This document shows positions 1 through 45,036 of a stretch of 45,036 nucleotides of DNA, piece by piece. How positions within the stretch are numbered: position 1 is the first letter of the stretch; every line of letters begins with the position of its first letter. This DNA is from Desulfovibrio sp. (lineage in GTDB: Bacteria; Desulfobacterota; Desulfovibrionia; Desulfovibrionales; Desulfovibrionaceae): NCBI GenBank assembly GCA_017454855.1, contig JAFTCE010000053.1:1-45036 (forward strand), given 5' to 3'. The notes below the pieces were generated by a model that saw only the letters and a list, made by a program, of their open reading frames with translations, had not been told where the DNA came from and did no database searches. Both the position numbers and the translations under genes were made by a program.

Positions 1-194
1 CCCCTTGCAGCAGCAAAATAGCCGCGCACGGGGGGCTTTTTTTTGAATAAGCTGTATTCGGATATTTGATGTTGTCCCACGCTGTAGCTTTTGAGCAGGC
101 CCAAGGATGTTCCTATGCCGGAATTGCAACAGAATATGATTACTGGCAACCATAGCGCTGAGGGCTTCAGATAAGATTGAGCCAGAATTTTTGC

Positions 195-288
195 TTAGAG
201 CGTTTTGATTTTTATTTTTGCAATAAAAATTCTAGAGGCTGCTGTACGTCCTGCGGCTATGTGCAGAGTTAACGTCAAAATGCTCTAA
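195..288. repeat. MITE-like element with ~14-bp terminal inverted repeats
   Basis: The ends TTAGAGCGTTTTGA (195-208) and TCAAAATGCTCTAA (275-288) are inverted copies with a single mismatch, enclosing about 66 nt. Nested inside is a perfect 9-bp inverted repeat, ATTTTTATT (208-216) and AATAAAAAT (222-230), with a 5-nt loop. No coding capacity is visible. The size and terminal repeats fit a miniature inverted-repeat element, but only one copy lies in this window, so dispersal cannot be shown. A structured 5' regulatory region is the alternative. Confidence 0.45.
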
Positions 289-337
289 ATGTCTTTCCTG
301 GCTGATATGACTAACTTGCGCGTTTGAAAACCTGTGC

Positions 338-366
338 TTGCGTACTTTTTTCAGGTTATGTATACT
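338..366 (+). promoter_or_regulatory. sigma-70 type promoter upstream of the 81-aa orphan gene
   Basis: TTGCGT (338-343) is followed after 17 nt by TATACT (361-366), which is close to the -35/-10 consensus with ideal spacing; a TG immediately precedes the -10. It lies about 60 nt before the start codon at 427. Confidence 0.6.
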
Positions 367-426
367 TTCAACAGAAGTTTGCGCCGGATTCAGGAATCAT
401 TTTAGCATGTGCAGAGGAGGGAGCAT

Positions 427-672
427 ATGTCGACATCTAGTAATGCAGGACTGATCAGCCCCACGGTCACTGGCACGGACATGGTAATGCTCAACCTGAA
501 CAACAAGCTCGATCGCGGCGTGACCTTGAATAGTGCTGAAAGGCTCATACCCATAACCGTTGGCGCGCATGATGCTAATTACGCCTTCGGCCCGGATATG
601 GCCCATTTTACTGTGTCCACGCCGGAACTTCCAGAAATTGCCAAGGGCGCACTGGCCAACTACAGCGGCTGA
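427..672 (+). CDS. hypothetical 81-aa protein
   Basis: Function is not recognised. The start at 427 is chosen because a strong GGAGGG Shine-Dalgarno lies five to six bases upstream and a good sigma-70 promoter precedes it. The product is small and polar, with neither a signal peptide nor a membrane segment. It is rich in Ser/Thr/Asn, with a hydrophobic-polar N-terminal third (GTDMVMLNLNN) and a moderately acidic C-terminal half. It ends 17 nt from the stop of the convergent fliS-like gene. The promoter and ribosome site make translation likely. Proximity to fliS might suggest a flagellar link, but that is inference only. Confidence 0.5.
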   Translation: MSTSSNAGLISPTVTGTDMVMLNLNNKLDRGVTLNSAERLIPITVGAHDANYAFGPDMAHFTVSTPELPEIAKGALANYSG

Positions 673-689
673 TCACCATTCAGGAACAG

Positions 690-1100
690 TCACAAGGAGG
701 AAGCGCTGGCAAAGGACAATACCCTTGCCCGCCTTCCATCCTTGGGGTGTGAAGGAATTGCCTTAGCGACGGCCTGGCGTAGCTTGCTCACGGTGTCTCG
801 TGCGCTGGTGAGCGGGACAATATCCATATTTGCGCTTGCCTTCACGAGTTTTGCCGTACACATGAGATAAATGCTGTCGAGATTGCGGGCAAGACTATCC
901 CTGCGATCATTGAGCGAACAGGTTAGCTCTTGAAGGATGGTTATGGCACGTGAAATGTAGCGCGCCTTACCTGCGTAATCAGAAGCATAAATACAACTTC
1001 CGGCGTTCTCCATGGCAGAGATCGCTTCATCATACATACGCAGCAAAAGCCAACCGGGTTCTTCGGGAGAACCTGAATGGAATGGAGATATGTAAGCCAT
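690..1100 (-). CDS. fliS: FliS-like flagellar export chaperone
   Basis: The 136-aa product has FliS size and pattern: a 'SPEE' element near the N-terminus, a 'LRMYDEAI' helix, an alanine-rich amphipathic helix with 'ARYISRAITILQEL', then 'SLARNLDSIYLMCTAKLVKA' and a C-terminal helix. FliS binds newly made flagellin in the cytoplasm, prevents premature polymerisation and delivers it to the export gate. The start at 1100 is preceded by AAGGCGG; an upstream in-frame ATG at 1139 would add 13 residues. The gene stands alone here, without fliD or flagellin, and faces a small orphan gene. The last ~20 residues are basic and atypical. Family assignment is by helix pattern, so a divergent FliS-like chaperone is possible. 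Confidence 0.72.
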   Translation of the reverse strand: MAYISPFHSGSPEEPGWLLLRMYDEAISAMENAGSCIYASDYAGKARYISRAITILQELTCSLNDRRDSLARNLDSIYLMCTAKLVKASANMDIVPLTSARDTVSKLRQAVAKAIPSHPKDGRRARVLSFASASSL

Positions 1101-1320
1101 GACTACCGCCTTGTTCGTGAGGTTTCCCCTCCCCACCACAAGACAGCTTTTTCATAGCTGAAATTTGAGAAAAAGGGAAGTCTTTTGGACGGAAAAATTT
1201 GGCTGACAAAGGTTCCCTCACGAAAAAATCCCGTCTGCTGCACTGGAAATCGTGGGCGAACTGTGACAGTATGCCTGGACTGCCTTGGCTGAGGGCAGCA
1301 TATCAAGACAAGGAGATAGC

Positions 1321-1650
1321 ATGGTTACACTCACGCCTGATGCAGAGAAGGAGCTGGCTGCCTATTTTGCAGCCAATCCTGAAATGGAAAAATCCGTTCG
1401 TTTGTACCTTATGCCTGGCGGCTGCAGTGGAGCAGCAGTAGGTATGGCGCTAGACAAGGCCAATGAGCAGGATGATACCGAAGAAGTCTCTGGCATAACG
1501 TTCTGCACTGCCAGGACGTTTCATGAAGAAGTGGGCGATTTCAACGTCGATTGCACCTATATGGGCTTCAAGGTCGCCACTGAGCGTCCACTGCCCGATC
1601 TCGGCGGCGGGTGCAGTACCTGCGGCGGCGGTTGCGCTGGTTGCCATTAG
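1321..1650 (+). CDS. HesB/IscA-like iron-sulfur protein with Cys/Gly-rich tail
   Basis: A 109-residue protein starting 'MVTLTPDAEKEL', which is the A-type carrier opening, followed by 'RLYLMPGGCSGAAVGMALD' with one conserved Cys. The usual C-terminal CGC motif is replaced by a tail (CSTCGGGCAGC) with four cysteines. IscA/HesB proteins bind and transfer Fe-S clusters during cofactor assembly in the cytoplasm; Desulfovibrio-type members commonly carry this modified tail. The start is set by AAGGAGATAGC before the ATG at 1321. It stands as a single gene. Its stop is 95 nt from the convergent pbpC stop, with a hairpin between them. Confidence 0.8.
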   Translation: MVTLTPDAEKELAAYFAANPEMEKSVRLYLMPGGCSGAAVGMALDKANEQDDTEEVSGITFCTARTFHEEVGDFNVDCTYMGFKVATERPLPDLGGGCSTCGGGCAGCH

Positions 1651-1687
1651 CAGGGATTGTGCGTTACGATACCAACCTGTTCTTGTG

Positions 1688-1715
1688 CGAGCGCTCTGGT
1701 TCCCCGGGGCGCTCG
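1688..1715 (+). terminator. intergenic hairpin between convergent hesB-like gene and pbpC
   Basis: CGAGCGC (1688-1694) and GCGCTCG (1709-1715) form a perfect 7-bp stem with a 14-nt loop. It is followed by TTGTGTTTCTGTGT, moderately T-rich, on the plus strand. It lies 38 nt after the HesB-like stop, so it probably terminates that transcript and may also serve pbpC from the other side. Confidence 0.5.
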
Positions 1716-1745
1716 TTGTGTTTCTGTGTGCTGCACTCGGGTCTC

Positions 1746-4133
1746 TTATGTGGCGTTGCGGATGCGCAATGTTCGTAGTGCGGTGCGTCCGGCGTCGTCC
1801 ACGACGCGCACCACAGCATCGCCCAAAGGCGCATGCCACAGCAGTGCTTCGCCTGGTGCGCAACTGCCAAGATAACGTCCGTTGACAAACCAATGCAGTT
1901 TTTGCACATCGGCTTCGGCATGGGCCAAAAGGACGATCTGTGTGCTGCCGCTTCCAGATGTTGGCTTACGGTAGACGAGTCCTTCCCGTGGCTGAACAAT
2001 GATAGGTGGTTTCCCCGTTGCCTTAAGCTGCCGCAGGCATTGCTGTTCAAAGGGCGGTGGCGGCGGTTTGGGTATGCCTGCTCTGGCAAACATGGCAGCC
2101 AGATCACTGGGCCAGAATTCCCAAATACGTGTTTCGGTGCGGCCTTCTTCTGGGGTACACGCGCGCAGTCCCGTGTTTTTGTCGACCAGTATGGGACGGA
2201 AGATGCCCGAAGGAGCTAGAGGTGATACCCCAGGAATGAACCATGTTTCTATGGTTTCAGGGCAGAGATCGGTATCAAGATCCCCTGTGGCCGAACACAC
2301 GGAAACGCGTTCCACGTTGAGCCCAGGCGCGGGCGCGGCAAAGGGGTCATGCATGGCTTCATGGGCTGCCTGGTCTCGGGCCATATCCAGAAGGAGTGGG
2401 GCTGCCGTGAGTCCGCCAACCAACAGGGGGTTGGCCGCATTGTTGAAATGCCCCACCCATACGGCCAGGATGTATGAACCGAACTGACCGAGCGCCCAGG
2501 CGTCCCGATAGCCGTTGGAGGTGCCCGTTTTGAGTCGTACCGGTACGAAAACACCATTTTGCGTGCGCAGCAGACGGTCTGGGTCAGGCGCTTGCAGCAT
2601 GGTAAGGGTAATGAAGGCCGTTTCAGGGCTGAGCAAGGGCATGGGATCTGTCGGCGCTTCGTCCTTACGCAAGCGCAGAGGACGCCAGACGCCTTTGTTG
2701 GCAAGCATGGCATACAGGCCGACCAGCTCGCGCATGCTGACCTCGGCGCCGCCCAGTACCAGGGACAGACCGTAATGTTCTTCTGGCGCGGCGAAGTGTA
2801 CATGCGCCCGACGCAAGAACGCATACAGATTGGGATGCCGCAACCGGGCCGCCAGCGCAATGGCTGGCACATTGCGGCTGGCCCGCAATGCCTCGGCTGC
2901 TGACAGGGGGCCGCGGAAAGCTCCATCGAAATTTTCAGGTTCATAGCCCGCAAAGGCGCGTGGCGTGTCGGCCAGCAGGCTGTGTGGATGAATGAGTCCT
3001 TGCTCCAGCGCAAGAGCGTAAATCATGGGCTTGAGCGTGGATCCCGGCGAACGCCGTGTTCGTGTGCCGTCGATTTGTCCTTCGATGGTCTGGTTGAAGA
3101 AATCAGCCGAACCCACAAGCGCACGAATTTCCATGCTCGGCCAGTGCAAGAGCAGGGCGGCGCCGTTGTTCAGCCCGTAAGCGCCATGACGTGCGGCAAA
3201 ACGCGCAACATGTCGCTCCAGTCGATGCTGGGCAGCAGGGTCTATGGTGGTGGATATACGGTCGTCTGTGGTCGACTGGGCCAGGATTTCTGCGCAGACA
3301 TGGGGCGCGGCAAAGGGCATGTCCTGGGGCGCGTAAATGCGCAATGGGGCGCTTTCCTCCTGGTCATGCCAGGCGGCATGAAGGCGTCGTACTGCCTGAA
3401 GAAAACTCGTATTCTGCACAGACGGTCTGCGGCGCGTGGGATTTTGCGGCACCAGCATGAGCGCAGCGCTTTCCGCAGGTGTCAATTGCGCCGGAGATTT
3501 GTGAAAATAGCAGACGGCGGCTGCCGCCAGCCCTTCCACGTTGCCGCCATAGGGGGCGAGGTTGAAATATGCTTCCAGAATGTCTGTCTTGCTATAATGG
3601 CATTCCAGTTGCAAAGCCAGCAGGAGTTGCCACAATTTGTCCTTGAGCTTGCCTGTTTCCAGGCCGTGGGCCAGGCGCACCACCTGCATGGTGATGGTGG
3701 AGCCGCCCATGCGTCGCCCTCCTGTGGCCATGCCCCAGGCAGAACGCAGCAAGGAAAGCGGGTTAATGCCGGGATGATGCCAGAAAAATCTGTCTTCATA
3801 GCGCAGTACGGCATCAATGGCTTCGGGGGGGATATCCGCGAGATGCGTGCGGATACGGTATTTGTGATCCGAGGATAGGCTGACTCGCAATATGTCCCCG
3901 CGTCTGTCCAGCAAGACACGGGAAAAATCCCGACCGTTCAGAGGATGCGGACAGGGGGCAAAGATGAGCCAGGTTGTCAGGGCAGAAGTCGGCAGGAAGA
4001 GCAGGCAGGCCAATATGCAAAGAAAGCCATGCTTGTGCCCTGGCCTTTCTGGACGGACTGGGCGTGTTCCGGTTGGCAGGCCGGACGGATCCCGTTGTCT
4101 TGCGCGGGAACCGTCCGGCTTGGTGATGCGCAT
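1746..4133 (-). CDS. pbpC: penicillin-binding protein 1C (bifunctional glycosyltransferase/transpeptidase-like)
   Basis: This 795-aa, inner-membrane-anchored, periplasm-facing enzyme builds or modifies peptidoglycan. After a basic N-terminal tail and one membrane segment (LACLLFLPTSALTTWLIF) comes the GT51 transglycosylase domain with 'RYEDRFFWHHPGI' and 'GGSTITMQVVRL'. Next is the transpeptidase domain with SxxK in 'SPGSTLKP', an 'SRN' motif and the KTG box 'LKTGTSNGYRD'. A C-terminal BiPBP_C-type domain completes the PBP1C architecture; E. coli PbpC is about 770 aa. The start at 4133 is taken because the upstream alpha-2-macroglobulin gene stops at 4135, one base before, so translational coupling is likely. 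No strong Shine-Dalgarno is seen, so the exact start is less certain than the assignment. Confidence 0.93.
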   Translation of the reverse strand: MRITKPDGSRARQRDPSGLPTGTRPVRPERPGHKHGFLCILACLLFLPTSALTTWLIFAPCPHPLNGRDFSRVLLDRRGDILRVSLSSDHKYRIRTHLADIPPEAIDAVLRYEDRFFWHHPGINPLSLLRSAWGMATGGRRMGGSTITMQVVRLAHGLETGKLKDKLWQLLLALQLECHYSKTDILEAYFNLAPYGGNVEGLAAAAVCYFHKSPAQLTPAESAALMLVPQNPTRRRPSVQNTSFLQAVRRLHAAWHDQEESAPLRIYAPQDMPFAAPHVCAEILAQSTTDDRISTTIDPAAQHRLERHVARFAARHGAYGLNNGAALLLHWPSMEIRALVGSADFFNQTIEGQIDGTRTRRSPGSTLKPMIYALALEQGLIHPHSLLADTPRAFAGYEPENFDGAFRGPLSAAEALRASRNVPAIALAARLRHPNLYAFLRRAHVHFAAPEEHYGLSLVLGGAEVSMRELVGLYAMLANKGVWRPLRLRKDEAPTDPMPLLSPETAFITLTMLQAPDPDRLLRTQNGVFVPVRLKTGTSNGYRDAWALGQFGSYILAVWVGHFNNAANPLLVGGLTAAPLLLDMARDQAAHEAMHDPFAAPAPGLNVERVSVCSATGDLDTDLCPETIETWFIPGVSPLAPSGIFRPILVDKNTGLRACTPEEGRTETRIWEFWPSDLAAMFARAGIPKPPPPPFEQQCLRQLKATGKPPIIVQPREGLVYRKPTSGSGSTQIVLLAHAEADVQKLHWFVNGRYLGSCAPGEALLWHAPLGDAVVRVVDDAGRTALRTLRIRNAT

Positions 4134-4134
4134 G

Positions 4135-7100
4135 TCATTCAACGCTGATGAATCCGCCGCCCGTGTGGGCATTGGTGGCTGGGTCGTACATGGCCGAACC
4201 GCTGGCCGAGGGCAGGACAAAGCGTCCCCTGGTGGTGGCACGAACCTTGTGTGTGAATACTTGGCGTTCGCCGTTCAGATCAGTGAAGAAGATGGCACGA
4301 TCCTCGCGTCGTTCAAAGCGCACAAGCCCTTCTTGGTTTTCTCCTTCCTTTTCCAGAAGTGGCTCAAAACCGCCAGGCAGCAAATCCACAAGAACCACGT
4401 TGTTGATGCCCTTTACAGGCTGCACAGTCAATTCTACCGTCAGGACGTCTCCCAGTTTGGCGCTGGTGACGGTTTCACCCTTGGCATTGCAGTAACGGCG
4501 GTGTAGCTCAAGATTGTTGCCGCCGTCTGCGGTCGGAGCCGTACGGTCAAAGCCTTCTGTGGTGACAAGCATGTGTAGTTCCTGGGCTGTTTCCGCTTTG
4601 TACTGTAAGCAGCCAGGTGCGTTGAGTACAAGCGCGGCACCCTGCACGCTGCCCTTGCCAGCGCCGGCCGTAAAGCCCTGGTCATAGCGTGAGCAGATCA
4701 AGGTGGCATTTTCCAGACCGGCGGCGGCATTTTCCTGCAAAACTAGCAGTGTGCGGGCCGCAAGAGCCATGTCCACCGTGGTGGCCTGGGTGCTGAAGGC
4801 ACTGTCCAACAATGCCGGAAGGGGGATGTCCTGCTGTTTTTCGGGGAAATGCTCCAGCACCATCAGCGCGTAGAGCGCTCTGGCTGCGGCGGTAGAGAGG
4901 AAAACATCGTCGTTGGCATTGACGTTCTTGGGCATGGTTTTGCTTGCCTGTCGGCGTAGGCGCAGCATATGCCGACTGTCGGCCAGGAAGGCGGCGGCCA
5001 CGTCTGTTTCCCATCCGCGGGTATTATTTCTGAACCATTGTTCCAGGCGTTCCAGCTCCTGCGTCATAATGCGCCCATCACGTTGCAGAACCCAGGCGCC
5101 GTACAACTTGATGCGTGCGTCGTTGATGTTTGTTGGCTGGCGTCCGACAATGCGTTCCAGTGTATTCAGCACGGAGACGGCAAGACCGCCGGGCGTGGCT
5201 GTCCTGCTTTCGTGCAGAGTCATCAGGAAGTCCCCGGCGTAGGCTGTGACGAAATCGTTGGCTTCGCCGCCAGGCCATAAGCTGACGCCGTCATAGCCGG
5301 AATTGTCGGCAATAGCTGTAAGAGCAGCATTGATGGCTTCGTTGCCGCGCTTGCGCAGGACTTCTGGAGACGTGTCCGGGCTGCGGAGCGCTTCCTTGCT
5401 GGTTTCGGGCATGCCGAGCAGCTTCGCATAGGGCAGGGCGCGGCTGATACGCTGTTCCGTGCAGCCATAGGGATAGGCATTGAGGCGTGCCAGCAGGGAA
5501 CGCAGCGCCAGCACGGGCATGCCAGCAATGCTGGCTTGTCCCACGGCCTCAAAGGGATAGACATGGCGTGCCACGTCGACCACGGCAGACCCGCGCAGCA
5601 CACTGACTTTTTCCGTGCGCAATCGAGGAACGGGCGGACGTACCGAGACCGTTTGTGTGCGCACGGACGGACGGGAACCCTTAGCGTTTTCCAGTGTGGC
5701 AGTAATGCGCACGCTGGCTTCGCCTAGTGTGTCCTCAGCTTTCATACGGAAGCGCAGGCTTGCCTCGCCGTTTTCATCCACTGTCAGCGTTGTTGTGCCA
5801 GGCTGCTTGACAAAGGACAGGCCGCCGTTGCGTTCCAGGTTCAGGCGCACACGTGCGCCCTTGCCGCTGCCTTCCACCGTATTGGCCACGACCACGGCTG
5901 CGTCAAACGTATCGCCTGGGGCCACGGCCAGTGGCAGTAGGGGCTTGAGGATGAGTGTGCCGCGCACTTCGGTAAAGGCTTCTGCCCGGCCAGCGCGGGC
6001 GTTTGGCGGCGTGGCTGACGCTACTGCCATGAGGCGGATTTTGCCGCTTGCGTATTCGGGAATGGTCAGACGCAGTTCTGTGCCGTTTTTATCCACGGGT
6101 ACAATCTGATGCCAGAAGGCGAAAGGCGGTTCACCACGGCGCTTGAAGGGGTTGAGGAAGCGTCCGCCCGGGCCGGCCATGCCGCCGCCGAAGCCAGGGA
6201 TGCGGCCCTGTAGGCGGGCGTGATCCGGCATGAGCAGGTCAAAGGCCGTGCGCGTATACACGTCCAGCGCTCGATCGAGCAAAAGATCGCGTAGGGGATC
6301 GGGCGTGACAAAGCCGGTCAGCTGCAGAACGCCCTCATCCACGGCAAAGACTAAAGCTCTGCCCGGGACATCGGCTGTCAGGCGCGCCGTGAGAATCCCA
6401 CCCGGCTGGATGCGGTTGGGCACATGGAAGGCCAGCTTCATGTCGCGCTGTTCAAGCCCGGCGGTAAAGGGGGCAACAGCCGTAGCATGGGGGGCCATGT
6501 AGATTTCGTCGGAATCCATTGCCCGGGCATAGGAGACATTGATGTAGCCCCGCCCCTGAAAGTCTGCGGGCAGGCGAATTTCCTGCACGCTTTCACCCGG
6601 CTGCGCCGTGAACCATGCCTGGGTCAGCACGGTTTCTCGTTCCACAGTGATCAGCCCTGTGCCCGCAAATGGCGTGGAAAGACGCAGTTTGACAAGCTCG
6701 CCCGGAGCGTAGTTTGTCTTGTCGAGCTTGAGGCGAAGGTCACCCTTGGCCAGGGAACCCGTGGAAAGCCCGTCGGGATGGGCCAGCTTTGCCCCTGCCA
6801 CTGTGTAGGGAATCATGGCCAGCACCAGGCCGTTGTCGCGTCGGAGGGTCAGAAGGAAATCGCCAGCTTCGCCAGTGGCAAGGGGCAGAGAAAGTCCTTG
6901 CCTATCCAGTTGGACTGTGCTGCGCGAAAGCTCCGTGTCCACGGGGGTGGCTTCGTAGCGGTAGGCGCCCCTGGCGTCTGTCACCAGGCTGTTGACGTAA
7001 CGCCGTGCAGAAAATACGGCTTCCACCCCGGTCAGAGGTATGGGCGCTAGGTCATTGTTCAGCGCCAGGAGGCGCAGGGACGCCTTGGCATTCTGGGGTA

Positions 7101-9795
7101 TATAGCCGAGGTTGTTGGCATGGCCTTCTGGCTTGTATCCCAAGGCTACTTCCAGGGGCGAGAAGAGTGTTTCAAGTCGTCGGGTCACTGCCCGACCGCC
7201 TTCGAGTTCAAAGCCCTCAATCACGACGGCACCACGCTGTGTACCTGCTTGCAAGCGCCCCAGGGGCAGGGCAAAGCGCACCTGGCCCTTTTCATCCGTA
7301 TAGGCGTCGGGCAGCTCCAGGGTTTGGTTTTCGCCGTCAAAACTCGGCCCTTCGTAAAAGGTATAATCTTCATAGCCAGGGAAGGACAACCGACCTTTTT
7401 CCGTGTGCAGAACGGCCTTGACACGGTGGTTGGCCGCTGCCTCACCATACAGGTTGTCCAGCCGAGCCTGGGTCCAGATTTCGGTGGCGCCAGCGCCCGT
7501 GCGTATCCAGCCCTTAGGGCGTCCAGGAGTGAATTGCGCTGCCAATGCCAGTGTATCAGGCTGAAATTCCTCTACACGCACGCGGACGCTGCCCAGGACG
7601 ACATTGTCAGGAGCGCCGTCCTTGCTTCCGGCCAGGCGGACGTCGAGCTGATAGACACCCACCGGGGAATCCTCGGAACTCTTCCAGTCAAAGCTGTTCA
7701 GTCCGTCAGGGCCTAGCGTGAAACGGTGGCGCAGGACTTCACTGCCGACGGGATTCACGAGTACCGCTTCCAGGGGCATATCTTGCGGCAGGGGCTTCCA
7801 GTCGTATCGGCGCACAATACAGCCAAAGTGTAGGGTTTCGCCAGGCAGATAGATGCCCCGCTGGCTGAAAACGGAAGCGTTGAGTCCGTCTTGCGCCGCA
7901 TGGCGTCCGGAAATAGCAAATTCACTGTAGTCCGCGAGGCGTTGGCTGTCGTCGAGAGATATCCAGGCCAGATCCTGCCCCTGCCCGGCCTTGTCCGTGA
8001 CCACTACGGCCACGGGGCGTTTTTCTCTGACAAGGCCGTTGGCCGGAGGCAAATCCGCACGTCCTTGGACATCGGTCAGGGCGCTTTGTGCCGTGGTGCC
8101 GTTGAGCGCAAGCAAGCGCACTTCTGCGCCTTCCACAGGGCCGCCCTTGGCCAGATGCTGCACGAAGACCGTGCGGCTGCCGTCAGCAGCGTCCTTGACG
8201 ATGATGCCCAGATCCGTGACCAGCAATAGGCGGGAGTTCTGGGCGACTTCCTTCGCGCCGTTGTACCCCGTGAGCGTCACGCGCATGAGTCCGTGTGTGA
8301 GTTCTTTGCCATCACGCAGGAGTGGGGCCAGATCCAGTACATGAAAGGAGGCTGCCCCTGGCTTCGTTGTGGGAACGTCCATACGGCCTTCCACGACATC
8401 GCCCATGACGTCCATGCTGACTTCCTGCTCCTCGAAAGAGGAATCCTTGGCCGCCAGGGCCAGGAAGGGATCACGCACACGGGCTGCGCGCCAGCGTATG
8501 GAGGTGACGCCAGTAGCATAGACGTCAAGTTTCTTTTGTCCGCTCAGGGCCAGGACGTTCCCCGGTTGCAAGAAGTCCACTTCGCTTTCCAGGGAGGGTA
8601 CGTTGAGGATGAAGCGGCGCACCTTGGCCGTTTTCGGCCCGGCAATGGAAGGCAGCCCTTCGTCAACTGCCGCCAGCAGTCCACGACCGGCTTCGACGGA
8701 AATGCGCAGCAACAATTTGTCCGTGGGCTCATTGACGGGCTGCAGGGGTTCGGCCTGGAGTCTGACGCCCTTGTTGATATCGTCCGCGCTGATGGCAGGC
8801 ACGCGTGTCCAGTCTGCTGGCTTACCTGCGGCATCCGAGAGCTTGAGAGGCAAGGCAATGAGGGTGAGGCGCTGCAGTATCTCGGAAGGGAGCGCGCGCA
8901 GCGTGGTGCTGATTTCGAGCTGGCAGGTTTTGTTCAGTTTGTCGTCGTAATCGGGACGGATGGCAATGTTTTTCACATCCATGATGTGCAGCCTGCCGGG
9001 AATGCTGAAGGCGGCTGTCACGTCCCTGGGGGCGTTTTTCCCCTGATTGGCCAGGACGCTTGTGCCGTCTTCCACCATAAAGGCGGGTAGGCCAGCAATG
9101 CTGATCCTGGCGGCGGCATTGTTTTCGGGCAGGCTGGTGACCATGGCCGTGGCGACGGCTTCATCCCGACGTTCGTTCCAGACAAGGCGGGTTGGCGCAA
9201 AGGTCAGACCGCTTTTGGTGTCGCCGGAGGCAATGGCAATGCGGGCATCCATGTCGCGCGTGGTGACGGGCCAGAGAAAGCGCAAGGGCACAGACACGGC
9301 GTGCGCACCCTTGGAAGACGGGTCGATCCAGAAGGTTTCCTTGCCCACGTTCACTGCCTGGGGCAGGGTGGTGTAGGAAAGCTGCCGGTTCAGGGAAAAT
9401 CGGTCTGGCAGGGAGACATCTTCCAACGAAATGGTATAGCGCGTGGCCGGTGTCAGCGTGCCTTCGGCTGGAGTGAATGTCATGACGTCGTCGTCCGTCC
9501 AACGCCATGTGCCTTCCACGCGCGGCGTCATGCGCACACCGCGCACCAAGCGGCCAGCCTCGCCGGCAGGTGCAGCTGCACAGCGGCGGAACCAGTCCTT
9601 GCCGTATTCCTTCTTGCAGCGGGCTTCATCCATCCGCAGGGTGATGGTCAAACCGTCGTTGCGCAACCAGGGATCCATGTGAGGATTGCTGGTGACGGCC
9701 AGCCTGTACGCCGGTTCCGCAGCCGCAGGCAGGGCGGCGAACAGGGCGCAGACGAGCAGTGCGAGTAGGGAGATGCCTTTGCCTGAGGATGTCAT
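4135..9795 (-). CDS. bacterial alpha-2-macroglobulin (thioester type), YfhM-like
   Basis: A giant 1886-aa periplasmic protein. It starts with a cleavable signal peptide (hydrophobic run ending 'LPAAAEP'); no lipobox Cys is seen, unlike E. coli YfhM. The N-terminal half is a series of macroglobulin-like beta domains. A 'VFAVDEGVLQLTGF' element and a thioester motif CTEQ follow, with the Cys at residue 1445 (codon at 5463-5461) inside 'YPYGCTEQRISRALPYAK', then an alpha/alpha-barrel thioester domain. Such proteins are thought to trap incoming proteases in the periplasm, and the paired PBP1C repairs wall damage. The start at 9795 has AAGGAGG five bases upstream. It forms a two-gene unit with pbpC (1-nt gap). 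It is longer than the usual ~1650 residues. Confidence 0.93.
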   Translation of the reverse strand: MTSSGKGISLLALLVCALFAALPAAAEPAYRLAVTSNPHMDPWLRNDGLTITLRMDEARCKKEYGKDWFRRCAAAPAGEAGRLVRGVRMTPRVEGTWRWTDDDVMTFTPAEGTLTPATRYTISLEDVSLPDRFSLNRQLSYTTLPQAVNVGKETFWIDPSSKGAHAVSVPLRFLWPVTTRDMDARIAIASGDTKSGLTFAPTRLVWNERRDEAVATAMVTSLPENNAAARISIAGLPAFMVEDGTSVLANQGKNAPRDVTAAFSIPGRLHIMDVKNIAIRPDYDDKLNKTCQLEISTTLRALPSEILQRLTLIALPLKLSDAAGKPADWTRVPAISADDINKGVRLQAEPLQPVNEPTDKLLLRISVEAGRGLLAAVDEGLPSIAGPKTAKVRRFILNVPSLESEVDFLQPGNVLALSGQKKLDVYATGVTSIRWRAARVRDPFLALAAKDSSFEEQEVSMDVMGDVVEGRMDVPTTKPGAASFHVLDLAPLLRDGKELTHGLMRVTLTGYNGAKEVAQNSRLLLVTDLGIIVKDAADGSRTVFVQHLAKGGPVEGAEVRLLALNGTTAQSALTDVQGRADLPPANGLVREKRPVAVVVTDKAGQGQDLAWISLDDSQRLADYSEFAISGRHAAQDGLNASVFSQRGIYLPGETLHFGCIVRRYDWKPLPQDMPLEAVLVNPVGSEVLRHRFTLGPDGLNSFDWKSSEDSPVGVYQLDVRLAGSKDGAPDNVVLGSVRVRVEEFQPDTLALAAQFTPGRPKGWIRTGAGATEIWTQARLDNLYGEAAANHRVKAVLHTEKGRLSFPGYEDYTFYEGPSFDGENQTLELPDAYTDEKGQVRFALPLGRLQAGTQRGAVVIEGFELEGGRAVTRRLETLFSPLEVALGYKPEGHANNLGYIPQNAKASLRLLALNNDLAPIPLTGVEAVFSARRYVNSLVTDARGAYRYEATPVDTELSRSTVQLDRQGLSLPLATGEAGDFLLTLRRDNGLVLAMIPYTVAGAKLAHPDGLSTGSLAKGDLRLKLDKTNYAPGELVKLRLSTPFAGTGLITVERETVLTQAWFTAQPGESVQEIRLPADFQGRGYINVSYARAMDSDEIYMAPHATAVAPFTAGLEQRDMKLAFHVPNRIQPGGILTARLTADVPGRALVFAVDEGVLQLTGFVTPDPLRDLLLDRALDVYTRTAFDLLMPDHARLQGRIPGFGGGMAGPGGRFLNPFKRRGEPPFAFWHQIVPVDKNGTELRLTIPEYASGKIRLMAVASATPPNARAGRAEAFTEVRGTLILKPLLPLAVAPGDTFDAAVVVANTVEGSGKGARVRLNLERNGGLSFVKQPGTTTLTVDENGEASLRFRMKAEDTLGEASVRITATLENAKGSRPSVRTQTVSVRPPVPRLRTEKVSVLRGSAVVDVARHVYPFEAVGQASIAGMPVLALRSLLARLNAYPYGCTEQRISRALPYAKLLGMPETSKEALRSPDTSPEVLRKRGNEAINAALTAIADNSGYDGVSLWPGGEANDFVTAYAGDFLMTLHESRTATPGGLAVSVLNTLERIVGRQPTNINDARIKLYGAWVLQRDGRIMTQELERLEQWFRNNTRGWETDVAAAFLADSRHMLRLRRQASKTMPKNVNANDDVFLSTAAARALYALMVLEHFPEKQQDIPLPALLDSAFSTQATTVDMALAARTLLVLQENAAAGLENATLICSRYDQGFTAGAGKGSVQGAALVLNAPGCLQYKAETAQELHMLVTTEGFDRTAPTADGGNNLELHRRYCNAKGETVTSAKLGDVLTVELTVQPVKGINNVVLVDLLPGGFEPLLEKEGENQEGLVRFERREDRAIFFTDLNGERQVFTHKVRATTRGRFVLPSASGSAMYDPATNAHTGGGFISVE

Positions 9796-9938
9796 GAAGT
9801 CCTCCTTGAGGTCGTGGCGCTGGAAGATGAGACGACGTGCGGCGTCCGCTCATGTGACACATGCCGGATGTCCGCTTCCTCACACAGAGTATGACGAAAA
9901 AACGGCATTTTGTCTATCACCAGCCCTGGCCGCCTTGA

Positions 9939-9966
9939 TTGACAGTGAGGACTTTTTCAATATAGG
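9939..9966 (+). promoter_or_regulatory. sigma-70 type promoter for the pRiA4b ORF-3-like gene
   Basis: TTGACA (9939-9944), a 16-nt spacer and TATAGG (9961-9966) end 23 nt before the start at 9990. The -35 is a perfect match. Confidence 0.55.
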
Positions 9967-9989
9967 CTTTAAAAAATGAGGAGTCAGGT

Positions 9990-10487
9990 ATGCGCCGTAA
10001 AAAAAACACTGCCACGTCGTGTATTCGTCTCAAGGTCAAACTCCTTTCTAATGGATGGCAAGCATACCAGCGGGCCAATATCTACCGGGTTATAGAAATT
10101 TTGCCCACTGATACGCTTGCATCGTTGCACGATGAGATTTTCCAAGCCTTTGATCGATATGAAGCTCACATGTACGAATTTTCCTTTGGCTCGAAACGCC
10201 CATACGCTCCCAACGCCGTGAAGTTTGGGCTTCCCGAGGTAATAATGGATGTTGATGGCGAGGCGTACTACGACGCCAGAAAAACCACGCTGGCATCTCT
10301 TGAACTTCAGCCCCGCGACGAGTTCTACTATCTTTTTGATTTCGGCGATGACTGGTGGCATCGCATTACGGTCGTTGCCGTGGATGTGCCTCTGGAGACA
10401 AACCGCAAGTATCCCTGCGTTGTGCAGACAAAGGGGGATAGTCCTCCACAATATGGAGAAGAGGATGAGGATGACGAAGAGGAATAG
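9990..10487 (+). CDS. pRiA4b ORF-3-like family protein
   Basis: The 165-residue protein matches the plasmid pRiA4b ORF-3 family (also found as an IS1096 passenger). Diagnostic stretches are 'IYRVIEILPTDTLASLHDEI' near the N-terminus, 'HMYEFSFGSKRPY', and the highly typical 'FYYLFDFGDDWWHRI' core. It ends in an acidic tail (EEDEDDEEE). The biochemical role of the family is unknown; it often travels on plasmids and near transposons, but no transposase is visible here. The start at 9990 has GAGGAGT upstream and a good promoter. It precedes the SIS-domain gene by 116 nt on the same strand and may be cotranscribed. Confidence 0.85.
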   Translation: MRRKKNTATSCIRLKVKLLSNGWQAYQRANIYRVIEILPTDTLASLHDEIFQAFDRYEAHMYEFSFGSKRPYAPNAVKFGLPEVIMDVDGEAYYDARKTTLASLELQPRDEFYYLFDFGDDWWHRITVVAVDVPLETNRKYPCVVQTKGDSPPQYGEEDEDDEEE

Positions 10488-10603
10488 TCGCAATGTTCCC
10501 CCTTTTTTTGCGGATGCCTGTTGAAAAGTGTTGCTGCTGACGGCGTTTTTTGCTCTTAGGTGATTGCCGTACGCAGTGGCGCAAGCTGAGGAGCGTGGAA
10601 GTC

Positions 10604-11239
10604 ATGGGCATGTATATCAATAGATGCATTGGACGTTTGCCACAATTGGCGCAACAGCGTGTTGTCATGGAGTCGGCTGTAGACATGATTGTGGAGGCGG
10701 TTCTCCGGGGCAACAAGGTGCTGACTTGCGGCAACGGCGGCAGCGCGGCTGATGCCGAACACATTGTAGGTGAATTGATGAAGGGCTTTCTGCTGCCGCG
10801 CAAGCTTGACCCGGATGTGATCAGCAGACTGTGCGAGAAGGGCTGTCCTGAACAATTGGCAAGGGCATTGCAGCAGGCCATCCCCGCCATTTCCTTGGTG
10901 AGCGGCGTGGCCCTGCCCACGGCCTTTGCCAATGACGTGAACCCGGGATACGTCTTTGCCCAGCAGGTCTATGCCCTGGGACGTCCGGGGGACGTGCTGC
11001 TGGCCATCAGTACTTCGGGCAATTCGGCCAATGTGCTGGCCGCCATGCAGGTGGCGCGGGCTCTGGATATGCACTGCATCGCCATGACCGGCGGCAGGCC
11101 CTGCGCCATGGCGAATCTAGCCGACATCCATATTGCCGTGGACGAGACGGAAACCGCCCTGGTGCAGGAACTGCATCTGCCCGTGTACCACGCCCTCTGC
11201 GCCGATGTGGAGCAACGACTTTTTGGCAAGAGCAGCTAA
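10604..11239 (+). CDS. gmhA: SIS-domain phosphoheptose isomerase (GmhA-like)
   Basis: A 211-aa cytoplasmic sugar-phosphate isomerase. SIS signatures are 'VLTCGNGGSAADAEHIVGEL', 'GDVLLAISTSGNSANVL' and the C-terminal 'ALVQELHLPVYHALCADVEQ', where the E-x-x-H-x-x-x-H arrangement matches the GmhA metal/catalytic region. GmhA converts sedoheptulose 7-phosphate to D-glycero-D-manno-heptose 7-phosphate for LPS inner core. The start at 10604 is preceded by GAGGAG about ten bases upstream; ATG at 10610 is the alternative. The ~211-aa length with the 'LPRKLDPDV' insertion is slightly above E. coli GmhA (192 aa). The gene is followed by a strong terminator. A DiaA-like SIS protein is less likely. Confidence 0.83.
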   Translation: MGMYINRCIGRLPQLAQQRVVMESAVDMIVEAVLRGNKVLTCGNGGSAADAEHIVGELMKGFLLPRKLDPDVISRLCEKGCPEQLARALQQAIPAISLVSGVALPTAFANDVNPGYVFAQQVYALGRPGDVLLAISTSGNSANVLAAMQVARALDMHCIAMTGGRPCAMANLADIHIAVDETETALVQELHLPVYHALCADVEQRLFGKSS

Positions 11240-11254
11240 GGTTGCAATACTAAA

Positions 11255-11286
11255 GCCGCCGTTTTCCCGGGGAAACGGCGGCTTGT
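11255..11286 (+). terminator. Rho-independent terminator after gmhA
   Basis: GCCGCCGTTT (11255-11264) and AAACGGCGGC (11273-11282) form a perfect 10-bp GC-rich stem with an 8-nt loop (TCCCGGGG), followed by TTGT. It lies 15 nt after the gmhA stop and between convergent genes. Confidence 0.75.
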
Positions 11287-11358
11287 ACCGTGTGCAGGAA
11301 GGGGGCACACACAGGGAGCGCAGTTACCACCCCTCCAGTCGCTGCAGCCTAGAGTGCG

Positions 11359-12987
11359 TTAGAAGGTATAGGCGAAGGTGACCTGCGCCTTCCAGGCATC
11401 CTTTTTGGAAACATGGTCGTCATCCATCCAGCGGCGATTCCATGTGTCTGAGTCGTACATGTTGACGATGTAGCCGAGGTCGAGATTCACAGCCAGATTT
11501 TCGTAAATCTGATAGGTGTTGTCCAGGTTGAATTCCAGCAAATTGTCGTGGGTGGTCATGTACGGACCGTCCGAACCCCAGGCACCCTGCATGGCCGCCT
11601 CGCGATCGTTGAAGTACTTGACCATGGACGGGCTGTTGGTGCCACCCCACAGGGCCACGCGGAAGGTATGCGTCAGGTCTTCGAGGAAGCTCATGTCGCG
11701 CACTTGCAGACCCACGCCCCAGGTGCCGGCGTAGGTCATGTTGTATTCGATGAGGTTGCCGCGACCGTAAGGTGCCCAGTCCGTGCCCCCAGCGCCCATG
11801 AAGGAGGTGAAGGTGCCGGCACCGGAAATGGAGGGCAGGCGTTTGGAGCCATTCTTCATGTCGCCGTCGTCACCGGAGGCATACCAGCCGAAGATGCCTG
11901 GCACGCCCCAGTCAAACTTGTATTCCACCAGGGCCTTGATCAGCCAGCCTTCGCGGCGACTATCGGCGCGGACAAGCGAGTCGCCGCGCTTCCACAGATC
12001 ATAGGAACCGAAGCCCCCGGAGTAGCCGTAGTCGAATTCCAATTCGATGTTTAGCGGATCCCAGAGGGTCAGGCTGATGGGCAGACCGAACCAGAAGAGC
12101 GAGCTGTAGGCATGACTTTTGCCGAAGCCATTAGAGAGATCGCCTGTTCCCGTATTGAAGCCCGGGGCGTAGTTGATCAGTGTATGATGCAGGATGCCGT
12201 CCGAAGTACTCCAGGCATTTCTTCCAGAAAGACGGTTTCCGTTATAGCGAACTACGCCACCATCGTCGTAGCCGTCCAGGGAGTTTTTACCCATGATGCC
12301 GTAAGTGGCCCAGGGCGTGACCTCAATGCCGTCGAAGGTCAGGGGGACGGACAGGGTGAAGAGGTCGATGTTGTCCAGATAATTGGTATCCCTGGCAGTG
12401 CCGCCGCCCCTTGTCCATCCGCCAAAGTTGTCATTGACCGGGCGCATCCAGAGGACGGTCAGGCCCACATTGTCGTTGAATTTATAGTTGGCCGTCACGG
12501 CCGCCACGTCGGCATCCAGGATGGCCGAGCCGCCGGCGGCATTGGGCAGGGCGATACCCTGCAGGCCCATGCGCAATTTGAGGTCTGTCTGCGGCACCAT
12601 CCAGTCGATGTAGGCGTTTTTCACCTTGACAACACCATTGCCGTCCGCGCCCAGAGCAGCACCGCCTTGGGCATCGACATCGCTGCCCCATTTCTGGTCG
12701 CCGATTTCAAAGTAGACCGTGCCGGACAGGGCCTCAGAGGCCACGGCATCCAACTGCAGGCGGATGCGCTGACCGGCATTGAAGTTGTCCTCGCTGTCGG
12801 TCTTATGCCCGCCGACCTTGTCCACGAATCTGCCGTCGGACAGGCCAAAGCCCACCAGCCACTCGCCCTGGGCTTTGAAATCAATGGCCTTGGCACCTGT
12901 CTGGACGCCCATGACCATGCCGGCGGCCAGCAGGGTCACCATGCAGGCTTTCTTGAATGCCTTCCAGGTTTTCCTCTTCTTGGACAT
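11359..12987 (-). CDS. outer-membrane porin (Desulfovibrio-type beta-barrel)
   Basis: A 542-aa exported protein: basic N-terminus, hydrophobic signal (ACMVTLLAAGMVMGVQ) and an AKA-AIDFK cleavage region, then alternating aromatic beta-strands and a C-terminal aromatic ending (VTFAYTF), the usual signal for insertion by BamA. Typical of Desulfovibrio porins that let small solutes across the outer membrane. The start at 12987 is chosen over longer reading because GGAGG lies seven bases upstream and the signal peptide begins there. It is a close paralogue of the damaged porin just upstream (shared motifs 'GVPGIF', 'LPNAAGGSA', 'DNVGLT'), so the two arose by tandem duplication. It has its own promoter at 13093-13121 and a G8 tract in the leader. 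Confidence 0.9.
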   Translation of the reverse strand: MSKKRKTWKAFKKACMVTLLAAGMVMGVQTGAKAIDFKAQGEWLVGFGLSDGRFVDKVGGHKTDSEDNFNAGQRIRLQLDAVASEALSGTVYFEIGDQKWGSDVDAQGGAALGADGNGVVKVKNAYIDWMVPQTDLKLRMGLQGIALPNAAGGSAILDADVAAVTANYKFNDNVGLTVLWMRPVNDNFGGWTRGGGTARDTNYLDNIDLFTLSVPLTFDGIEVTPWATYGIMGKNSLDGYDDGGVVRYNGNRLSGRNAWSTSDGILHHTLINYAPGFNTGTGDLSNGFGKSHAYSSLFWFGLPISLTLWDPLNIELEFDYGYSGGFGSYDLWKRGDSLVRADSRREGWLIKALVEYKFDWGVPGIFGWYASGDDGDMKNGSKRLPSISGAGTFTSFMGAGGTDWAPYGRGNLIEYNMTYAGTWGVGLQVRDMSFLEDLTHTFRVALWGGTNSPSMVKYFNDREAAMQGAWGSDGPYMTTHDNLLEFNLDNTYQIYENLAVNLDLGYIVNMYDSDTWNRRWMDDDHVSKKDAWKAQVTFAYTF

Positions 12988-13092
12988 GCCCAAATCCTCC
13001 ATAAGATTGTTGCGCGATTCCCCCCCCATGACAGGCAGCCATGCCTTCACAAGCAGATCGGGAGAATAGCATGTTATCGCAAAAGGTGACAC

Positions 13093-13121
13093 AATATGCC
13101 ACAAAGTGTGCAGGTTGTCAA
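13093..13121 (-). promoter_or_regulatory. sigma-70 type promoter for the intact porin
   Basis: Read on the minus strand: TTGACA (13121-13116), a 17-nt spacer, then CATATT (13098-13093). It lies about 105 nt upstream of the porin start, leaving a leader of roughly 100 nt that contains a G8 run. Confidence 0.6.
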
Positions 13122-13184
13122 CTGAATTGAAATCAGATTTCTCATTCTTTGAAAATGGGTCTGTCTCAGCAGGGAAAGGCACAT

Positions 13185-13208
13185 GGGCTTGTCCATGAGG
13201 ACAAGCCC
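13185..13208 (-). terminator. hairpin after the damaged porin gene
   Basis: GGGCTTGTCC (13185-13194) and GGACAAGCCC (13199-13208) make a perfect 10-bp stem with a 4-nt ATGA loop, 77 nt past the porin pseudogene stop on the minus strand. The downstream side is only weakly T-rich, so termination may be partial. Confidence 0.5.
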
Positions 13209-13284
13209 AAAGAAGCATGGAGACACGTGCAAGGCAGAGATGGCACGCGGCGCAGGATCACCCCTCCCAGGGGGCGTTCAGGGG

Positions 13285-14843
13285 CTAGAATTTGTAGGTA
13301 AAGACGACGTGGGCCTTCCAGATGTCTTGTTTTTCATAGGAGCCGAAATTGTTGTACCCACTTCTCTTCCATGTGTCGTCGTCCATGAAGTTGGCGATGT
13401 AGCCCAGCTCTACGTTGATGTCGAAGTTTTCATACATCTGATAGACGTTGACGAGGTTGAATTCCACCAGACTGTCGTGGGTGGTCAGGTACGGGCCGTC
13501 AAAATATCCGCTTGCGCTGTTCCAGGCAGAGGCCGAGTCCATGTATTTGACCATGGATGGCGCGTTGGTTCCGCCCCAGTAGGCGGCGCGGAAGGTGTGC
13601 GACAGATCGTCATGCAAAAAATGCATGTCCCTGAGCTGCAAGCCAATACCCCATGTGCCGGCGAGGGAAACATTCAAATCCTGGAAATCGTTGCGCGGCG
13701 ACCAGTACAGATTGCCATCGCCCATGAAGGACGTCGTGTACACATAGGGGGCGACGCCTGGCATGCGTTCGGAACCGTTTTTGATGTTGCCGTCATCACC
13801 GCTGCCGTACCAGGCGAAGATGCCCGGAACACCCCAATCCATTTTGTATTCCACAAGAGCCTTGGCCAGCCCTCGCGCTTGGACGAGCCGCGTCGAATGT
13901 CGCCCGGGTCGCCGCGAACCATGTTGCGAAATCTGCCCATGCCTTCCACATAGCCATAGTTGATGTCAAATTCGATGTTCCAGGGGTCAAAGGCCTTGAG
14001 TACGACAGGCAGACCGGCCCAGAACATGTTGCCGTAGGCCTTGGTCGTGCGTCCGTAGGCCGTCACGTTGAGACCGCTGGCATTGTCGGTTTGCGCCCCC
14101 AGATAAGGGGTCATGCTCACGTCTGGCCTGCCGTCCCAGATGGCTCCATAGACCCCTGAAGCCCCTGTATTGCGACCGCGTATGCCGTACATGACCCAAG
14201 GGGTTACGTCCACGCCTTCAAAGTGCAGGGGCAGCATGAGAGCGAAGAGATCCATGTTGTCCAGGTAGTTGGCTGGGTCACGGTTGACGCCGTCGGGTCC
14301 TGTGTAGTTGTCGTTGAAGGGGCGGAACCAGAGGGCAGTCAAGCCCACATTGTCATTGAAGTAGTAATGCGCGTTGACGGCTGCGGCGCGCAGGTCGAAG
14401 ACGGCGGAACCGCCGGCGGCATTGGGCAGGGCAAAGTTCTGAATGCCCATGCGTGTGCGCAGACTGGTGTTGGGCAGCAGCCAGTCAATGTATGCCTGGC
14501 GTACTTTCACTATCTGGTTTCCGTCAGCGCCCAGGGCACCGCCTTGCCAGTTGCCCCGGCCCCATTGCTGTGGCCCGATGTGGAACATGACCGTTCCACT
14601 CAGGCTTTCGGAAGCCACGGCATCCATTTGCAACAGCAGGCGTTGACGCGCTGCAAAGGTATCTTCATTACTGCCCTTGATTTTTTCCCCAGCCGCATTG
14701 CGATAATTTTTGATCAGTGACGTTTCGCCCACGGCAAAACCCATGTTCCATTGCCCTTTGATTTTGAAATCAATGGCCTGAGCAGCGCCGGCTGCGGAGA
14801 AGATGAGCGCCGCTGCCAGGAGCAAGGTACGTAATTTTTCCAT
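13285..14843 (-). pseudogene. porin paralogue, frameshifted by a 4-nt deletion
   Basis: This is a second Desulfovibrio-type porin, with signal peptide 'MEKLRTLLLAAALIFSAAG' and mature start AIDFK. AAGGAGG precedes the start. The frame is intact to about residue 325 ('SSKREGW'). There the sequence reads GGC TGG CCA AGG, where the paralogue has GGC TGG CTG ATC AAG. Restoring one CTGG unit near 13864-13872 gives 'REGWLAKALVEYKMDWGVPG' and continues to a proper C-terminus (VVFTYKF) at 13285. The total of 1559 nt becomes an exact multiple of three (1563) after adding 4 nt. So the gene looks like a ~520-aa porin lost by slippage in a CTGGCTGG repeat. A sequencing error is possible but less likely for a 4-nt change. 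Confidence 0.85.
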
Positions 14844-14924
14844 GTTTCCTCCTTGTCATTTTGCCTGAAAAAAGACTTCAGGCGGGAACCTCAACCAAAG
14901 AGTCCCCGCCCCACAGTTGTCCAG

Positions 14925-15690
14925 TTAATTTCTTGCTGTTTGCGGATGTACTTCCTGCTGCGCAGGGCCAGTCCACTTGTCAAAGCTGTCAGCAGGCATG
15001 GGCTTCATGTAATGACGCAAGAGATAGCCCTTTTCGTGGCGTACGATTTGCATCCAGCTCAAGGTCAGCAGCAGGACGGGCAGGGCCATGAGCGCGCCGG
15101 AGAAATTGCCAAATTGCTTGGCCACGTTGAGACCGCCAATGGCCAGCAGCCCCACAGCCAGCAATGCCTGGGCAAAGGCCCAGAAGGAACGATGCCAGCG
15201 GGCCGGATCGTCATTGACGCCCAGACTGCGCGTGGCCACGGACGCCACCACATAACAGCCGGAGTCCACGGATGTGGCCAGGAAGATGGTGGAGAAGGCG
15301 CAATACACACACATGACGAGTTTTCCCAGAGGCAGAGTGTCCAGAACGGCCATCATGGCGGCAGGGCCGCCGGATTGCTTCAGTATGGCCACGGCGTCCA
15401 GAGCCAGTTTGCCTTCCACATGGTTGACGGCATTGTATTGGAGCCAGAGCGTGTAGGAACCGAACACGCCGTGGATGAGGTAGCCGCCGACTATGCAGCC
15501 CAACATGCCCCATACAATGACCTCGCGTATGGTGCGTCCGCGTGAAATGCGGGCAATGAAGAGGCCCATAAAGGGACCATAGCCAGCCCAGAAAAGGGCA
15601 TAGAAGATGGTCCAGTCACGCGGGAAAGAATTGTCAGCAAAGGGGGATATCCAGAAGGTCATGTTCATGTAGTTGCCGAGCATTTTGCCA
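14925..15690 (-). pseudogene. BCCT-family transporter, C-terminal half only
   Basis: The sequence encodes the last ~255 residues of a betaine/carnitine/choline transporter: 'WTIFYALFWAGYGPFMGLFIARISRGRTIREV' is the hallmark BCCT segment, followed by several membrane helices ('STIFLATSVDSGCYVVASVAT'). BCCT proteins are ~500-540 aa with 12 helices and import quaternary-ammonium osmolytes by Na+ or H+ symport. About half, including the first helices and any start, is absent. Upstream of ~15690 the frame simply reads antisense through the divergent phosphatase remnant. The break is therefore a deletion that joined two divergent genes. It is probably non-functional. Confidence 0.82.
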
Positions 15691-17092
15691 CGGAATTTTA
15701 CCCCATGGGTGTGCAGGGAACGTTTGAAGACGCTGAAGGCTGGGAAAACCTGCCCGAAGACAAGGACGAACCGTTGGATATGTCGGTCACGGTGCGTTTT
15801 AAGGAGGGCGTGGAACCTGTAGAGGATCAGGTCTGGCATGTGCTTGCCTGGCAGAGCGGCGATGACGGGTATGATCGCGTTACCGTGGCTCCGGTAAAAG
15901 ATTTTCACAAAGCGTTTTTCACTATTGCTCCCCGCCAGTGGAGCGAGCCAGTGGAACACGATTTTAGGATTGCTTCGGACGGTCGCACAGAAAAAGGCGT
16001 GTTCCGTTGTAAGCTCATGCAGCTCTCCGACGATGCCGAAGAGTTCAAACTCTATGTGTCCGGCGTGGCTGGCCGCACGCAGTTCATAGCTCCCGCTGCT
16101 GCAGCCGCCAATATTGATTTTTCAAGGCAGATCACGGCCAACGACATTGGCCTTGTGGCTTCCTGCACGGCATCATCGACACGGAAACTGTCTGCGAGCT
16201 GGTGGAATTTCACAGTGCCTGGCTTTGGAATACCATTGAATGCCTCATAAAAGCTAATCCTGACTGGGATTTGCTGTACATGCATTCCCATCCCATCGAC
16301 TGGTTTTATCATGGTTGGTTAAGTGATCTGGACAGCAAGGATGACAAGATCCGCGCAGCTGCCGAAAAAATGGAGCGCCATATCTACACTGTGGAAGACC
16401 GTTTGCTTGGTCGCCTCATGGACATTATGGGGGACGAAACCCTTGTCTGCTGCTGCTCGGATCATGGCGCCACGCCTATGGGCCCCATCCTCAACACGGC
16501 TCACGCCCTCAGCCAAGCGGGACTCCGCTCCTACGAACCCAAGAAGTCCGAAAACTATTGGGACATCTACGAGGAGAGCGAAGGCTTCAACTATGTTCTG
16601 GACGTGAGTAAATCCAAGGCCGTCCCCCAGCGATACATGTTCGTCTACGTCAACCTCAAGGGCAAATATCCCGGCGGCATCGTGGAGCCGGAAGATTACG
16701 AAAAAGTGCGCTCGCAAATCATTGATGCTCTTCTGGATTACCGTCATCCTGACACGGGGGAACGTCCTGTACTCATTGCCGTGCGCCGTGAGGATGCCCA
16801 TGTCTTCGGTATGGGCGGCGCACAGGCTGGCGACGTGGTCTATGTACTCAAGCCCGACTACATGGCCGAACATGGGTACGGCTTGCCTACAGGGGAATCC
16901 GGCTGCGGCAGCCTGAAAAATCTGCTCATGTTCCGTGGGCCCAACATCAAGAAGGGCTTTGTCTATCCCCGTCCGCGCTGGCTGGCCGACATTGTGCCCA
17001 CACTCTGCTACATGACGGGCAATCCTGTGCCAGACGACGCCGAGGGCGGTCCCATCTATCAGATCATGGAAGACCCCGATCTTGTGAAATAA
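15681..17092 (+). pseudogene. alkaline-phosphatase-superfamily enzyme (type I phosphodiesterase-like), 5'-truncated and frameshifted
   Basis: The remnant covers the insert domain and C-terminal catalytic half of a type I phosphodiesterase/nucleotide-pyrophosphatase-like member of the alkaline phosphatase superfamily. Visible motifs are 'DLLYMHSHPIDWFYHGW' (metal-site D/H), 'VCCCSDHGATPMGP' (SDHG metal ligands) and 'RPRWLADIVPTLCYMTG'. The N-terminal part with the metal Asp and nucleophile Ser/Thr is missing; the frame opens directly at the BCCT junction. A 1-nt deletion near 16155-16159 splits the rest: the upstream frame ends at 16250, while the correct downstream frame already reads 'GFLHGIIDTETVCELVEFH' from 16157. 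The substrate is unknown; hydrolysis of a phosphate ester linked to the BCCT substrate is only a guess. Confidence 0.8.
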
Positions 17093-17158
17093 CACCCATA
17101 GCTGGGCATACCAGCCCCATGCCTTACAAGCTGGGGTTCAAGGAGAAAGGAATATTGT

Positions 17159-17713
17159 ATGGCAGACAAAAAAGCAATTCTCGTGATTTCTCAAGGCATG
17201 AAGCTGGCTGACGCCGGTGAAGCTCTGGATAAGCTGCGCAAGAAGGCCGCCGTTCTCCCCCATGCCGACGTCGTCGGCCTTGCGGACAAGGCTGTAGCTC
17301 TGGGAGGGGTGCAGACCGACGTCGCTGGTCTTGCAGGCGTTTTGGAAAAGAACGCTCTTGCCGTGATCTGCGGTCAGGGAGAAGCCGTGGGCGCCGCCCT
17401 GGAGGCTGCCAACCGTCGTACCCTGGTTGTGGTGGCCGCCGATGACGGCGTGGCCTTTTACGGTATGGGGATCAACGGTAAGGCCGGTCAAGTGGCCCGC
17501 AAGGTTGATGCGGACGATATTGTTTTGACTATTGCTACCTTGGCGGATGTGCCTATCGGCGGGGACTGCACGGTCGGCATCATCTATCAGGTACTCAAGG
17601 ATCCCAATGTGAAGCTCAATGAACTCATTAAGCTGCAGGAAGCGTTGGCCCGCATGGAATCCGTCATTGAGCGCAATAATCGCGAGCCTTGGGATAAGCA
17701 CGATTGCGCATAA
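17159..17713 (+). CDS. compact alkaline-phosphatase-like protein (C-terminal module only)
   Basis: A 184-aa protein of unknown function. Its second half resembles the end of the neighbouring phosphatase: 'LVVVAADDGVAFYGMGING' sits where SDHG would be, and 'DADDIVLTIATLADVPIGGDC..GIIYQVLKDPN' aligns with 'LADIVPTLCYMTGNPVPDDAEGGPIYQIMEDPD'. The metal-binding His is replaced (DDG instead of DHG), so it is unlikely to be catalytic. It ends with 'NREPWDKHDCA'. AAAGGA lies seven bases before the ATG at 17159 and the gene follows the phosphatase by 66 nt, so it was probably in its operon. It may be a regulatory subunit or a solute-binding relic. The 3' end overlaps the extended regulator reading frame by 50 nt. 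Confidence 0.6.
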   Translation: MADKKAILVISQGMKLADAGEALDKLRKKAAVLPHADVVGLADKAVALGGVQTDVAGLAGVLEKNALAVICGQGEAVGAALEAANRRTLVVVAADDGVAFYGMGINGKAGQVARKVDADDIVLTIATLADVPIGGDCTVGIIYQVLKDPNVKLNELIKLQEALARMESVIERNNREPWDKHDCA

Positions 17714-19271
17714 GGTAGGGGGAATGGCATCGCGCCGGATCTGATGCAACAAAAAACGCGCTCTGGAGTAGGCCAAGAAAGGTTCTGCTCCAGGTGCGCC
17801 TGAGGATACCATGTGCGCCGCGTGAGGGGCGTGCAGTGGACACTGCGCTAAGTCGGTAGTGTTTTCGTCCGTGTCGGGGGGGCATCTTTTCGCCTTCAAT
17901 GCCAAGGGCTTTCATCTTGCGCTGCAGGGTACGCAAATTCAATCCTAATGCCTGAGCGGTTTTCCCCCGACGCCACCGGCATTGCTCCAGCATGTTGAGG
18001 ATGAGTCTTTTTTCCATCTGGCACATGGCATCATCCAGGGTCTGCCCTTGTTTTACTGTTTCAGGCAGGACATTTATGGGAGTGTTCAGGAAATCCACGG
18101 CGCTTTCGCCAAAAACCGCGAATCTGTCCAGGAAATTGTTCAGTTCCCGCACGTTGCCCGGCCAAGTATGGTGGGACATGGCAAGGCGCACCTGTTTTGT
18201 GATTGGCAGATCGATACCATTGCGCTCGCACCATGCCTTGACCAAGAGCGGCAAGTCTTCCTTGCGTTCCCTGAGCGGTGGCACGGTTATGGTCAAGACA
18301 TTGATGCGGTAGTAAAAATCGGCTCGAGACCTGCCATCGCGAACCTGTTCAGCCAGATCGCGATGCGTGGCGGCGATGAGCCGGAAGTTGGAGCGCTGGG
18401 GCGTAGTGCAACCCAAGGGCGTGTAAGTCTTTGTTTCCAATACGCGCAAAAATTTTACCTGGAGATTGACCGGCAATTCGCCGATTTCATCCAGGAAAAG
18501 CGATCCGTTGTCCGCTGCTGCGATAAAGCCCTCTTTGGAGGCAACAGCTCCAGTGAAGGCACCCTTGGCATATCCGAAAAATTCGCTTTCTAGTAGATTC
18601 TCGGGAATGGCTCCGCAGTTTACGGGCACATACTTGCCCTTGCGTCCGCTGTAATTGTGGATGGCCCTGGACACCATTTCTTTGCCGCAGCCAGTCTCGC
18701 CATAGATGATGACGTTCGTTTCTGTTTCCGCAGCCTTGAGAATGAGACTGTACATCTTGTGCATGGCATCACTTTTGCCCACAATGTCGCCAAGCCGTTC
18801 TGACTGTTCTAAGCTCAATTTGAGCTGGCGATTCTCGTTTTGCAAAGCCAGTTCCTGGAATTTTTGCTCGCTGACGTCCAGCATGATGCCTTCCAGATAC
18901 AGAGGTGTGCCGTCTTCGGCATAGATGGCCTCGCCCTGATCCCATATCCACTTGATGCGACCGTCTGGCAGTTTCAGGCGGTACATGACTTGCCAGGGTT
19001 CATGCGCGACAATTTTGTCGTAGATCTCGGACCGCATGCGCTCCAGATCTGCAGGATGGGTCATGCGCTCAACAGTGTTCCAGCGTTTGTCCATCATTTC
19101 CGATGCGGGAATGCCCAGGAGATTTTCGCTGCCCGCGCTGGCATACTCAAGACGATAGGTAAAGTCTCCCTCAATTTTGCATCGGTATACAAGATCGGGC
19201 AGGCGATTGAGCAATTTGTCCAGACGGGCCTGTACGCGAATGTTTTCCCTTTCAGTCTGCGATGTGTCCAT
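17664..19271 (-). CDS. PAS-domain sigma-54-dependent transcriptional activator
   Basis: A 535-aa enhancer-binding protein. Residues ~10-140 form a PAS sensor ('GRIKWIWDQGEAIY', 'GIMLDVSEQK'). The central AAA+ domain has Walker A 'GETGCGKE', the sigma-54 contact loop 'GAFTGA' and 'DNGSLFLDEIGEL'. A Fis-type helix-turn-helix ('GKTAQALGLNLRTLQRKMKALG') ends near residue 460. It would activate RNA polymerase-sigma54 on a nearby promoter such as 19579-19593. The last ~75 residues are odd and the frame runs through an apparent terminator into the convergent gene. Adding one C to the C7 run at 17876-17882 would stop it at 17850, giving ~474 aa. The start at 19271 has only a weak ribosome site (GTGGGAC). 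Confidence 0.9.
   Translation of the reverse strand: MDTSQTERENIRVQARLDKLLNRLPDLVYRCKIEGDFTYRLEYASAGSENLLGIPASEMMDKRWNTVERMTHPADLERMRSEIYDKIVAHEPWQVMYRLKLPDGRIKWIWDQGEAIYAEDGTPLYLEGIMLDVSEQKFQELALQNENRQLKLSLEQSERLGDIVGKSDAMHKMYSLILKAAETETNVIIYGETGCGKEMVSRAIHNYSGRKGKYVPVNCGAIPENLLESEFFGYAKGAFTGAVASKEGFIAAADNGSLFLDEIGELPVNLQVKFLRVLETKTYTPLGCTTPQRSNFRLIAATHRDLAEQVRDGRSRADFYYRINVLTITVPPLRERKEDLPLLVKAWCERNGIDLPITKQVRLAMSHHTWPGNVRELNNFLDRFAVFGESAVDFLNTPINVLPETVKQGQTLDDAMCQMEKRLILNMLEQCRWRRGKTAQALGLNLRTLQRKMKALGIEGEKMPPRHGRKHYRLSAVSTARPSRGAHGILRRTWSRTFLGLLQSAFFVASDPARCHSPYLMRNRAYPKARDYCAQ
17751..17799 (-). terminator. Rho-independent terminator for the sigma-54 regulator gene
   Basis: On the minus strand the arms GCGC (17799-17796) and CTGGAG (17793-17788) pair with CTCCAG (17768-17763) and GCGC (17761-17758), with a small bulge, followed by G and six T (17756-17751). 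This is a canonical terminator but lies inside the present reading frame of the regulator. Confidence 0.65.
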
Positions 19272-19316
19272 AATGTCCCACCACGTTGAAGATATAGGGA
19301 TGGCATTGTATCTATG

Positions 19317-19352
19317 ACGACACGAGTGTCGTTTAAGGTGACAAATTTGTCA
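19317..19352. promoter_or_regulatory. paired palindromes, candidate activator (UAS) sites
   Basis: ACGACAC-GA-GTGTCGT (19317-19332) is an inverted repeat with 7-bp arms, and TGACAAATTTGTCA (19339-19352) is a perfect 14-bp palindrome. They lie 46-81 nt upstream of the regulator start and 227-262 nt upstream of the putative -24/-12 promoter at 19579-19593, the usual distance for enhancer sites of a sigma-54 activator. Autorepression of the regulator is an alternative role. Confidence 0.5.
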
Positions 19353-19578
19353 TATTTTTTGACATCCTGCCCAGAATCAAACCGCATGGTGCAAAAAGAC
19401 CAAGTGTTCCAGGCAGGACAAGGCTACATCCTGGGGGCCTTATGGAAGGGGCGGGCAGGAAGTTGCGCAGGCTGTTGGTCAAATTTGCTTCTGTAGAAGA
19501 GGAGATGCGTGTGTGTCGCACGTCAAGCAGGAAACATGCCATTGACAGGGGCTTTTTTTGAGGGCCGAGTTGGCGCAT

Positions 19579-19594
19579 TGGTATGGAATATGCT
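19579..19594 (+). promoter_or_regulatory. putative sigma-54 (-24/-12) promoter of the osmC-lpd-gcvH-DMT run
   Basis: TGG (19579-19581) and TGCT (19591-19594) keep the essential GG-N10-GC spacing of sigma-54 promoters; the intervening bases match consensus moderately (TGGTATG). It ends 49 nt before the OsmC-like start and is adjacent to a sigma-54 activator gene, which supports it. A weak match at the CAC positions keeps confidence moderate. Confidence 0.5.
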
Positions 19595-19642
19595 TAAATC
19601 AACGGCGAGTTATGTCGGTCATTTGCCAAAGGAGTTTGCAGC

Positions 19643-20080
19643 ATGTCACAGGAAGTTACGGTTTCCTTACAACGCCGCGGTTCTCTCATTGATTTGGACA
19701 TGGAAAATGCCGCCCTTGGTTGTGTGCATGTGGACAATAACGCCATACCCGAAGAGGAACGCCCAGGTTCGGCCAAAAAGCTGTTGGGGGCGGCTGTACT
19801 CTATTGTTACGTGGCGGCGCTGGACAAGGCTCTGGATACGCGTGGCGCCAAATATGAGTCCATTGATGCCAGAGCCACTGTTACTGCCGGAACTGACGAC
19901 AAAGGGAGAGGCCGTATTGTGGGCATAGTGCTGGATGTTACTGTGCATATGGACGCAGATTACGAGGATGTGTTTGAGCGCGTCAGCAAGGTCATGCGCA
20001 ACGGCTGCCTCATATCTGCATCCTTGGAAGCTGCCTTTCCCGTAACGTACAATCTTCAACTGGAATGCCCCGACGATTAG
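19643..20080 (+). CDS. OsmC/Ohr-family protein (peroxiredoxin-like)
   Basis: The 145-aa product has the OsmC fold pattern: N-terminal beta strands, 'PGSAKKLLGAAVLYCYVAALDKAL' (central helix with the first redox Cys), then 'VGIVLDVTVHMDADYEDVFERVSKVM' and 'NGCLISASLEAAFPV' with the second Cys. OsmC/Ohr enzymes reduce organic hydroperoxides with a Cys pair recycled by dihydrolipoyl groups and lipoamide dehydrogenase. The two following genes encode exactly a lipoamide dehydrogenase and a lipoyl carrier. The start at 19643 has AAAGGAG eight bases upstream. The second Cys is in 'CLIS' rather than the usual CPxS. Some OsmC-family members have other roles, so peroxidase activity is inferred. Confidence 0.72.
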   Translation: MSQEVTVSLQRRGSLIDLDMENAALGCVHVDNNAIPEEERPGSAKKLLGAAVLYCYVAALDKALDTRGAKYESIDARATVTAGTDDKGRGRIVGIVLDVTVHMDADYEDVFERVSKVMRNGCLISASLEAAFPVTYNLQLECPDD

Positions 20081-20101
20081 ATTTTTTTACGGAGGATCAT
20101 C

Positions 20102-21520
20102 ATGCGCATCACCATCATAGGCGGCGGACCCGGCGGCTATACGGCAGCGTTTGCCGCTGCGCAACGAGGAGTGGAAGTCACGCTCGTCGAAAATAGTAAT
20201 CTTGGAGGCACCTGCCTCAATTGTGGCTGTATCCCCACCAAGACGCTACGGGCAACGGCAGATGCGCTGGAACTGTCCAGGCGTCTGGCGGAATATGGCG
20301 TCACTGGCGGTTCGAGCGCACTGGATCTGGACGCTGTACGGCGGCGCAAGGACAGCGTCATCAAGATTCTTGTGGGCGGGCTGGAAAAAGCTTGCGCGCA
20401 CCACAAGGTCACCTTGTTGCGCGGCATGGGACGGTTGCAAGATGCCCATACCGTGGTGGTGCGCAGTGCAGAGGGGGAAGTGTCCGTAAGCAGTGATGCC
20501 GTCATTTTGGCCACGGGTTCCCGTGTCCTGGAGCTGCCCGGTCTGGCCTTTGACCATACAGTAGTGTGTAGCAGCGATGACGCCTTGCAATTGACGCGCA
20601 TTCCTCGGCGTCTTGTCATCGTGGGCGGCGGTGTCATTGGTTGTGAGATGGCCTGCATTTACCAGGCATTTGGCAGCGAGGTCACCGTCGTCGAGGGTTT
20701 GGATCGCCTCTTGCCCCTGCCTTCGGTGGATGCGGACGTGAGTGCCTTGCTTCAGCGTGAATTTCGCAAGCGTAAAATTAAAATGTTCCTGGGGCGGACG
20801 CTCAAAGATGTGCGCGTGGAGCAGGGGTTGGCGCACGGCGTTGTGGCGCCATCGCCCTTTGTTCCAGCCACGTCTGCCGGAGTGGCGGAAGAAGCCATTG
20901 AGGCTGACATGGTGTTGGTGACGGTAGGGCGGGCATCGACCACGCAGGATTTGGGCCTTGCCACGGTCGGTATTGATGTGGACAAGCGTGGCTGGATTTT
21001 GGTCGATGACTGCCTGCGTACATCTGTGCCAGGTGTGTATGCTATCGGTGATGTGTGCGGCCCAAGTCGCGTCATGCTGGCACATGTGGCTGCTGTGGAG
21101 GGATTGCGCGTTGTGGATGCCGTGTGCGGTGTGCCCCGACCAATGTGCTATGATTATGTGCCGGCAGCCATTTTCACTGTGCCCGAAATCGGTTCGGTTG
21201 GATTGAGTGAGACGCAAGCCAAGGAAAGGGGTGGGCGTGTTGCCTGCGGTATCACCCAAATGCGCGAACTGGGAAAGGCCCAGGCCATGGGAGAATTGCC
21301 CGGCTTTTTCAAGGTCATTGTCGATGCGGACAGTGGTCAGCTTCTGGGTGTGCATATCGTGGGCGCGCATGCCTCGGATTTGGTGGCTGAAGCCGGTCTT
21401 GCCCTGTCCGTCGGCCTCAATGTTCACCAGTTGGCAGACACCGTCCATGCTCATCCCACCCTGGCCGAAGGACTGTACGAAGCGGTGCGCAATGCCATCG
21501 CCGCCATGAAAACTGCCTAA
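20102..21520 (+). CDS. lpdA: dihydrolipoyl dehydrogenase
   Basis: A 472-aa FAD-dependent pyridine-nucleotide disulfide oxidoreductase that reoxidises dihydrolipoyl groups with NAD+ (or reduces them with NADH). Motifs in order: FAD Rossmann 'IIGGGPGGYTAAFAA'; redox disulfide 'GGTCLNCGCIPTKTL'; NAD Rossmann 'VIVGGGVIGCEMACIYQAFG'; FAD motif 'GVYAIGDVCG'; and catalytic His-Glu in 'HAHPTLAEGLYEAV'. Normal length. GGAGG lies six bases before the ATG at 20102, and the gene sits 21 nt after the OsmC-like gene and 19 nt before gcvH, so it belongs to one transcript. No E1/E2 or glycine-cleavage P or T genes are nearby. Its partner is therefore probably the H-like protein and the OsmC protein rather than a dehydrogenase complex. 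Confidence 0.93.
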   Translation: MRITIIGGGPGGYTAAFAAAQRGVEVTLVENSNLGGTCLNCGCIPTKTLRATADALELSRRLAEYGVTGGSSALDLDAVRRRKDSVIKILVGGLEKACAHHKVTLLRGMGRLQDAHTVVVRSAEGEVSVSSDAVILATGSRVLELPGLAFDHTVVCSSDDALQLTRIPRRLVIVGGGVIGCEMACIYQAFGSEVTVVEGLDRLLPLPSVDADVSALLQREFRKRKIKMFLGRTLKDVRVEQGLAHGVVAPSPFVPATSAGVAEEAIEADMVLVTVGRASTTQDLGLATVGIDVDKRGWILVDDCLRTSVPGVYAIGDVCGPSRVMLAHVAAVEGLRVVDAVCGVPRPMCYDYVPAAIFTVPEIGSVGLSETQAKERGGRVACGITQMRELGKAQAMGELPGFFKVIVDADSGQLLGVHIVGAHASDLVAEAGLALSVGLNVHQLADTVHAHPTLAEGLYEAVRNAIAAMKTA

Positions 21521-21539
21521 CCCAACCGGAGAAATTGCC

Positions 21540-21929
21540 ATGAAAACTCCTGACCAAATCAATGTGCCCACTGACCTGCGCTACCACAAGGAACACACCT
21601 GGCTCAAGAGTGAGGGCGACACCTACCTTGTGGGCATCAGTGATTTTGCTCAAGACCAGTTGGGCGAAGTGGCCTTCGTAGACATGCCCTAGGCCGGGGA
21701 ACATTTTGCTGGGGGGGAGCAGTTTGGGACAGTGGAATCCCTGAAATCTGTCAATGCCCTCTACATGCCCGTGGCAGGTACGGTTGTGAACGTCAATGCC
21801 GAATTGGAAGAAACGCCCACGCTCGTCAATGCCGATTGTTACGGCGAAGGCTGGATAATCCGCATTAAGGTTGACGATCCGGCTGAATCCAATGGCCTGT
21901 TGCAAGCCGAAGAGTACAGACATGGCTTA
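21540..21929 (+). pseudogene. gcvH: glycine cleavage H-like lipoyl carrier with internal amber codon and lost stop
   Basis: The frame from 21540 reads as an H protein: 'YHKEHTWLKSEGDTYLVGISDFAQDQLGEVAFVDMP', then TAG at codon 51 (21690-21692). After it comes 'AGEHF..GEQFGTVESLKSVNALYMPVAG', which contains the lipoylation Lys (ESLKSV), and 'NADCYGEGWIIRIKV'. Family members have Glu, Gln or Ala at the TAG position, so CAG or GAG to TAG is likely. The normal end near residue 130 is also gone: a TAA at 21928-21930 is one base out of frame, and the frame runs on into the next gene. GGAG precedes the ATG by eight bases. It is probably inactive unless the amber is read through. Confidence 0.8.
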
Positions 21930-21941
21930 AGGAATTGCCCC

Positions 21942-23045
21942 ATGTCACAAGCTCAAGGCAACGCGGGAGCCTATCCAGCTTCTGATGCTGCCGCCCTGGC
22001 AGCTCTGGAACGACAACAGTCACGGTTTCGGCGTCAAGGCATTGGCACGGCCGTTCTGTCCGGTATCGTTTACGGTTTGTTTACCGCCTTTATGGCACTG
22101 GCCATGGATATGGGCATTTGGACAACGTGGGCCGGTGAAGATTCCGGCCTGTCCAAATTTTCTCAAGTGTACCTGGTCGGTACGTTGGGTTCAGGCATTC
22201 TTTGCATGTTTGGGGCCATATGGTCCATAACCATACTCACATGTCGGGGAAAGCTCGGGGATTTTTTTCGCAGTCTGGCAAGCCGTCCTGGAAGCATCGT
22301 TCTGGGAGTGGCTCTGTGTGGAGGCCCCATCGCCATGACCCTCTATGTGCTTGGACTGCAAATGGCCGGTTCCATCATCGTGCCCATCAGTGCCTTATGC
22401 ACGGCCATAGGCGCTGTGCTGGGACATGTTCTTTTTGGTCAGAAGTTGAACGTCCGTAAAAGCCTTGGCGTACTCATCTGTCTTTTTGCCGGTATGCTCA
22501 TCGGCAGTACGGGACTGACGGAGGAAGCGCCGCCGCAGCTACTTTTGGGTATGTGCTTCGGTTTTCTTGCCGCCTTCGCCTGGGGCTTGGAGGGCTGCGT
22601 GGGAGGCTATGTCAGCGCCATCATTGATTCGGAAATCAGCAATGCCATACGACAGCTTACAGCCGGAATGGGCACCTTCTTTCTTCTTGTGCCCATTTTC
22701 GGCTATCTGGGCGAAGCCAATACACTGGATATGGTCGTGGCGGCGGTGACAGACGGGCCATCCATGTTTTGGTTTTGTATTGCTGGATTCTGCACCTACT
22801 TGACCTATATGCTCTGGTATAAGGGCAACGCCATGTGCGGAGCCGCCCTGGGCATGGCCTGTAATGGCATGTTTTCCTTCTGGGATCCATTTTTTTGCTG
22901 GATTGTCATGGGGCTTTGCCATGGCAAGGACGGTTTTGCACTACCCTTGGTGGTCTGGGCGGGCGCAGTGATCATGGTGGTGGGCATTTTCGTCATTGCA
23001 CTTAACCCCCTTGAACTGCTGCATCGACGGAGGCGGGACGCATGA
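21942..23045 (+). CDS. DMT-superfamily (EamA-like) transporter, ~10 TM
   Basis: A 367-aa integral inner-membrane protein with about ten hydrophobic helices, arranged as two homologous halves as in drug/metabolite transporters (for example 'SGIVYGLFTAFMALAMDMGIW', 'PGSIVLGVALCGGPIAMTLYV', 'ICLFAGMLIGSTGL', 'LVVWAGAVIMVVGIFVIAL'). Substrate unknown. The start at 21942 is preferred because AAGGA lies eight bases upstream and an N-terminal cytoplasmic tail begins there. The same frame is open upstream through the H-protein remnant, so a readthrough fusion is formally possible. The next small gene overlaps its stop by 4 nt (ATGA). Confidence 0.75.
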   Translation: MSQAQGNAGAYPASDAAALAALERQQSRFRRQGIGTAVLSGIVYGLFTAFMALAMDMGIWTTWAGEDSGLSKFSQVYLVGTLGSGILCMFGAIWSITILTCRGKLGDFFRSLASRPGSIVLGVALCGGPIAMTLYVLGLQMAGSIIVPISALCTAIGAVLGHVLFGQKLNVRKSLGVLICLFAGMLIGSTGLTEEAPPQLLLGMCFGFLAAFAWGLEGCVGGYVSAIIDSEISNAIRQLTAGMGTFFLLVPIFGYLGEANTLDMVVAAVTDGPSMFWFCIAGFCTYLTYMLWYKGNAMCGAALGMACNGMFSFWDPFFCWIVMGLCHGKDGFALPLVVWAGAVIMVVGIFVIALNPLELLHRRRRDA

Positions 23046-23305
23046 AGCCGCTTAACTACGCCATACTGAAGTATCTGACAACCGTTCAGGATGCATCCGT
23101 TGAAGACGTCATGACGGCACTTCACGATGCGTATGGGAGCTTCAGGGCATTTACCAGAAAAGGCATTACGGAAATCCTCATGACGGCTTCGGTAAATGGT
23201 TTGTTGGAACAATCACGCGTCGAACTGGACGAGAAGGGGGACTTGCGCATGTATTTTCGTGCCCATAAGGTGGGCATTGACGTCATTAATCGCTATATTT
23301 CCTAA
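23042..23305 (+). CDS. small winged-helix-like protein, function unknown
   Basis: An 87-aa cytoplasmic protein. Its start overlaps the transporter stop as ATGA, so it is translationally coupled and surely part of the same transcript. Predicted character is three helices ('LNYAILKYLTTVQ', 'SVEDVMTALHDAYG', 'RKGITEILMTASVNGLLEQS') followed by a charged beta-hairpin ('RVELDEKGDLRMYFRAH'), an arrangement resembling a winged helix-turn-helix. DNA binding is inference from pattern only. It might regulate or assist the transporter. Confidence 0.6.
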   Translation: MKPLNYAILKYLTTVQDASVEDVMTALHDAYGSFRAFTRKGITEILMTASVNGLLEQSRVELDEKGDLRMYFRAHKVGIDVINRYIS

Positions 23306-23490
23306 AAAATTCGTTTGAAACCTCCCCCTTCATGGGGAAAAATGCTCTTGACGGACGGCGAAGCCGATGACACCCTTTTTAGAAACACCTTCCTTTTATC
23401 AGCCTGTTACGACGCAGGAAGTTACAGGCTGTTATGCAGAGTTTTCCTCTGCCAGGGAGGGCCGCACGGCTCCTCTCCGTCGGTTGCGGA

Positions 23491-23526
23491 GTCAGTCGGC
23501 GGATGGAGCCGACTGTGGATTGAAAC
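23491..23526 (+). CRISPR. single orphan CRISPR-like repeat
   Basis: A 36-nt unit has the layout of a type I CRISPR repeat: it starts GTC, contains a perfect 8-bp stem CAGTCGGC (23493-23500) and GCCGACTG (23508-23515) with a 7-nt loop, and ends GTGGATTGAAAC, the classic 3' handle of type I-C-like repeats. No second copy, leader or cas gene is present in the window. It may be the last relic of an array or a stand-alone hairpin. Confidence 0.35.
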
Positions 23527-23538
23527 ATGCGTCCACGC

Positions 23539-23793
23539 TCACGCATACATACTCTCGCCACTGACCATGCTGTTGGAGTAGATATTGTCAAGTGCGATAT
23601 CCTGTCCAATTTCCGGCCAGCTAAGGTATTCGCCATCATGGGTGAGAATCCAGTTTTCTCGCTGGGCGGGAGTGGCTCGAAAGAGGGTGGGGAATGCTCC
23701 CAGGGACACGATGACACGGCGACCATCATTGAGTTCCACCTCCATTCTCATGGCGCTGAACTCTACGGATGTGGGGCAAATATGCTTGTGCAT
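23539..23793 (-). CDS. DUF2442-like small protein
   Basis: An 84-aa protein that fits DUF2442 in its features: 'MRMEVELNDGRRVIVSLGAFPTL' (strand, turn, strand with DGR) and 'ENWILTHDGEYLSWPEIGQDI', the usual C-terminal 'WPELDEDI' signature. The start at 23793 is fixed by AAGGAGG five bases upstream. DUF2442 genes often pair with DUF4160 genes in toxin-antitoxin-like modules, but no partner is seen here. The exact function is unknown. Confidence 0.75.
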   Translation of the reverse strand: MHKHICPTSVEFSAMRMEVELNDGRRVIVSLGAFPTLFRATPAQRENWILTHDGEYLSWPEIGQDIALDNIYSNSMVSGESMYA

Positions 23794-23888
23794 GGAAGCC
23801 TCCTTTGGCGAAAAACGTTGCCTGAATGGAAATATGCAAAGATTGCACCAAACAGGAATTTGACAAAGGGCTGTGAACACAGGGGCGA

Positions 23889-25157
23889 TCAGTGCCGCAG
23901 CAGATCGCGGGCTTGTCCGGGTTTGTCCGTCGTCGAGGTCAGAGCGCTATTGCCCAACAATGTGCAGACGAGTGCGCCTAGGCCGGAGATGACGCTCAAG
24001 ATGCCCAGGGGGAGGGCGCTTTGCGATCCGGCCAGGCCGGCCAAGGGCGAGGCGGCTGCCCCGCAGATGAAAAAGGTCACGCCCAGAACGCCCGATGCCG
24101 CGCCCGCGCCTGCGGACTGCGCCATGATGGCCAGGGTGAAACTGGTGGGCTTGGTAAAGCCTTGGGCAGCCAGCATGGCCATGAGGCTTGCCATCATGGG
24201 CGCAGGTGAGACCGGGCGCAGCAGGGCCACGGCCAGGATGGCCAGACAAGCGGCGGCGCGGCAGTAGTTGCCGAGGGCCAGGAGCGCTTTATCGCCAAAG
24301 CGTCCGCTCAATTGGCCAACCACTAGGGAGGAAAGTACCAGCAGCAGGGCATTGATCCCGAAGAACAGGCTGAACTCGCCTATGCTGAAGCCATAGATGT
24401 GGAGAAAGATAAAGGGGGAAGCCGAAATGTAGCAGAAAAAGCCAGCAGCGGTAAAACCCTGCACCCCTGTGTACCAGAGGAAAGCCCGCTGGCGGAAGAG
24501 TTTTCCCATGTTGCCAAAGGAGGCGGCCATGCCGCCGTGGACGCGTTTAACGGGCGGTAATGTTTCGGGGAGGGCCAGGCGGCAGCCGACGCACAGCGCT
24601 GCGCCTATGGCGGCAAGCAGGTAGAAAATTCCGCGCCAGCCCAGGGCGCTGGCGGTAATGAAGCCACCGCCGATGGGTCCGACGACCGGGGCAATGCCCG
24701 TTATGGCCATGAACATGGACATGAAGCTTGTGAGTCGCGACCCCGTAAATGAATCACAGCTCATGGCTCTGCAGAGTACGGCCCCGCCCGAGCCTCCGAG
24801 TCCTTGCAGGAAGCGTAGGAGAAGGAAGATTGCGCCCGTGGGCGCGTGGGCGCAGAGCGCCGAGGCTGCCGTAAACAGGGCCAGTGACCACAGGAGGATG
24901 CCCTTGCGCCCCATGCCGTCCGAAAGGGGGCCGATGACAATCTGTCCAAGCGCCAGCCCCAGAAGACAGGCCGCAATGCTCGCCTGGGCCATGCTTGCCG
25001 GGATGGCCATGTCGTTCGCGATGTCCGGTAGGGCTGGGAGGTACATGTCTGTGCAGAGGGGGCCGAAGCCGGCCAGAAAGGCCAGCAGCGTAATGACGAA
25101 AACGCGGCGTACACCGTGGATATGTGCCAGAGAGCAGGATGGGACTGAGTCGAGCAT
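23889..25157 (-). CDS. Bcr/CflA-type MFS multidrug efflux transporter
   Basis: A 422-aa, 12-helix inner-membrane proton antiporter. Diagnostics are 'FGPLCTDMYLPALPDIA' in helix 1, 'GQIVIGPLSDGMGRKGILL' (MFS motif A with D/R/K), 'RFLQGLGGSGGAVLCRAM' in helix 4, and 'GIAPVVGPIGGGFI' (drug-antiporter motif C region) in helix 5. Members expel compounds such as bicyclomycin or sulfathiazole; the actual substrate is unknown. The start at 25157 has GGGAGG upstream. The C-terminal tail is soluble and short. Length and helix number are normal. Confidence 0.88.
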   Translation of the reverse strand: MLDSVPSCSLAHIHGVRRVFVITLLAFLAGFGPLCTDMYLPALPDIANDMAIPASMAQASIAACLLGLALGQIVIGPLSDGMGRKGILLWSLALFTAASALCAHAPTGAIFLLLRFLQGLGGSGGAVLCRAMSCDSFTGSRLTSFMSMFMAITGIAPVVGPIGGGFITASALGWRGIFYLLAAIGAALCVGCRLALPETLPPVKRVHGGMAASFGNMGKLFRQRAFLWYTGVQGFTAAGFFCYISASPFIFLHIYGFSIGEFSLFFGINALLLVLSSLVVGQLSGRFGDKALLALGNYCRAAACLAILAVALLRPVSPAPMMASLMAMLAAQGFTKPTSFTLAIMAQSAGAGAASGVLGVTFFICGAAASPLAGLAGSQSALPLGILSVISGLGALVCTLLGNSALTSTTDKPGQARDLLRH

Positions 25158-25313
25158 GACGCCTCCCTTGTTGTGCGCTTGTACATACAGGCAAAGCCGT
25201 CACGCTTGCAAGCCTGTCATGGGAAACGCATTCAGTTAGTCGGGTCAGCCATATGCCATTTTAGCTCTAGTCTGTCTCCTGGCACTATGGACATTTTGCC
25301 AATAGCCAGAAAA

Positions 25314-25553
25314 TCAATGATAGTCTTGAGGTGGCGCTGGCCGTGGTTCATCGCGCAAACGCGTCAATTTGCGCAGGCCGTCTTGCACACTGTCATTTTT
25401 CACGATATACATGCGCTCTGCGTTTGGACGGGCCAGAAAACGTTGCAGGGCTTCAGTTCCGGCATTCTTGTTCAAGGCGTTATAGCAATCAGCAATGACC
25501 TGCAAAAGGGCATTGTCTACGGCATCTAGGGGAGTAACGGTTTTTGCGGACAT
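25314..25553 (-). CDS. hypothetical protein, 79 aa
   Basis: Not recognised. It is a small soluble protein with an N-terminal helix ('LDAVDNALLQVIADCYNALNK') and a basic-acidic region ('ALQRFLARPNAERMYIVKND'), ending in a Pro-rich tail (RPAPPQDYH). AAGGA lies nine bases before the ATG at 25553; a TTG at 25559 is an alternative. It is divergent from hicB with only 32 nt between the starts, so the two could share control. Confidence 0.5.
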   Translation of the reverse strand: MSAKTVTPLDAVDNALLQVIADCYNALNKNAGTEALQRFLARPNAERMYIVKNDSVQDGLRKLTRLRDEPRPAPPQDYH

Positions 25554-25585
25554 GGACAAAATCCTTCAACAAACTGCGAGACGTT

Positions 25586-25879
25586 ATGGAACAAGGCTCT
25601 CTCATGCTCAAGGTGGAATTTCATACTAGCGAAGATCAGCCGGGGGTTTGGATCGGCTCTTGTCCAGAAATCGACCTGGCTACACAAGGATACACGCTTG
25701 ACGAAGCACGTTCAAATTTACAAGAAGCTCTCATAACGTGGCTTTCCTTTTGCCTGGAAAATGGCACACTGGAAGAAGCGCTTCGAGAATGCAGTTTAGA
25801 AGCTATACGCGCTGCACAAATTGCACAATCCATTCAACAGGTAACTCCTACAAAAGCGGTGCAAGAATGCCTCGCCTGA
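25586..25879 (+). CDS. hicB: HicB-family antitoxin
   Basis: A 97-aa protein with the HicB partial RNase-H fold: 'MLKVEFHTSEDQPGVWIGSCPEIDLATQGYTLDEARSNLQEAL' matches the family pattern of strand, 'SCPE..G..TQG.T..EA..N..EA'. HicB antitoxins neutralise HicA and autoregulate the operon. The start could be 25586 or 25604; the latter has AAGG six to seven bases upstream. The 3' end overlaps hicA by 13 nt, so production is coupled. There is no obvious C-terminal DNA-binding helix-turn-helix (the C-terminal part is a short helix-rich tail), so autoregulation may be weaker. The hicB-hicA order is the less common one. Confidence 0.82.
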   Translation: MEQGSLMLKVEFHTSEDQPGVWIGSCPEIDLATQGYTLDEARSNLQEALITWLSFCLENGTLEEALRECSLEAIRAAQIAQSIQQVTPTKAVQECLA

Positions 25880-26100
25880 CAGCGCTTTCATGGCAAACGC
25901 TGGAGTGCGTTTTGGGGAAAGCGGGATACATCTTTGTGCGACAAAACGGCAGTCATAGAGTGTACGGCAAACAAGGCAGTCCACGACCTCTTATTATACC
26001 CGCTTACAAAGACGTCGATAGAGATATTATCACTAAATTGCTCAAAACAGCACAAATGAATCGAGAAGATTTTTTCAGCTTTCTTGAACAATGCCAGTAA
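25867..26100 (+). CDS. hicA: HicA-family mRNA interferase toxin
   Basis: A 77-aa dsRBD-like toxin. It has the HicA layout: N-terminal 'WQTLECVLGKAGYIFVRQNGSHRVYG' with the catalytic His in G-S-H-x-x-Y, then 'PLIIPAYKDVDRDIITKLLKTAQMNREDF'. HicA binds and cleaves mRNA, halting translation unless bound by HicB. The start at 25867 overlaps hicB. The His is present, so the toxin is likely active. The length is typical. Confidence 0.88.
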   Translation: MPRLTALSWQTLECVLGKAGYIFVRQNGSHRVYGKQGSPRPLIIPAYKDVDRDIITKLLKTAQMNREDFFSFLEQCQ

Positions 26101-26108
26101 CCCTCGGT

Positions 26109-26972
26109 TTACAAGTCCCAACTAAAGCCATAGGCGGCTGTGCCGAACTTGGGCGGCTCCCAACGCTTGACAGGCCAGACGGATTCCGTAATACTGTCTT
26201 CAGGTTTTGGATCTGTCGCTCCCACTTCGCGTGGGTGAAGTGTTAGCGCGGAGTGCGTAGGCGCGGTGCCCCCCTCATCGTTTTTACGATGGGCTCCTGT
26301 CGGCTGGGGATTTCCCTTAAGGCTGGAAATGTTTGTTGCCGTCCTCGGTTTGAGGATGTCGAAAGTACCCTTTCTCTTTTGAGAATCTGGGATGAAATGC
26401 AGCCCAGTGAACACAGACGGATGCAACTCCGTAGCATGATGTAGTGCGTTATCGCATTCTGCGAGGGGACGTAAGGGATCGTCTACACCGCCGTGACCAT
26501 CGACTGATTGCAAAACCAATTCATCCAACAACTCATAGGGTTGCGTTGCAATCTTAAATCCTGACAACACCCAATATTCTTGTCCTGTAGGCAAAATATC
26601 CGTTAGACTGCTTGCATCAGTGTCCTTATCGAAAATTGCTATATAACCATCTTTAGTGACGTTCTTTTTTCCTTCCTTGGTTGTTCCTGTTGTGCCTTTT
26701 GCTATCACTTCCACCAGCTTCAAAGCAACATCCAAACCCTTCTGCCCTTTGAACTCCTTAATATGTTCGCCTTCCCAATCGCGTTTGGCAATAATATGCG
26801 ATATTCCATGCCCTTTGTAAAAAGGAGCTTTTTTCCTTTCATCATTCGTCGTAAACTTATTCCACCATTTGAGAAGTTCTTCACGGTTTGCCATTGTAGG
26901 CGTCATATATGATGGGGCCACCTCTAACCACAATTTCCAGTACTTCACGCAATCACATCCAATCCAGAGCAT
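26109..26972 (-). CDS. possible barnase/EndoU/ColicinE5-like nuclease-domain protein
   Basis: A 287-aa protein of uncertain function. 'KGHGISHIIAKRD' followed by a 'GLDVALKLVEVIAKG' helix, an extended strand with 'GYIAIFDKD' and 'YWVLSGFKI' resembles the phage-barnase-EndoU-ColicinE5/D-RelE-like nuclease families, where a His in G-x-x-H-I-I and a later Lys/Arg form the active site. These often end MuF-type or polymorphic toxin proteins. No signal peptide. The second half is Pro/Ser/Thr-rich and charged and not recognised. Starts at 26906 or 26894 are alternatives; none has a strong ribosome site. It is convergent with hicA (8 nt apart) and its codon use looks AT-richer than neighbours, suggesting transfer. 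Toxin activity is a hypothesis. Confidence 0.5.
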   Translation of the reverse strand: MLWIGCDCVKYWKLWLEVAPSYMTPTMANREELLKWWNKFTTNDERKKAPFYKGHGISHIIAKRDWEGEHIKEFKGQKGLDVALKLVEVIAKGTTGTTKEGKKNVTKDGYIAIFDKDTDASSLTDILPTGQEYWVLSGFKIATQPYELLDELVLQSVDGHGGVDDPLRPLAECDNALHHATELHPSVFTGLHFIPDSQKRKGTFDILKPRTATNISSLKGNPQPTGAHRKNDEGGTAPTHSALTLHPREVGATDPKPEDSITESVWPVKRWEPPKFGTAAYGFSWDL

Positions 26973-27159
26973 CAGTGTACCCCATCACCGTCAAAATCTT
27001 TCTTAAACTTTCCCGCCAATGCCATCCCAGACATGGAACCGTCCATGTCGCAGTGTCCGATATCGTACCATCAGAATCGCCTGTCAAAAATATGTCTTCC
27101 TGTCAGATCGCTTCTCATAACTACGTGGTATTGCAAGATAATTCGCTCTTTTTATAGAA

Positions 27160-27176
27160 TTGGAACGATTGTTGCT
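27160..27176 (+). promoter_or_regulatory. sigma-54 promoter of the flgB operon
   Basis: TTGGAACG-ATTG-TTGCT (27160-27176) differs from the sigma-54 consensus TTGGCACG-N4-TTGCW at one position and keeps GG-N10-GC. It ends 43 nt before flgB. Confidence 0.8.
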
Positions 27177-27219
27177 ATCCCCCATACAAATCCAATTGCG
27201 GTCTTGGGAGGAAGCGATC

Positions 27220-27633
27220 ATGAAGTCCTTGTTCAATATGGAAATAGGCCTTGTGGGCAAGGTCATGGATATGCAGTTACAGCGGCAGAACGTCATTGCC
27301 GGCAATATCGCCAACGTGGAGACGCCACATTACAAGCCGCGTGAACTGACCTTTGAAAAGGATTTGCAGGCTGCACTCGGCCTAGATGCTCGCGGTCGCT
27401 TGAGCCTTACGGCTGAGGGGCATATCCCGTCTGCCTTTGATCCCGATGGCTTTGGCCCCCACTGGGACAAGAAAATTCGTCCACACCTGGTCTATGGTGA
27501 GGATCATGTGAACATTGACAGAGAAATGGCTAAGCACGCCAAGAACCAATTGCAATATACGGCCTTGACACAGGTAATCACCAAGACCTTCGAGGGTATC
27601 AATACTATCATCACTGACAGCAAGCAGGCTTGA
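27220..27633 (+). CDS. flgB: flagellar basal-body rod protein FlgB
   Basis: A 137-aa proximal rod component exported by the flagellar type III apparatus. The N-terminal 'QRQNVIAGNIANVETPHYKPRELTFEKDLQAAL' is the rod/hook family signature, where N-terminal and C-terminal helices form a coiled coil; the C-terminus is 'QYTALTQVITKTFEGINTII'. The start at 27220 has GGGAGG seven bases upstream, and an upstream frame extension is unsupported. It is the first gene of the operon, and a near-perfect sigma-54 promoter lies immediately upstream. Confidence 0.93.
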   Translation: MKSLFNMEIGLVGKVMDMQLQRQNVIAGNIANVETPHYKPRELTFEKDLQAALGLDARGRLSLTAEGHIPSAFDPDGFGPHWDKKIRPHLVYGEDHVNIDREMAKHAKNQLQYTALTQVITKTFEGINTIITDSKQA

Positions 27634-27721
27634 GTGTGCTTGTCATTATGACGGCAAGGTATTTACTTTACCAAATTGATATAAAAGCATTGATAGAAAA
27701 GCAGTTCAGCGGAGGTTGGCC

Positions 27722-28159
27722 ATGGATTTTATGACGGCATTTGATATTAGCGCGTCCGGGCTTTCAGCGGATCGCACCCGCATCAATACCATTTCCATGA
27801 ACCTGGCCAATGCCAAGACAACACGTACGCCTGAAGGCGGTCCATACCGACGGCGCACGGTCATTCAGCAAACGGCTGACGTGGACGATCCTTTCTCCAT
27901 ACACATGCGCTCCGCCCTGGATCGCTCTGTGCAGGGGGTTCGCGTCATGGCTGTGGCCAGAGACATGCGTCCGCTCAAGAGGGTATATGAACCCGGGCAT
28001 CCGGACGCCAATGCGGAGGGCTATGTCTATTATCCCGACATCAATGTGGTGGAAGAAATGGCCAATCTTATGACGGCACAACGCAACTACGAAGCCAACG
28101 TCACCACAGTGGAAGCCATCAAGGGAATGTTTACTAAGGCTCTGGAAATAGGCAAGTAG
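27722..28159 (+). CDS. flgC: flagellar basal-body rod protein FlgC
   Basis: A 145-aa rod protein; 'FDISASGLSADRTRINTISMNLANAKTTRTPEGGPYRRRTV' is the conserved N-terminus, and 'NVVEEMANLMTAQRNYEANVTTVEAIKGMF' is the C-terminal helix signature. With FlgB, FlgF and FlgG it forms the rod through the periplasm. The start at 27722 follows GGAGG closely (5-6 nt spacing). It lies 88 nt after flgB. Confidence 0.94.
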   Translation: MDFMTAFDISASGLSADRTRINTISMNLANAKTTRTPEGGPYRRRTVIQQTADVDDPFSIHMRSALDRSVQGVRVMAVARDMRPLKRVYEPGHPDANAEGYVYYPDINVVEEMANLMTAQRNYEANVTTVEAIKGMFTKALEIGK

Positions 28160-28251
28160 CGCAGTTTTACGAAAATACGGATGACGTTTGTAACGTCTTC
28201 TAAAAAAGCTATACAAGACGCAGCAAAGACAGAAGAGCGTGGGAGGTTGTC

Positions 28252-28698
28252 ATGAGCATTCAAGCAGTAGGCATGCGGGCATACAGCGAGGCACTGCGGC
28301 ATTTCAACAAAGTGGAAGGGAGTTTGAAGCAGGGCATGCCTCTTGGCGAAAAGTCTCTCTTTGCCAAAACGCTTGATCAAACGCTTGTGCGCGACAGCGT
28401 GGACAAGGGGCAGGACTTCGGCGCTCAGGCAGATTTTATCAAGTATCCGACCTCGGTCAATACGCCCGTTACCAACCCCACGAGCTTTACGGATACACTG
28501 AAGACCTCGTTGAACAGGGTCAATACCCTGGCTAGCGCTAAAAACATGGCAATTCAGGATTTTGCTTCCGGACGCAACCAGAACGTCCACGAACTCATGA
28601 TCACCATGCAAAAGTCCAGCCTCGCGATGAAATTGACATCTGCGGTGCGCGGCAAGGTGCTGGAAGCGTACAAGGAGCTTTCCAAGATGCAATTCTGA
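28252..28698 (+). CDS. fliE: flagellar hook-basal body protein FliE, long N-terminus
   Basis: A 148-aa protein; the C-terminal third 'NQNVHELMITMQKSSLAMKLTSAVRGKVLEAYKELSKMQF' is diagnostic of FliE, which joins the MS ring to the rod. The family is usually ~105 aa. Here an additional ~45 residues precede the conserved part ('DTLKTSLNRVNTLAS'). GGGAGG lies six bases before the ATG at 28252. It is followed by a strong terminator. Confidence 0.92.
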   Translation: MSIQAVGMRAYSEALRHFNKVEGSLKQGMPLGEKSLFAKTLDQTLVRDSVDKGQDFGAQADFIKYPTSVNTPVTNPTSFTDTLKTSLNRVNTLASAKNMAIQDFASGRNQNVHELMITMQKSSLAMKLTSAVRGKVLEAYKELSKMQF

Positions 28699-28726
28699 GG
28701 CGAACCGACCACACGCTCGCAAAGAG

Positions 28727-28766
28727 AACGCCCCTTTGCATGATTGCAGGGGGCGTTTTTTTATTT
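28727..28766 (+). terminator. Rho-independent terminator between fliE and fliF
   Basis: AACGCCCC (28727-28734) and GGGGCGTT (28750-28757) form a perfect 8-bp stem with a 15-nt loop, running into T7-A-T3 (28756-28766). It is unusual inside a flagellar operon and splits it into two units, the second led by its own sigma-54 promoter. Confidence 0.88.
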
Positions 28767-28837
28767 AGTGTCAAAAAATTGAAAGCACTTGCAGCCTTGT
28801 CCGCGCAGGCCAAGGCGGAGCAAGGCTTTTTTCGGCA

Positions 28838-28853
28838 TGGCATAGCAATTGCT
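28838..28853 (+). promoter_or_regulatory. sigma-54 promoter of the fliF unit
   Basis: TGGCATAGCAATTGCT (28838-28853) matches TGGCA and TTGCW with exact GG-N10-GC spacing. It sits just after the fliE terminator and 65 nt before the fliF start. Confidence 0.75.
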
Positions 28854-28918
28854 ATTTTCACAACAATCCGGCATGCTGCCGGGAGTACGTTTTCGACATC
28901 CTATCAGGGAGAATACTC

Positions 28919-30568
28919 ATGCCGGCCTTCATCATGCAGTTTATCAATGCCGTGAAAAATATCTGGGGCAGATTGAGTACAGCGCAGCGCATATCCGTGG
29001 TGGGGGGCACGGTCGTCATTACGGCAGCCGCCATTGGCCTGTATATATGGGCTTCGCGACCGGAATTTAGGGTTCTTTATTCCAACCTCAGCCCGGAAGA
29101 TGCTGGTGTTGTCATCAAGGCTTTGCAGACCGATAATGTTCAGTATCAGCTTGCCGACGGCGGCAAGACCATCTTGATTCCCAAGGAAATGGTCTACGAC
29201 CAGCGTATCAAGATCGCGGGCGAGGGCGGCCTGGTAGGACAGGGCATAGGCTTTGAAATTTTTGACAAGGTCAAGGTCGGTCAGACGGATTTCGTGCAAA
29301 AAATCAATTACACGCGTGCCCTGCAAGGAGAGCTTTCGCGCACTATTAGCGAATTTCCCAGCGTGGAAAGCGCCCGTGTGCATTTGGTCATCCCGCGCCG
29401 CAGCCTTTTTGTGGAAGAGCGGCAATCTCCTTCGGCCTCGGTGGTACTCAAGCTCAACCGCCCCAATGTCAAGCCCGACCAGAAAGAAATCAACGCCATT
29501 CTGAACATGATCCTCATGGCCGTTGAAGGCTTGGATAAAATGCACGTTTCCATTACCGACAACGGCGGCAAGGTACTCTACCAGCCAGAAGACGACAGCA
29601 TGCTGGGCGTCAATACCACACAGTTGGAGCATCGTCTCAAGGTGCAGCGCGACCTGGAGCGGCGTATTGAAGAAATGCTCATGCCCATGTATGGTCCTGG
29701 CCGCGTCATCGCCAAGGTGAATGCCGAAATGGACTTCAGTCAGAAGACCATACGGCGCGAAATGTTTGATCCGGAAAGGACGGCAGTGCGCAGCGAGCAG
29801 ACCAGCGAGGAAAGCCAGCAGGGGCGCGCCAATCTAGAAGCTGGGGCACCGGACGTGAATTTCCGTGCAGATGGCGTCACTGGTTCGGTTTCCGCCCAGA
29901 ATGGCACACGCGAAACACGCACGACGAACTATGAAATCAATAAGGAAGAACAACAAATTGTCTCCAATGTGGGCGATTTGAAGCGTTTGACTGTTGCAGT
30001 CCTCATTGATGGGACGTATGAAAAGAGCAATGGGGAATGGGCCTTCGTGCCGCGTAAAGCCGAAGAGCTGGAACAGGTTCGTCAGCTCGTGACCAATGCC
30101 GTTGGATTGGATAAGGCTCGCGGCGATTCTCTGGAAGTGAGTTCCGCGCCCTTTACGGATTCGGAACCACCCAAGGATCCCAATCTGGCTGAGCTTCTTT
30201 CCCACTATGCGGAACGACTGGGCAAGCCCCTGCTCAATGCCCTGCTGGCCTTCCTCTTCCCGATGCTCGTCGTGCGCCCGGTGGTGCTGGCTCTCATCAA
30301 GCCCAAGGTGGAACACGGAGAGGTCGTGGAAGGGTTGGAAGGCCTGCCTTCCGCCGAGGAACAAATTGAACTGTATACGGCGCTGGAGGAAGCGCACAGG
30401 GCAGAGGTTGAGGAGCAAGCCGAAGAAGATGAAGACGAGGACGGCCTGATTTTCAGGGACGTCGAAGCCCTCAAGGCGCACATCATTACCTTGGCCGATA
30501 ATCATATGGAACAGGTCGTGACATTGGTGCGCGGTTGGATTAAGGAAGATGAAACAGCGAAAATCTGA
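28919..30568 (+). CDS. fliF: flagellar MS-ring protein FliF
   Basis: A 549-aa inner-membrane protein that forms the MS ring. It has a first membrane helix ('GGTVVITAAAIGLYIW', residues ~25-45), ring-building periplasmic domains ('VLYSNLSPEDAGVVIKAL', 'ELSRTISEFPSVESARVHLVIPR') and a second helix ('LLNALLAFLFPMLVVRPVVLALI', residues ~440-462). The cytoplasmic tail carries an acidic stretch (EEQAEEDEDEDG) and the FliG-binding helix 'NHMEQVVTLVRGWIKED'. GGGAG precedes the ATG. The next small reading frame overlaps the end by 20 nt and repeats this C-terminal helix. Confidence 0.96.
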   Translation: MPAFIMQFINAVKNIWGRLSTAQRISVVGGTVVITAAAIGLYIWASRPEFRVLYSNLSPEDAGVVIKALQTDNVQYQLADGGKTILIPKEMVYDQRIKIAGEGGLVGQGIGFEIFDKVKVGQTDFVQKINYTRALQGELSRTISEFPSVESARVHLVIPRRSLFVEERQSPSASVVLKLNRPNVKPDQKEINAILNMILMAVEGLDKMHVSITDNGGKVLYQPEDDSMLGVNTTQLEHRLKVQRDLERRIEEMLMPMYGPGRVIAKVNAEMDFSQKTIRREMFDPERTAVRSEQTSEESQQGRANLEAGAPDVNFRADGVTGSVSAQNGTRETRTTNYEINKEEQQIVSNVGDLKRLTVAVLIDGTYEKSNGEWAFVPRKAEELEQVRQLVTNAVGLDKARGDSLEVSSAPFTDSEPPKDPNLAELLSHYAERLGKPLLNALLAFLFPMLVVRPVVLALIKPKVEHGEVVEGLEGLPSAEEQIELYTALEEAHRAEVEEQAEEDEDEDGLIFRDVEALKAHIITLADNHMEQVVTLVRGWIKEDETAKI

Positions 30569-30743
30569 CAGTGTTCCCATGTTGGCCAATGCCCAGAAGC
30601 TGGCTGAAATTCGTGCGCAGCGGCGGGCACAGAGGGAAACCAATCATCGCATAGAAGATTTGAAGGTGCAGCTGATCCAGTTTACCGAAAAACACATGGA
30701 ACAGGCCGTGCGTCTTATCAAGCGCTGGCTGAAAGAAGTGTGA
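30549..30743 (+). CDS. small protein resembling the FliF C-terminal FliG-binding tail
   Basis: A 64-residue protein. After a basic helix (LAEIRAQRRAQRE) it ends 'DLKVQLIQFTEKHMEQAVRLIKRWLKE', which closely parallels the FliF tail 'ALKAHIITLADNHMEQVVTLVRGWIKED'. The start at 30549 lies inside fliF (20-nt overlap), with AAGGAAG right in front, so it is translated from the same message. A stand-alone copy of the FliF tail between fliF and fliG could bind FliG. It may have arisen by duplication of the fliF 3' end. Function is not known; the resemblance is direct observation. Confidence 0.72.
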   Translation: MKQRKSDSVPMLANAQKLAEIRAQRRAQRETNHRIEDLKVQLIQFTEKHMEQAVRLIKRWLKEV

Positions 30744-30752
30744 ACGTACAAG

Positions 30753-30786
30753 TTCCGGAGGGGCCTAAAAAAGGCTTTCTCCGGAA
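30753..30786 (+). terminator. intercistronic hairpin between the FliF-tail-like ORF and fliG
   Basis: TTCCGGAG (30753-30760) and CTCCGGAA (30779-30786) form a perfect 8-bp stem, with inner GCCT/AGGC pairing (763-766 with 772-775). Only a weak T-run follows (TTGATTGT), so it may act as a processing or partial-termination site rather than a full stop. Confidence 0.4.
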
Positions 30787-30871
30787 TTGATTGTAAGATA
30801 CCATGTTTCGGTTGCTTCCCCAGTGGACGTTCCGGATATGGGCAATGTGATGTGGAAGGAAGGAGCGGCAG

Positions 30872-31867
30872 ATGGCGTTGACCGGCAAACAGCGTATTGC
30901 CGTACTCTTGTTGGCTATGGGCGACAAGTTTACGGCGGACGTGTTTAAACGCATGGAGCGGCAGGAAATAGCCGATATCTCCAAGGCCATTGTGGAGTTG
31001 GAACCCGTGGCCCGCGAAACAGTGGAAGAAGTACTGCGCGATTTTCACGAATCTCTGGTTGAAGGCGTGGATATGATTGCCGGCGGCAGCGATACGCTCA
31101 AGCGCCTGCTGGTCAAGAACCTGGATCCGGAAACGGCAAAGTATGTCATGGATTCCCTCAGCTTGGATACGGGACCTGCGCCATTCCGCGATCTGGAGCA
31201 GGTGAGTCCCAAGCTGCTGTCACAGGTTTTGCGCAACGAGCATCCGCAAACGCTGGCTCTTATTCTTGGGCATTTGCATCCGGATCAGGCTGCCAGTTTG
31301 CTGACGAGCCTGCCGGCAGGCGTGCGCGCCGAGGTACTCATGCGTCTTGCCCGTTTGGAAGCCGTGTCCGAAGATATGCTCATGGAAGTGGACAAGGTGC
31401 TTACCAGCCAGCTCATCGCCATGGGCGGCAAGGAAGGTAAGAAGGTGGGCGGCGTGCAGTCTGTGGCCGAGATACTCAATGCCGTGGATCGAGCTACAGA
31501 AGAGGAAGTACTTTCCGAAATTGAGGAAGACTCCGCGCAGATGGCTGAGGATATCCGCAATCTTATGTTTGTCTTTGAAGATTGCAAGAGCCTTGACGAC
31601 AAGGGTATTCGCGAAGTGCTCAAGGAAATTTCCAATGAGGATCTTACCTTGGCCCTGCGCGGTGCCAGCGATGAACTCAAGGAGAAGATCTTCAAGAACA
31701 TGTCGGAACGCGCCGCGAACATGATCCGCGAAGAATTGGAGTTCATGGGGCCGGCTAAGCTGTCGGACGTGGAGGACGCGCAACAAAATATCGTCAAGGT
31801 TGTGCGTCGTCTGGAAAGCGAGAACAAGGTGGTCATCAGTCGCGGTTCTGGTGACGTTTTTGTATAG
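30872..31867 (+). CDS. fliG: flagellar motor switch protein FliG
   Basis: A 331-aa protein that couples stator force to rotor and switches rotation, at the cytoplasmic face of the MS ring. N-terminal domain 'GKQRIAVLLLAMGDKFTADVFKRM' (binds the FliF tail), middle domain with 'NEHPQTLALILGHLHPDQAASLL' (the conserved EHPQ), and C-terminal domain with charged helix 'MFVFEDCKSLDDKGIREVLKEI' and 'SERAANMIREELEFMGPAKL'. GGAGC lies six to seven bases before the ATG at 30872. Normal length. Confidence 0.96.
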   Translation: MALTGKQRIAVLLLAMGDKFTADVFKRMERQEIADISKAIVELEPVARETVEEVLRDFHESLVEGVDMIAGGSDTLKRLLVKNLDPETAKYVMDSLSLDTGPAPFRDLEQVSPKLLSQVLRNEHPQTLALILGHLHPDQAASLLTSLPAGVRAEVLMRLARLEAVSEDMLMEVDKVLTSQLIAMGGKEGKKVGGVQSVAEILNAVDRATEEEVLSEIEEDSAQMAEDIRNLMFVFEDCKSLDDKGIREVLKEISNEDLTLALRGASDELKEKIFKNMSERAANMIREELEFMGPAKLSDVEDAQQNIVKVVRRLESENKVVISRGSGDVFV

Positions 31868-31947
31868 GCGGGAACAGTTGGAATTGACAATAACGGCCCA
31901 TCCGCTCGCAATGTTTTGCGGTCGGTGCTGGGCAGACGGGAAGCATC

Positions 31948-33411
31948 ATGGCGTCTGAGCTGTTGCGTAAAAAATGGAGTACTATCTTCATGGGCGAGCG
32001 GGAAACCACTCCCCAAGAGCTTGAAGCCATGCGGGAACCCGTGATGCGTGAGCGTCGGCAGCGCCAAGAGCAGGAAGACTATCTTGGACGTGTACGCGCC
32101 AAGGCTGAAGAACGTGCGCGTGAAATTCTTGGCGCTGCCTATGCCGAACGGCAGAAAATCCTCGCGGAAGCACACCAGCAGATTGAAACCCAGGCCCGAC
32201 AGGCCGACGAAGACGCTGCGGGGCTTAAAGAACAGGCGCGTTCCGTGCTGGCCGAGGCCGAAGCTGAACGCACCAAGGCTCAGGCGCTTCGCGAAGATGC
32301 CGCGCAGTTGCGGGAGGCAATGCGTCAGGAGGGGTACCGACATGGCATGGAGCAGGCTGGAGAGGAGCTGAGGGAATTCAGAGCTGATGTGGCCGGTATG
32401 CTCGCCGGTGTGCTGCATGGTCTGGAAGAGCAGCGCGCTGTTATCTGTGATGCCTGGCGTGAGACATTGGTGGAGCTGACGCACGTCGCGGTGGAAGCGG
32501 GCACGGCCTGGATACTGCAAGCGGAACATCAGCAGATATTGCGCCGTCTTGTTCTGGATTCCCTGCATTTGCTGGAAGACCGGGCAACCGTTACGGTGCG
32601 TGTGCATCCCGATGACGAGAAGGTCGTGGGGGATATGTTCAAGGACGCACGAGAATCCGTACCCGAGCTGCGTCAGTGGATAGTGGAAGGCGATGCTACT
32701 CTGGAGCCAGGGGATATTGTTGCTGAAAGCGGGAGCGGCAGCGTGGAAAATTTGCGCGCTAACTACCGAGAGATGGTTGACAATATCCTGGAGCATTTGA
32801 CATTGCCCCAAAGCCCAGCCGAAAGCCAAGCAGAGGCGCGTTTGAAGGATGCCGTTGCCAGCCATACGGCGCGCTTGTCTGAATTTGCACACGAGGCTGA
32901 GGCTGCACACGAAATGACGACGGAAGAGACGGCGTCAGCCGCGCCTAGTTTGCAGGAGGATACGCCGACCACACAGCCCGACGACGGTATGCGTAATGCC
33001 GGAGCCAGAGGTCAGGACGTTCCAGGCGCTTCCCGTACGCAGATGCCGCAAGCCATGCCTGGCGACGCTGCGGGGGCAGATACCTTGAATATGGCAGCAG
33101 CACAGCCAATGCCTTCCGTGCTGCCTGCGGATATGCCTCCCGACGTGGACGGTGGAGAGCATGAGCCAGAAGTGCATCCTGCCGCTGAAGATGCCCTTTT
33201 CGATGGGCTGAGTGCGTCAGCTGCCCAGGAAGGAGCCGTGCCAGCCGAAATGTCGGTTGCAGTTTCAATGCCAGTGGCCGATAATCCAAGTTTGGCTGAA
33301 CTGGAAGACGAGCTTTTCCCCTTGCCCGCAGACGAGTCCCCCGGAGCGGACAAAGAGCAAAATGTTTTTTCCGATGGAGGGTTCCTGCCCGGTGCGGAAC
33401 CGCAGGGGTAG
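31948..33411 (+). CDS. fliH: FliH flagellar export ATPase regulator with a ~200-aa disordered tail
   Basis: A 487-aa protein. The first ~285 residues are FliH: a long coiled coil ('RRQRQEQEDYLGRVRAKAEERAREILGAAYAERQKILAEA') and a V-ATPase-E-like C-terminal domain ('VTVRVHPDDEKVVGDMF', 'WIVEGDATLEPGDIVAESGSGSVENLRANY'). FliH binds FliI and FliN and recruits the export ATPase. FliH is usually 230-270 aa. Here 200 more residues follow, Asp/Glu/Pro/Ala-rich and low-complexity, ending 'NVFSDGGFLPGAEPQG', with no visible domain. GGGAAG precedes the ATG by four bases. fliI follows after 15 nt. Confidence 0.92.
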   Translation: MASELLRKKWSTIFMGERETTPQELEAMREPVMRERRQRQEQEDYLGRVRAKAEERAREILGAAYAERQKILAEAHQQIETQARQADEDAAGLKEQARSVLAEAEAERTKAQALREDAAQLREAMRQEGYRHGMEQAGEELREFRADVAGMLAGVLHGLEEQRAVICDAWRETLVELTHVAVEAGTAWILQAEHQQILRRLVLDSLHLLEDRATVTVRVHPDDEKVVGDMFKDARESVPELRQWIVEGDATLEPGDIVAESGSGSVENLRANYREMVDNILEHLTLPQSPAESQAEARLKDAVASHTARLSEFAHEAEAAHEMTTEETASAAPSLQEDTPTTQPDDGMRNAGARGQDVPGASRTQMPQAMPGDAAGADTLNMAAAQPMPSVLPADMPPDVDGGEHEPEVHPAAEDALFDGLSASAAQEGAVPAEMSVAVSMPVADNPSLAELEDELFPLPADESPGADKEQNVFSDGGFLPGAEPQG

Positions 33412-33426
33412 GGCGCGGGACATGCT

Positions 33427-34890
33427 ATGAAGCTGGAGCCTCAAGCCTGTATCAATTTGCTGCGCGTCGGCACGGCGGTGCGTTTGTACGGCAAGGTCAA
33501 CAAGGTCGTGGGCCTTGTGGCCGAAGGCAGTGGACTGCGTGCGCCCTTGGGCGCCGTCTGCCATATGCTGCCGGATCAGGGGGACGCTGGTATTGCCGCC
33601 GAGGTGGTGGGCTTTCGCGACGGCAATCTGCTGTTCATGCCCTATGGAGACATGCGTGGCATCCGTCCTGGCAGCCGCATCCGGAATACGAGCCTTCCCC
33701 CGGTTTTTCCCGTGGGACCGGATTTGTTGGGACGCGCTTTTGACGCCTTCGGCACCCCCCTGGATGCTGGCCCACCGGTCAGCACGGAATTTTATGTCTC
33801 TCCTTTGCCTGCAGGCGAACGTTCTCGTGAGGATTTTCAACGGCAGATGGAGGAGCAACGCAGCCATGAACCGGCATGGGCAGCTAAGGCCCGGCGTCAA
33901 TGGCATCCGGAACTGGCCCCCTTGTATAGCGATCCGCCCAGCCCGCTGCAGCGCCCCAGAATCACGGATATCTTGGATGTGGGTGTGCGTTCGGTGAACA
34001 GCCTGATCACCTTGGGCAAGGGACAGCGTGTGGGCATCATGGCCGGTTCCGGCGTGGGCAAGTCTACGCTTATGGGCATGATGGCCCGGTATACGCAGGC
34101 AGATGTCAATGTTATCGCTTTAATTGGTGAACGCGGACGGGAAGTCCTGGAATTTATGGAACGGGATCTGGGACCGTCAGGCATGGCCCGCTCTGTCCTG
34201 GTGATAGCTACGTCGGATCAATCGCCGCTTGTGCGCATGCGCGCTGCGTATGCCGCTACATCTGTTGCGGAATATTTCCGCGATAAGGGTATGGACGTAC
34301 TCCTGATGATGGATTCTGTCACCCGTTTTGCCATGGCCTCTCGAGAGGTGGGGCTGGCCGTGGGGGAGCCGCCTACGACAAAGGGGTACACGCCTTCGGT
34401 TTTTGCGCAGCTGCCCAAATTGTTGGAGCGCGCAGGACGTTCATCCAAAGGAACCATCACGGGCATCTACACCGTGCTTGTGGACGGCGATGATTTCAAC
34501 GAACCCATTGCCGATGCCGTGCGTTCCATTTTGGATGGCCATATCGTCTTGACACGGGAGTTGGCAGATCAGGGCCATTTCCCGGCCATTGACGTACTGC
34601 GTTCCATCAGCCGTTTGCGCTCGGATATTTGCGATCAACAGGATATTTTGGCAGGACGCATGCTCACGCGTTGGATGAGTACATATCGCCGCGTGGAGGA
34701 TATGGTCAATATTGGAGCCTATTCAAAAGGCGCCAATCCCGAAATAGACATGGCCATTGCCAAGATGCCCGCTATCAACGCGTTTTTGTGTCAAGATGTG
34801 GCCGATCAGCAGCCATTGGAAGCATGTTTTTCCCAAATGCGAGCACTGACGGAGGCGGAAGCTTCACGTGCGCCCAAAAAGGGCGGTTGA
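33427..34890 (+). CDS. fliI: flagellar type III export ATPase FliI
   Basis: A 487-aa ATPase that energises export of flagellar subunits at the base of the flagellum. It has an F1-beta-like N-terminal domain, Walker A 'GIMAGSGVGKSTLMGMM', 'IALIGERGREVLEF', Walker B 'MDVLLMMDSVTRFAMASREVGLAVGEPP' and 'YTPSVFAQLPKLLERAGR'. Between 'YVSPLPAGERSREDF' and 'SPLQRPRITDIL' it carries an insertion of ~40 charged residues not usual for FliI. No fliJ is found downstream; the next gene is rpmH after 221 nt. The start at 33427 is a bare ATG with GGGCGCGGG upstream. Confidence 0.95.
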   Translation: MKLEPQACINLLRVGTAVRLYGKVNKVVGLVAEGSGLRAPLGAVCHMLPDQGDAGIAAEVVGFRDGNLLFMPYGDMRGIRPGSRIRNTSLPPVFPVGPDLLGRAFDAFGTPLDAGPPVSTEFYVSPLPAGERSREDFQRQMEEQRSHEPAWAAKARRQWHPELAPLYSDPPSPLQRPRITDILDVGVRSVNSLITLGKGQRVGIMAGSGVGKSTLMGMMARYTQADVNVIALIGERGREVLEFMERDLGPSGMARSVLVIATSDQSPLVRMRAAYAATSVAEYFRDKGMDVLLMMDSVTRFAMASREVGLAVGEPPTTKGYTPSVFAQLPKLLERAGRSSKGTITGIYTVLVDGDDFNEPIADAVRSILDGHIVLTRELADQGHFPAIDVLRSISRLRSDICDQQDILAGRMLTRWMSTYRRVEDMVNIGAYSKGANPEIDMAIAKMPAINAFLCQDVADQQPLEACFSQMRALTEAEASRAPKKGG

Positions 34891-34960
34891 CGCGTCTATT
34901 GACCTTGGAGAAGCTCTGCAAAGGGTATGCACCTGCCTTGTTTTGCTCGACGCCAGCCCC

Positions 34961-34989
34961 TTGACGGAGCAACCTTGGGCGTGTATACA
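34961..34989 (+). promoter_or_regulatory. sigma-70 type promoter of the rpmH block
   Basis: TTGACG (34961-34966), a 17-nt spacer and TATACA (34984-34989), lying in the 221-nt gap after fliI. It would give a leader of ~115 nt before rpmH. No convincing fliI terminator is seen in the gap. Confidence 0.7.
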
Positions 34990-35111
34990 TTTCGGTTCCA
35001 AGAGTGTAACACTTGCGCAATACATTGGTCATACTGCCTGGCGAATAGTCAGGATACACATGGCCGACGGTACGTGGTGTCGGCTGTGGATAGCAACATG
35101 AGGAGCAAGAC

Positions 35112-35246
35112 ATGAAGAGAACATATCAGCCCAGCAAGATCAGAAGGGCACGCACTCACGGTTTTCGCGCTCGCATGGCAACGCCTGGCGGCAGGGCCGT
35201 GATTCGCCGTCGTCGAGCCAAAGGACGCAAGGTACTCAGCGCCTAG
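35112..35246 (+). CDS. rpmH: 50S ribosomal protein L34
   Basis: A 44-aa, very basic protein starting '[18 protein letters not shown]' and ending '[13 protein letters not shown]', the complete L34 pattern. It is part of the large subunit near the exit region. GAGGAG lies six bases before the ATG. It leads the conserved rpmH-rnpA-yidD-yidC-jag-mnmE order found near the chromosome origin in many bacteria. Confidence 0.98.
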
Positions 35247-35378
35247 GAAGCGCCGTTTGTGCCAGCGCCCCCCTGCCAGGAGCGCTCTCTGGAAGATACC
35301 GCTCTTGCGGCGTATTCGTATAAGTGATGCCGGTCGTCGATGAATGGTACTTGCTGGGGGGCATGGATTGCAAGAAGC

Positions 35379-35756
35379 ATGCGTCCCAATGGCCTGCCAA
35401 GGCAACTGCGCATTTGCAGCAGACCGGATTTCCTCGCTTGCTATGAGCGGGGCAGTCGTTATCATACCAAGCACTTTCTTATTTTTGTGCTGGCCGCTGA
35501 TCGACAGGATTTGTCGACACGTAGTGGCACGGCTGTTTCGCGCAAGGTAGGGAATGCTGTTGTGCGCAATCGCATTAAGCGTCTGTTACGGGAGTTTTAT
35601 CGTCTGCATCGGGGGGAATTGCCCGTGAATGCCGATGTAGTCACCGTGGTTAAAAAGCAGGCCAAGACCAGTGAACTTGGCTATGGCGAGGTGACTGCTG
35701 AACTCCTGCCGCTATTTGAGCGCATGTCTCGACGTGGATCTGGCAGGCAGATTTAG
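35379..35756 (+). CDS. rnpA: ribonuclease P protein component
   Basis: A 125-aa basic protein that assists the RNase P RNA in 5' maturation of tRNA. The core motif is '[26 protein letters not shown]' (the RNR signature), with '[16 protein letters not shown]' at the N-terminus. The start at 35379 fits the family's beginning; 35340 in frame would add 13 residues unlike RnpA. AAGAAG is the only ribosome-site-like stretch. It overlaps nothing; yidD follows after 11 nt. Confidence 0.95.
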
Positions 35757-35767
35757 GGCAGACGGGT

Positions 35768-36019
35768 ATGAACCGATTGATGCGTATGTTATGCGTATTG
35801 CCCATACGCCTGTACCAGTGGTGTATTTCTCCCGTGCTTCCTCCTGCCTGCCGGTTTTATCCAACATGTTCCGCCTACGCCGTTGAGGCCATCATGCTGC
35901 ATGGTATTCTTCGCGGTGGTTGGCTGACGCTCAAGCGCCTGAGCCGCTGCCATCCCTGGGGCGGTTCGGGGTATGATCCTGTTCCACCACCAAGGCGACG
36001 TCCTTTGTCCCAGGAGTGA
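35768..36019 (+). CDS. yidD: membrane protein insertion efficiency factor YidD
   Basis: An 83-aa protein with the full family pattern: '[36 protein letters not shown]' (including the C-R-F-x-P-T-C-S motif) and '[17 protein letters not shown]'. It is an amphipathic peripheral inner-membrane protein that aids YidC-dependent insertion. yidC follows, its start nine bases beyond this stop. Confidence 0.96.
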
Positions 36020-36027
36020 ACGTCCAC

Positions 36028-37674
36028 ATGCAAGACGGAAAAAATTTAATTATTGCCATCCTGTTGTGTCTCGTTGTTATTATGGGCTGGAGTTACCTGG
36101 CCGAGTACATGGGTTGGGTGCAGAAGCCGGATCCTGCGGCAATAGCTCGACAGCAGGCGGCGCAGCAGGCCGAAGAGGAGAAGCAGGCGGCGCTGCAGAA
36201 AGAAGAGCAGGCGCGGGCCGCTCTACCCATGTTCACGCCTGCTCCGGGGCGCGATATGACTGTGCAATCGCCCCTGTACACTGCCGTGATCCATACTGGC
36301 GGTGGGGTTCTGCGCTCTTTTCAGCTCACGCACTATCGTGTAGGGCTGAATCCGGATTCTCCTTGTGTCAATCTGGTTGACGCCAGAACGGCTGCCGTGG
36401 CCCCTCTGGGGCTTGTGGTCAATAGCCAGCCCTCTTGGAGTACTGGCAAATGGGCTGTGGAAAATACGACTGACACGCTTGCAGTGCCAGCCGATGGCGA
36501 AGCAACGCTCAACATTGTGGGTGAGGTGGATGGCCTGCGTGTGCGGCGTGAGCTAACGTTCAGCGCCACGTCGTATTTGATTTCCGAGAAAATACGCATC
36601 GTCAACGCCTCGGATCAGGTGCGTAGTGTGCGTGTGGGCTATACTGTGGCCTCTGATGCCGACAATGCCGGCGACAGCCGCTATGACGCCATGCGCATAG
36701 CCTGGGACAAAGACGGCAGTCTGGAAGACGAAACGTCCGTGGAAACATTGGAAAAATCTGGCGTGCAGGTCAATGGTAAGATTTTTTGGGGCGGCGCCAT
36801 GAGTACGTATTTCCTGGCTGCAGTGCTGCCTGGAGGCAGTGAAAACGTTACGCTCAAGGGACGAGTGCAGCAAAACGTCTACCGCGCTGCTCTGGAGGAA
36901 GCCGAGTCATCGCTGGCTCCAGGGCAAGAACGTGAGTTCGCTGTTTCCTACTGGCTTGGCCCCAAGGATCGTCAGCAGCTTGCAGTCGTATCTGAACAAC
37001 TTGTCAAGAGCATCGACCTCGGCATGTTTCATCTCATTGCCAAGGGCTTGTTGTGGCTGCTGCAGTTTTTTTACAGCTATGTCCATAACTGGGGGCTGGC
37101 CATTATCCTGCTGACACTGCTTATCAAGGCATTGTTCTGGCCGTTGACCGCCAAGAGCTATGCATCCATGGAAAAGATGAAGAAGCTGCAGCCCCACATG
37201 GTGAAGTTGCGCGAGAAGTATGGCAAAGACAAGGAAACGATGAACAAGGAAGTCATGGCTCTGTACAAGACGTATGGTGTGAACCCCGCTAGTGGTTGCG
37301 TGCCTATCTTGATACAGATGCCGGTGTTTTTCGGCTTGTATCAGGCTTTGCTCACAGCCATTGAACTGCGCCATGCGCCATTTATCAGCTATTTGCCTGG
37401 GACGGATCTGTTATGGCTGGCGGATCTTTCTTCAAGGGATCCCTATTATATTACGCCTATCATCATGGGCTTGACCATGTTCTTGCAGCAAAAGATGAGT
37501 CCTCCGGCTACTGATCCCACACAACAGAAAATCATGATGTTTTTACCCATTGTCTTTACCGTGCTTTTCCTGGGCTTTCCGTCCGGTCTCGTGGTGTATT
37601 GGCTGGTGAACAACGTACTTTCCATCGCGCAACAACGTCTGATGATGAAGAAGCTCGCGCAAAAAGCAAAGTAG
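36028..37674 (+). CDS. yidC: membrane protein insertase YidC
   Basis: A 548-aa inner-membrane insertase: N-terminal signal-anchor helix ('LIIAILLCLVVIMGWSYLAEY'), a Gram-negative-type large periplasmic domain to residue ~330, then the conserved five-helix core ('WGLAIILLTLLIKALFWPLTAKSY', 'PLTAKSYASMEKMKKLQPHMVKLREKYG', 'GCVPILIQMPVFFGLYQAL', 'LGFPSGLVVYWLVNNVLSIAQQ'). It inserts membrane proteins alone and with Sec. The start is set at ATG 36028, preceded by AGGAG; a GTG at 36016 would overlap yidD. It ends 26 nt before jag. Confidence 0.97.
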   Translation: MQDGKNLIIAILLCLVVIMGWSYLAEYMGWVQKPDPAAIARQQAAQQAEEEKQAALQKEEQARAALPMFTPAPGRDMTVQSPLYTAVIHTGGGVLRSFQLTHYRVGLNPDSPCVNLVDARTAAVAPLGLVVNSQPSWSTGKWAVENTTDTLAVPADGEATLNIVGEVDGLRVRRELTFSATSYLISEKIRIVNASDQVRSVRVGYTVASDADNAGDSRYDAMRIAWDKDGSLEDETSVETLEKSGVQVNGKIFWGGAMSTYFLAAVLPGGSENVTLKGRVQQNVYRAALEEAESSLAPGQEREFAVSYWLGPKDRQQLAVVSEQLVKSIDLGMFHLIAKGLLWLLQFFYSYVHNWGLAIILLTLLIKALFWPLTAKSYASMEKMKKLQPHMVKLREKYGKDKETMNKEVMALYKTYGVNPASGCVPILIQMPVFFGLYQALLTAIELRHAPFISYLPGTDLLWLADLSSRDPYYITPIIMGLTMFLQQKMSPPATDPTQQKIMMFLPIVFTVLFLGFPSGLVVYWLVNNVLSIAQQRLMMKKLAQKAK

Positions 37675-37700
37675 CCTTGTCGCAATGCCAAGGGGGACGT

Positions 37701-38891
37701 ATGGAAAATTTCAAGGAATTCAAGGGGAAAAGCCTTGATGAAGCCATAGAAGAAGCATGCAAGTATTTTAACGCGGCGCGTGAAAAGCTGGAAATTGAAA
37801 TTGTGCAGGATGCAAAGACGGGAATTTTTGGCATCGTAGGCGCTCGTAGGGCCAAGGTACGCGCCCGGCGCGTAGAACTGCGTGAAGCCGTAGAGAGCAT
37901 CCTTGGCAAGCCTGAAGGTGGCATTTCACCTCTTGAAATGATTTTGGGTGATGAAGATGAAGATGACGCCATGCCATCCGCCTCGGCATCTGGTTCGAGG
38001 ACGGCCATAGCGCGAAGTCGTGCAAAACAGGGTTCTCGAACGGTTTCCAAGCGTTTTTCCGAACCTCGGGAACAAAAATCAGAACCACGGGAGCAGAAAC
38101 CCGAATCCAGAGATCACAAGCCCGTAACCGGCGGTAGACGCGGTCGCAAGCAGGAAGAAAAAACAGATACCGTCGACATCTCAGAACATGCGGAACGTGG
38201 GATAAAAAAAGCCGTGCTTGCCAAATCCATTGACCGGCAAATCGCTGTGCATGGCGATGGCGCTGACCTTGTCAAACCAAGAGAGCGGCAAAGTACGGGG
38301 CAGGGCGAGAGCGCAGCGGAAGAGCAAAACCCTGCATACGGTCTAGTGGATTCCCTGGAAGCATTGGAAGATGATATTGACGTTGCCGCAGAAGGACTGC
38401 CGTTGACGCCCTTGGAACAGCTTGATGTTGAACACTTGAGACAGCTTGTGCATGACACGACGTGCCAGCTCATACGTCCCATTGTGGACGGAGACCCCCC
38501 CGTTGAGGTGCATGTAGGCAAGGGGCGTGTGCATGTGCGCATTGCCTGTGCAGGTGACAACGGTTTGCTCATAGGGCGAGACGGGCAGACGCTGACTTCC
38601 CTGCAGTACATGATTTCACGTATTGTTTCGCGCGGCATGAACGCAGCCGTTCGGGTGCAACTCGATGCAGGCGAATATCGTCATCGGCAGGAAGAAAAAT
38701 TGCGAGAACTGGCCCTGTCCCTGGCGGAAAAGGTGCGTCAGACCGGACGATCCCTCTCAACGCGCCCGCTTTCCTCCTATCATCGTCGTATTGTCCATAT
38801 CTGTCTTCAGGATGCTGACGATATCCAAACGCGCAGCAATGGCGACGGTCCCCTGAAGCGCGTGGTCATCATGCGCAAAAAGGAGGGATGA
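37701..38891 (+). CDS. jag: KhpB/Jag RNA-binding protein with long linker
   Basis: A 396-aa cytoplasmic RNA-binding protein. The Jag-N domain is residues 1-55 ('FKGKSLDEAIEEACKYFNAAREKLEIEIVQDAKTGIFGI'). A ~200-aa charged linker contains three 7-residue repeats (EPREQKS/EPREQKP/ESRDHKP, DNA 38061-38123). Then come a KH domain ('IACAGDNGLLIGRDGQTLTSLQYMISRIV') and an R3H domain ('SLAEKVRQTGRSLSTRPLSSYHRRIVHICLQD'). It binds RNA and, in Gram-positives, modulates cell elongation; its role here is unproved. AAGGGGG lies four bases before the ATG at 37701. Confidence 0.93.
   Translation: MENFKEFKGKSLDEAIEEACKYFNAAREKLEIEIVQDAKTGIFGIVGARRAKVRARRVELREAVESILGKPEGGISPLEMILGDEDEDDAMPSASASGSRTAIARSRAKQGSRTVSKRFSEPREQKSEPREQKPESRDHKPVTGGRRGRKQEEKTDTVDISEHAERGIKKAVLAKSIDRQIAVHGDGADLVKPRERQSTGQGESAAEEQNPAYGLVDSLEALEDDIDVAAEGLPLTPLEQLDVEHLRQLVHDTTCQLIRPIVDGDPPVEVHVGKGRVHVRIACAGDNGLLIGRDGQTLTSLQYMISRIVSRGMNAAVRVQLDAGEYRHRQEEKLRELALSLAEKVRQTGRSLSTRPLSSYHRRIVHICLQDADDIQTRSNGDGPLKRVVIMRKKEG
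38061..38123 (+). repeat. three tandem 21-nt repeats in the jag linker
   Basis: Three in-frame units of 21 nt (38061-38081, 38082-38102, 38103-38123) encode EPREQKS, EPREQKP and ESRDHKP. They are degenerate at wobble positions, so they are old. The number of units may vary between strains. Confidence 0.6.
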
Positions 38892-38917
38892 CATGAGCTA
38901 TCTTGCGGAACGTGAAC

Positions 38918-40351
38918 ATGCTTGCAAAGATGCAGTCTGACGGCGATACCATTGCCGCCATTGCCACGCCGCCAGGCATAGGGGCCATTGGTATTGTCAG
39001 GTTTTCCGGTTCTGAGGCAAAAGGTATCCTTGCGCGCATGGTTCAGCCGCTGTCTCCGCGTTTTAAGGATTTTCGTCCCTGGCAACTGCACCGGGCTCGG
39101 GCACTGGACTGGCACGGCACAGCCCTTGACGATGTGCTGGCCGTATTTATGCCCGGACCGCAGACATTTACAGGCGAGGATACGGCGGAGATACAATGTC
39201 ATGGCGGGCCAGTGGTGGTGCAGGCCATTTTGGAAAGTGTCCTACGTCATGGAGCGCGTCAGGCGCAACGTGGAGAATTTACGCGCCGGGCTTTTATGAA
39301 TGGGCGCATAGATTTGAGTCAGGCCGAAGCCGTGGCCGAACTTGTGGCCGCGCCCTCACGCGAGGCCCTGCGCTATGGTTTGAATCGGTTGGACGGCCTG
39401 CTCGGGCAGCGCATACGGGAACTTGCCGCAAAACTGGAGGGGCTGCGTACCTCCTTATGCCTGGCAGTGGATTTTCCCGAAGAAGAGACAGAAGTTTTGG
39501 AACCTCTTGCTCTGAGTGCCGCTGTGGACGAGGCCATAGGCGCATTGCAACGCCTTTTGGCTGGCAGTCGTCGCGCCAACGTGATGCAGCAAGGCGCGTT
39601 AGTGGTTCTGGCTGGCGCTGTCAACGCGGGCAAGTCCAGTTTGCTCAATGCCCTGTTGGGACGCAACCGGGCACTTGTCACTGCCATTCCCGGCACGACA
39701 CGCGATTATCTGGAGGAAGCGTGTGACCTCATGGGCGTGCCCGTGCGACTGATCGATACCGCCGGCCTGCGGCGGGGTGGAGAAGCTGGCCTTGAAGCTG
39801 TGGAGCGTCTGGGGATGGTGCGCAGTCGTGAAAAGCTGGCAGAAGCGGATGCCATACTTCTGGTTCTGGACGGAGCGCGTCTGGGCGATGAGGGCGCTGC
39901 TGCTTTGTCTTGTCCTGATCCGGCTGCCGAGGAGGTTTTGAACGCGGTGGGGGCGACGCCCATGCTTGTGGTATGGAACAAGTGCGATGTGTGCATGCCT
40001 ACGGTGTTCCCACCCCGTTGGCTGGAAAAGCAAAGCTGTTGTGCCGTGAGTGCGCTTTCTGGTGCGCATGTGGAAGAATTGGCGGCCATGCTGCGCGCAT
40101 TGTTGCTTTCTTCGACGGGTGGTGAACCTGTGGAAGACGGACTTGCTCCTAATGCACGACAGTCGCTGGCGTTGGAAAACGCCTTGGAGGAGCTGCAAGC
40201 CTTGCGGGAAGATGTACTTGCCGGACAGCCGTATGATTGTTGTGCCGTGCGCTTGGAAATGGCCTGCGAGCATTTGGGTGACGTGACCGGAGTATCCAGC
40301 CCTGCGGAGGTGCTGAACAGCATCTTTGCGCAATTTTGCATTGGCAAATAA
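38918..40351 (+). CDS. mnmE: tRNA modification GTPase MnmE
   Basis: A 477-aa protein that, with MnmG, adds carboxymethylaminomethyl to U34 of certain tRNAs. It has an N-terminal tetrahydrofolate-binding domain ('DTIAAIATPPGIGAIGIVRFSG'), a helical domain and an inserted G domain with 'LAGAVNAGKSSLLNALLG' (G1), 'IPGTTRDYL' (G2), 'LIDTAGLR' (G3) and 'VWNKCD' (G4). The C-terminal 'FCIGK' carries the conserved catalytic Cys. The start at 38918 is uncertain (38930 or TTG 38903 also possible); GGAA lies seven bases upstream of 38918. Confidence 0.95.
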   Translation: MLAKMQSDGDTIAAIATPPGIGAIGIVRFSGSEAKGILARMVQPLSPRFKDFRPWQLHRARALDWHGTALDDVLAVFMPGPQTFTGEDTAEIQCHGGPVVVQAILESVLRHGARQAQRGEFTRRAFMNGRIDLSQAEAVAELVAAPSREALRYGLNRLDGLLGQRIRELAAKLEGLRTSLCLAVDFPEEETEVLEPLALSAAVDEAIGALQRLLAGSRRANVMQQGALVVLAGAVNAGKSSLLNALLGRNRALVTAIPGTTRDYLEEACDLMGVPVRLIDTAGLRRGGEAGLEAVERLGMVRSREKLAEADAILLVLDGARLGDEGAAALSCPDPAAEEVLNAVGATPMLVVWNKCDVCMPTVFPPRWLEKQSCCAVSALSGAHVEELAAMLRALLLSSTGGEPVEDGLAPNARQSLALENALEELQALREDVLAGQPYDCCAVRLEMACEHLGDVTGVSSPAEVLNSIFAQFCIGK

Positions 40352-40360
40352 GTTGTACCT

Positions 40361-40999
40361 ATGAATATGGATACGCTACGTCGCCGCTTGAGTCATGACG
40401 AAATCAATGCCTTGCCACTTTACCATTATGAGGGTCCAGTATATCTGGTGCGTACTCCTCAGGAATGGGAGTCTGCCTTGCCAGATCTGCGCACGGCTGA
40501 TTTGTTGGGTTTTGATACGGAGACGCGTCCTTCGTTCCACAAGGGTAAGCGCAATGACCCTGCCTTGGTGCAGCTTGCTACTGAAGCGGCGGTCTATCTG
40601 GTGCAGCTCGTCTGTCTGCCTTTTGGACCGCATCTGGCCAGCATTCTTGCCAATCCCGAGCAGATCAAGGTTGGCGTGGCCATCCAGGACGATATGCGCG
40701 AACTTGCCCGTCTATATCCCTTCGAACCTGCTGGCCTCGTAGATCTCGGCGCTGTGGCGCGGGCCAACATGCTTTCGAGCCAGGGGTTACGCACACTGGC
40801 GGCCAACCTTCTCGGCTGGCGGATTTCCAAGGGTTCCCAATGCTCCAACTGGGGACATGTTGAATTGAGTCCCAAGCAGGTTGTCTACGCTGCCACAGAC
40901 GCATGGATAGGGCGGCGCATTTTTTTGCGCATGCGCGAACTCGGATTCATGGTAGGCCATTGGCCGGACGCCGAGGCATCGCCGGGGCAAGGCAGGTGA
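40361..40999 (+). CDS. DEDDy 3'-5' exonuclease domain protein (Rnd-like)
   Basis: A 212-aa nuclease. The DEDD metal ligands are visible in 'LLGFDTETRPSFHKG' (D, E), 'VGVAIQDDMRELARLY' (D) and 'VYAATDAWIGRRIFLRM' (Y and D, DEDDy type). It is shorter than RNase D (no HRDC domain), like the short Rnd/KapD or WRN-exo-like proteins that trim 3' ends of RNA or DNA. It sits 9 nt after mnmE and its stop overlaps the start of the next gene (GTGA at 40996-40999), so they are cotranscribed. Confidence 0.88.
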   Translation: MNMDTLRRRLSHDEINALPLYHYEGPVYLVRTPQEWESALPDLRTADLLGFDTETRPSFHKGKRNDPALVQLATEAAVYLVQLVCLPFGPHLASILANPEQIKVGVAIQDDMRELARLYPFEPAGLVDLGAVARANMLSSQGLRTLAANLLGWRISKGSQCSNWGHVELSPKQVVYAATDAWIGRRIFLRMRELGFMVGHWPDAEASPGQGR

Positions 41000-42192
41000 A
41001 CAAGGCCCTTGTCGGCTGCGGTAATCCCGCCTTGGGGCCGCGTTTGGTGTTTTTTACGGGTGGTACGGCATTGCGTCGTTTGAGCCAGGAACTCACCCGG
41101 CATACGCACAATTCCGTGCATCTGGTCACCCCCTTTGACTCCGGTGGCAGCTCTGCAGCCTTGCGACGTGCCTTGGCCATGCCTGCCGTAGGCGATATGC
41201 GCAACCGTCTTCTGGCATTGGCCGATAGAGATTTGACACCAGCCCGGGTGTTGCAGTTTTGTGCCACGCGTTTGGCGGACAATACCGGGCAGGACGATGC
41301 GCAGACCTTGCGTCAGCAGTTGCGCAACATGGGTTCCAGCCGACATGCCGTTTGGGCTGACATGCCCTCCCTCTTTGCTGACGCCCTGCGTCTGCATCTG
41401 AACTACTTTCTTCAGCATATGCCTGAGGATTTCGATCCCTTTCATGCCTGCTTGGGCAACCTGCTGCTTGCAGGCGGCTATTTGCATCATAGGCGCATGT
41501 TTGGACCGGTATTGGCGTTTTTCAGTCGATTGCTGTCGGCGCGGGGTTTAGTCCTGCCCGTGGTCTCTGAAAACCTGCATTTGGCGGCACGGCTGGAAGA
41601 TGGTTCTCTCGTGGTGGGGCAACACCATTTCAAGGTTTTGCCTGCTCCTGTGCGGCAGGTCTTTCTCACTGTGCATGAACCGGATCGGAGGCTGTCAGCC
41701 GAAAACGGACGACTGTCACCCCCCTGCCGTCCGCCATTGGAGAGTACAGCGGAGGCATATTTGCGCAGCGCAGCGGCCATTTGCTACCCTATGGGCAGTT
41801 TTTATAGCAGCATAGTGGCCAACTTGCTGCCCCAGGGCGTCGGTCGGGCGGTGGCGGCAGCGTCATGCCCTAAAATATTCATCCCCAGCAGTGGTCGTGA
41901 CGCTGAGTTGCACGGCCTTTCTGTCGCCGACCAGGCTGCCATGCTCGTGCGCTATTTACGCGTCGATGCGCCTGATGCGCCCACGGAGCGGTTGCTACAC
42001 ACTGTGCTTGTGGACAGCCGTCACGGCTATTATGAAGGCGGTCTTGAGCCTGTGGAGCGAGTCCGCTTGGCCCGGATGGGTGTGCGCCTGGTAGACAGGC
42101 ACATGGTTTGCGAGAATGACCCCCAGTGTCATGTCCCGGAACTCACAGTCGCTGCGCTGCTGGAAGCGGTTGCTCCTGGAGCGGATTTGTGA
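40996..42192 (+). CDS. GAK-system CofD-like protein
   Basis: A 398-aa member of the CofD/YvcK-like fold, of the subfamily tied to the poorly understood GAK system. Features: a GTG start with AAGGCAG upstream and overlap with the Rnd-like stop, 'LVFFTGGTALRRLSQELTRHTHNSVHLVTPFDSGGSSAALRRAL' (nucleotide-binding loop of the family), 'GDMRNRLLAL', 'AICYPMGSFYSSIVANLLPQGVGRAV' and 'KIFIPSSGRDAEL'. CofD itself transfers phospholactate to Fo, but the substrate here is unknown. Length fits this subfamily (about 400 aa). The other GAK partners are not in the window. Confidence 0.85.
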   Translation: MNKALVGCGNPALGPRLVFFTGGTALRRLSQELTRHTHNSVHLVTPFDSGGSSAALRRALAMPAVGDMRNRLLALADRDLTPARVLQFCATRLADNTGQDDAQTLRQQLRNMGSSRHAVWADMPSLFADALRLHLNYFLQHMPEDFDPFHACLGNLLLAGGYLHHRRMFGPVLAFFSRLLSARGLVLPVVSENLHLAARLEDGSLVVGQHHFKVLPAPVRQVFLTVHEPDRRLSAENGRLSPPCRPPLESTAEAYLRSAAAICYPMGSFYSSIVANLLPQGVGRAVAAASCPKIFIPSSGRDAELHGLSVADQAAMLVRYLRVDAPDAPTERLLHTVLVDSRHGYYEGGLEPVERVRLARMGVRLVDRHMVCENDPQCHVPELTVAALLEAVAPGADL

Positions 42193-43181
42193 CATCGTTT
42201 TCGCGTGATATTGATGCTGCCCAGATGCCACTTTTCCTGTGCTGTAGCATGCGGCAGGAAGGACAGCGGTTGGATCGCGTCCTGGCCGATTTGCTCCCGC
42301 ACATGGGGCTGCGTGGGCGCAGACGGTGCATCGCCACAGGCGCGGTACTCCTCAATGGGATGAGGGGCACGGCGGCCGTACGCGTTCGCGAGGGAGACAG
42401 AGTAGAGTTGCTGCCCACGACACATCCTCAGACAGAAGATGCCGCTGACCCTGACGCGTATTTCTTGGGGCGGCGCGGGGGATACTGTTTTTTTTATAAG
42501 CCCGTCCGCATGCACAGTCAGCGTCTGGCTGGTGGCAATGGCGTAAGCCTGGAGTGCCTGTTGCCCCATATGCTGGCTACTGCCCCAGAGTTGAGAGGGC
42601 AGAAAACGCGGCCTGTGCTGCTGCAACGTCTGGACTATGGCACGTCAGGACTTGTGACAGCTGCCTGCGACGCACAAGCCCAGGCCGCATTTCGCGCTGC
42701 TGAGAAGCAAGGCCGCTGCGAAAAGCGCTATGTGGCTATCCTTGAAGGGCAGTTGTCACAACCTGCTGTAGTCAGAAATGCCCTGGATACGGCCAGGCGC
42801 GTACGCAGCGCTGTTTTGCCCCAGCAGGCTCAGGCTAACCGCTGGACGGAATTCTGGCCTTTGGTTTTGTGGAAGGCAGTGTCGCTCCCGCCGATACTTT
42901 CCGAGTATGACTCCGCAGACGGTGCAACCTTGGCGGCCTGCCGCATCCGTTGCGGCGCCAGGCATCAAATACGTGTCCATGCTGGACATTTGGGGCATCC
43001 ACTTCTTGGGGACGCCTTATATGGTTCTGCCCTCGAGAGAGGCAGCAGCGCGGATTTTTTTCTGCATCACGGCGGCATTTCCTTGCCACAGGCATGGTGC
43101 TTCGTGCCACCGCCCTGGGGCTTTTTGCCTGCGCAGGTGATCAAGGTGGCCAATCAATGGTTGGAACAAGGGCATCTTTGA
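42189..43181 (+). CDS. RluA-family pseudouridine synthase
   Basis: A 330-aa enzyme that converts uridine to pseudouridine in RNA. An S4-like N-terminal domain ('GQRLDRVLADLLPHMGLRGRRRCIATGAVLLNGM') precedes the RluA catalytic domain. The motif 'RLDYGTSGLVTAACD' holds the catalytic Asp (family 'RLDxxTSG'), 'EKRYVAILEG' follows, and 'RHQIRVHAGHLGHPLLGDALYG' is the C-terminal signature. GTG at 42189 overlaps the CofD-like stop (GTGA) and has GGAG seven bases upstream. The target RNA (rRNA or tRNA) cannot be named. Confidence 0.88.
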   Translation: MTSFSRDIDAAQMPLFLCCSMRQEGQRLDRVLADLLPHMGLRGRRRCIATGAVLLNGMRGTAAVRVREGDRVELLPTTHPQTEDAADPDAYFLGRRGGYCFFYKPVRMHSQRLAGGNGVSLECLLPHMLATAPELRGQKTRPVLLQRLDYGTSGLVTAACDAQAQAAFRAAEKQGRCEKRYVAILEGQLSQPAVVRNALDTARRVRSAVLPQQAQANRWTEFWPLVLWKAVSLPPILSEYDSADGATLAACRIRCGARHQIRVHAGHLGHPLLGDALYGSALERGSSADFFLHHGGISLPQAWCFVPPPWGFLPAQVIKVANQWLEQGHL

Positions 43182-43211
43182 AAAATCAGGGAGGCGGGAA
43201 AAGGAGGCCCA

Positions 43212-43283
43212 ATGCGGCATTGCCCTTGGGGCAGCTTTACGGTATGTGCTGTGCATGCAAAAAACTTCTTTTCTCTTTCATAA
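43212..43283 (+). CDS. possible 23-codon leader peptide before rsfS
   Basis: An ATG with a strong AAGGAGG five bases upstream opens a 23-residue frame (MRHCPWGSFTVCAVHAKNFF...) that ends at 43283, overlapping the start of rsfS in another frame. The rsfS starts have no good ribosome site, so translation of this peptide could feed rsfS by reinitiation. An unrecognised frameshift in rsfS, or chance, are alternatives. Confidence 0.3.
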   Translation: MRHCPWGSFTVCAVHAKNFFSLS

Positions 43284-43665
43284 GGTTGAGGCTGACGCCA
43301 GGCATTTTGCGGACGTTCCTCTACAGGAGAAGCTCGCGCATGTGACTGACTGGCTCAAGGAACACAAGGCTATTGATGTGGTCAGTATTGATCTGACTGG
43401 GCAGGGAGCCTTTGTGGACGGGCTGGTAATAGCTGGAGCCGGGTCGGTACGGCACGCCCAAAGCCTGGCCGACGGACTTGGCCTGTTTTGCCGCGAGCGC
43501 AATTACGAATATCTCCGTACGGAGGGCTACGCTGCGGGGCAATGGATTCTGGCGGATATGAACGAAATTGTTGTTAACATTTTTCAGGAATCGGTGCGCG
43601 CTCTGTATGGACTTGAAGGGCTGTGGGGCAGAAGATTCGTGGGCAGCGCGCACGGTGGGGAGTAG
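43255..43665 (+). CDS. rsfS: ribosomal silencing factor RsfS
   Basis: A 136-aa protein with the RsfS/DUF143 core 'LKEHKAIDVVSIDLTGQGAFVDGLVIAGAGSVRHAQSLADGL' and 'EGYAAGQWILADMNEIVVNIFQESVRALYGLEGLW'. RsfS binds L14 of the 50S subunit and blocks joining of subunits under starvation. Starts GTG 43246 and ATG 43255 are both possible; neither has a clear ribosome site, while a strong one belongs to a short frame just upstream. gpmI begins 4 nt after the stop. Confidence 0.92.
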   Translation: MQKTSFLFHKVEADARHFADVPLQEKLAHVTDWLKEHKAIDVVSIDLTGQGAFVDGLVIAGAGSVRHAQSLADGLGLFCRERNYEYLRTEGYAAGQWILADMNEIVVNIFQESVRALYGLEGLWGRRFVGSAHGGE

Positions 43666-43669
43666 GGCA

Positions 43670-45036
43670 ATGGCTGTGAATGTGACTCCGACAGTGTTGT
43701 TGATCCTGGACGGCTGGGGATTGGCCGAAGCCGGTTCCGGCAATGCGCCTTTTGTGGCTGCAACGCCTCATCTGGATGCCTTGACCTCGCGCTATCCGCA
43801 TTCGCGACTTTCCGCTTCTGGTCGGGACGTGGGGCTTCCCGAGGGCTATATGGGCAATTCGGAAGTTGGCCATCTCAACATTGGGGCCGGTCGTATCATC
43901 TATCAAGATATGACGCGCATTGACCTCGCTGTGGAAGATGGCAGCTTTGCCGCCAATCCCGTCTTGACGGAACTGCTGTCGAGGTTGCAGGCCGGTGGCG
44001 GCAAGCTGCATCTGGCCGGACTGCTTTCAGACGGCGGTGTACACAGTCATATCCGTCATCTGGAAGCACTGTGCGCTATGGCCCACAAGCAGGGGGTCGC
44101 GGTGCGCATCCACTGCTTCATGGACGGGCGAGACCGCGATCCCAAAAGCGGCATCGACTATATGCGTCAACTGACCGCAGCCATTAGGGGGCAAGCGCAG
44201 ACGCGTATCGCTTCCATGTCTGGTCGGTTTTATGCCATGGATCGCGATAAGCATTGGGAACGCCTCCAACCTGCCTGGGAGGCAATGGTTCACGGCGCAG
44301 CTCCACGCCAGAACGACCCGGTGGCCGCAGTGGAGGCCTCCTATGCGGCTGACGTGACGGACGAATTTGTCAAGCCTGTCTGCTTTGATACCGGAGATAC
44401 CTGCCCTGGCATGGCAGACGGCGACGGTCTCTTTCTTTTCAACTTCCGGGCAGATCGCATGCGTCAGCTAACCTTGGCATTCACAGCGGACGAATTTGAC
44501 GGTTTTGACCGCGGGCGCAGGCCGCAGTTGGCAGGCATGGCCACCATGACCGCCTATGATGCCAGTTTCAACCTACCTGTTGCCTTCCCCAAAGAATCAG
44601 CCCGTATGGGGCTGGGGGAATTGGTGTCGCAACGAGGATTGCGTCAGTTGCGTCTGGCCGAGACGGAAAAATACGCTCACGTCACCTATTTCTTCAACGG
44701 CGGCCTGGAAGAACCCTTCCCCGGGGAAGACCGCATCCTGGTGCCTTCGCCGCGCGAGGTGAAGACCTATGATCAAAAGCCTGCCATGAGTGCCTGCGAA
44801 GTGACGGATAAGTTTGTCGAAGCCTGGAATACAGGGACGTATGATCTTGTGGTCTGCAATTTGGCCAATGGCGACATGGTGGGCCACACAGGCAACCTGG
44901 CTGCCGCCGTGGAAGCCTGCTCCGTGGTGGATGCATGCGTGGGTCGCATGGCTGCTGCCGTGGAGGCGCGGGGTGGACGCATGTGCATCATCGCTGATCA
45001 CGGCAACTGCGAAATGATGCTGACGCCTGACGGACG
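43670..45036 (+). CDS. gpmI: 2,3-bisphosphoglycerate-independent phosphoglycerate mutase (partial, runs off the right edge)
   Basis: The first 455 residues of iPGM, which interconverts 3- and 2-phosphoglycerate in glycolysis/gluconeogenesis using Mn2+. Visible are 'VLLILDGWGLAEAG' (metal Asp14), the phosphoserine region 'EGYMGNSEVGHLNIGAGRI' with Ser64 as nucleophile, 'DGGVHSHIRHLEAL', 'CFMDGRDRDPKSG' and 'IIADHGNCEMM' (metal D/H) near the window end. About 60 residues remain outside. GGGGAG precedes the ATG at 43670, which lies 4 nt after the rsfS stop. Confidence 0.97.
   Translation, partial: MAVNVTPTVLLILDGWGLAEAGSGNAPFVAATPHLDALTSRYPHSRLSASGRDVGLPEGYMGNSEVGHLNIGAGRIIYQDMTRIDLAVEDGSFAANPVLTELLSRLQAGGGKLHLAGLLSDGGVHSHIRHLEALCAMAHKQGVAVRIHCFMDGRDRDPKSGIDYMRQLTAAIRGQAQTRIASMSGRFYAMDRDKHWERLQPAWEAMVHGAAPRQNDPVAAVEASYAADVTDEFVKPVCFDTGDTCPGMADGDGLFLFNFRADRMRQLTLAFTADEFDGFDRGRRPQLAGMATMTAYDASFNLPVAFPKESARMGLGELVSQRGLRQLRLAETEKYAHVTYFFNGGLEEPFPGEDRILVPSPREVKTYDQKPAMSACEVTDKFVEAWNTGTYDLVVCNLANGDMVGHTGNLAAAVEACSVVDACVGRMAAAVEARGGRMCIIADHGNCEMMLTPDG

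Follow-up and report, generated by a model that had tools for sequence, protein, structure and literature searches.

A recently inactivated copy of a conserved Desulfovibrionaceae gene island, possibly for use of a choline-like ester

Several neighboring genes appear broken in a 45,036-nucleotide stretch of Desulfovibrio sp. DNA (the window; genome G000). This raises the question of whether a real metabolic unit has been inactivated there, how recently, and what it did. A sequence-only reading had proposed that five genes of one undescribed unit, comprising a porin, a BCCT transporter, a phosphatase pair, a sigma-54 activator and a lipoyl module, were damaged and that the unit had lost selection. 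Lesions were located by alignment of the window to the relatives G037, G062, G034 and G004. The features are collected in Table 1.

Table 1. Features of the unit in the window, with the observation supporting each
Feature	Position	Strand	Basis or remark
Outer-membrane porin gene, broken	13285..14843	-	pieces 13674-14843 and 13285-13854
BCCT-family transporter remnant	14925..15690	-	C-terminal ~255 codons only
Deletion junction	15690	.	5′ ends of BCCT and hydrolase genes and region between absent
Alkaline-phosphatase-superfamily hydrolase remnant	15690..17092	+	residues ~162-629 of 629
Small partner protein, 184 aa, intact	17159..17713	+	derived from hydrolase C-terminal part
PAS / sigma-54 AAA+ / Fis-type HTH activator	17664..19271	-	Pfam matches, domains whole
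Sigma-54-like -24/-12 site TGGTATGGAATATGCT, upstream of osmC	19579..19594	+	site scoring
OsmC-family protein, intact	19643..20080	+	PF02566
Dihydrolipoyl dehydrogenase (Lpd), intact	20102..21520	+	TIGR01350 above cut-off
GcvH-like lipoyl carrier, broken	21540..21929	+	in-frame TAG and own stop lost
EamA/DMT-family transporter, intact	21942..23045	+	in frame with gcvH remnant
87-aa protein, last of conserved block	23042..23305	+	flank homology

The genes are grouped in the same order in relatives, as had been predicted. In G037, those for the porin, BCCT, hydrolase, partner, regulator, OsmC, Lpd and GcvH are open and complete on one contig, and EamA runs off the contig end. In G034, all nine unit genes are open, with an extra lipoate-protein ligase gene between GcvH and EamA. 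EamA orthologues lie 3′ of GcvH in G037, G034, G062 and G004, and the 87-aa protein is the sole clear flank homology common to the window, G062 and G004; it is also shared by G034 with G062. The unit is therefore larger than first claimed: the named genes do belong together, but the end had been set too early, since EamA and the 87-aa protein extend it to 13285-23305.

A species-wide scan with two short peptide patterns only gave 46 named loci, all from Desulfovibrio kin or Deltaproteobacteria. Of these loci, 22 have OsmC within 10 kb, 15 have Lpd, 14 GcvH and 11 the choline TMA-lyase CutC, a shortfall that contig ends explain only partly. In distant relatives, sub-blocks of the unit are rearranged or partly missing, and in some other deltaproteobacteria a TauABC-like ABC importer occupies the BCCT position. 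Such rearrangement would suit genes that are chance neighbors. However, the order is shared by several species, a common block boundary separates unlike flanks, sigma-54-like sites are present (see below) and synonymous divergence is raised across the whole block. We therefore consider chance neighborhood extremely unlikely; the unit seems to travel as a block and to be exchanged horizontally among Desulfovibrionaceae. A plasmid search returned 22 records, all below 60% identity, with ten listed at 22-30%. Query coverage of at least 80% was reached in three records, all Mesorhizobium plasmids, and no functional hint came from two of these three nor from one haloarchaeal plasmid.

Within the unit, the porin gene carries a 4-nt deletion near 13864, where the gap was placed in three alignments, and its two overlapping ORFs correspond to one 522-537 aa porin in G037 and G062. 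A joint BCCT/hydrolase deletion of about 1.8-2.1 kb (1817 nt as compared to G037, 2071 to G062, 1842 to G034) ends at a junction with about 3 nt of microhomology, judged by eye. The BCCT has lost its N-terminal ~312 residues; the remnant covers positions 273-473 only of PF02028 and aligns with residues 313-567 of the G037 protein, which has 570 aa. The hydrolase has lost residues 1-161, which leaves its active site incomplete: the putative metal ligand D14 and nucleophile T53 would fall in the deleted part. A 1-nt deletion near 16160 further breaks its frame. ORFs 15705-16250 and 16202-17092, taken earlier for part of a phosphatase pair, are fragments of this one gene, and the next gene encodes the partner, not a second enzyme. 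In gcvH, a TAG stands at 21690-21692 where the relatives have sense codons (GAG in G037, GAA in G062, CAG in G004), and the loss of the stop at about 21930 fuses the frame to EamA. These lesions all agree with the sequence-only reading. Its fifth, a stop loss in the regulator near 17879, was not confirmed, so that damage is shown for four of the five named genes. The regulator ORF has ~60 extra non-homologous residues there, an unusual C-terminal extension as compared to three relatives; because all Pfam domains are present and the last residues vary among relatives too, the window's regulator may be whole.

An assembly or sequencing artefact would be conceivable in a draft of 174 contigs, and errors or culture mutations would leave little or no relaxed selection in the remnants, as is seen here. 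On the other hand, four unlike lesion types (large deletion, 4-nt deletion, 1-nt deletion, substitution) fall within 8.7 kb, and in G004 a different deletion has removed the unit's middle genes. As a control, we used places at 60% identity or more, 60 on further contigs of G000 and 13 in the window outside the unit, some of which are not genes. A script flagged 11 of the 60 and 2 of the 13; after inspection of local ORFs, all 13 flagged places were judged to be antisense or upstream-start artefacts. Thus 0/73 control places were broken on inspection as compared to 4/9 in the unit (Fisher p = 7e-5, or 1.5e-4 with 60 as denominator). Genome-wide frameshift errors were rejected on this basis, and an artefact is very unlikely. 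Pyrrolysine read-through of the gcvH amber codon was also rejected. No pyrrolysyl-tRNA synthetase (PylS) scored over cut-off in the window's genome, as compared to 4 of 79 genomes of the genus that have one, and TAG ends 26 of the 90 genes examined; the amber codon is therefore a true stop. The locus carries inactivating lesions that recoding does not explain, and in this sense it is a pseudogene locus.

The decay looks very recent, since none of 172 family-invariant residues is changed in the hydrolase remnants. The pN/pS ratios, which are coarse because synonymous differences are near saturation, are 0.04-0.15 for the remnants of porin, BCCT and hydrolase to G037 and G062, as compared to 0.03-0.09 for intact G037 versus G062, and long-standing relaxed selection is unsupported for these three remnants. 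Against this reading, the ratios of the porin pieces exceed those of intact G037 versus G062 by factors of 1.6 to 3.4, and with G034 as outgroup the five window pieces range from equality with the intact genomes to 1.4 times their value. After the amber codon, gcvH shows 0.20-0.31 versus 0.11-0.14 among intact relatives, which leaves room for relaxed selection on this part, and Lpd is slightly raised (0.28-0.30 versus 0.21-0.25). In most control genes, too, the window lineage is the farther one. The 14 synonymous-site controls come from two stretches only (the window flank and L139), two further controls having no G062 orthologue. Overall, the idea that a unit has lost selection holds in that the unit is real and inactivated, but the lesions look recent and show few signs of a long relaxed decay.

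The core of the unit is a 629-aa hydrolase with its 184-aa partner. The intact hydrolase belongs to the alkaline phosphatase superfamily (PF01663, Phosphodiest, E 5e-26), and aligned relatives are 64-95% identical to the G037 copy. Residues D14, T53, D366, H370, D420, H421 and H557, which we take to be the metal ligands and nucleophile, are invariant in both alignments (25 and 28 rows), as are Y74-Y77. The best PDB profile matches are phosphonoacetate hydrolase (E 1.5e-4) and NPPs; one sulfatase is found among the weak matches (E 0.009). Sulfatases known in this superfamily use formylglycine; the present family has Thr at the nucleophile position. The partner is related to the hydrolase C-terminus (hhalign 97.5%), and the G037 partner matched no Pfam family at E 0.1. 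Its C-terminal tail, REPW[DE]KHDCA, is invariant in 18/18 aligned rows, the window included. The two genes are paired in 41 of the 46 named loci, and in the remaining five the hydrolase match stops at the end of a contig or close to it. From this conservation we infer roles for the aromatic residues of the hydrolase and for the cysteine tail of the partner. A degenerate hydrolase domain bearing an invariant cysteine tail makes this an unusual pair.

Further cysteines are conserved downstream, Cys55 and Cys122 of OsmC in 20/20 rows and Cys38/Cys43 of Lpd in 15/15. DsrE/DsrH-type genes, over Pfam but under NCBIfam cut-offs, occur in some clusters. Glycine cleavage was rejected as the role of the unit's GcvH and Lpd. 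GcvP is absent from the unit, a gcvH-gcvP locus of G000 lies apart on contig 63, and no GcvP over cut-off was found in G030 (93% complete), G075 (82%) or G034 (74%), three genomes that retain the GcvH of the unit. The lipoyl module is independent of the glycine cleavage system.

Control by sigma-54 was considered by scoring sites against what we take to be its -24/-12 consensus. The TGGTATGGAATATGCT site alone is not significant, 0.20 of shuffles scoring as high; osmC of G037 has a similar site, TGGTATGAAATATGCT, at a similar distance (-63). Across the 22 of 46 loci tested, sites beating shuffles (<=0.02) precede BCCT in 16/22 cases, osmC in 7/18, the hydrolase in 4/22 and CutC in 1/6. In addition, TGGCA[CT] lies at -65 to -125 in 17/22 hydrolase upstream regions.

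The strongest functional link of the unit, CutC, lies outside the window. Among 288 family genomes, 44 have both hydrolase and CutC, 18 the hydrolase only, 20 CutC only and 206 neither (p = 4e-22), so that CutC is present in 44/62 hydrolase genomes versus 20/226 others. Outside the home genus the counts are 29/10/14/156. Because the genomes are related, such p values overstate the significance, and the per-genus table outside the home genus (10/2/1/30, p = 4e-7) is the safer figure. The 62 positive genomes match the C-terminal piece of the window at ~64% identity or better and include the broken copy of G000; 21 further genomes, among them G012, G018, G084 and G280, match more weakly and were scored negative. 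Of the 29 contigs that carry both hydrolase and CutC, 18 have the two within 20 kb of each other; in 15 of the 44 genomes with both, they are on different contigs. In the named loci, CutC directly follows GcvH in 6/46, and in L076 the CutC and CutD models score over cut-off beside the unit. CutC over cut-off is absent in 18 of the 62 hydrolase genomes, among them G000 and the intact relatives nearest to it, G037 and G062.

The reading that we favor, and hold to be evenly balanced between right and wrong, takes the locus for a freshly inactivated copy of a conserved catabolic island that is controlled by sigma-54, exchanged horizontally and used for a choline-like ester, with a thiol relay. In intact copies, a quaternary ammonium ester of this kind would enter through the porin and then the BCCT symporter, or through the TauABC-like importer in the deltaproteobacteria that have it. 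A cytoplasmic two-metal hydrolase with a Thr nucleophile of the NPP/phosphonoacetate-hydrolase type would cleave it together with the cysteine-tailed partner. The choline part would pass to CutC where CutC is present. For the other half, a thiol relay may be formed by the C-terminal cysteine of the partner together with OsmC, Lpd and the lipoyl carrier, joined by DsrEFH-like proteins in some relatives. We infer the direction of transport and the substrate; choline-O-sulfate is preferred and would provide a sulfate reducer with an oxidised sulfur group as well as choline. Against this reading weigh the Thr in place of the formylglycine of known sulfatases, the 18 of 62 hydrolase genomes without CutC over cut-off, and the limited presence of OsmC, Lpd, GcvH and CutC near the 46 loci. 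That hydrolase and partner transfer the sulfur group of a choline-like organosulfur compound to the partner cysteine, for reduction by OsmC, lipoyl carrier and Lpd, helped in some species by DsrEFH-like proteins, seems rather improbable. If true, it would let organic sulfur enter the sulfite/sulfide respiration of sulfate reducers at a saving of ATP, coupled to TMA formation.

The Thr nucleophile, the NPP/PhnA-like profile and the CutC linkage would also fit a phosphohydrolase supplying choline from phosphocholine, glycerophosphocholine or a choline-like phosphonate, the thiol module serving against oxidative damage or another target; gut contents commonly contain phosphorylated choline compounds. 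This account is unlikely, though deserving of serious attention: it leaves unexplained the DsrE/DsrH-like genes, the invariant cysteine tail, the TauABC-like importer and the restriction of all 46 loci of the two-pattern scan to Desulfovibrio kin or Deltaproteobacteria, lineages of sulfate-reducing habit. A stress operon is another candidate, since BCCT proteins are classic betaine/choline carriers and OsmC/Ohr proteins can take lipoylated proteins and Lpd as reductant. Betaine would then be imported as osmoprotectant, OsmC-Lpd-GcvH would be a lipoyl-dependent organic hydroperoxide reductase and the CutC link would be ecological only. With no role for so conserved a hydrolase, and with CutC physically linked on most shared contigs, we find this quite improbable.

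Desulfovibrio and its kin are sulfide formers, and an undescribed partner system of CutC would link the formation of TMA and of sulfide through a single nutrient source. The catabolic island also amounts to a testable claim on what these bacteria import and would give a GcvH-type lipoyl carrier a use outside glycine cleavage, the window showing the island caught just after inactivation. No description of the unit or its chemistry was found in the open-licence literature searched, and within that literature its status as undescribed stands. Related work is found in PMC13293266 and PMC6067878, and an excerpt of PMC5701242 mentions an OsmC protein of D. desulfuricans without the unit.

Among known systems, PhnA and the NPP phosphodiesterases share with the hydrolase the best profile matches and equivalent threonine and metal-ligand motifs. 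However, the hydrolase is below the TIGR02335 cut-off (16 versus 407.55 bits), it has 629 aa as compared to 408 model positions, and a partner gene adjoins it in 41 of 46 loci. We liken the partner tail, as a resemblance and not as homology, to the DsrC/TusE cysteine carriers that work with DsrEFH/TusBCD: the penultimate cysteine on an invariant C-terminal tail and the DsrE/DsrH-like genes of some clusters recall them, but the partner is homologous to the hydrolase C-terminus and its relation to DsrC is not shown. The cut system (CutC/CutD) is near the unit in some loci but has no CutC over cut-off in G000; for the D. alaskensis cut microcompartment cluster, the excerpted account names the lyase and acetaldehyde-processing genes and none of the unit's genes, and does not list the whole cluster (PMC4215793). 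The glycine cleavage system also combines a GcvH-type carrier with Lpd, but the unit has no GcvP match. Finally, according to an excerpt of PMC6067878, the sHdr-LbpA lipoate-binding proteins of sulfur oxidation are likewise GcvH-type carriers outside glycine metabolism, whereas no Hdr-like gene was noticed in the clusters of the unit and the carrier there stands with Lpd and OsmC.

The genes that the sequence-only reading had grouped into one unit (porin, BCCT transporter, phosphatase pair, sigma-54 activator and lipoyl operon) do stand in the same order in relatives. Of the two intact copies closest to the window's, that of G037 lies on a single 11,956-base contig, which carries porin, BCCT, hydrolase (the alkaline-phosphatase-superfamily protein), its 184-aa partner, regulator, OsmC, Lpd and GcvH in full, with EamA truncated by the contig end. 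Directly adjoining the window's unit is another porin gene, this one open, whose product has about 50% identity to the G037 unit porin. The window, a 45-kb contig, belongs to a draft genome of 2.95 Mb in 174 contigs, with an estimated completeness of 99.97%. Host sources in the records of intact relatives are goat rumen, reindeer and water deer; other relatives, from their names, are presumably of canine-mouth, termite-gut and marine origin. Searches of open-licence papers found the unit described nowhere among them.

Layout of the unit and coordinates of stretches mentioned in the text
Feature	Strand	Position
Porin and BCCT transporter	minus	
Hydrolase and small partner	plus	
Sigma-54 activator	minus	
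OsmC, Lpd, GcvH, EamA and 87-aa protein	plus	
Second porin, open		window 11359-13218
gcvH-EamA in-frame ORF		window 21732-23045
ATG of EamA		window 21942
Partial unit (L078)		G004:C53 20000-32000
Partner-type C-terminal half		G614:C365:1969-2226
CutC match with internal stop codons		G201:C1:3906944-3909310
CutC match with internal stop codons		G118:C35:27414-29774

Alignment to G037 and to two further relatives, G062 and G034, bore out the damage claimed for porin, BCCT and hydrolase: four nucleotides are missing from the porin, a stretch of 1817-2071 nt that takes in the 5′ ends of the divergently oriented BCCT and hydrolase genes is gone, and one nucleotide is missing inside the hydrolase gene. 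Because D14, the inferred metal ligand, and T53, the inferred nucleophile, are removed by the deletion, the window's hydrolase should be non-functional. In gcvH, a TAG codon takes the place of the Glu or Gln codon seen in G037, G062 and G004; the stop codon is also lost and the reading frame continues into EamA. The resulting ORF joins a lipoyl-carrier C-terminus to the EamA transporter, which retains an ATG. The end of the regulator is altered, which does not by itself establish damage. Reading frames are uninterrupted in OsmC, Lpd, the small partner, EamA and the 87-aa protein. Pyrrolysyl-tRNA synthetase was found over cut-off in 4/79 genomes of the genus (G009, G011, G065, G067), and UAG recoding may vary within it.

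As a control for breakage, relatives' ORFs were compared with about 298 kb of the window genome (the window plus 20 stretches). A script flagged 11 of the 60 places matching at at least 60% identity on other contigs and 2/13 in the window outside the unit, not every place being a gene. On inspection of the local ORFs, every flagged place corresponded to an antisense ORF or an upstream start codon, the call of artefact being our judgement. This leaves none of the 73 control places broken, versus 4/9 in the unit (p = 7e-5). In a separate lineage, G004 shows a second, different inactivation: it has lost most of the porin as well as BCCT, hydrolase, partner and regulator, and retains OsmC, Lpd, GcvH and EamA.

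In the porin, BCCT and hydrolase remnants pN/pS is low, close to the level of intact pairs or a little higher, and the two hydrolase pieces show no change at any of the 172 residues that do not vary among 25 family members. These values argue that inactivation is very recent relative to species divergence. The gcvH piece 3′ of the amber codon is the exception; its nonsynonymous change is raised, so that the amber may be the oldest of the lesions.

Between G037 and G062, 44-69% of synonymous sites differ in ten pieces of seven unit genes (EamA 47%), as compared to 13-25% in 14 control genes, weak codon bias being another possible source of the raised divergence. Using tblastx, nothing convincing was shared past the 87-aa gene among the flanks of the window (13 + 22 kb), G062 (3.5 + 1.8 kb) and G004 (21 + 24 kb). 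Together, these data suggest that the unit was horizontally exchanged as a block. G037 is a metagenome-assembled genome and its copy of the unit sits on a small contig, where a binning error is possible; the flank comparison is independent of G037.

Neighbours were scanned within 10 kb in 46 named loci, where contig ends often intervene. The partner was found in 41, BCCT in 31, the sigma-54 regulator in 24, OsmC in 22 (the last two counts may take in paralogues), Lpd in 15, GcvH in 14, porin in 12, CutC (choline TMA-lyase) in 11 and EamA in 10. In six loci, GcvH is directly followed by CutC and then by its activase CutD (L219, L221, L223, L230, L232, L233); in L076, which from its identical length seems to be the contig of L219, both exceed curated cut-offs. 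Among 288 family genomes, 44 have both hydrolase and CutC, 18 hydrolase only, 20 CutC only and 206 neither (p = 4e-22). The corresponding counts are 15/8/6/50 within the home genus and, per genus with the home genus left out, 10/2/1/30 (p = 4e-7). Both genes share a contig in 29 of the 44 genomes, less than 20 kb apart in 18 of these. Counting against the link, CutC over cut-off is absent from G000 (the window's genome), G037, G062 and 15 other hydrolase genomes, some of them incomplete. Two CutC matches, in G201 and G118, carry internal stop codons, possibly as pseudogenes or through recoding.

A common set of neighbour ORFs recurs in six to eight loci, mostly titled Deltaproteobacteria; in L249, L251 and L263 these overlie the genes for an ABC importer (permease, binding protein and ATPase), for which taurine-type models fit best in L263, with scores below cut-offs. 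DsrE/DsrH-like genes lie inside the L079 cluster and, by similarity to these, in L238, L245 and L247. Among 395 evenly sampled genomes of the phylum, the partner profile gave 11 matches: six full-length, four confined to a segment within a longer frame the size of the hydrolase, and one to the C-terminal half. The latter, in G614, lies within an open frame of 669 codons that may be a fusion of hydrolase and partner. On Mesorhizobium plasmids (L281, L282), hydrolase relatives about 22-24% identical neighbour transketolase, DegT aminotransferase and radical SAM genes (one B12-binding), with a TldD-related gene in L282; these clusters look like a biosynthetic pathway.

The hydrolase has 629 aa, with relatives aligned 64-95% identical to the G037 protein, and no signal peptide is evident from its N-terminus as judged by eye. 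The first matches in a profile search were phosphonoacetate hydrolase (E 1.5e-4) and NPPs, which are Thr-nucleophile enzymes. Four consecutive tyrosines after the active-site motif, Y74-Y77, are invariant and might form a quaternary-ammonium box. At the sequence level, the unit genes and their association are shown, whereas substrate and relay chemistry are candidates. We put at about even the chance that a choline-like ester is what the island would import and cleave, with the help of a thiol/lipoyl relay. Choline-O-sulfate is the preferred substrate candidate, because this one compound would explain both importer types (BCCT and taurine-type) along with the hydrolase, CutC and the sulfur-type partners; the main rival would have choline phosphates or phosphonates in its place.

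Sigma-54-like sites exceeded shuffled sequence upstream of BCCT (16/22), osmC (7/18), hydrolase (4/22) and cutC (1/6) in 22 named loci. The hydrolase sites, weak singly, lie at -65 to -125 in 17/22; the other five are loci with BCCT and hydrolase in one direction. The window keeps a sigma-54-like site 5′ of osmC, and its BCCT/hydrolase intergenic region is gone.

In the putative relay, two cysteines of OsmC (20/20 rows), the redox cysteine pair of Lpd (15/15) and one lysine of GcvH, at the lipoyl site (14/14), are kept. The partner, 26-66% identical among aligned relatives and 82% to the window, contains a 54-column stretch homologous to the hydrolase C-terminus and ends in REPW[DE]KHDCA in 18/18 rows. 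With the next-to-last residue of an unvarying tail being a cysteine, it resembles DsrC/TusE, a likeness and not a homology. The unit's GcvH occurs in genomes without GcvP (glycine cleavage protein) over cut-off, and G000 has a separate, second gcvH adjacent to gcvP.
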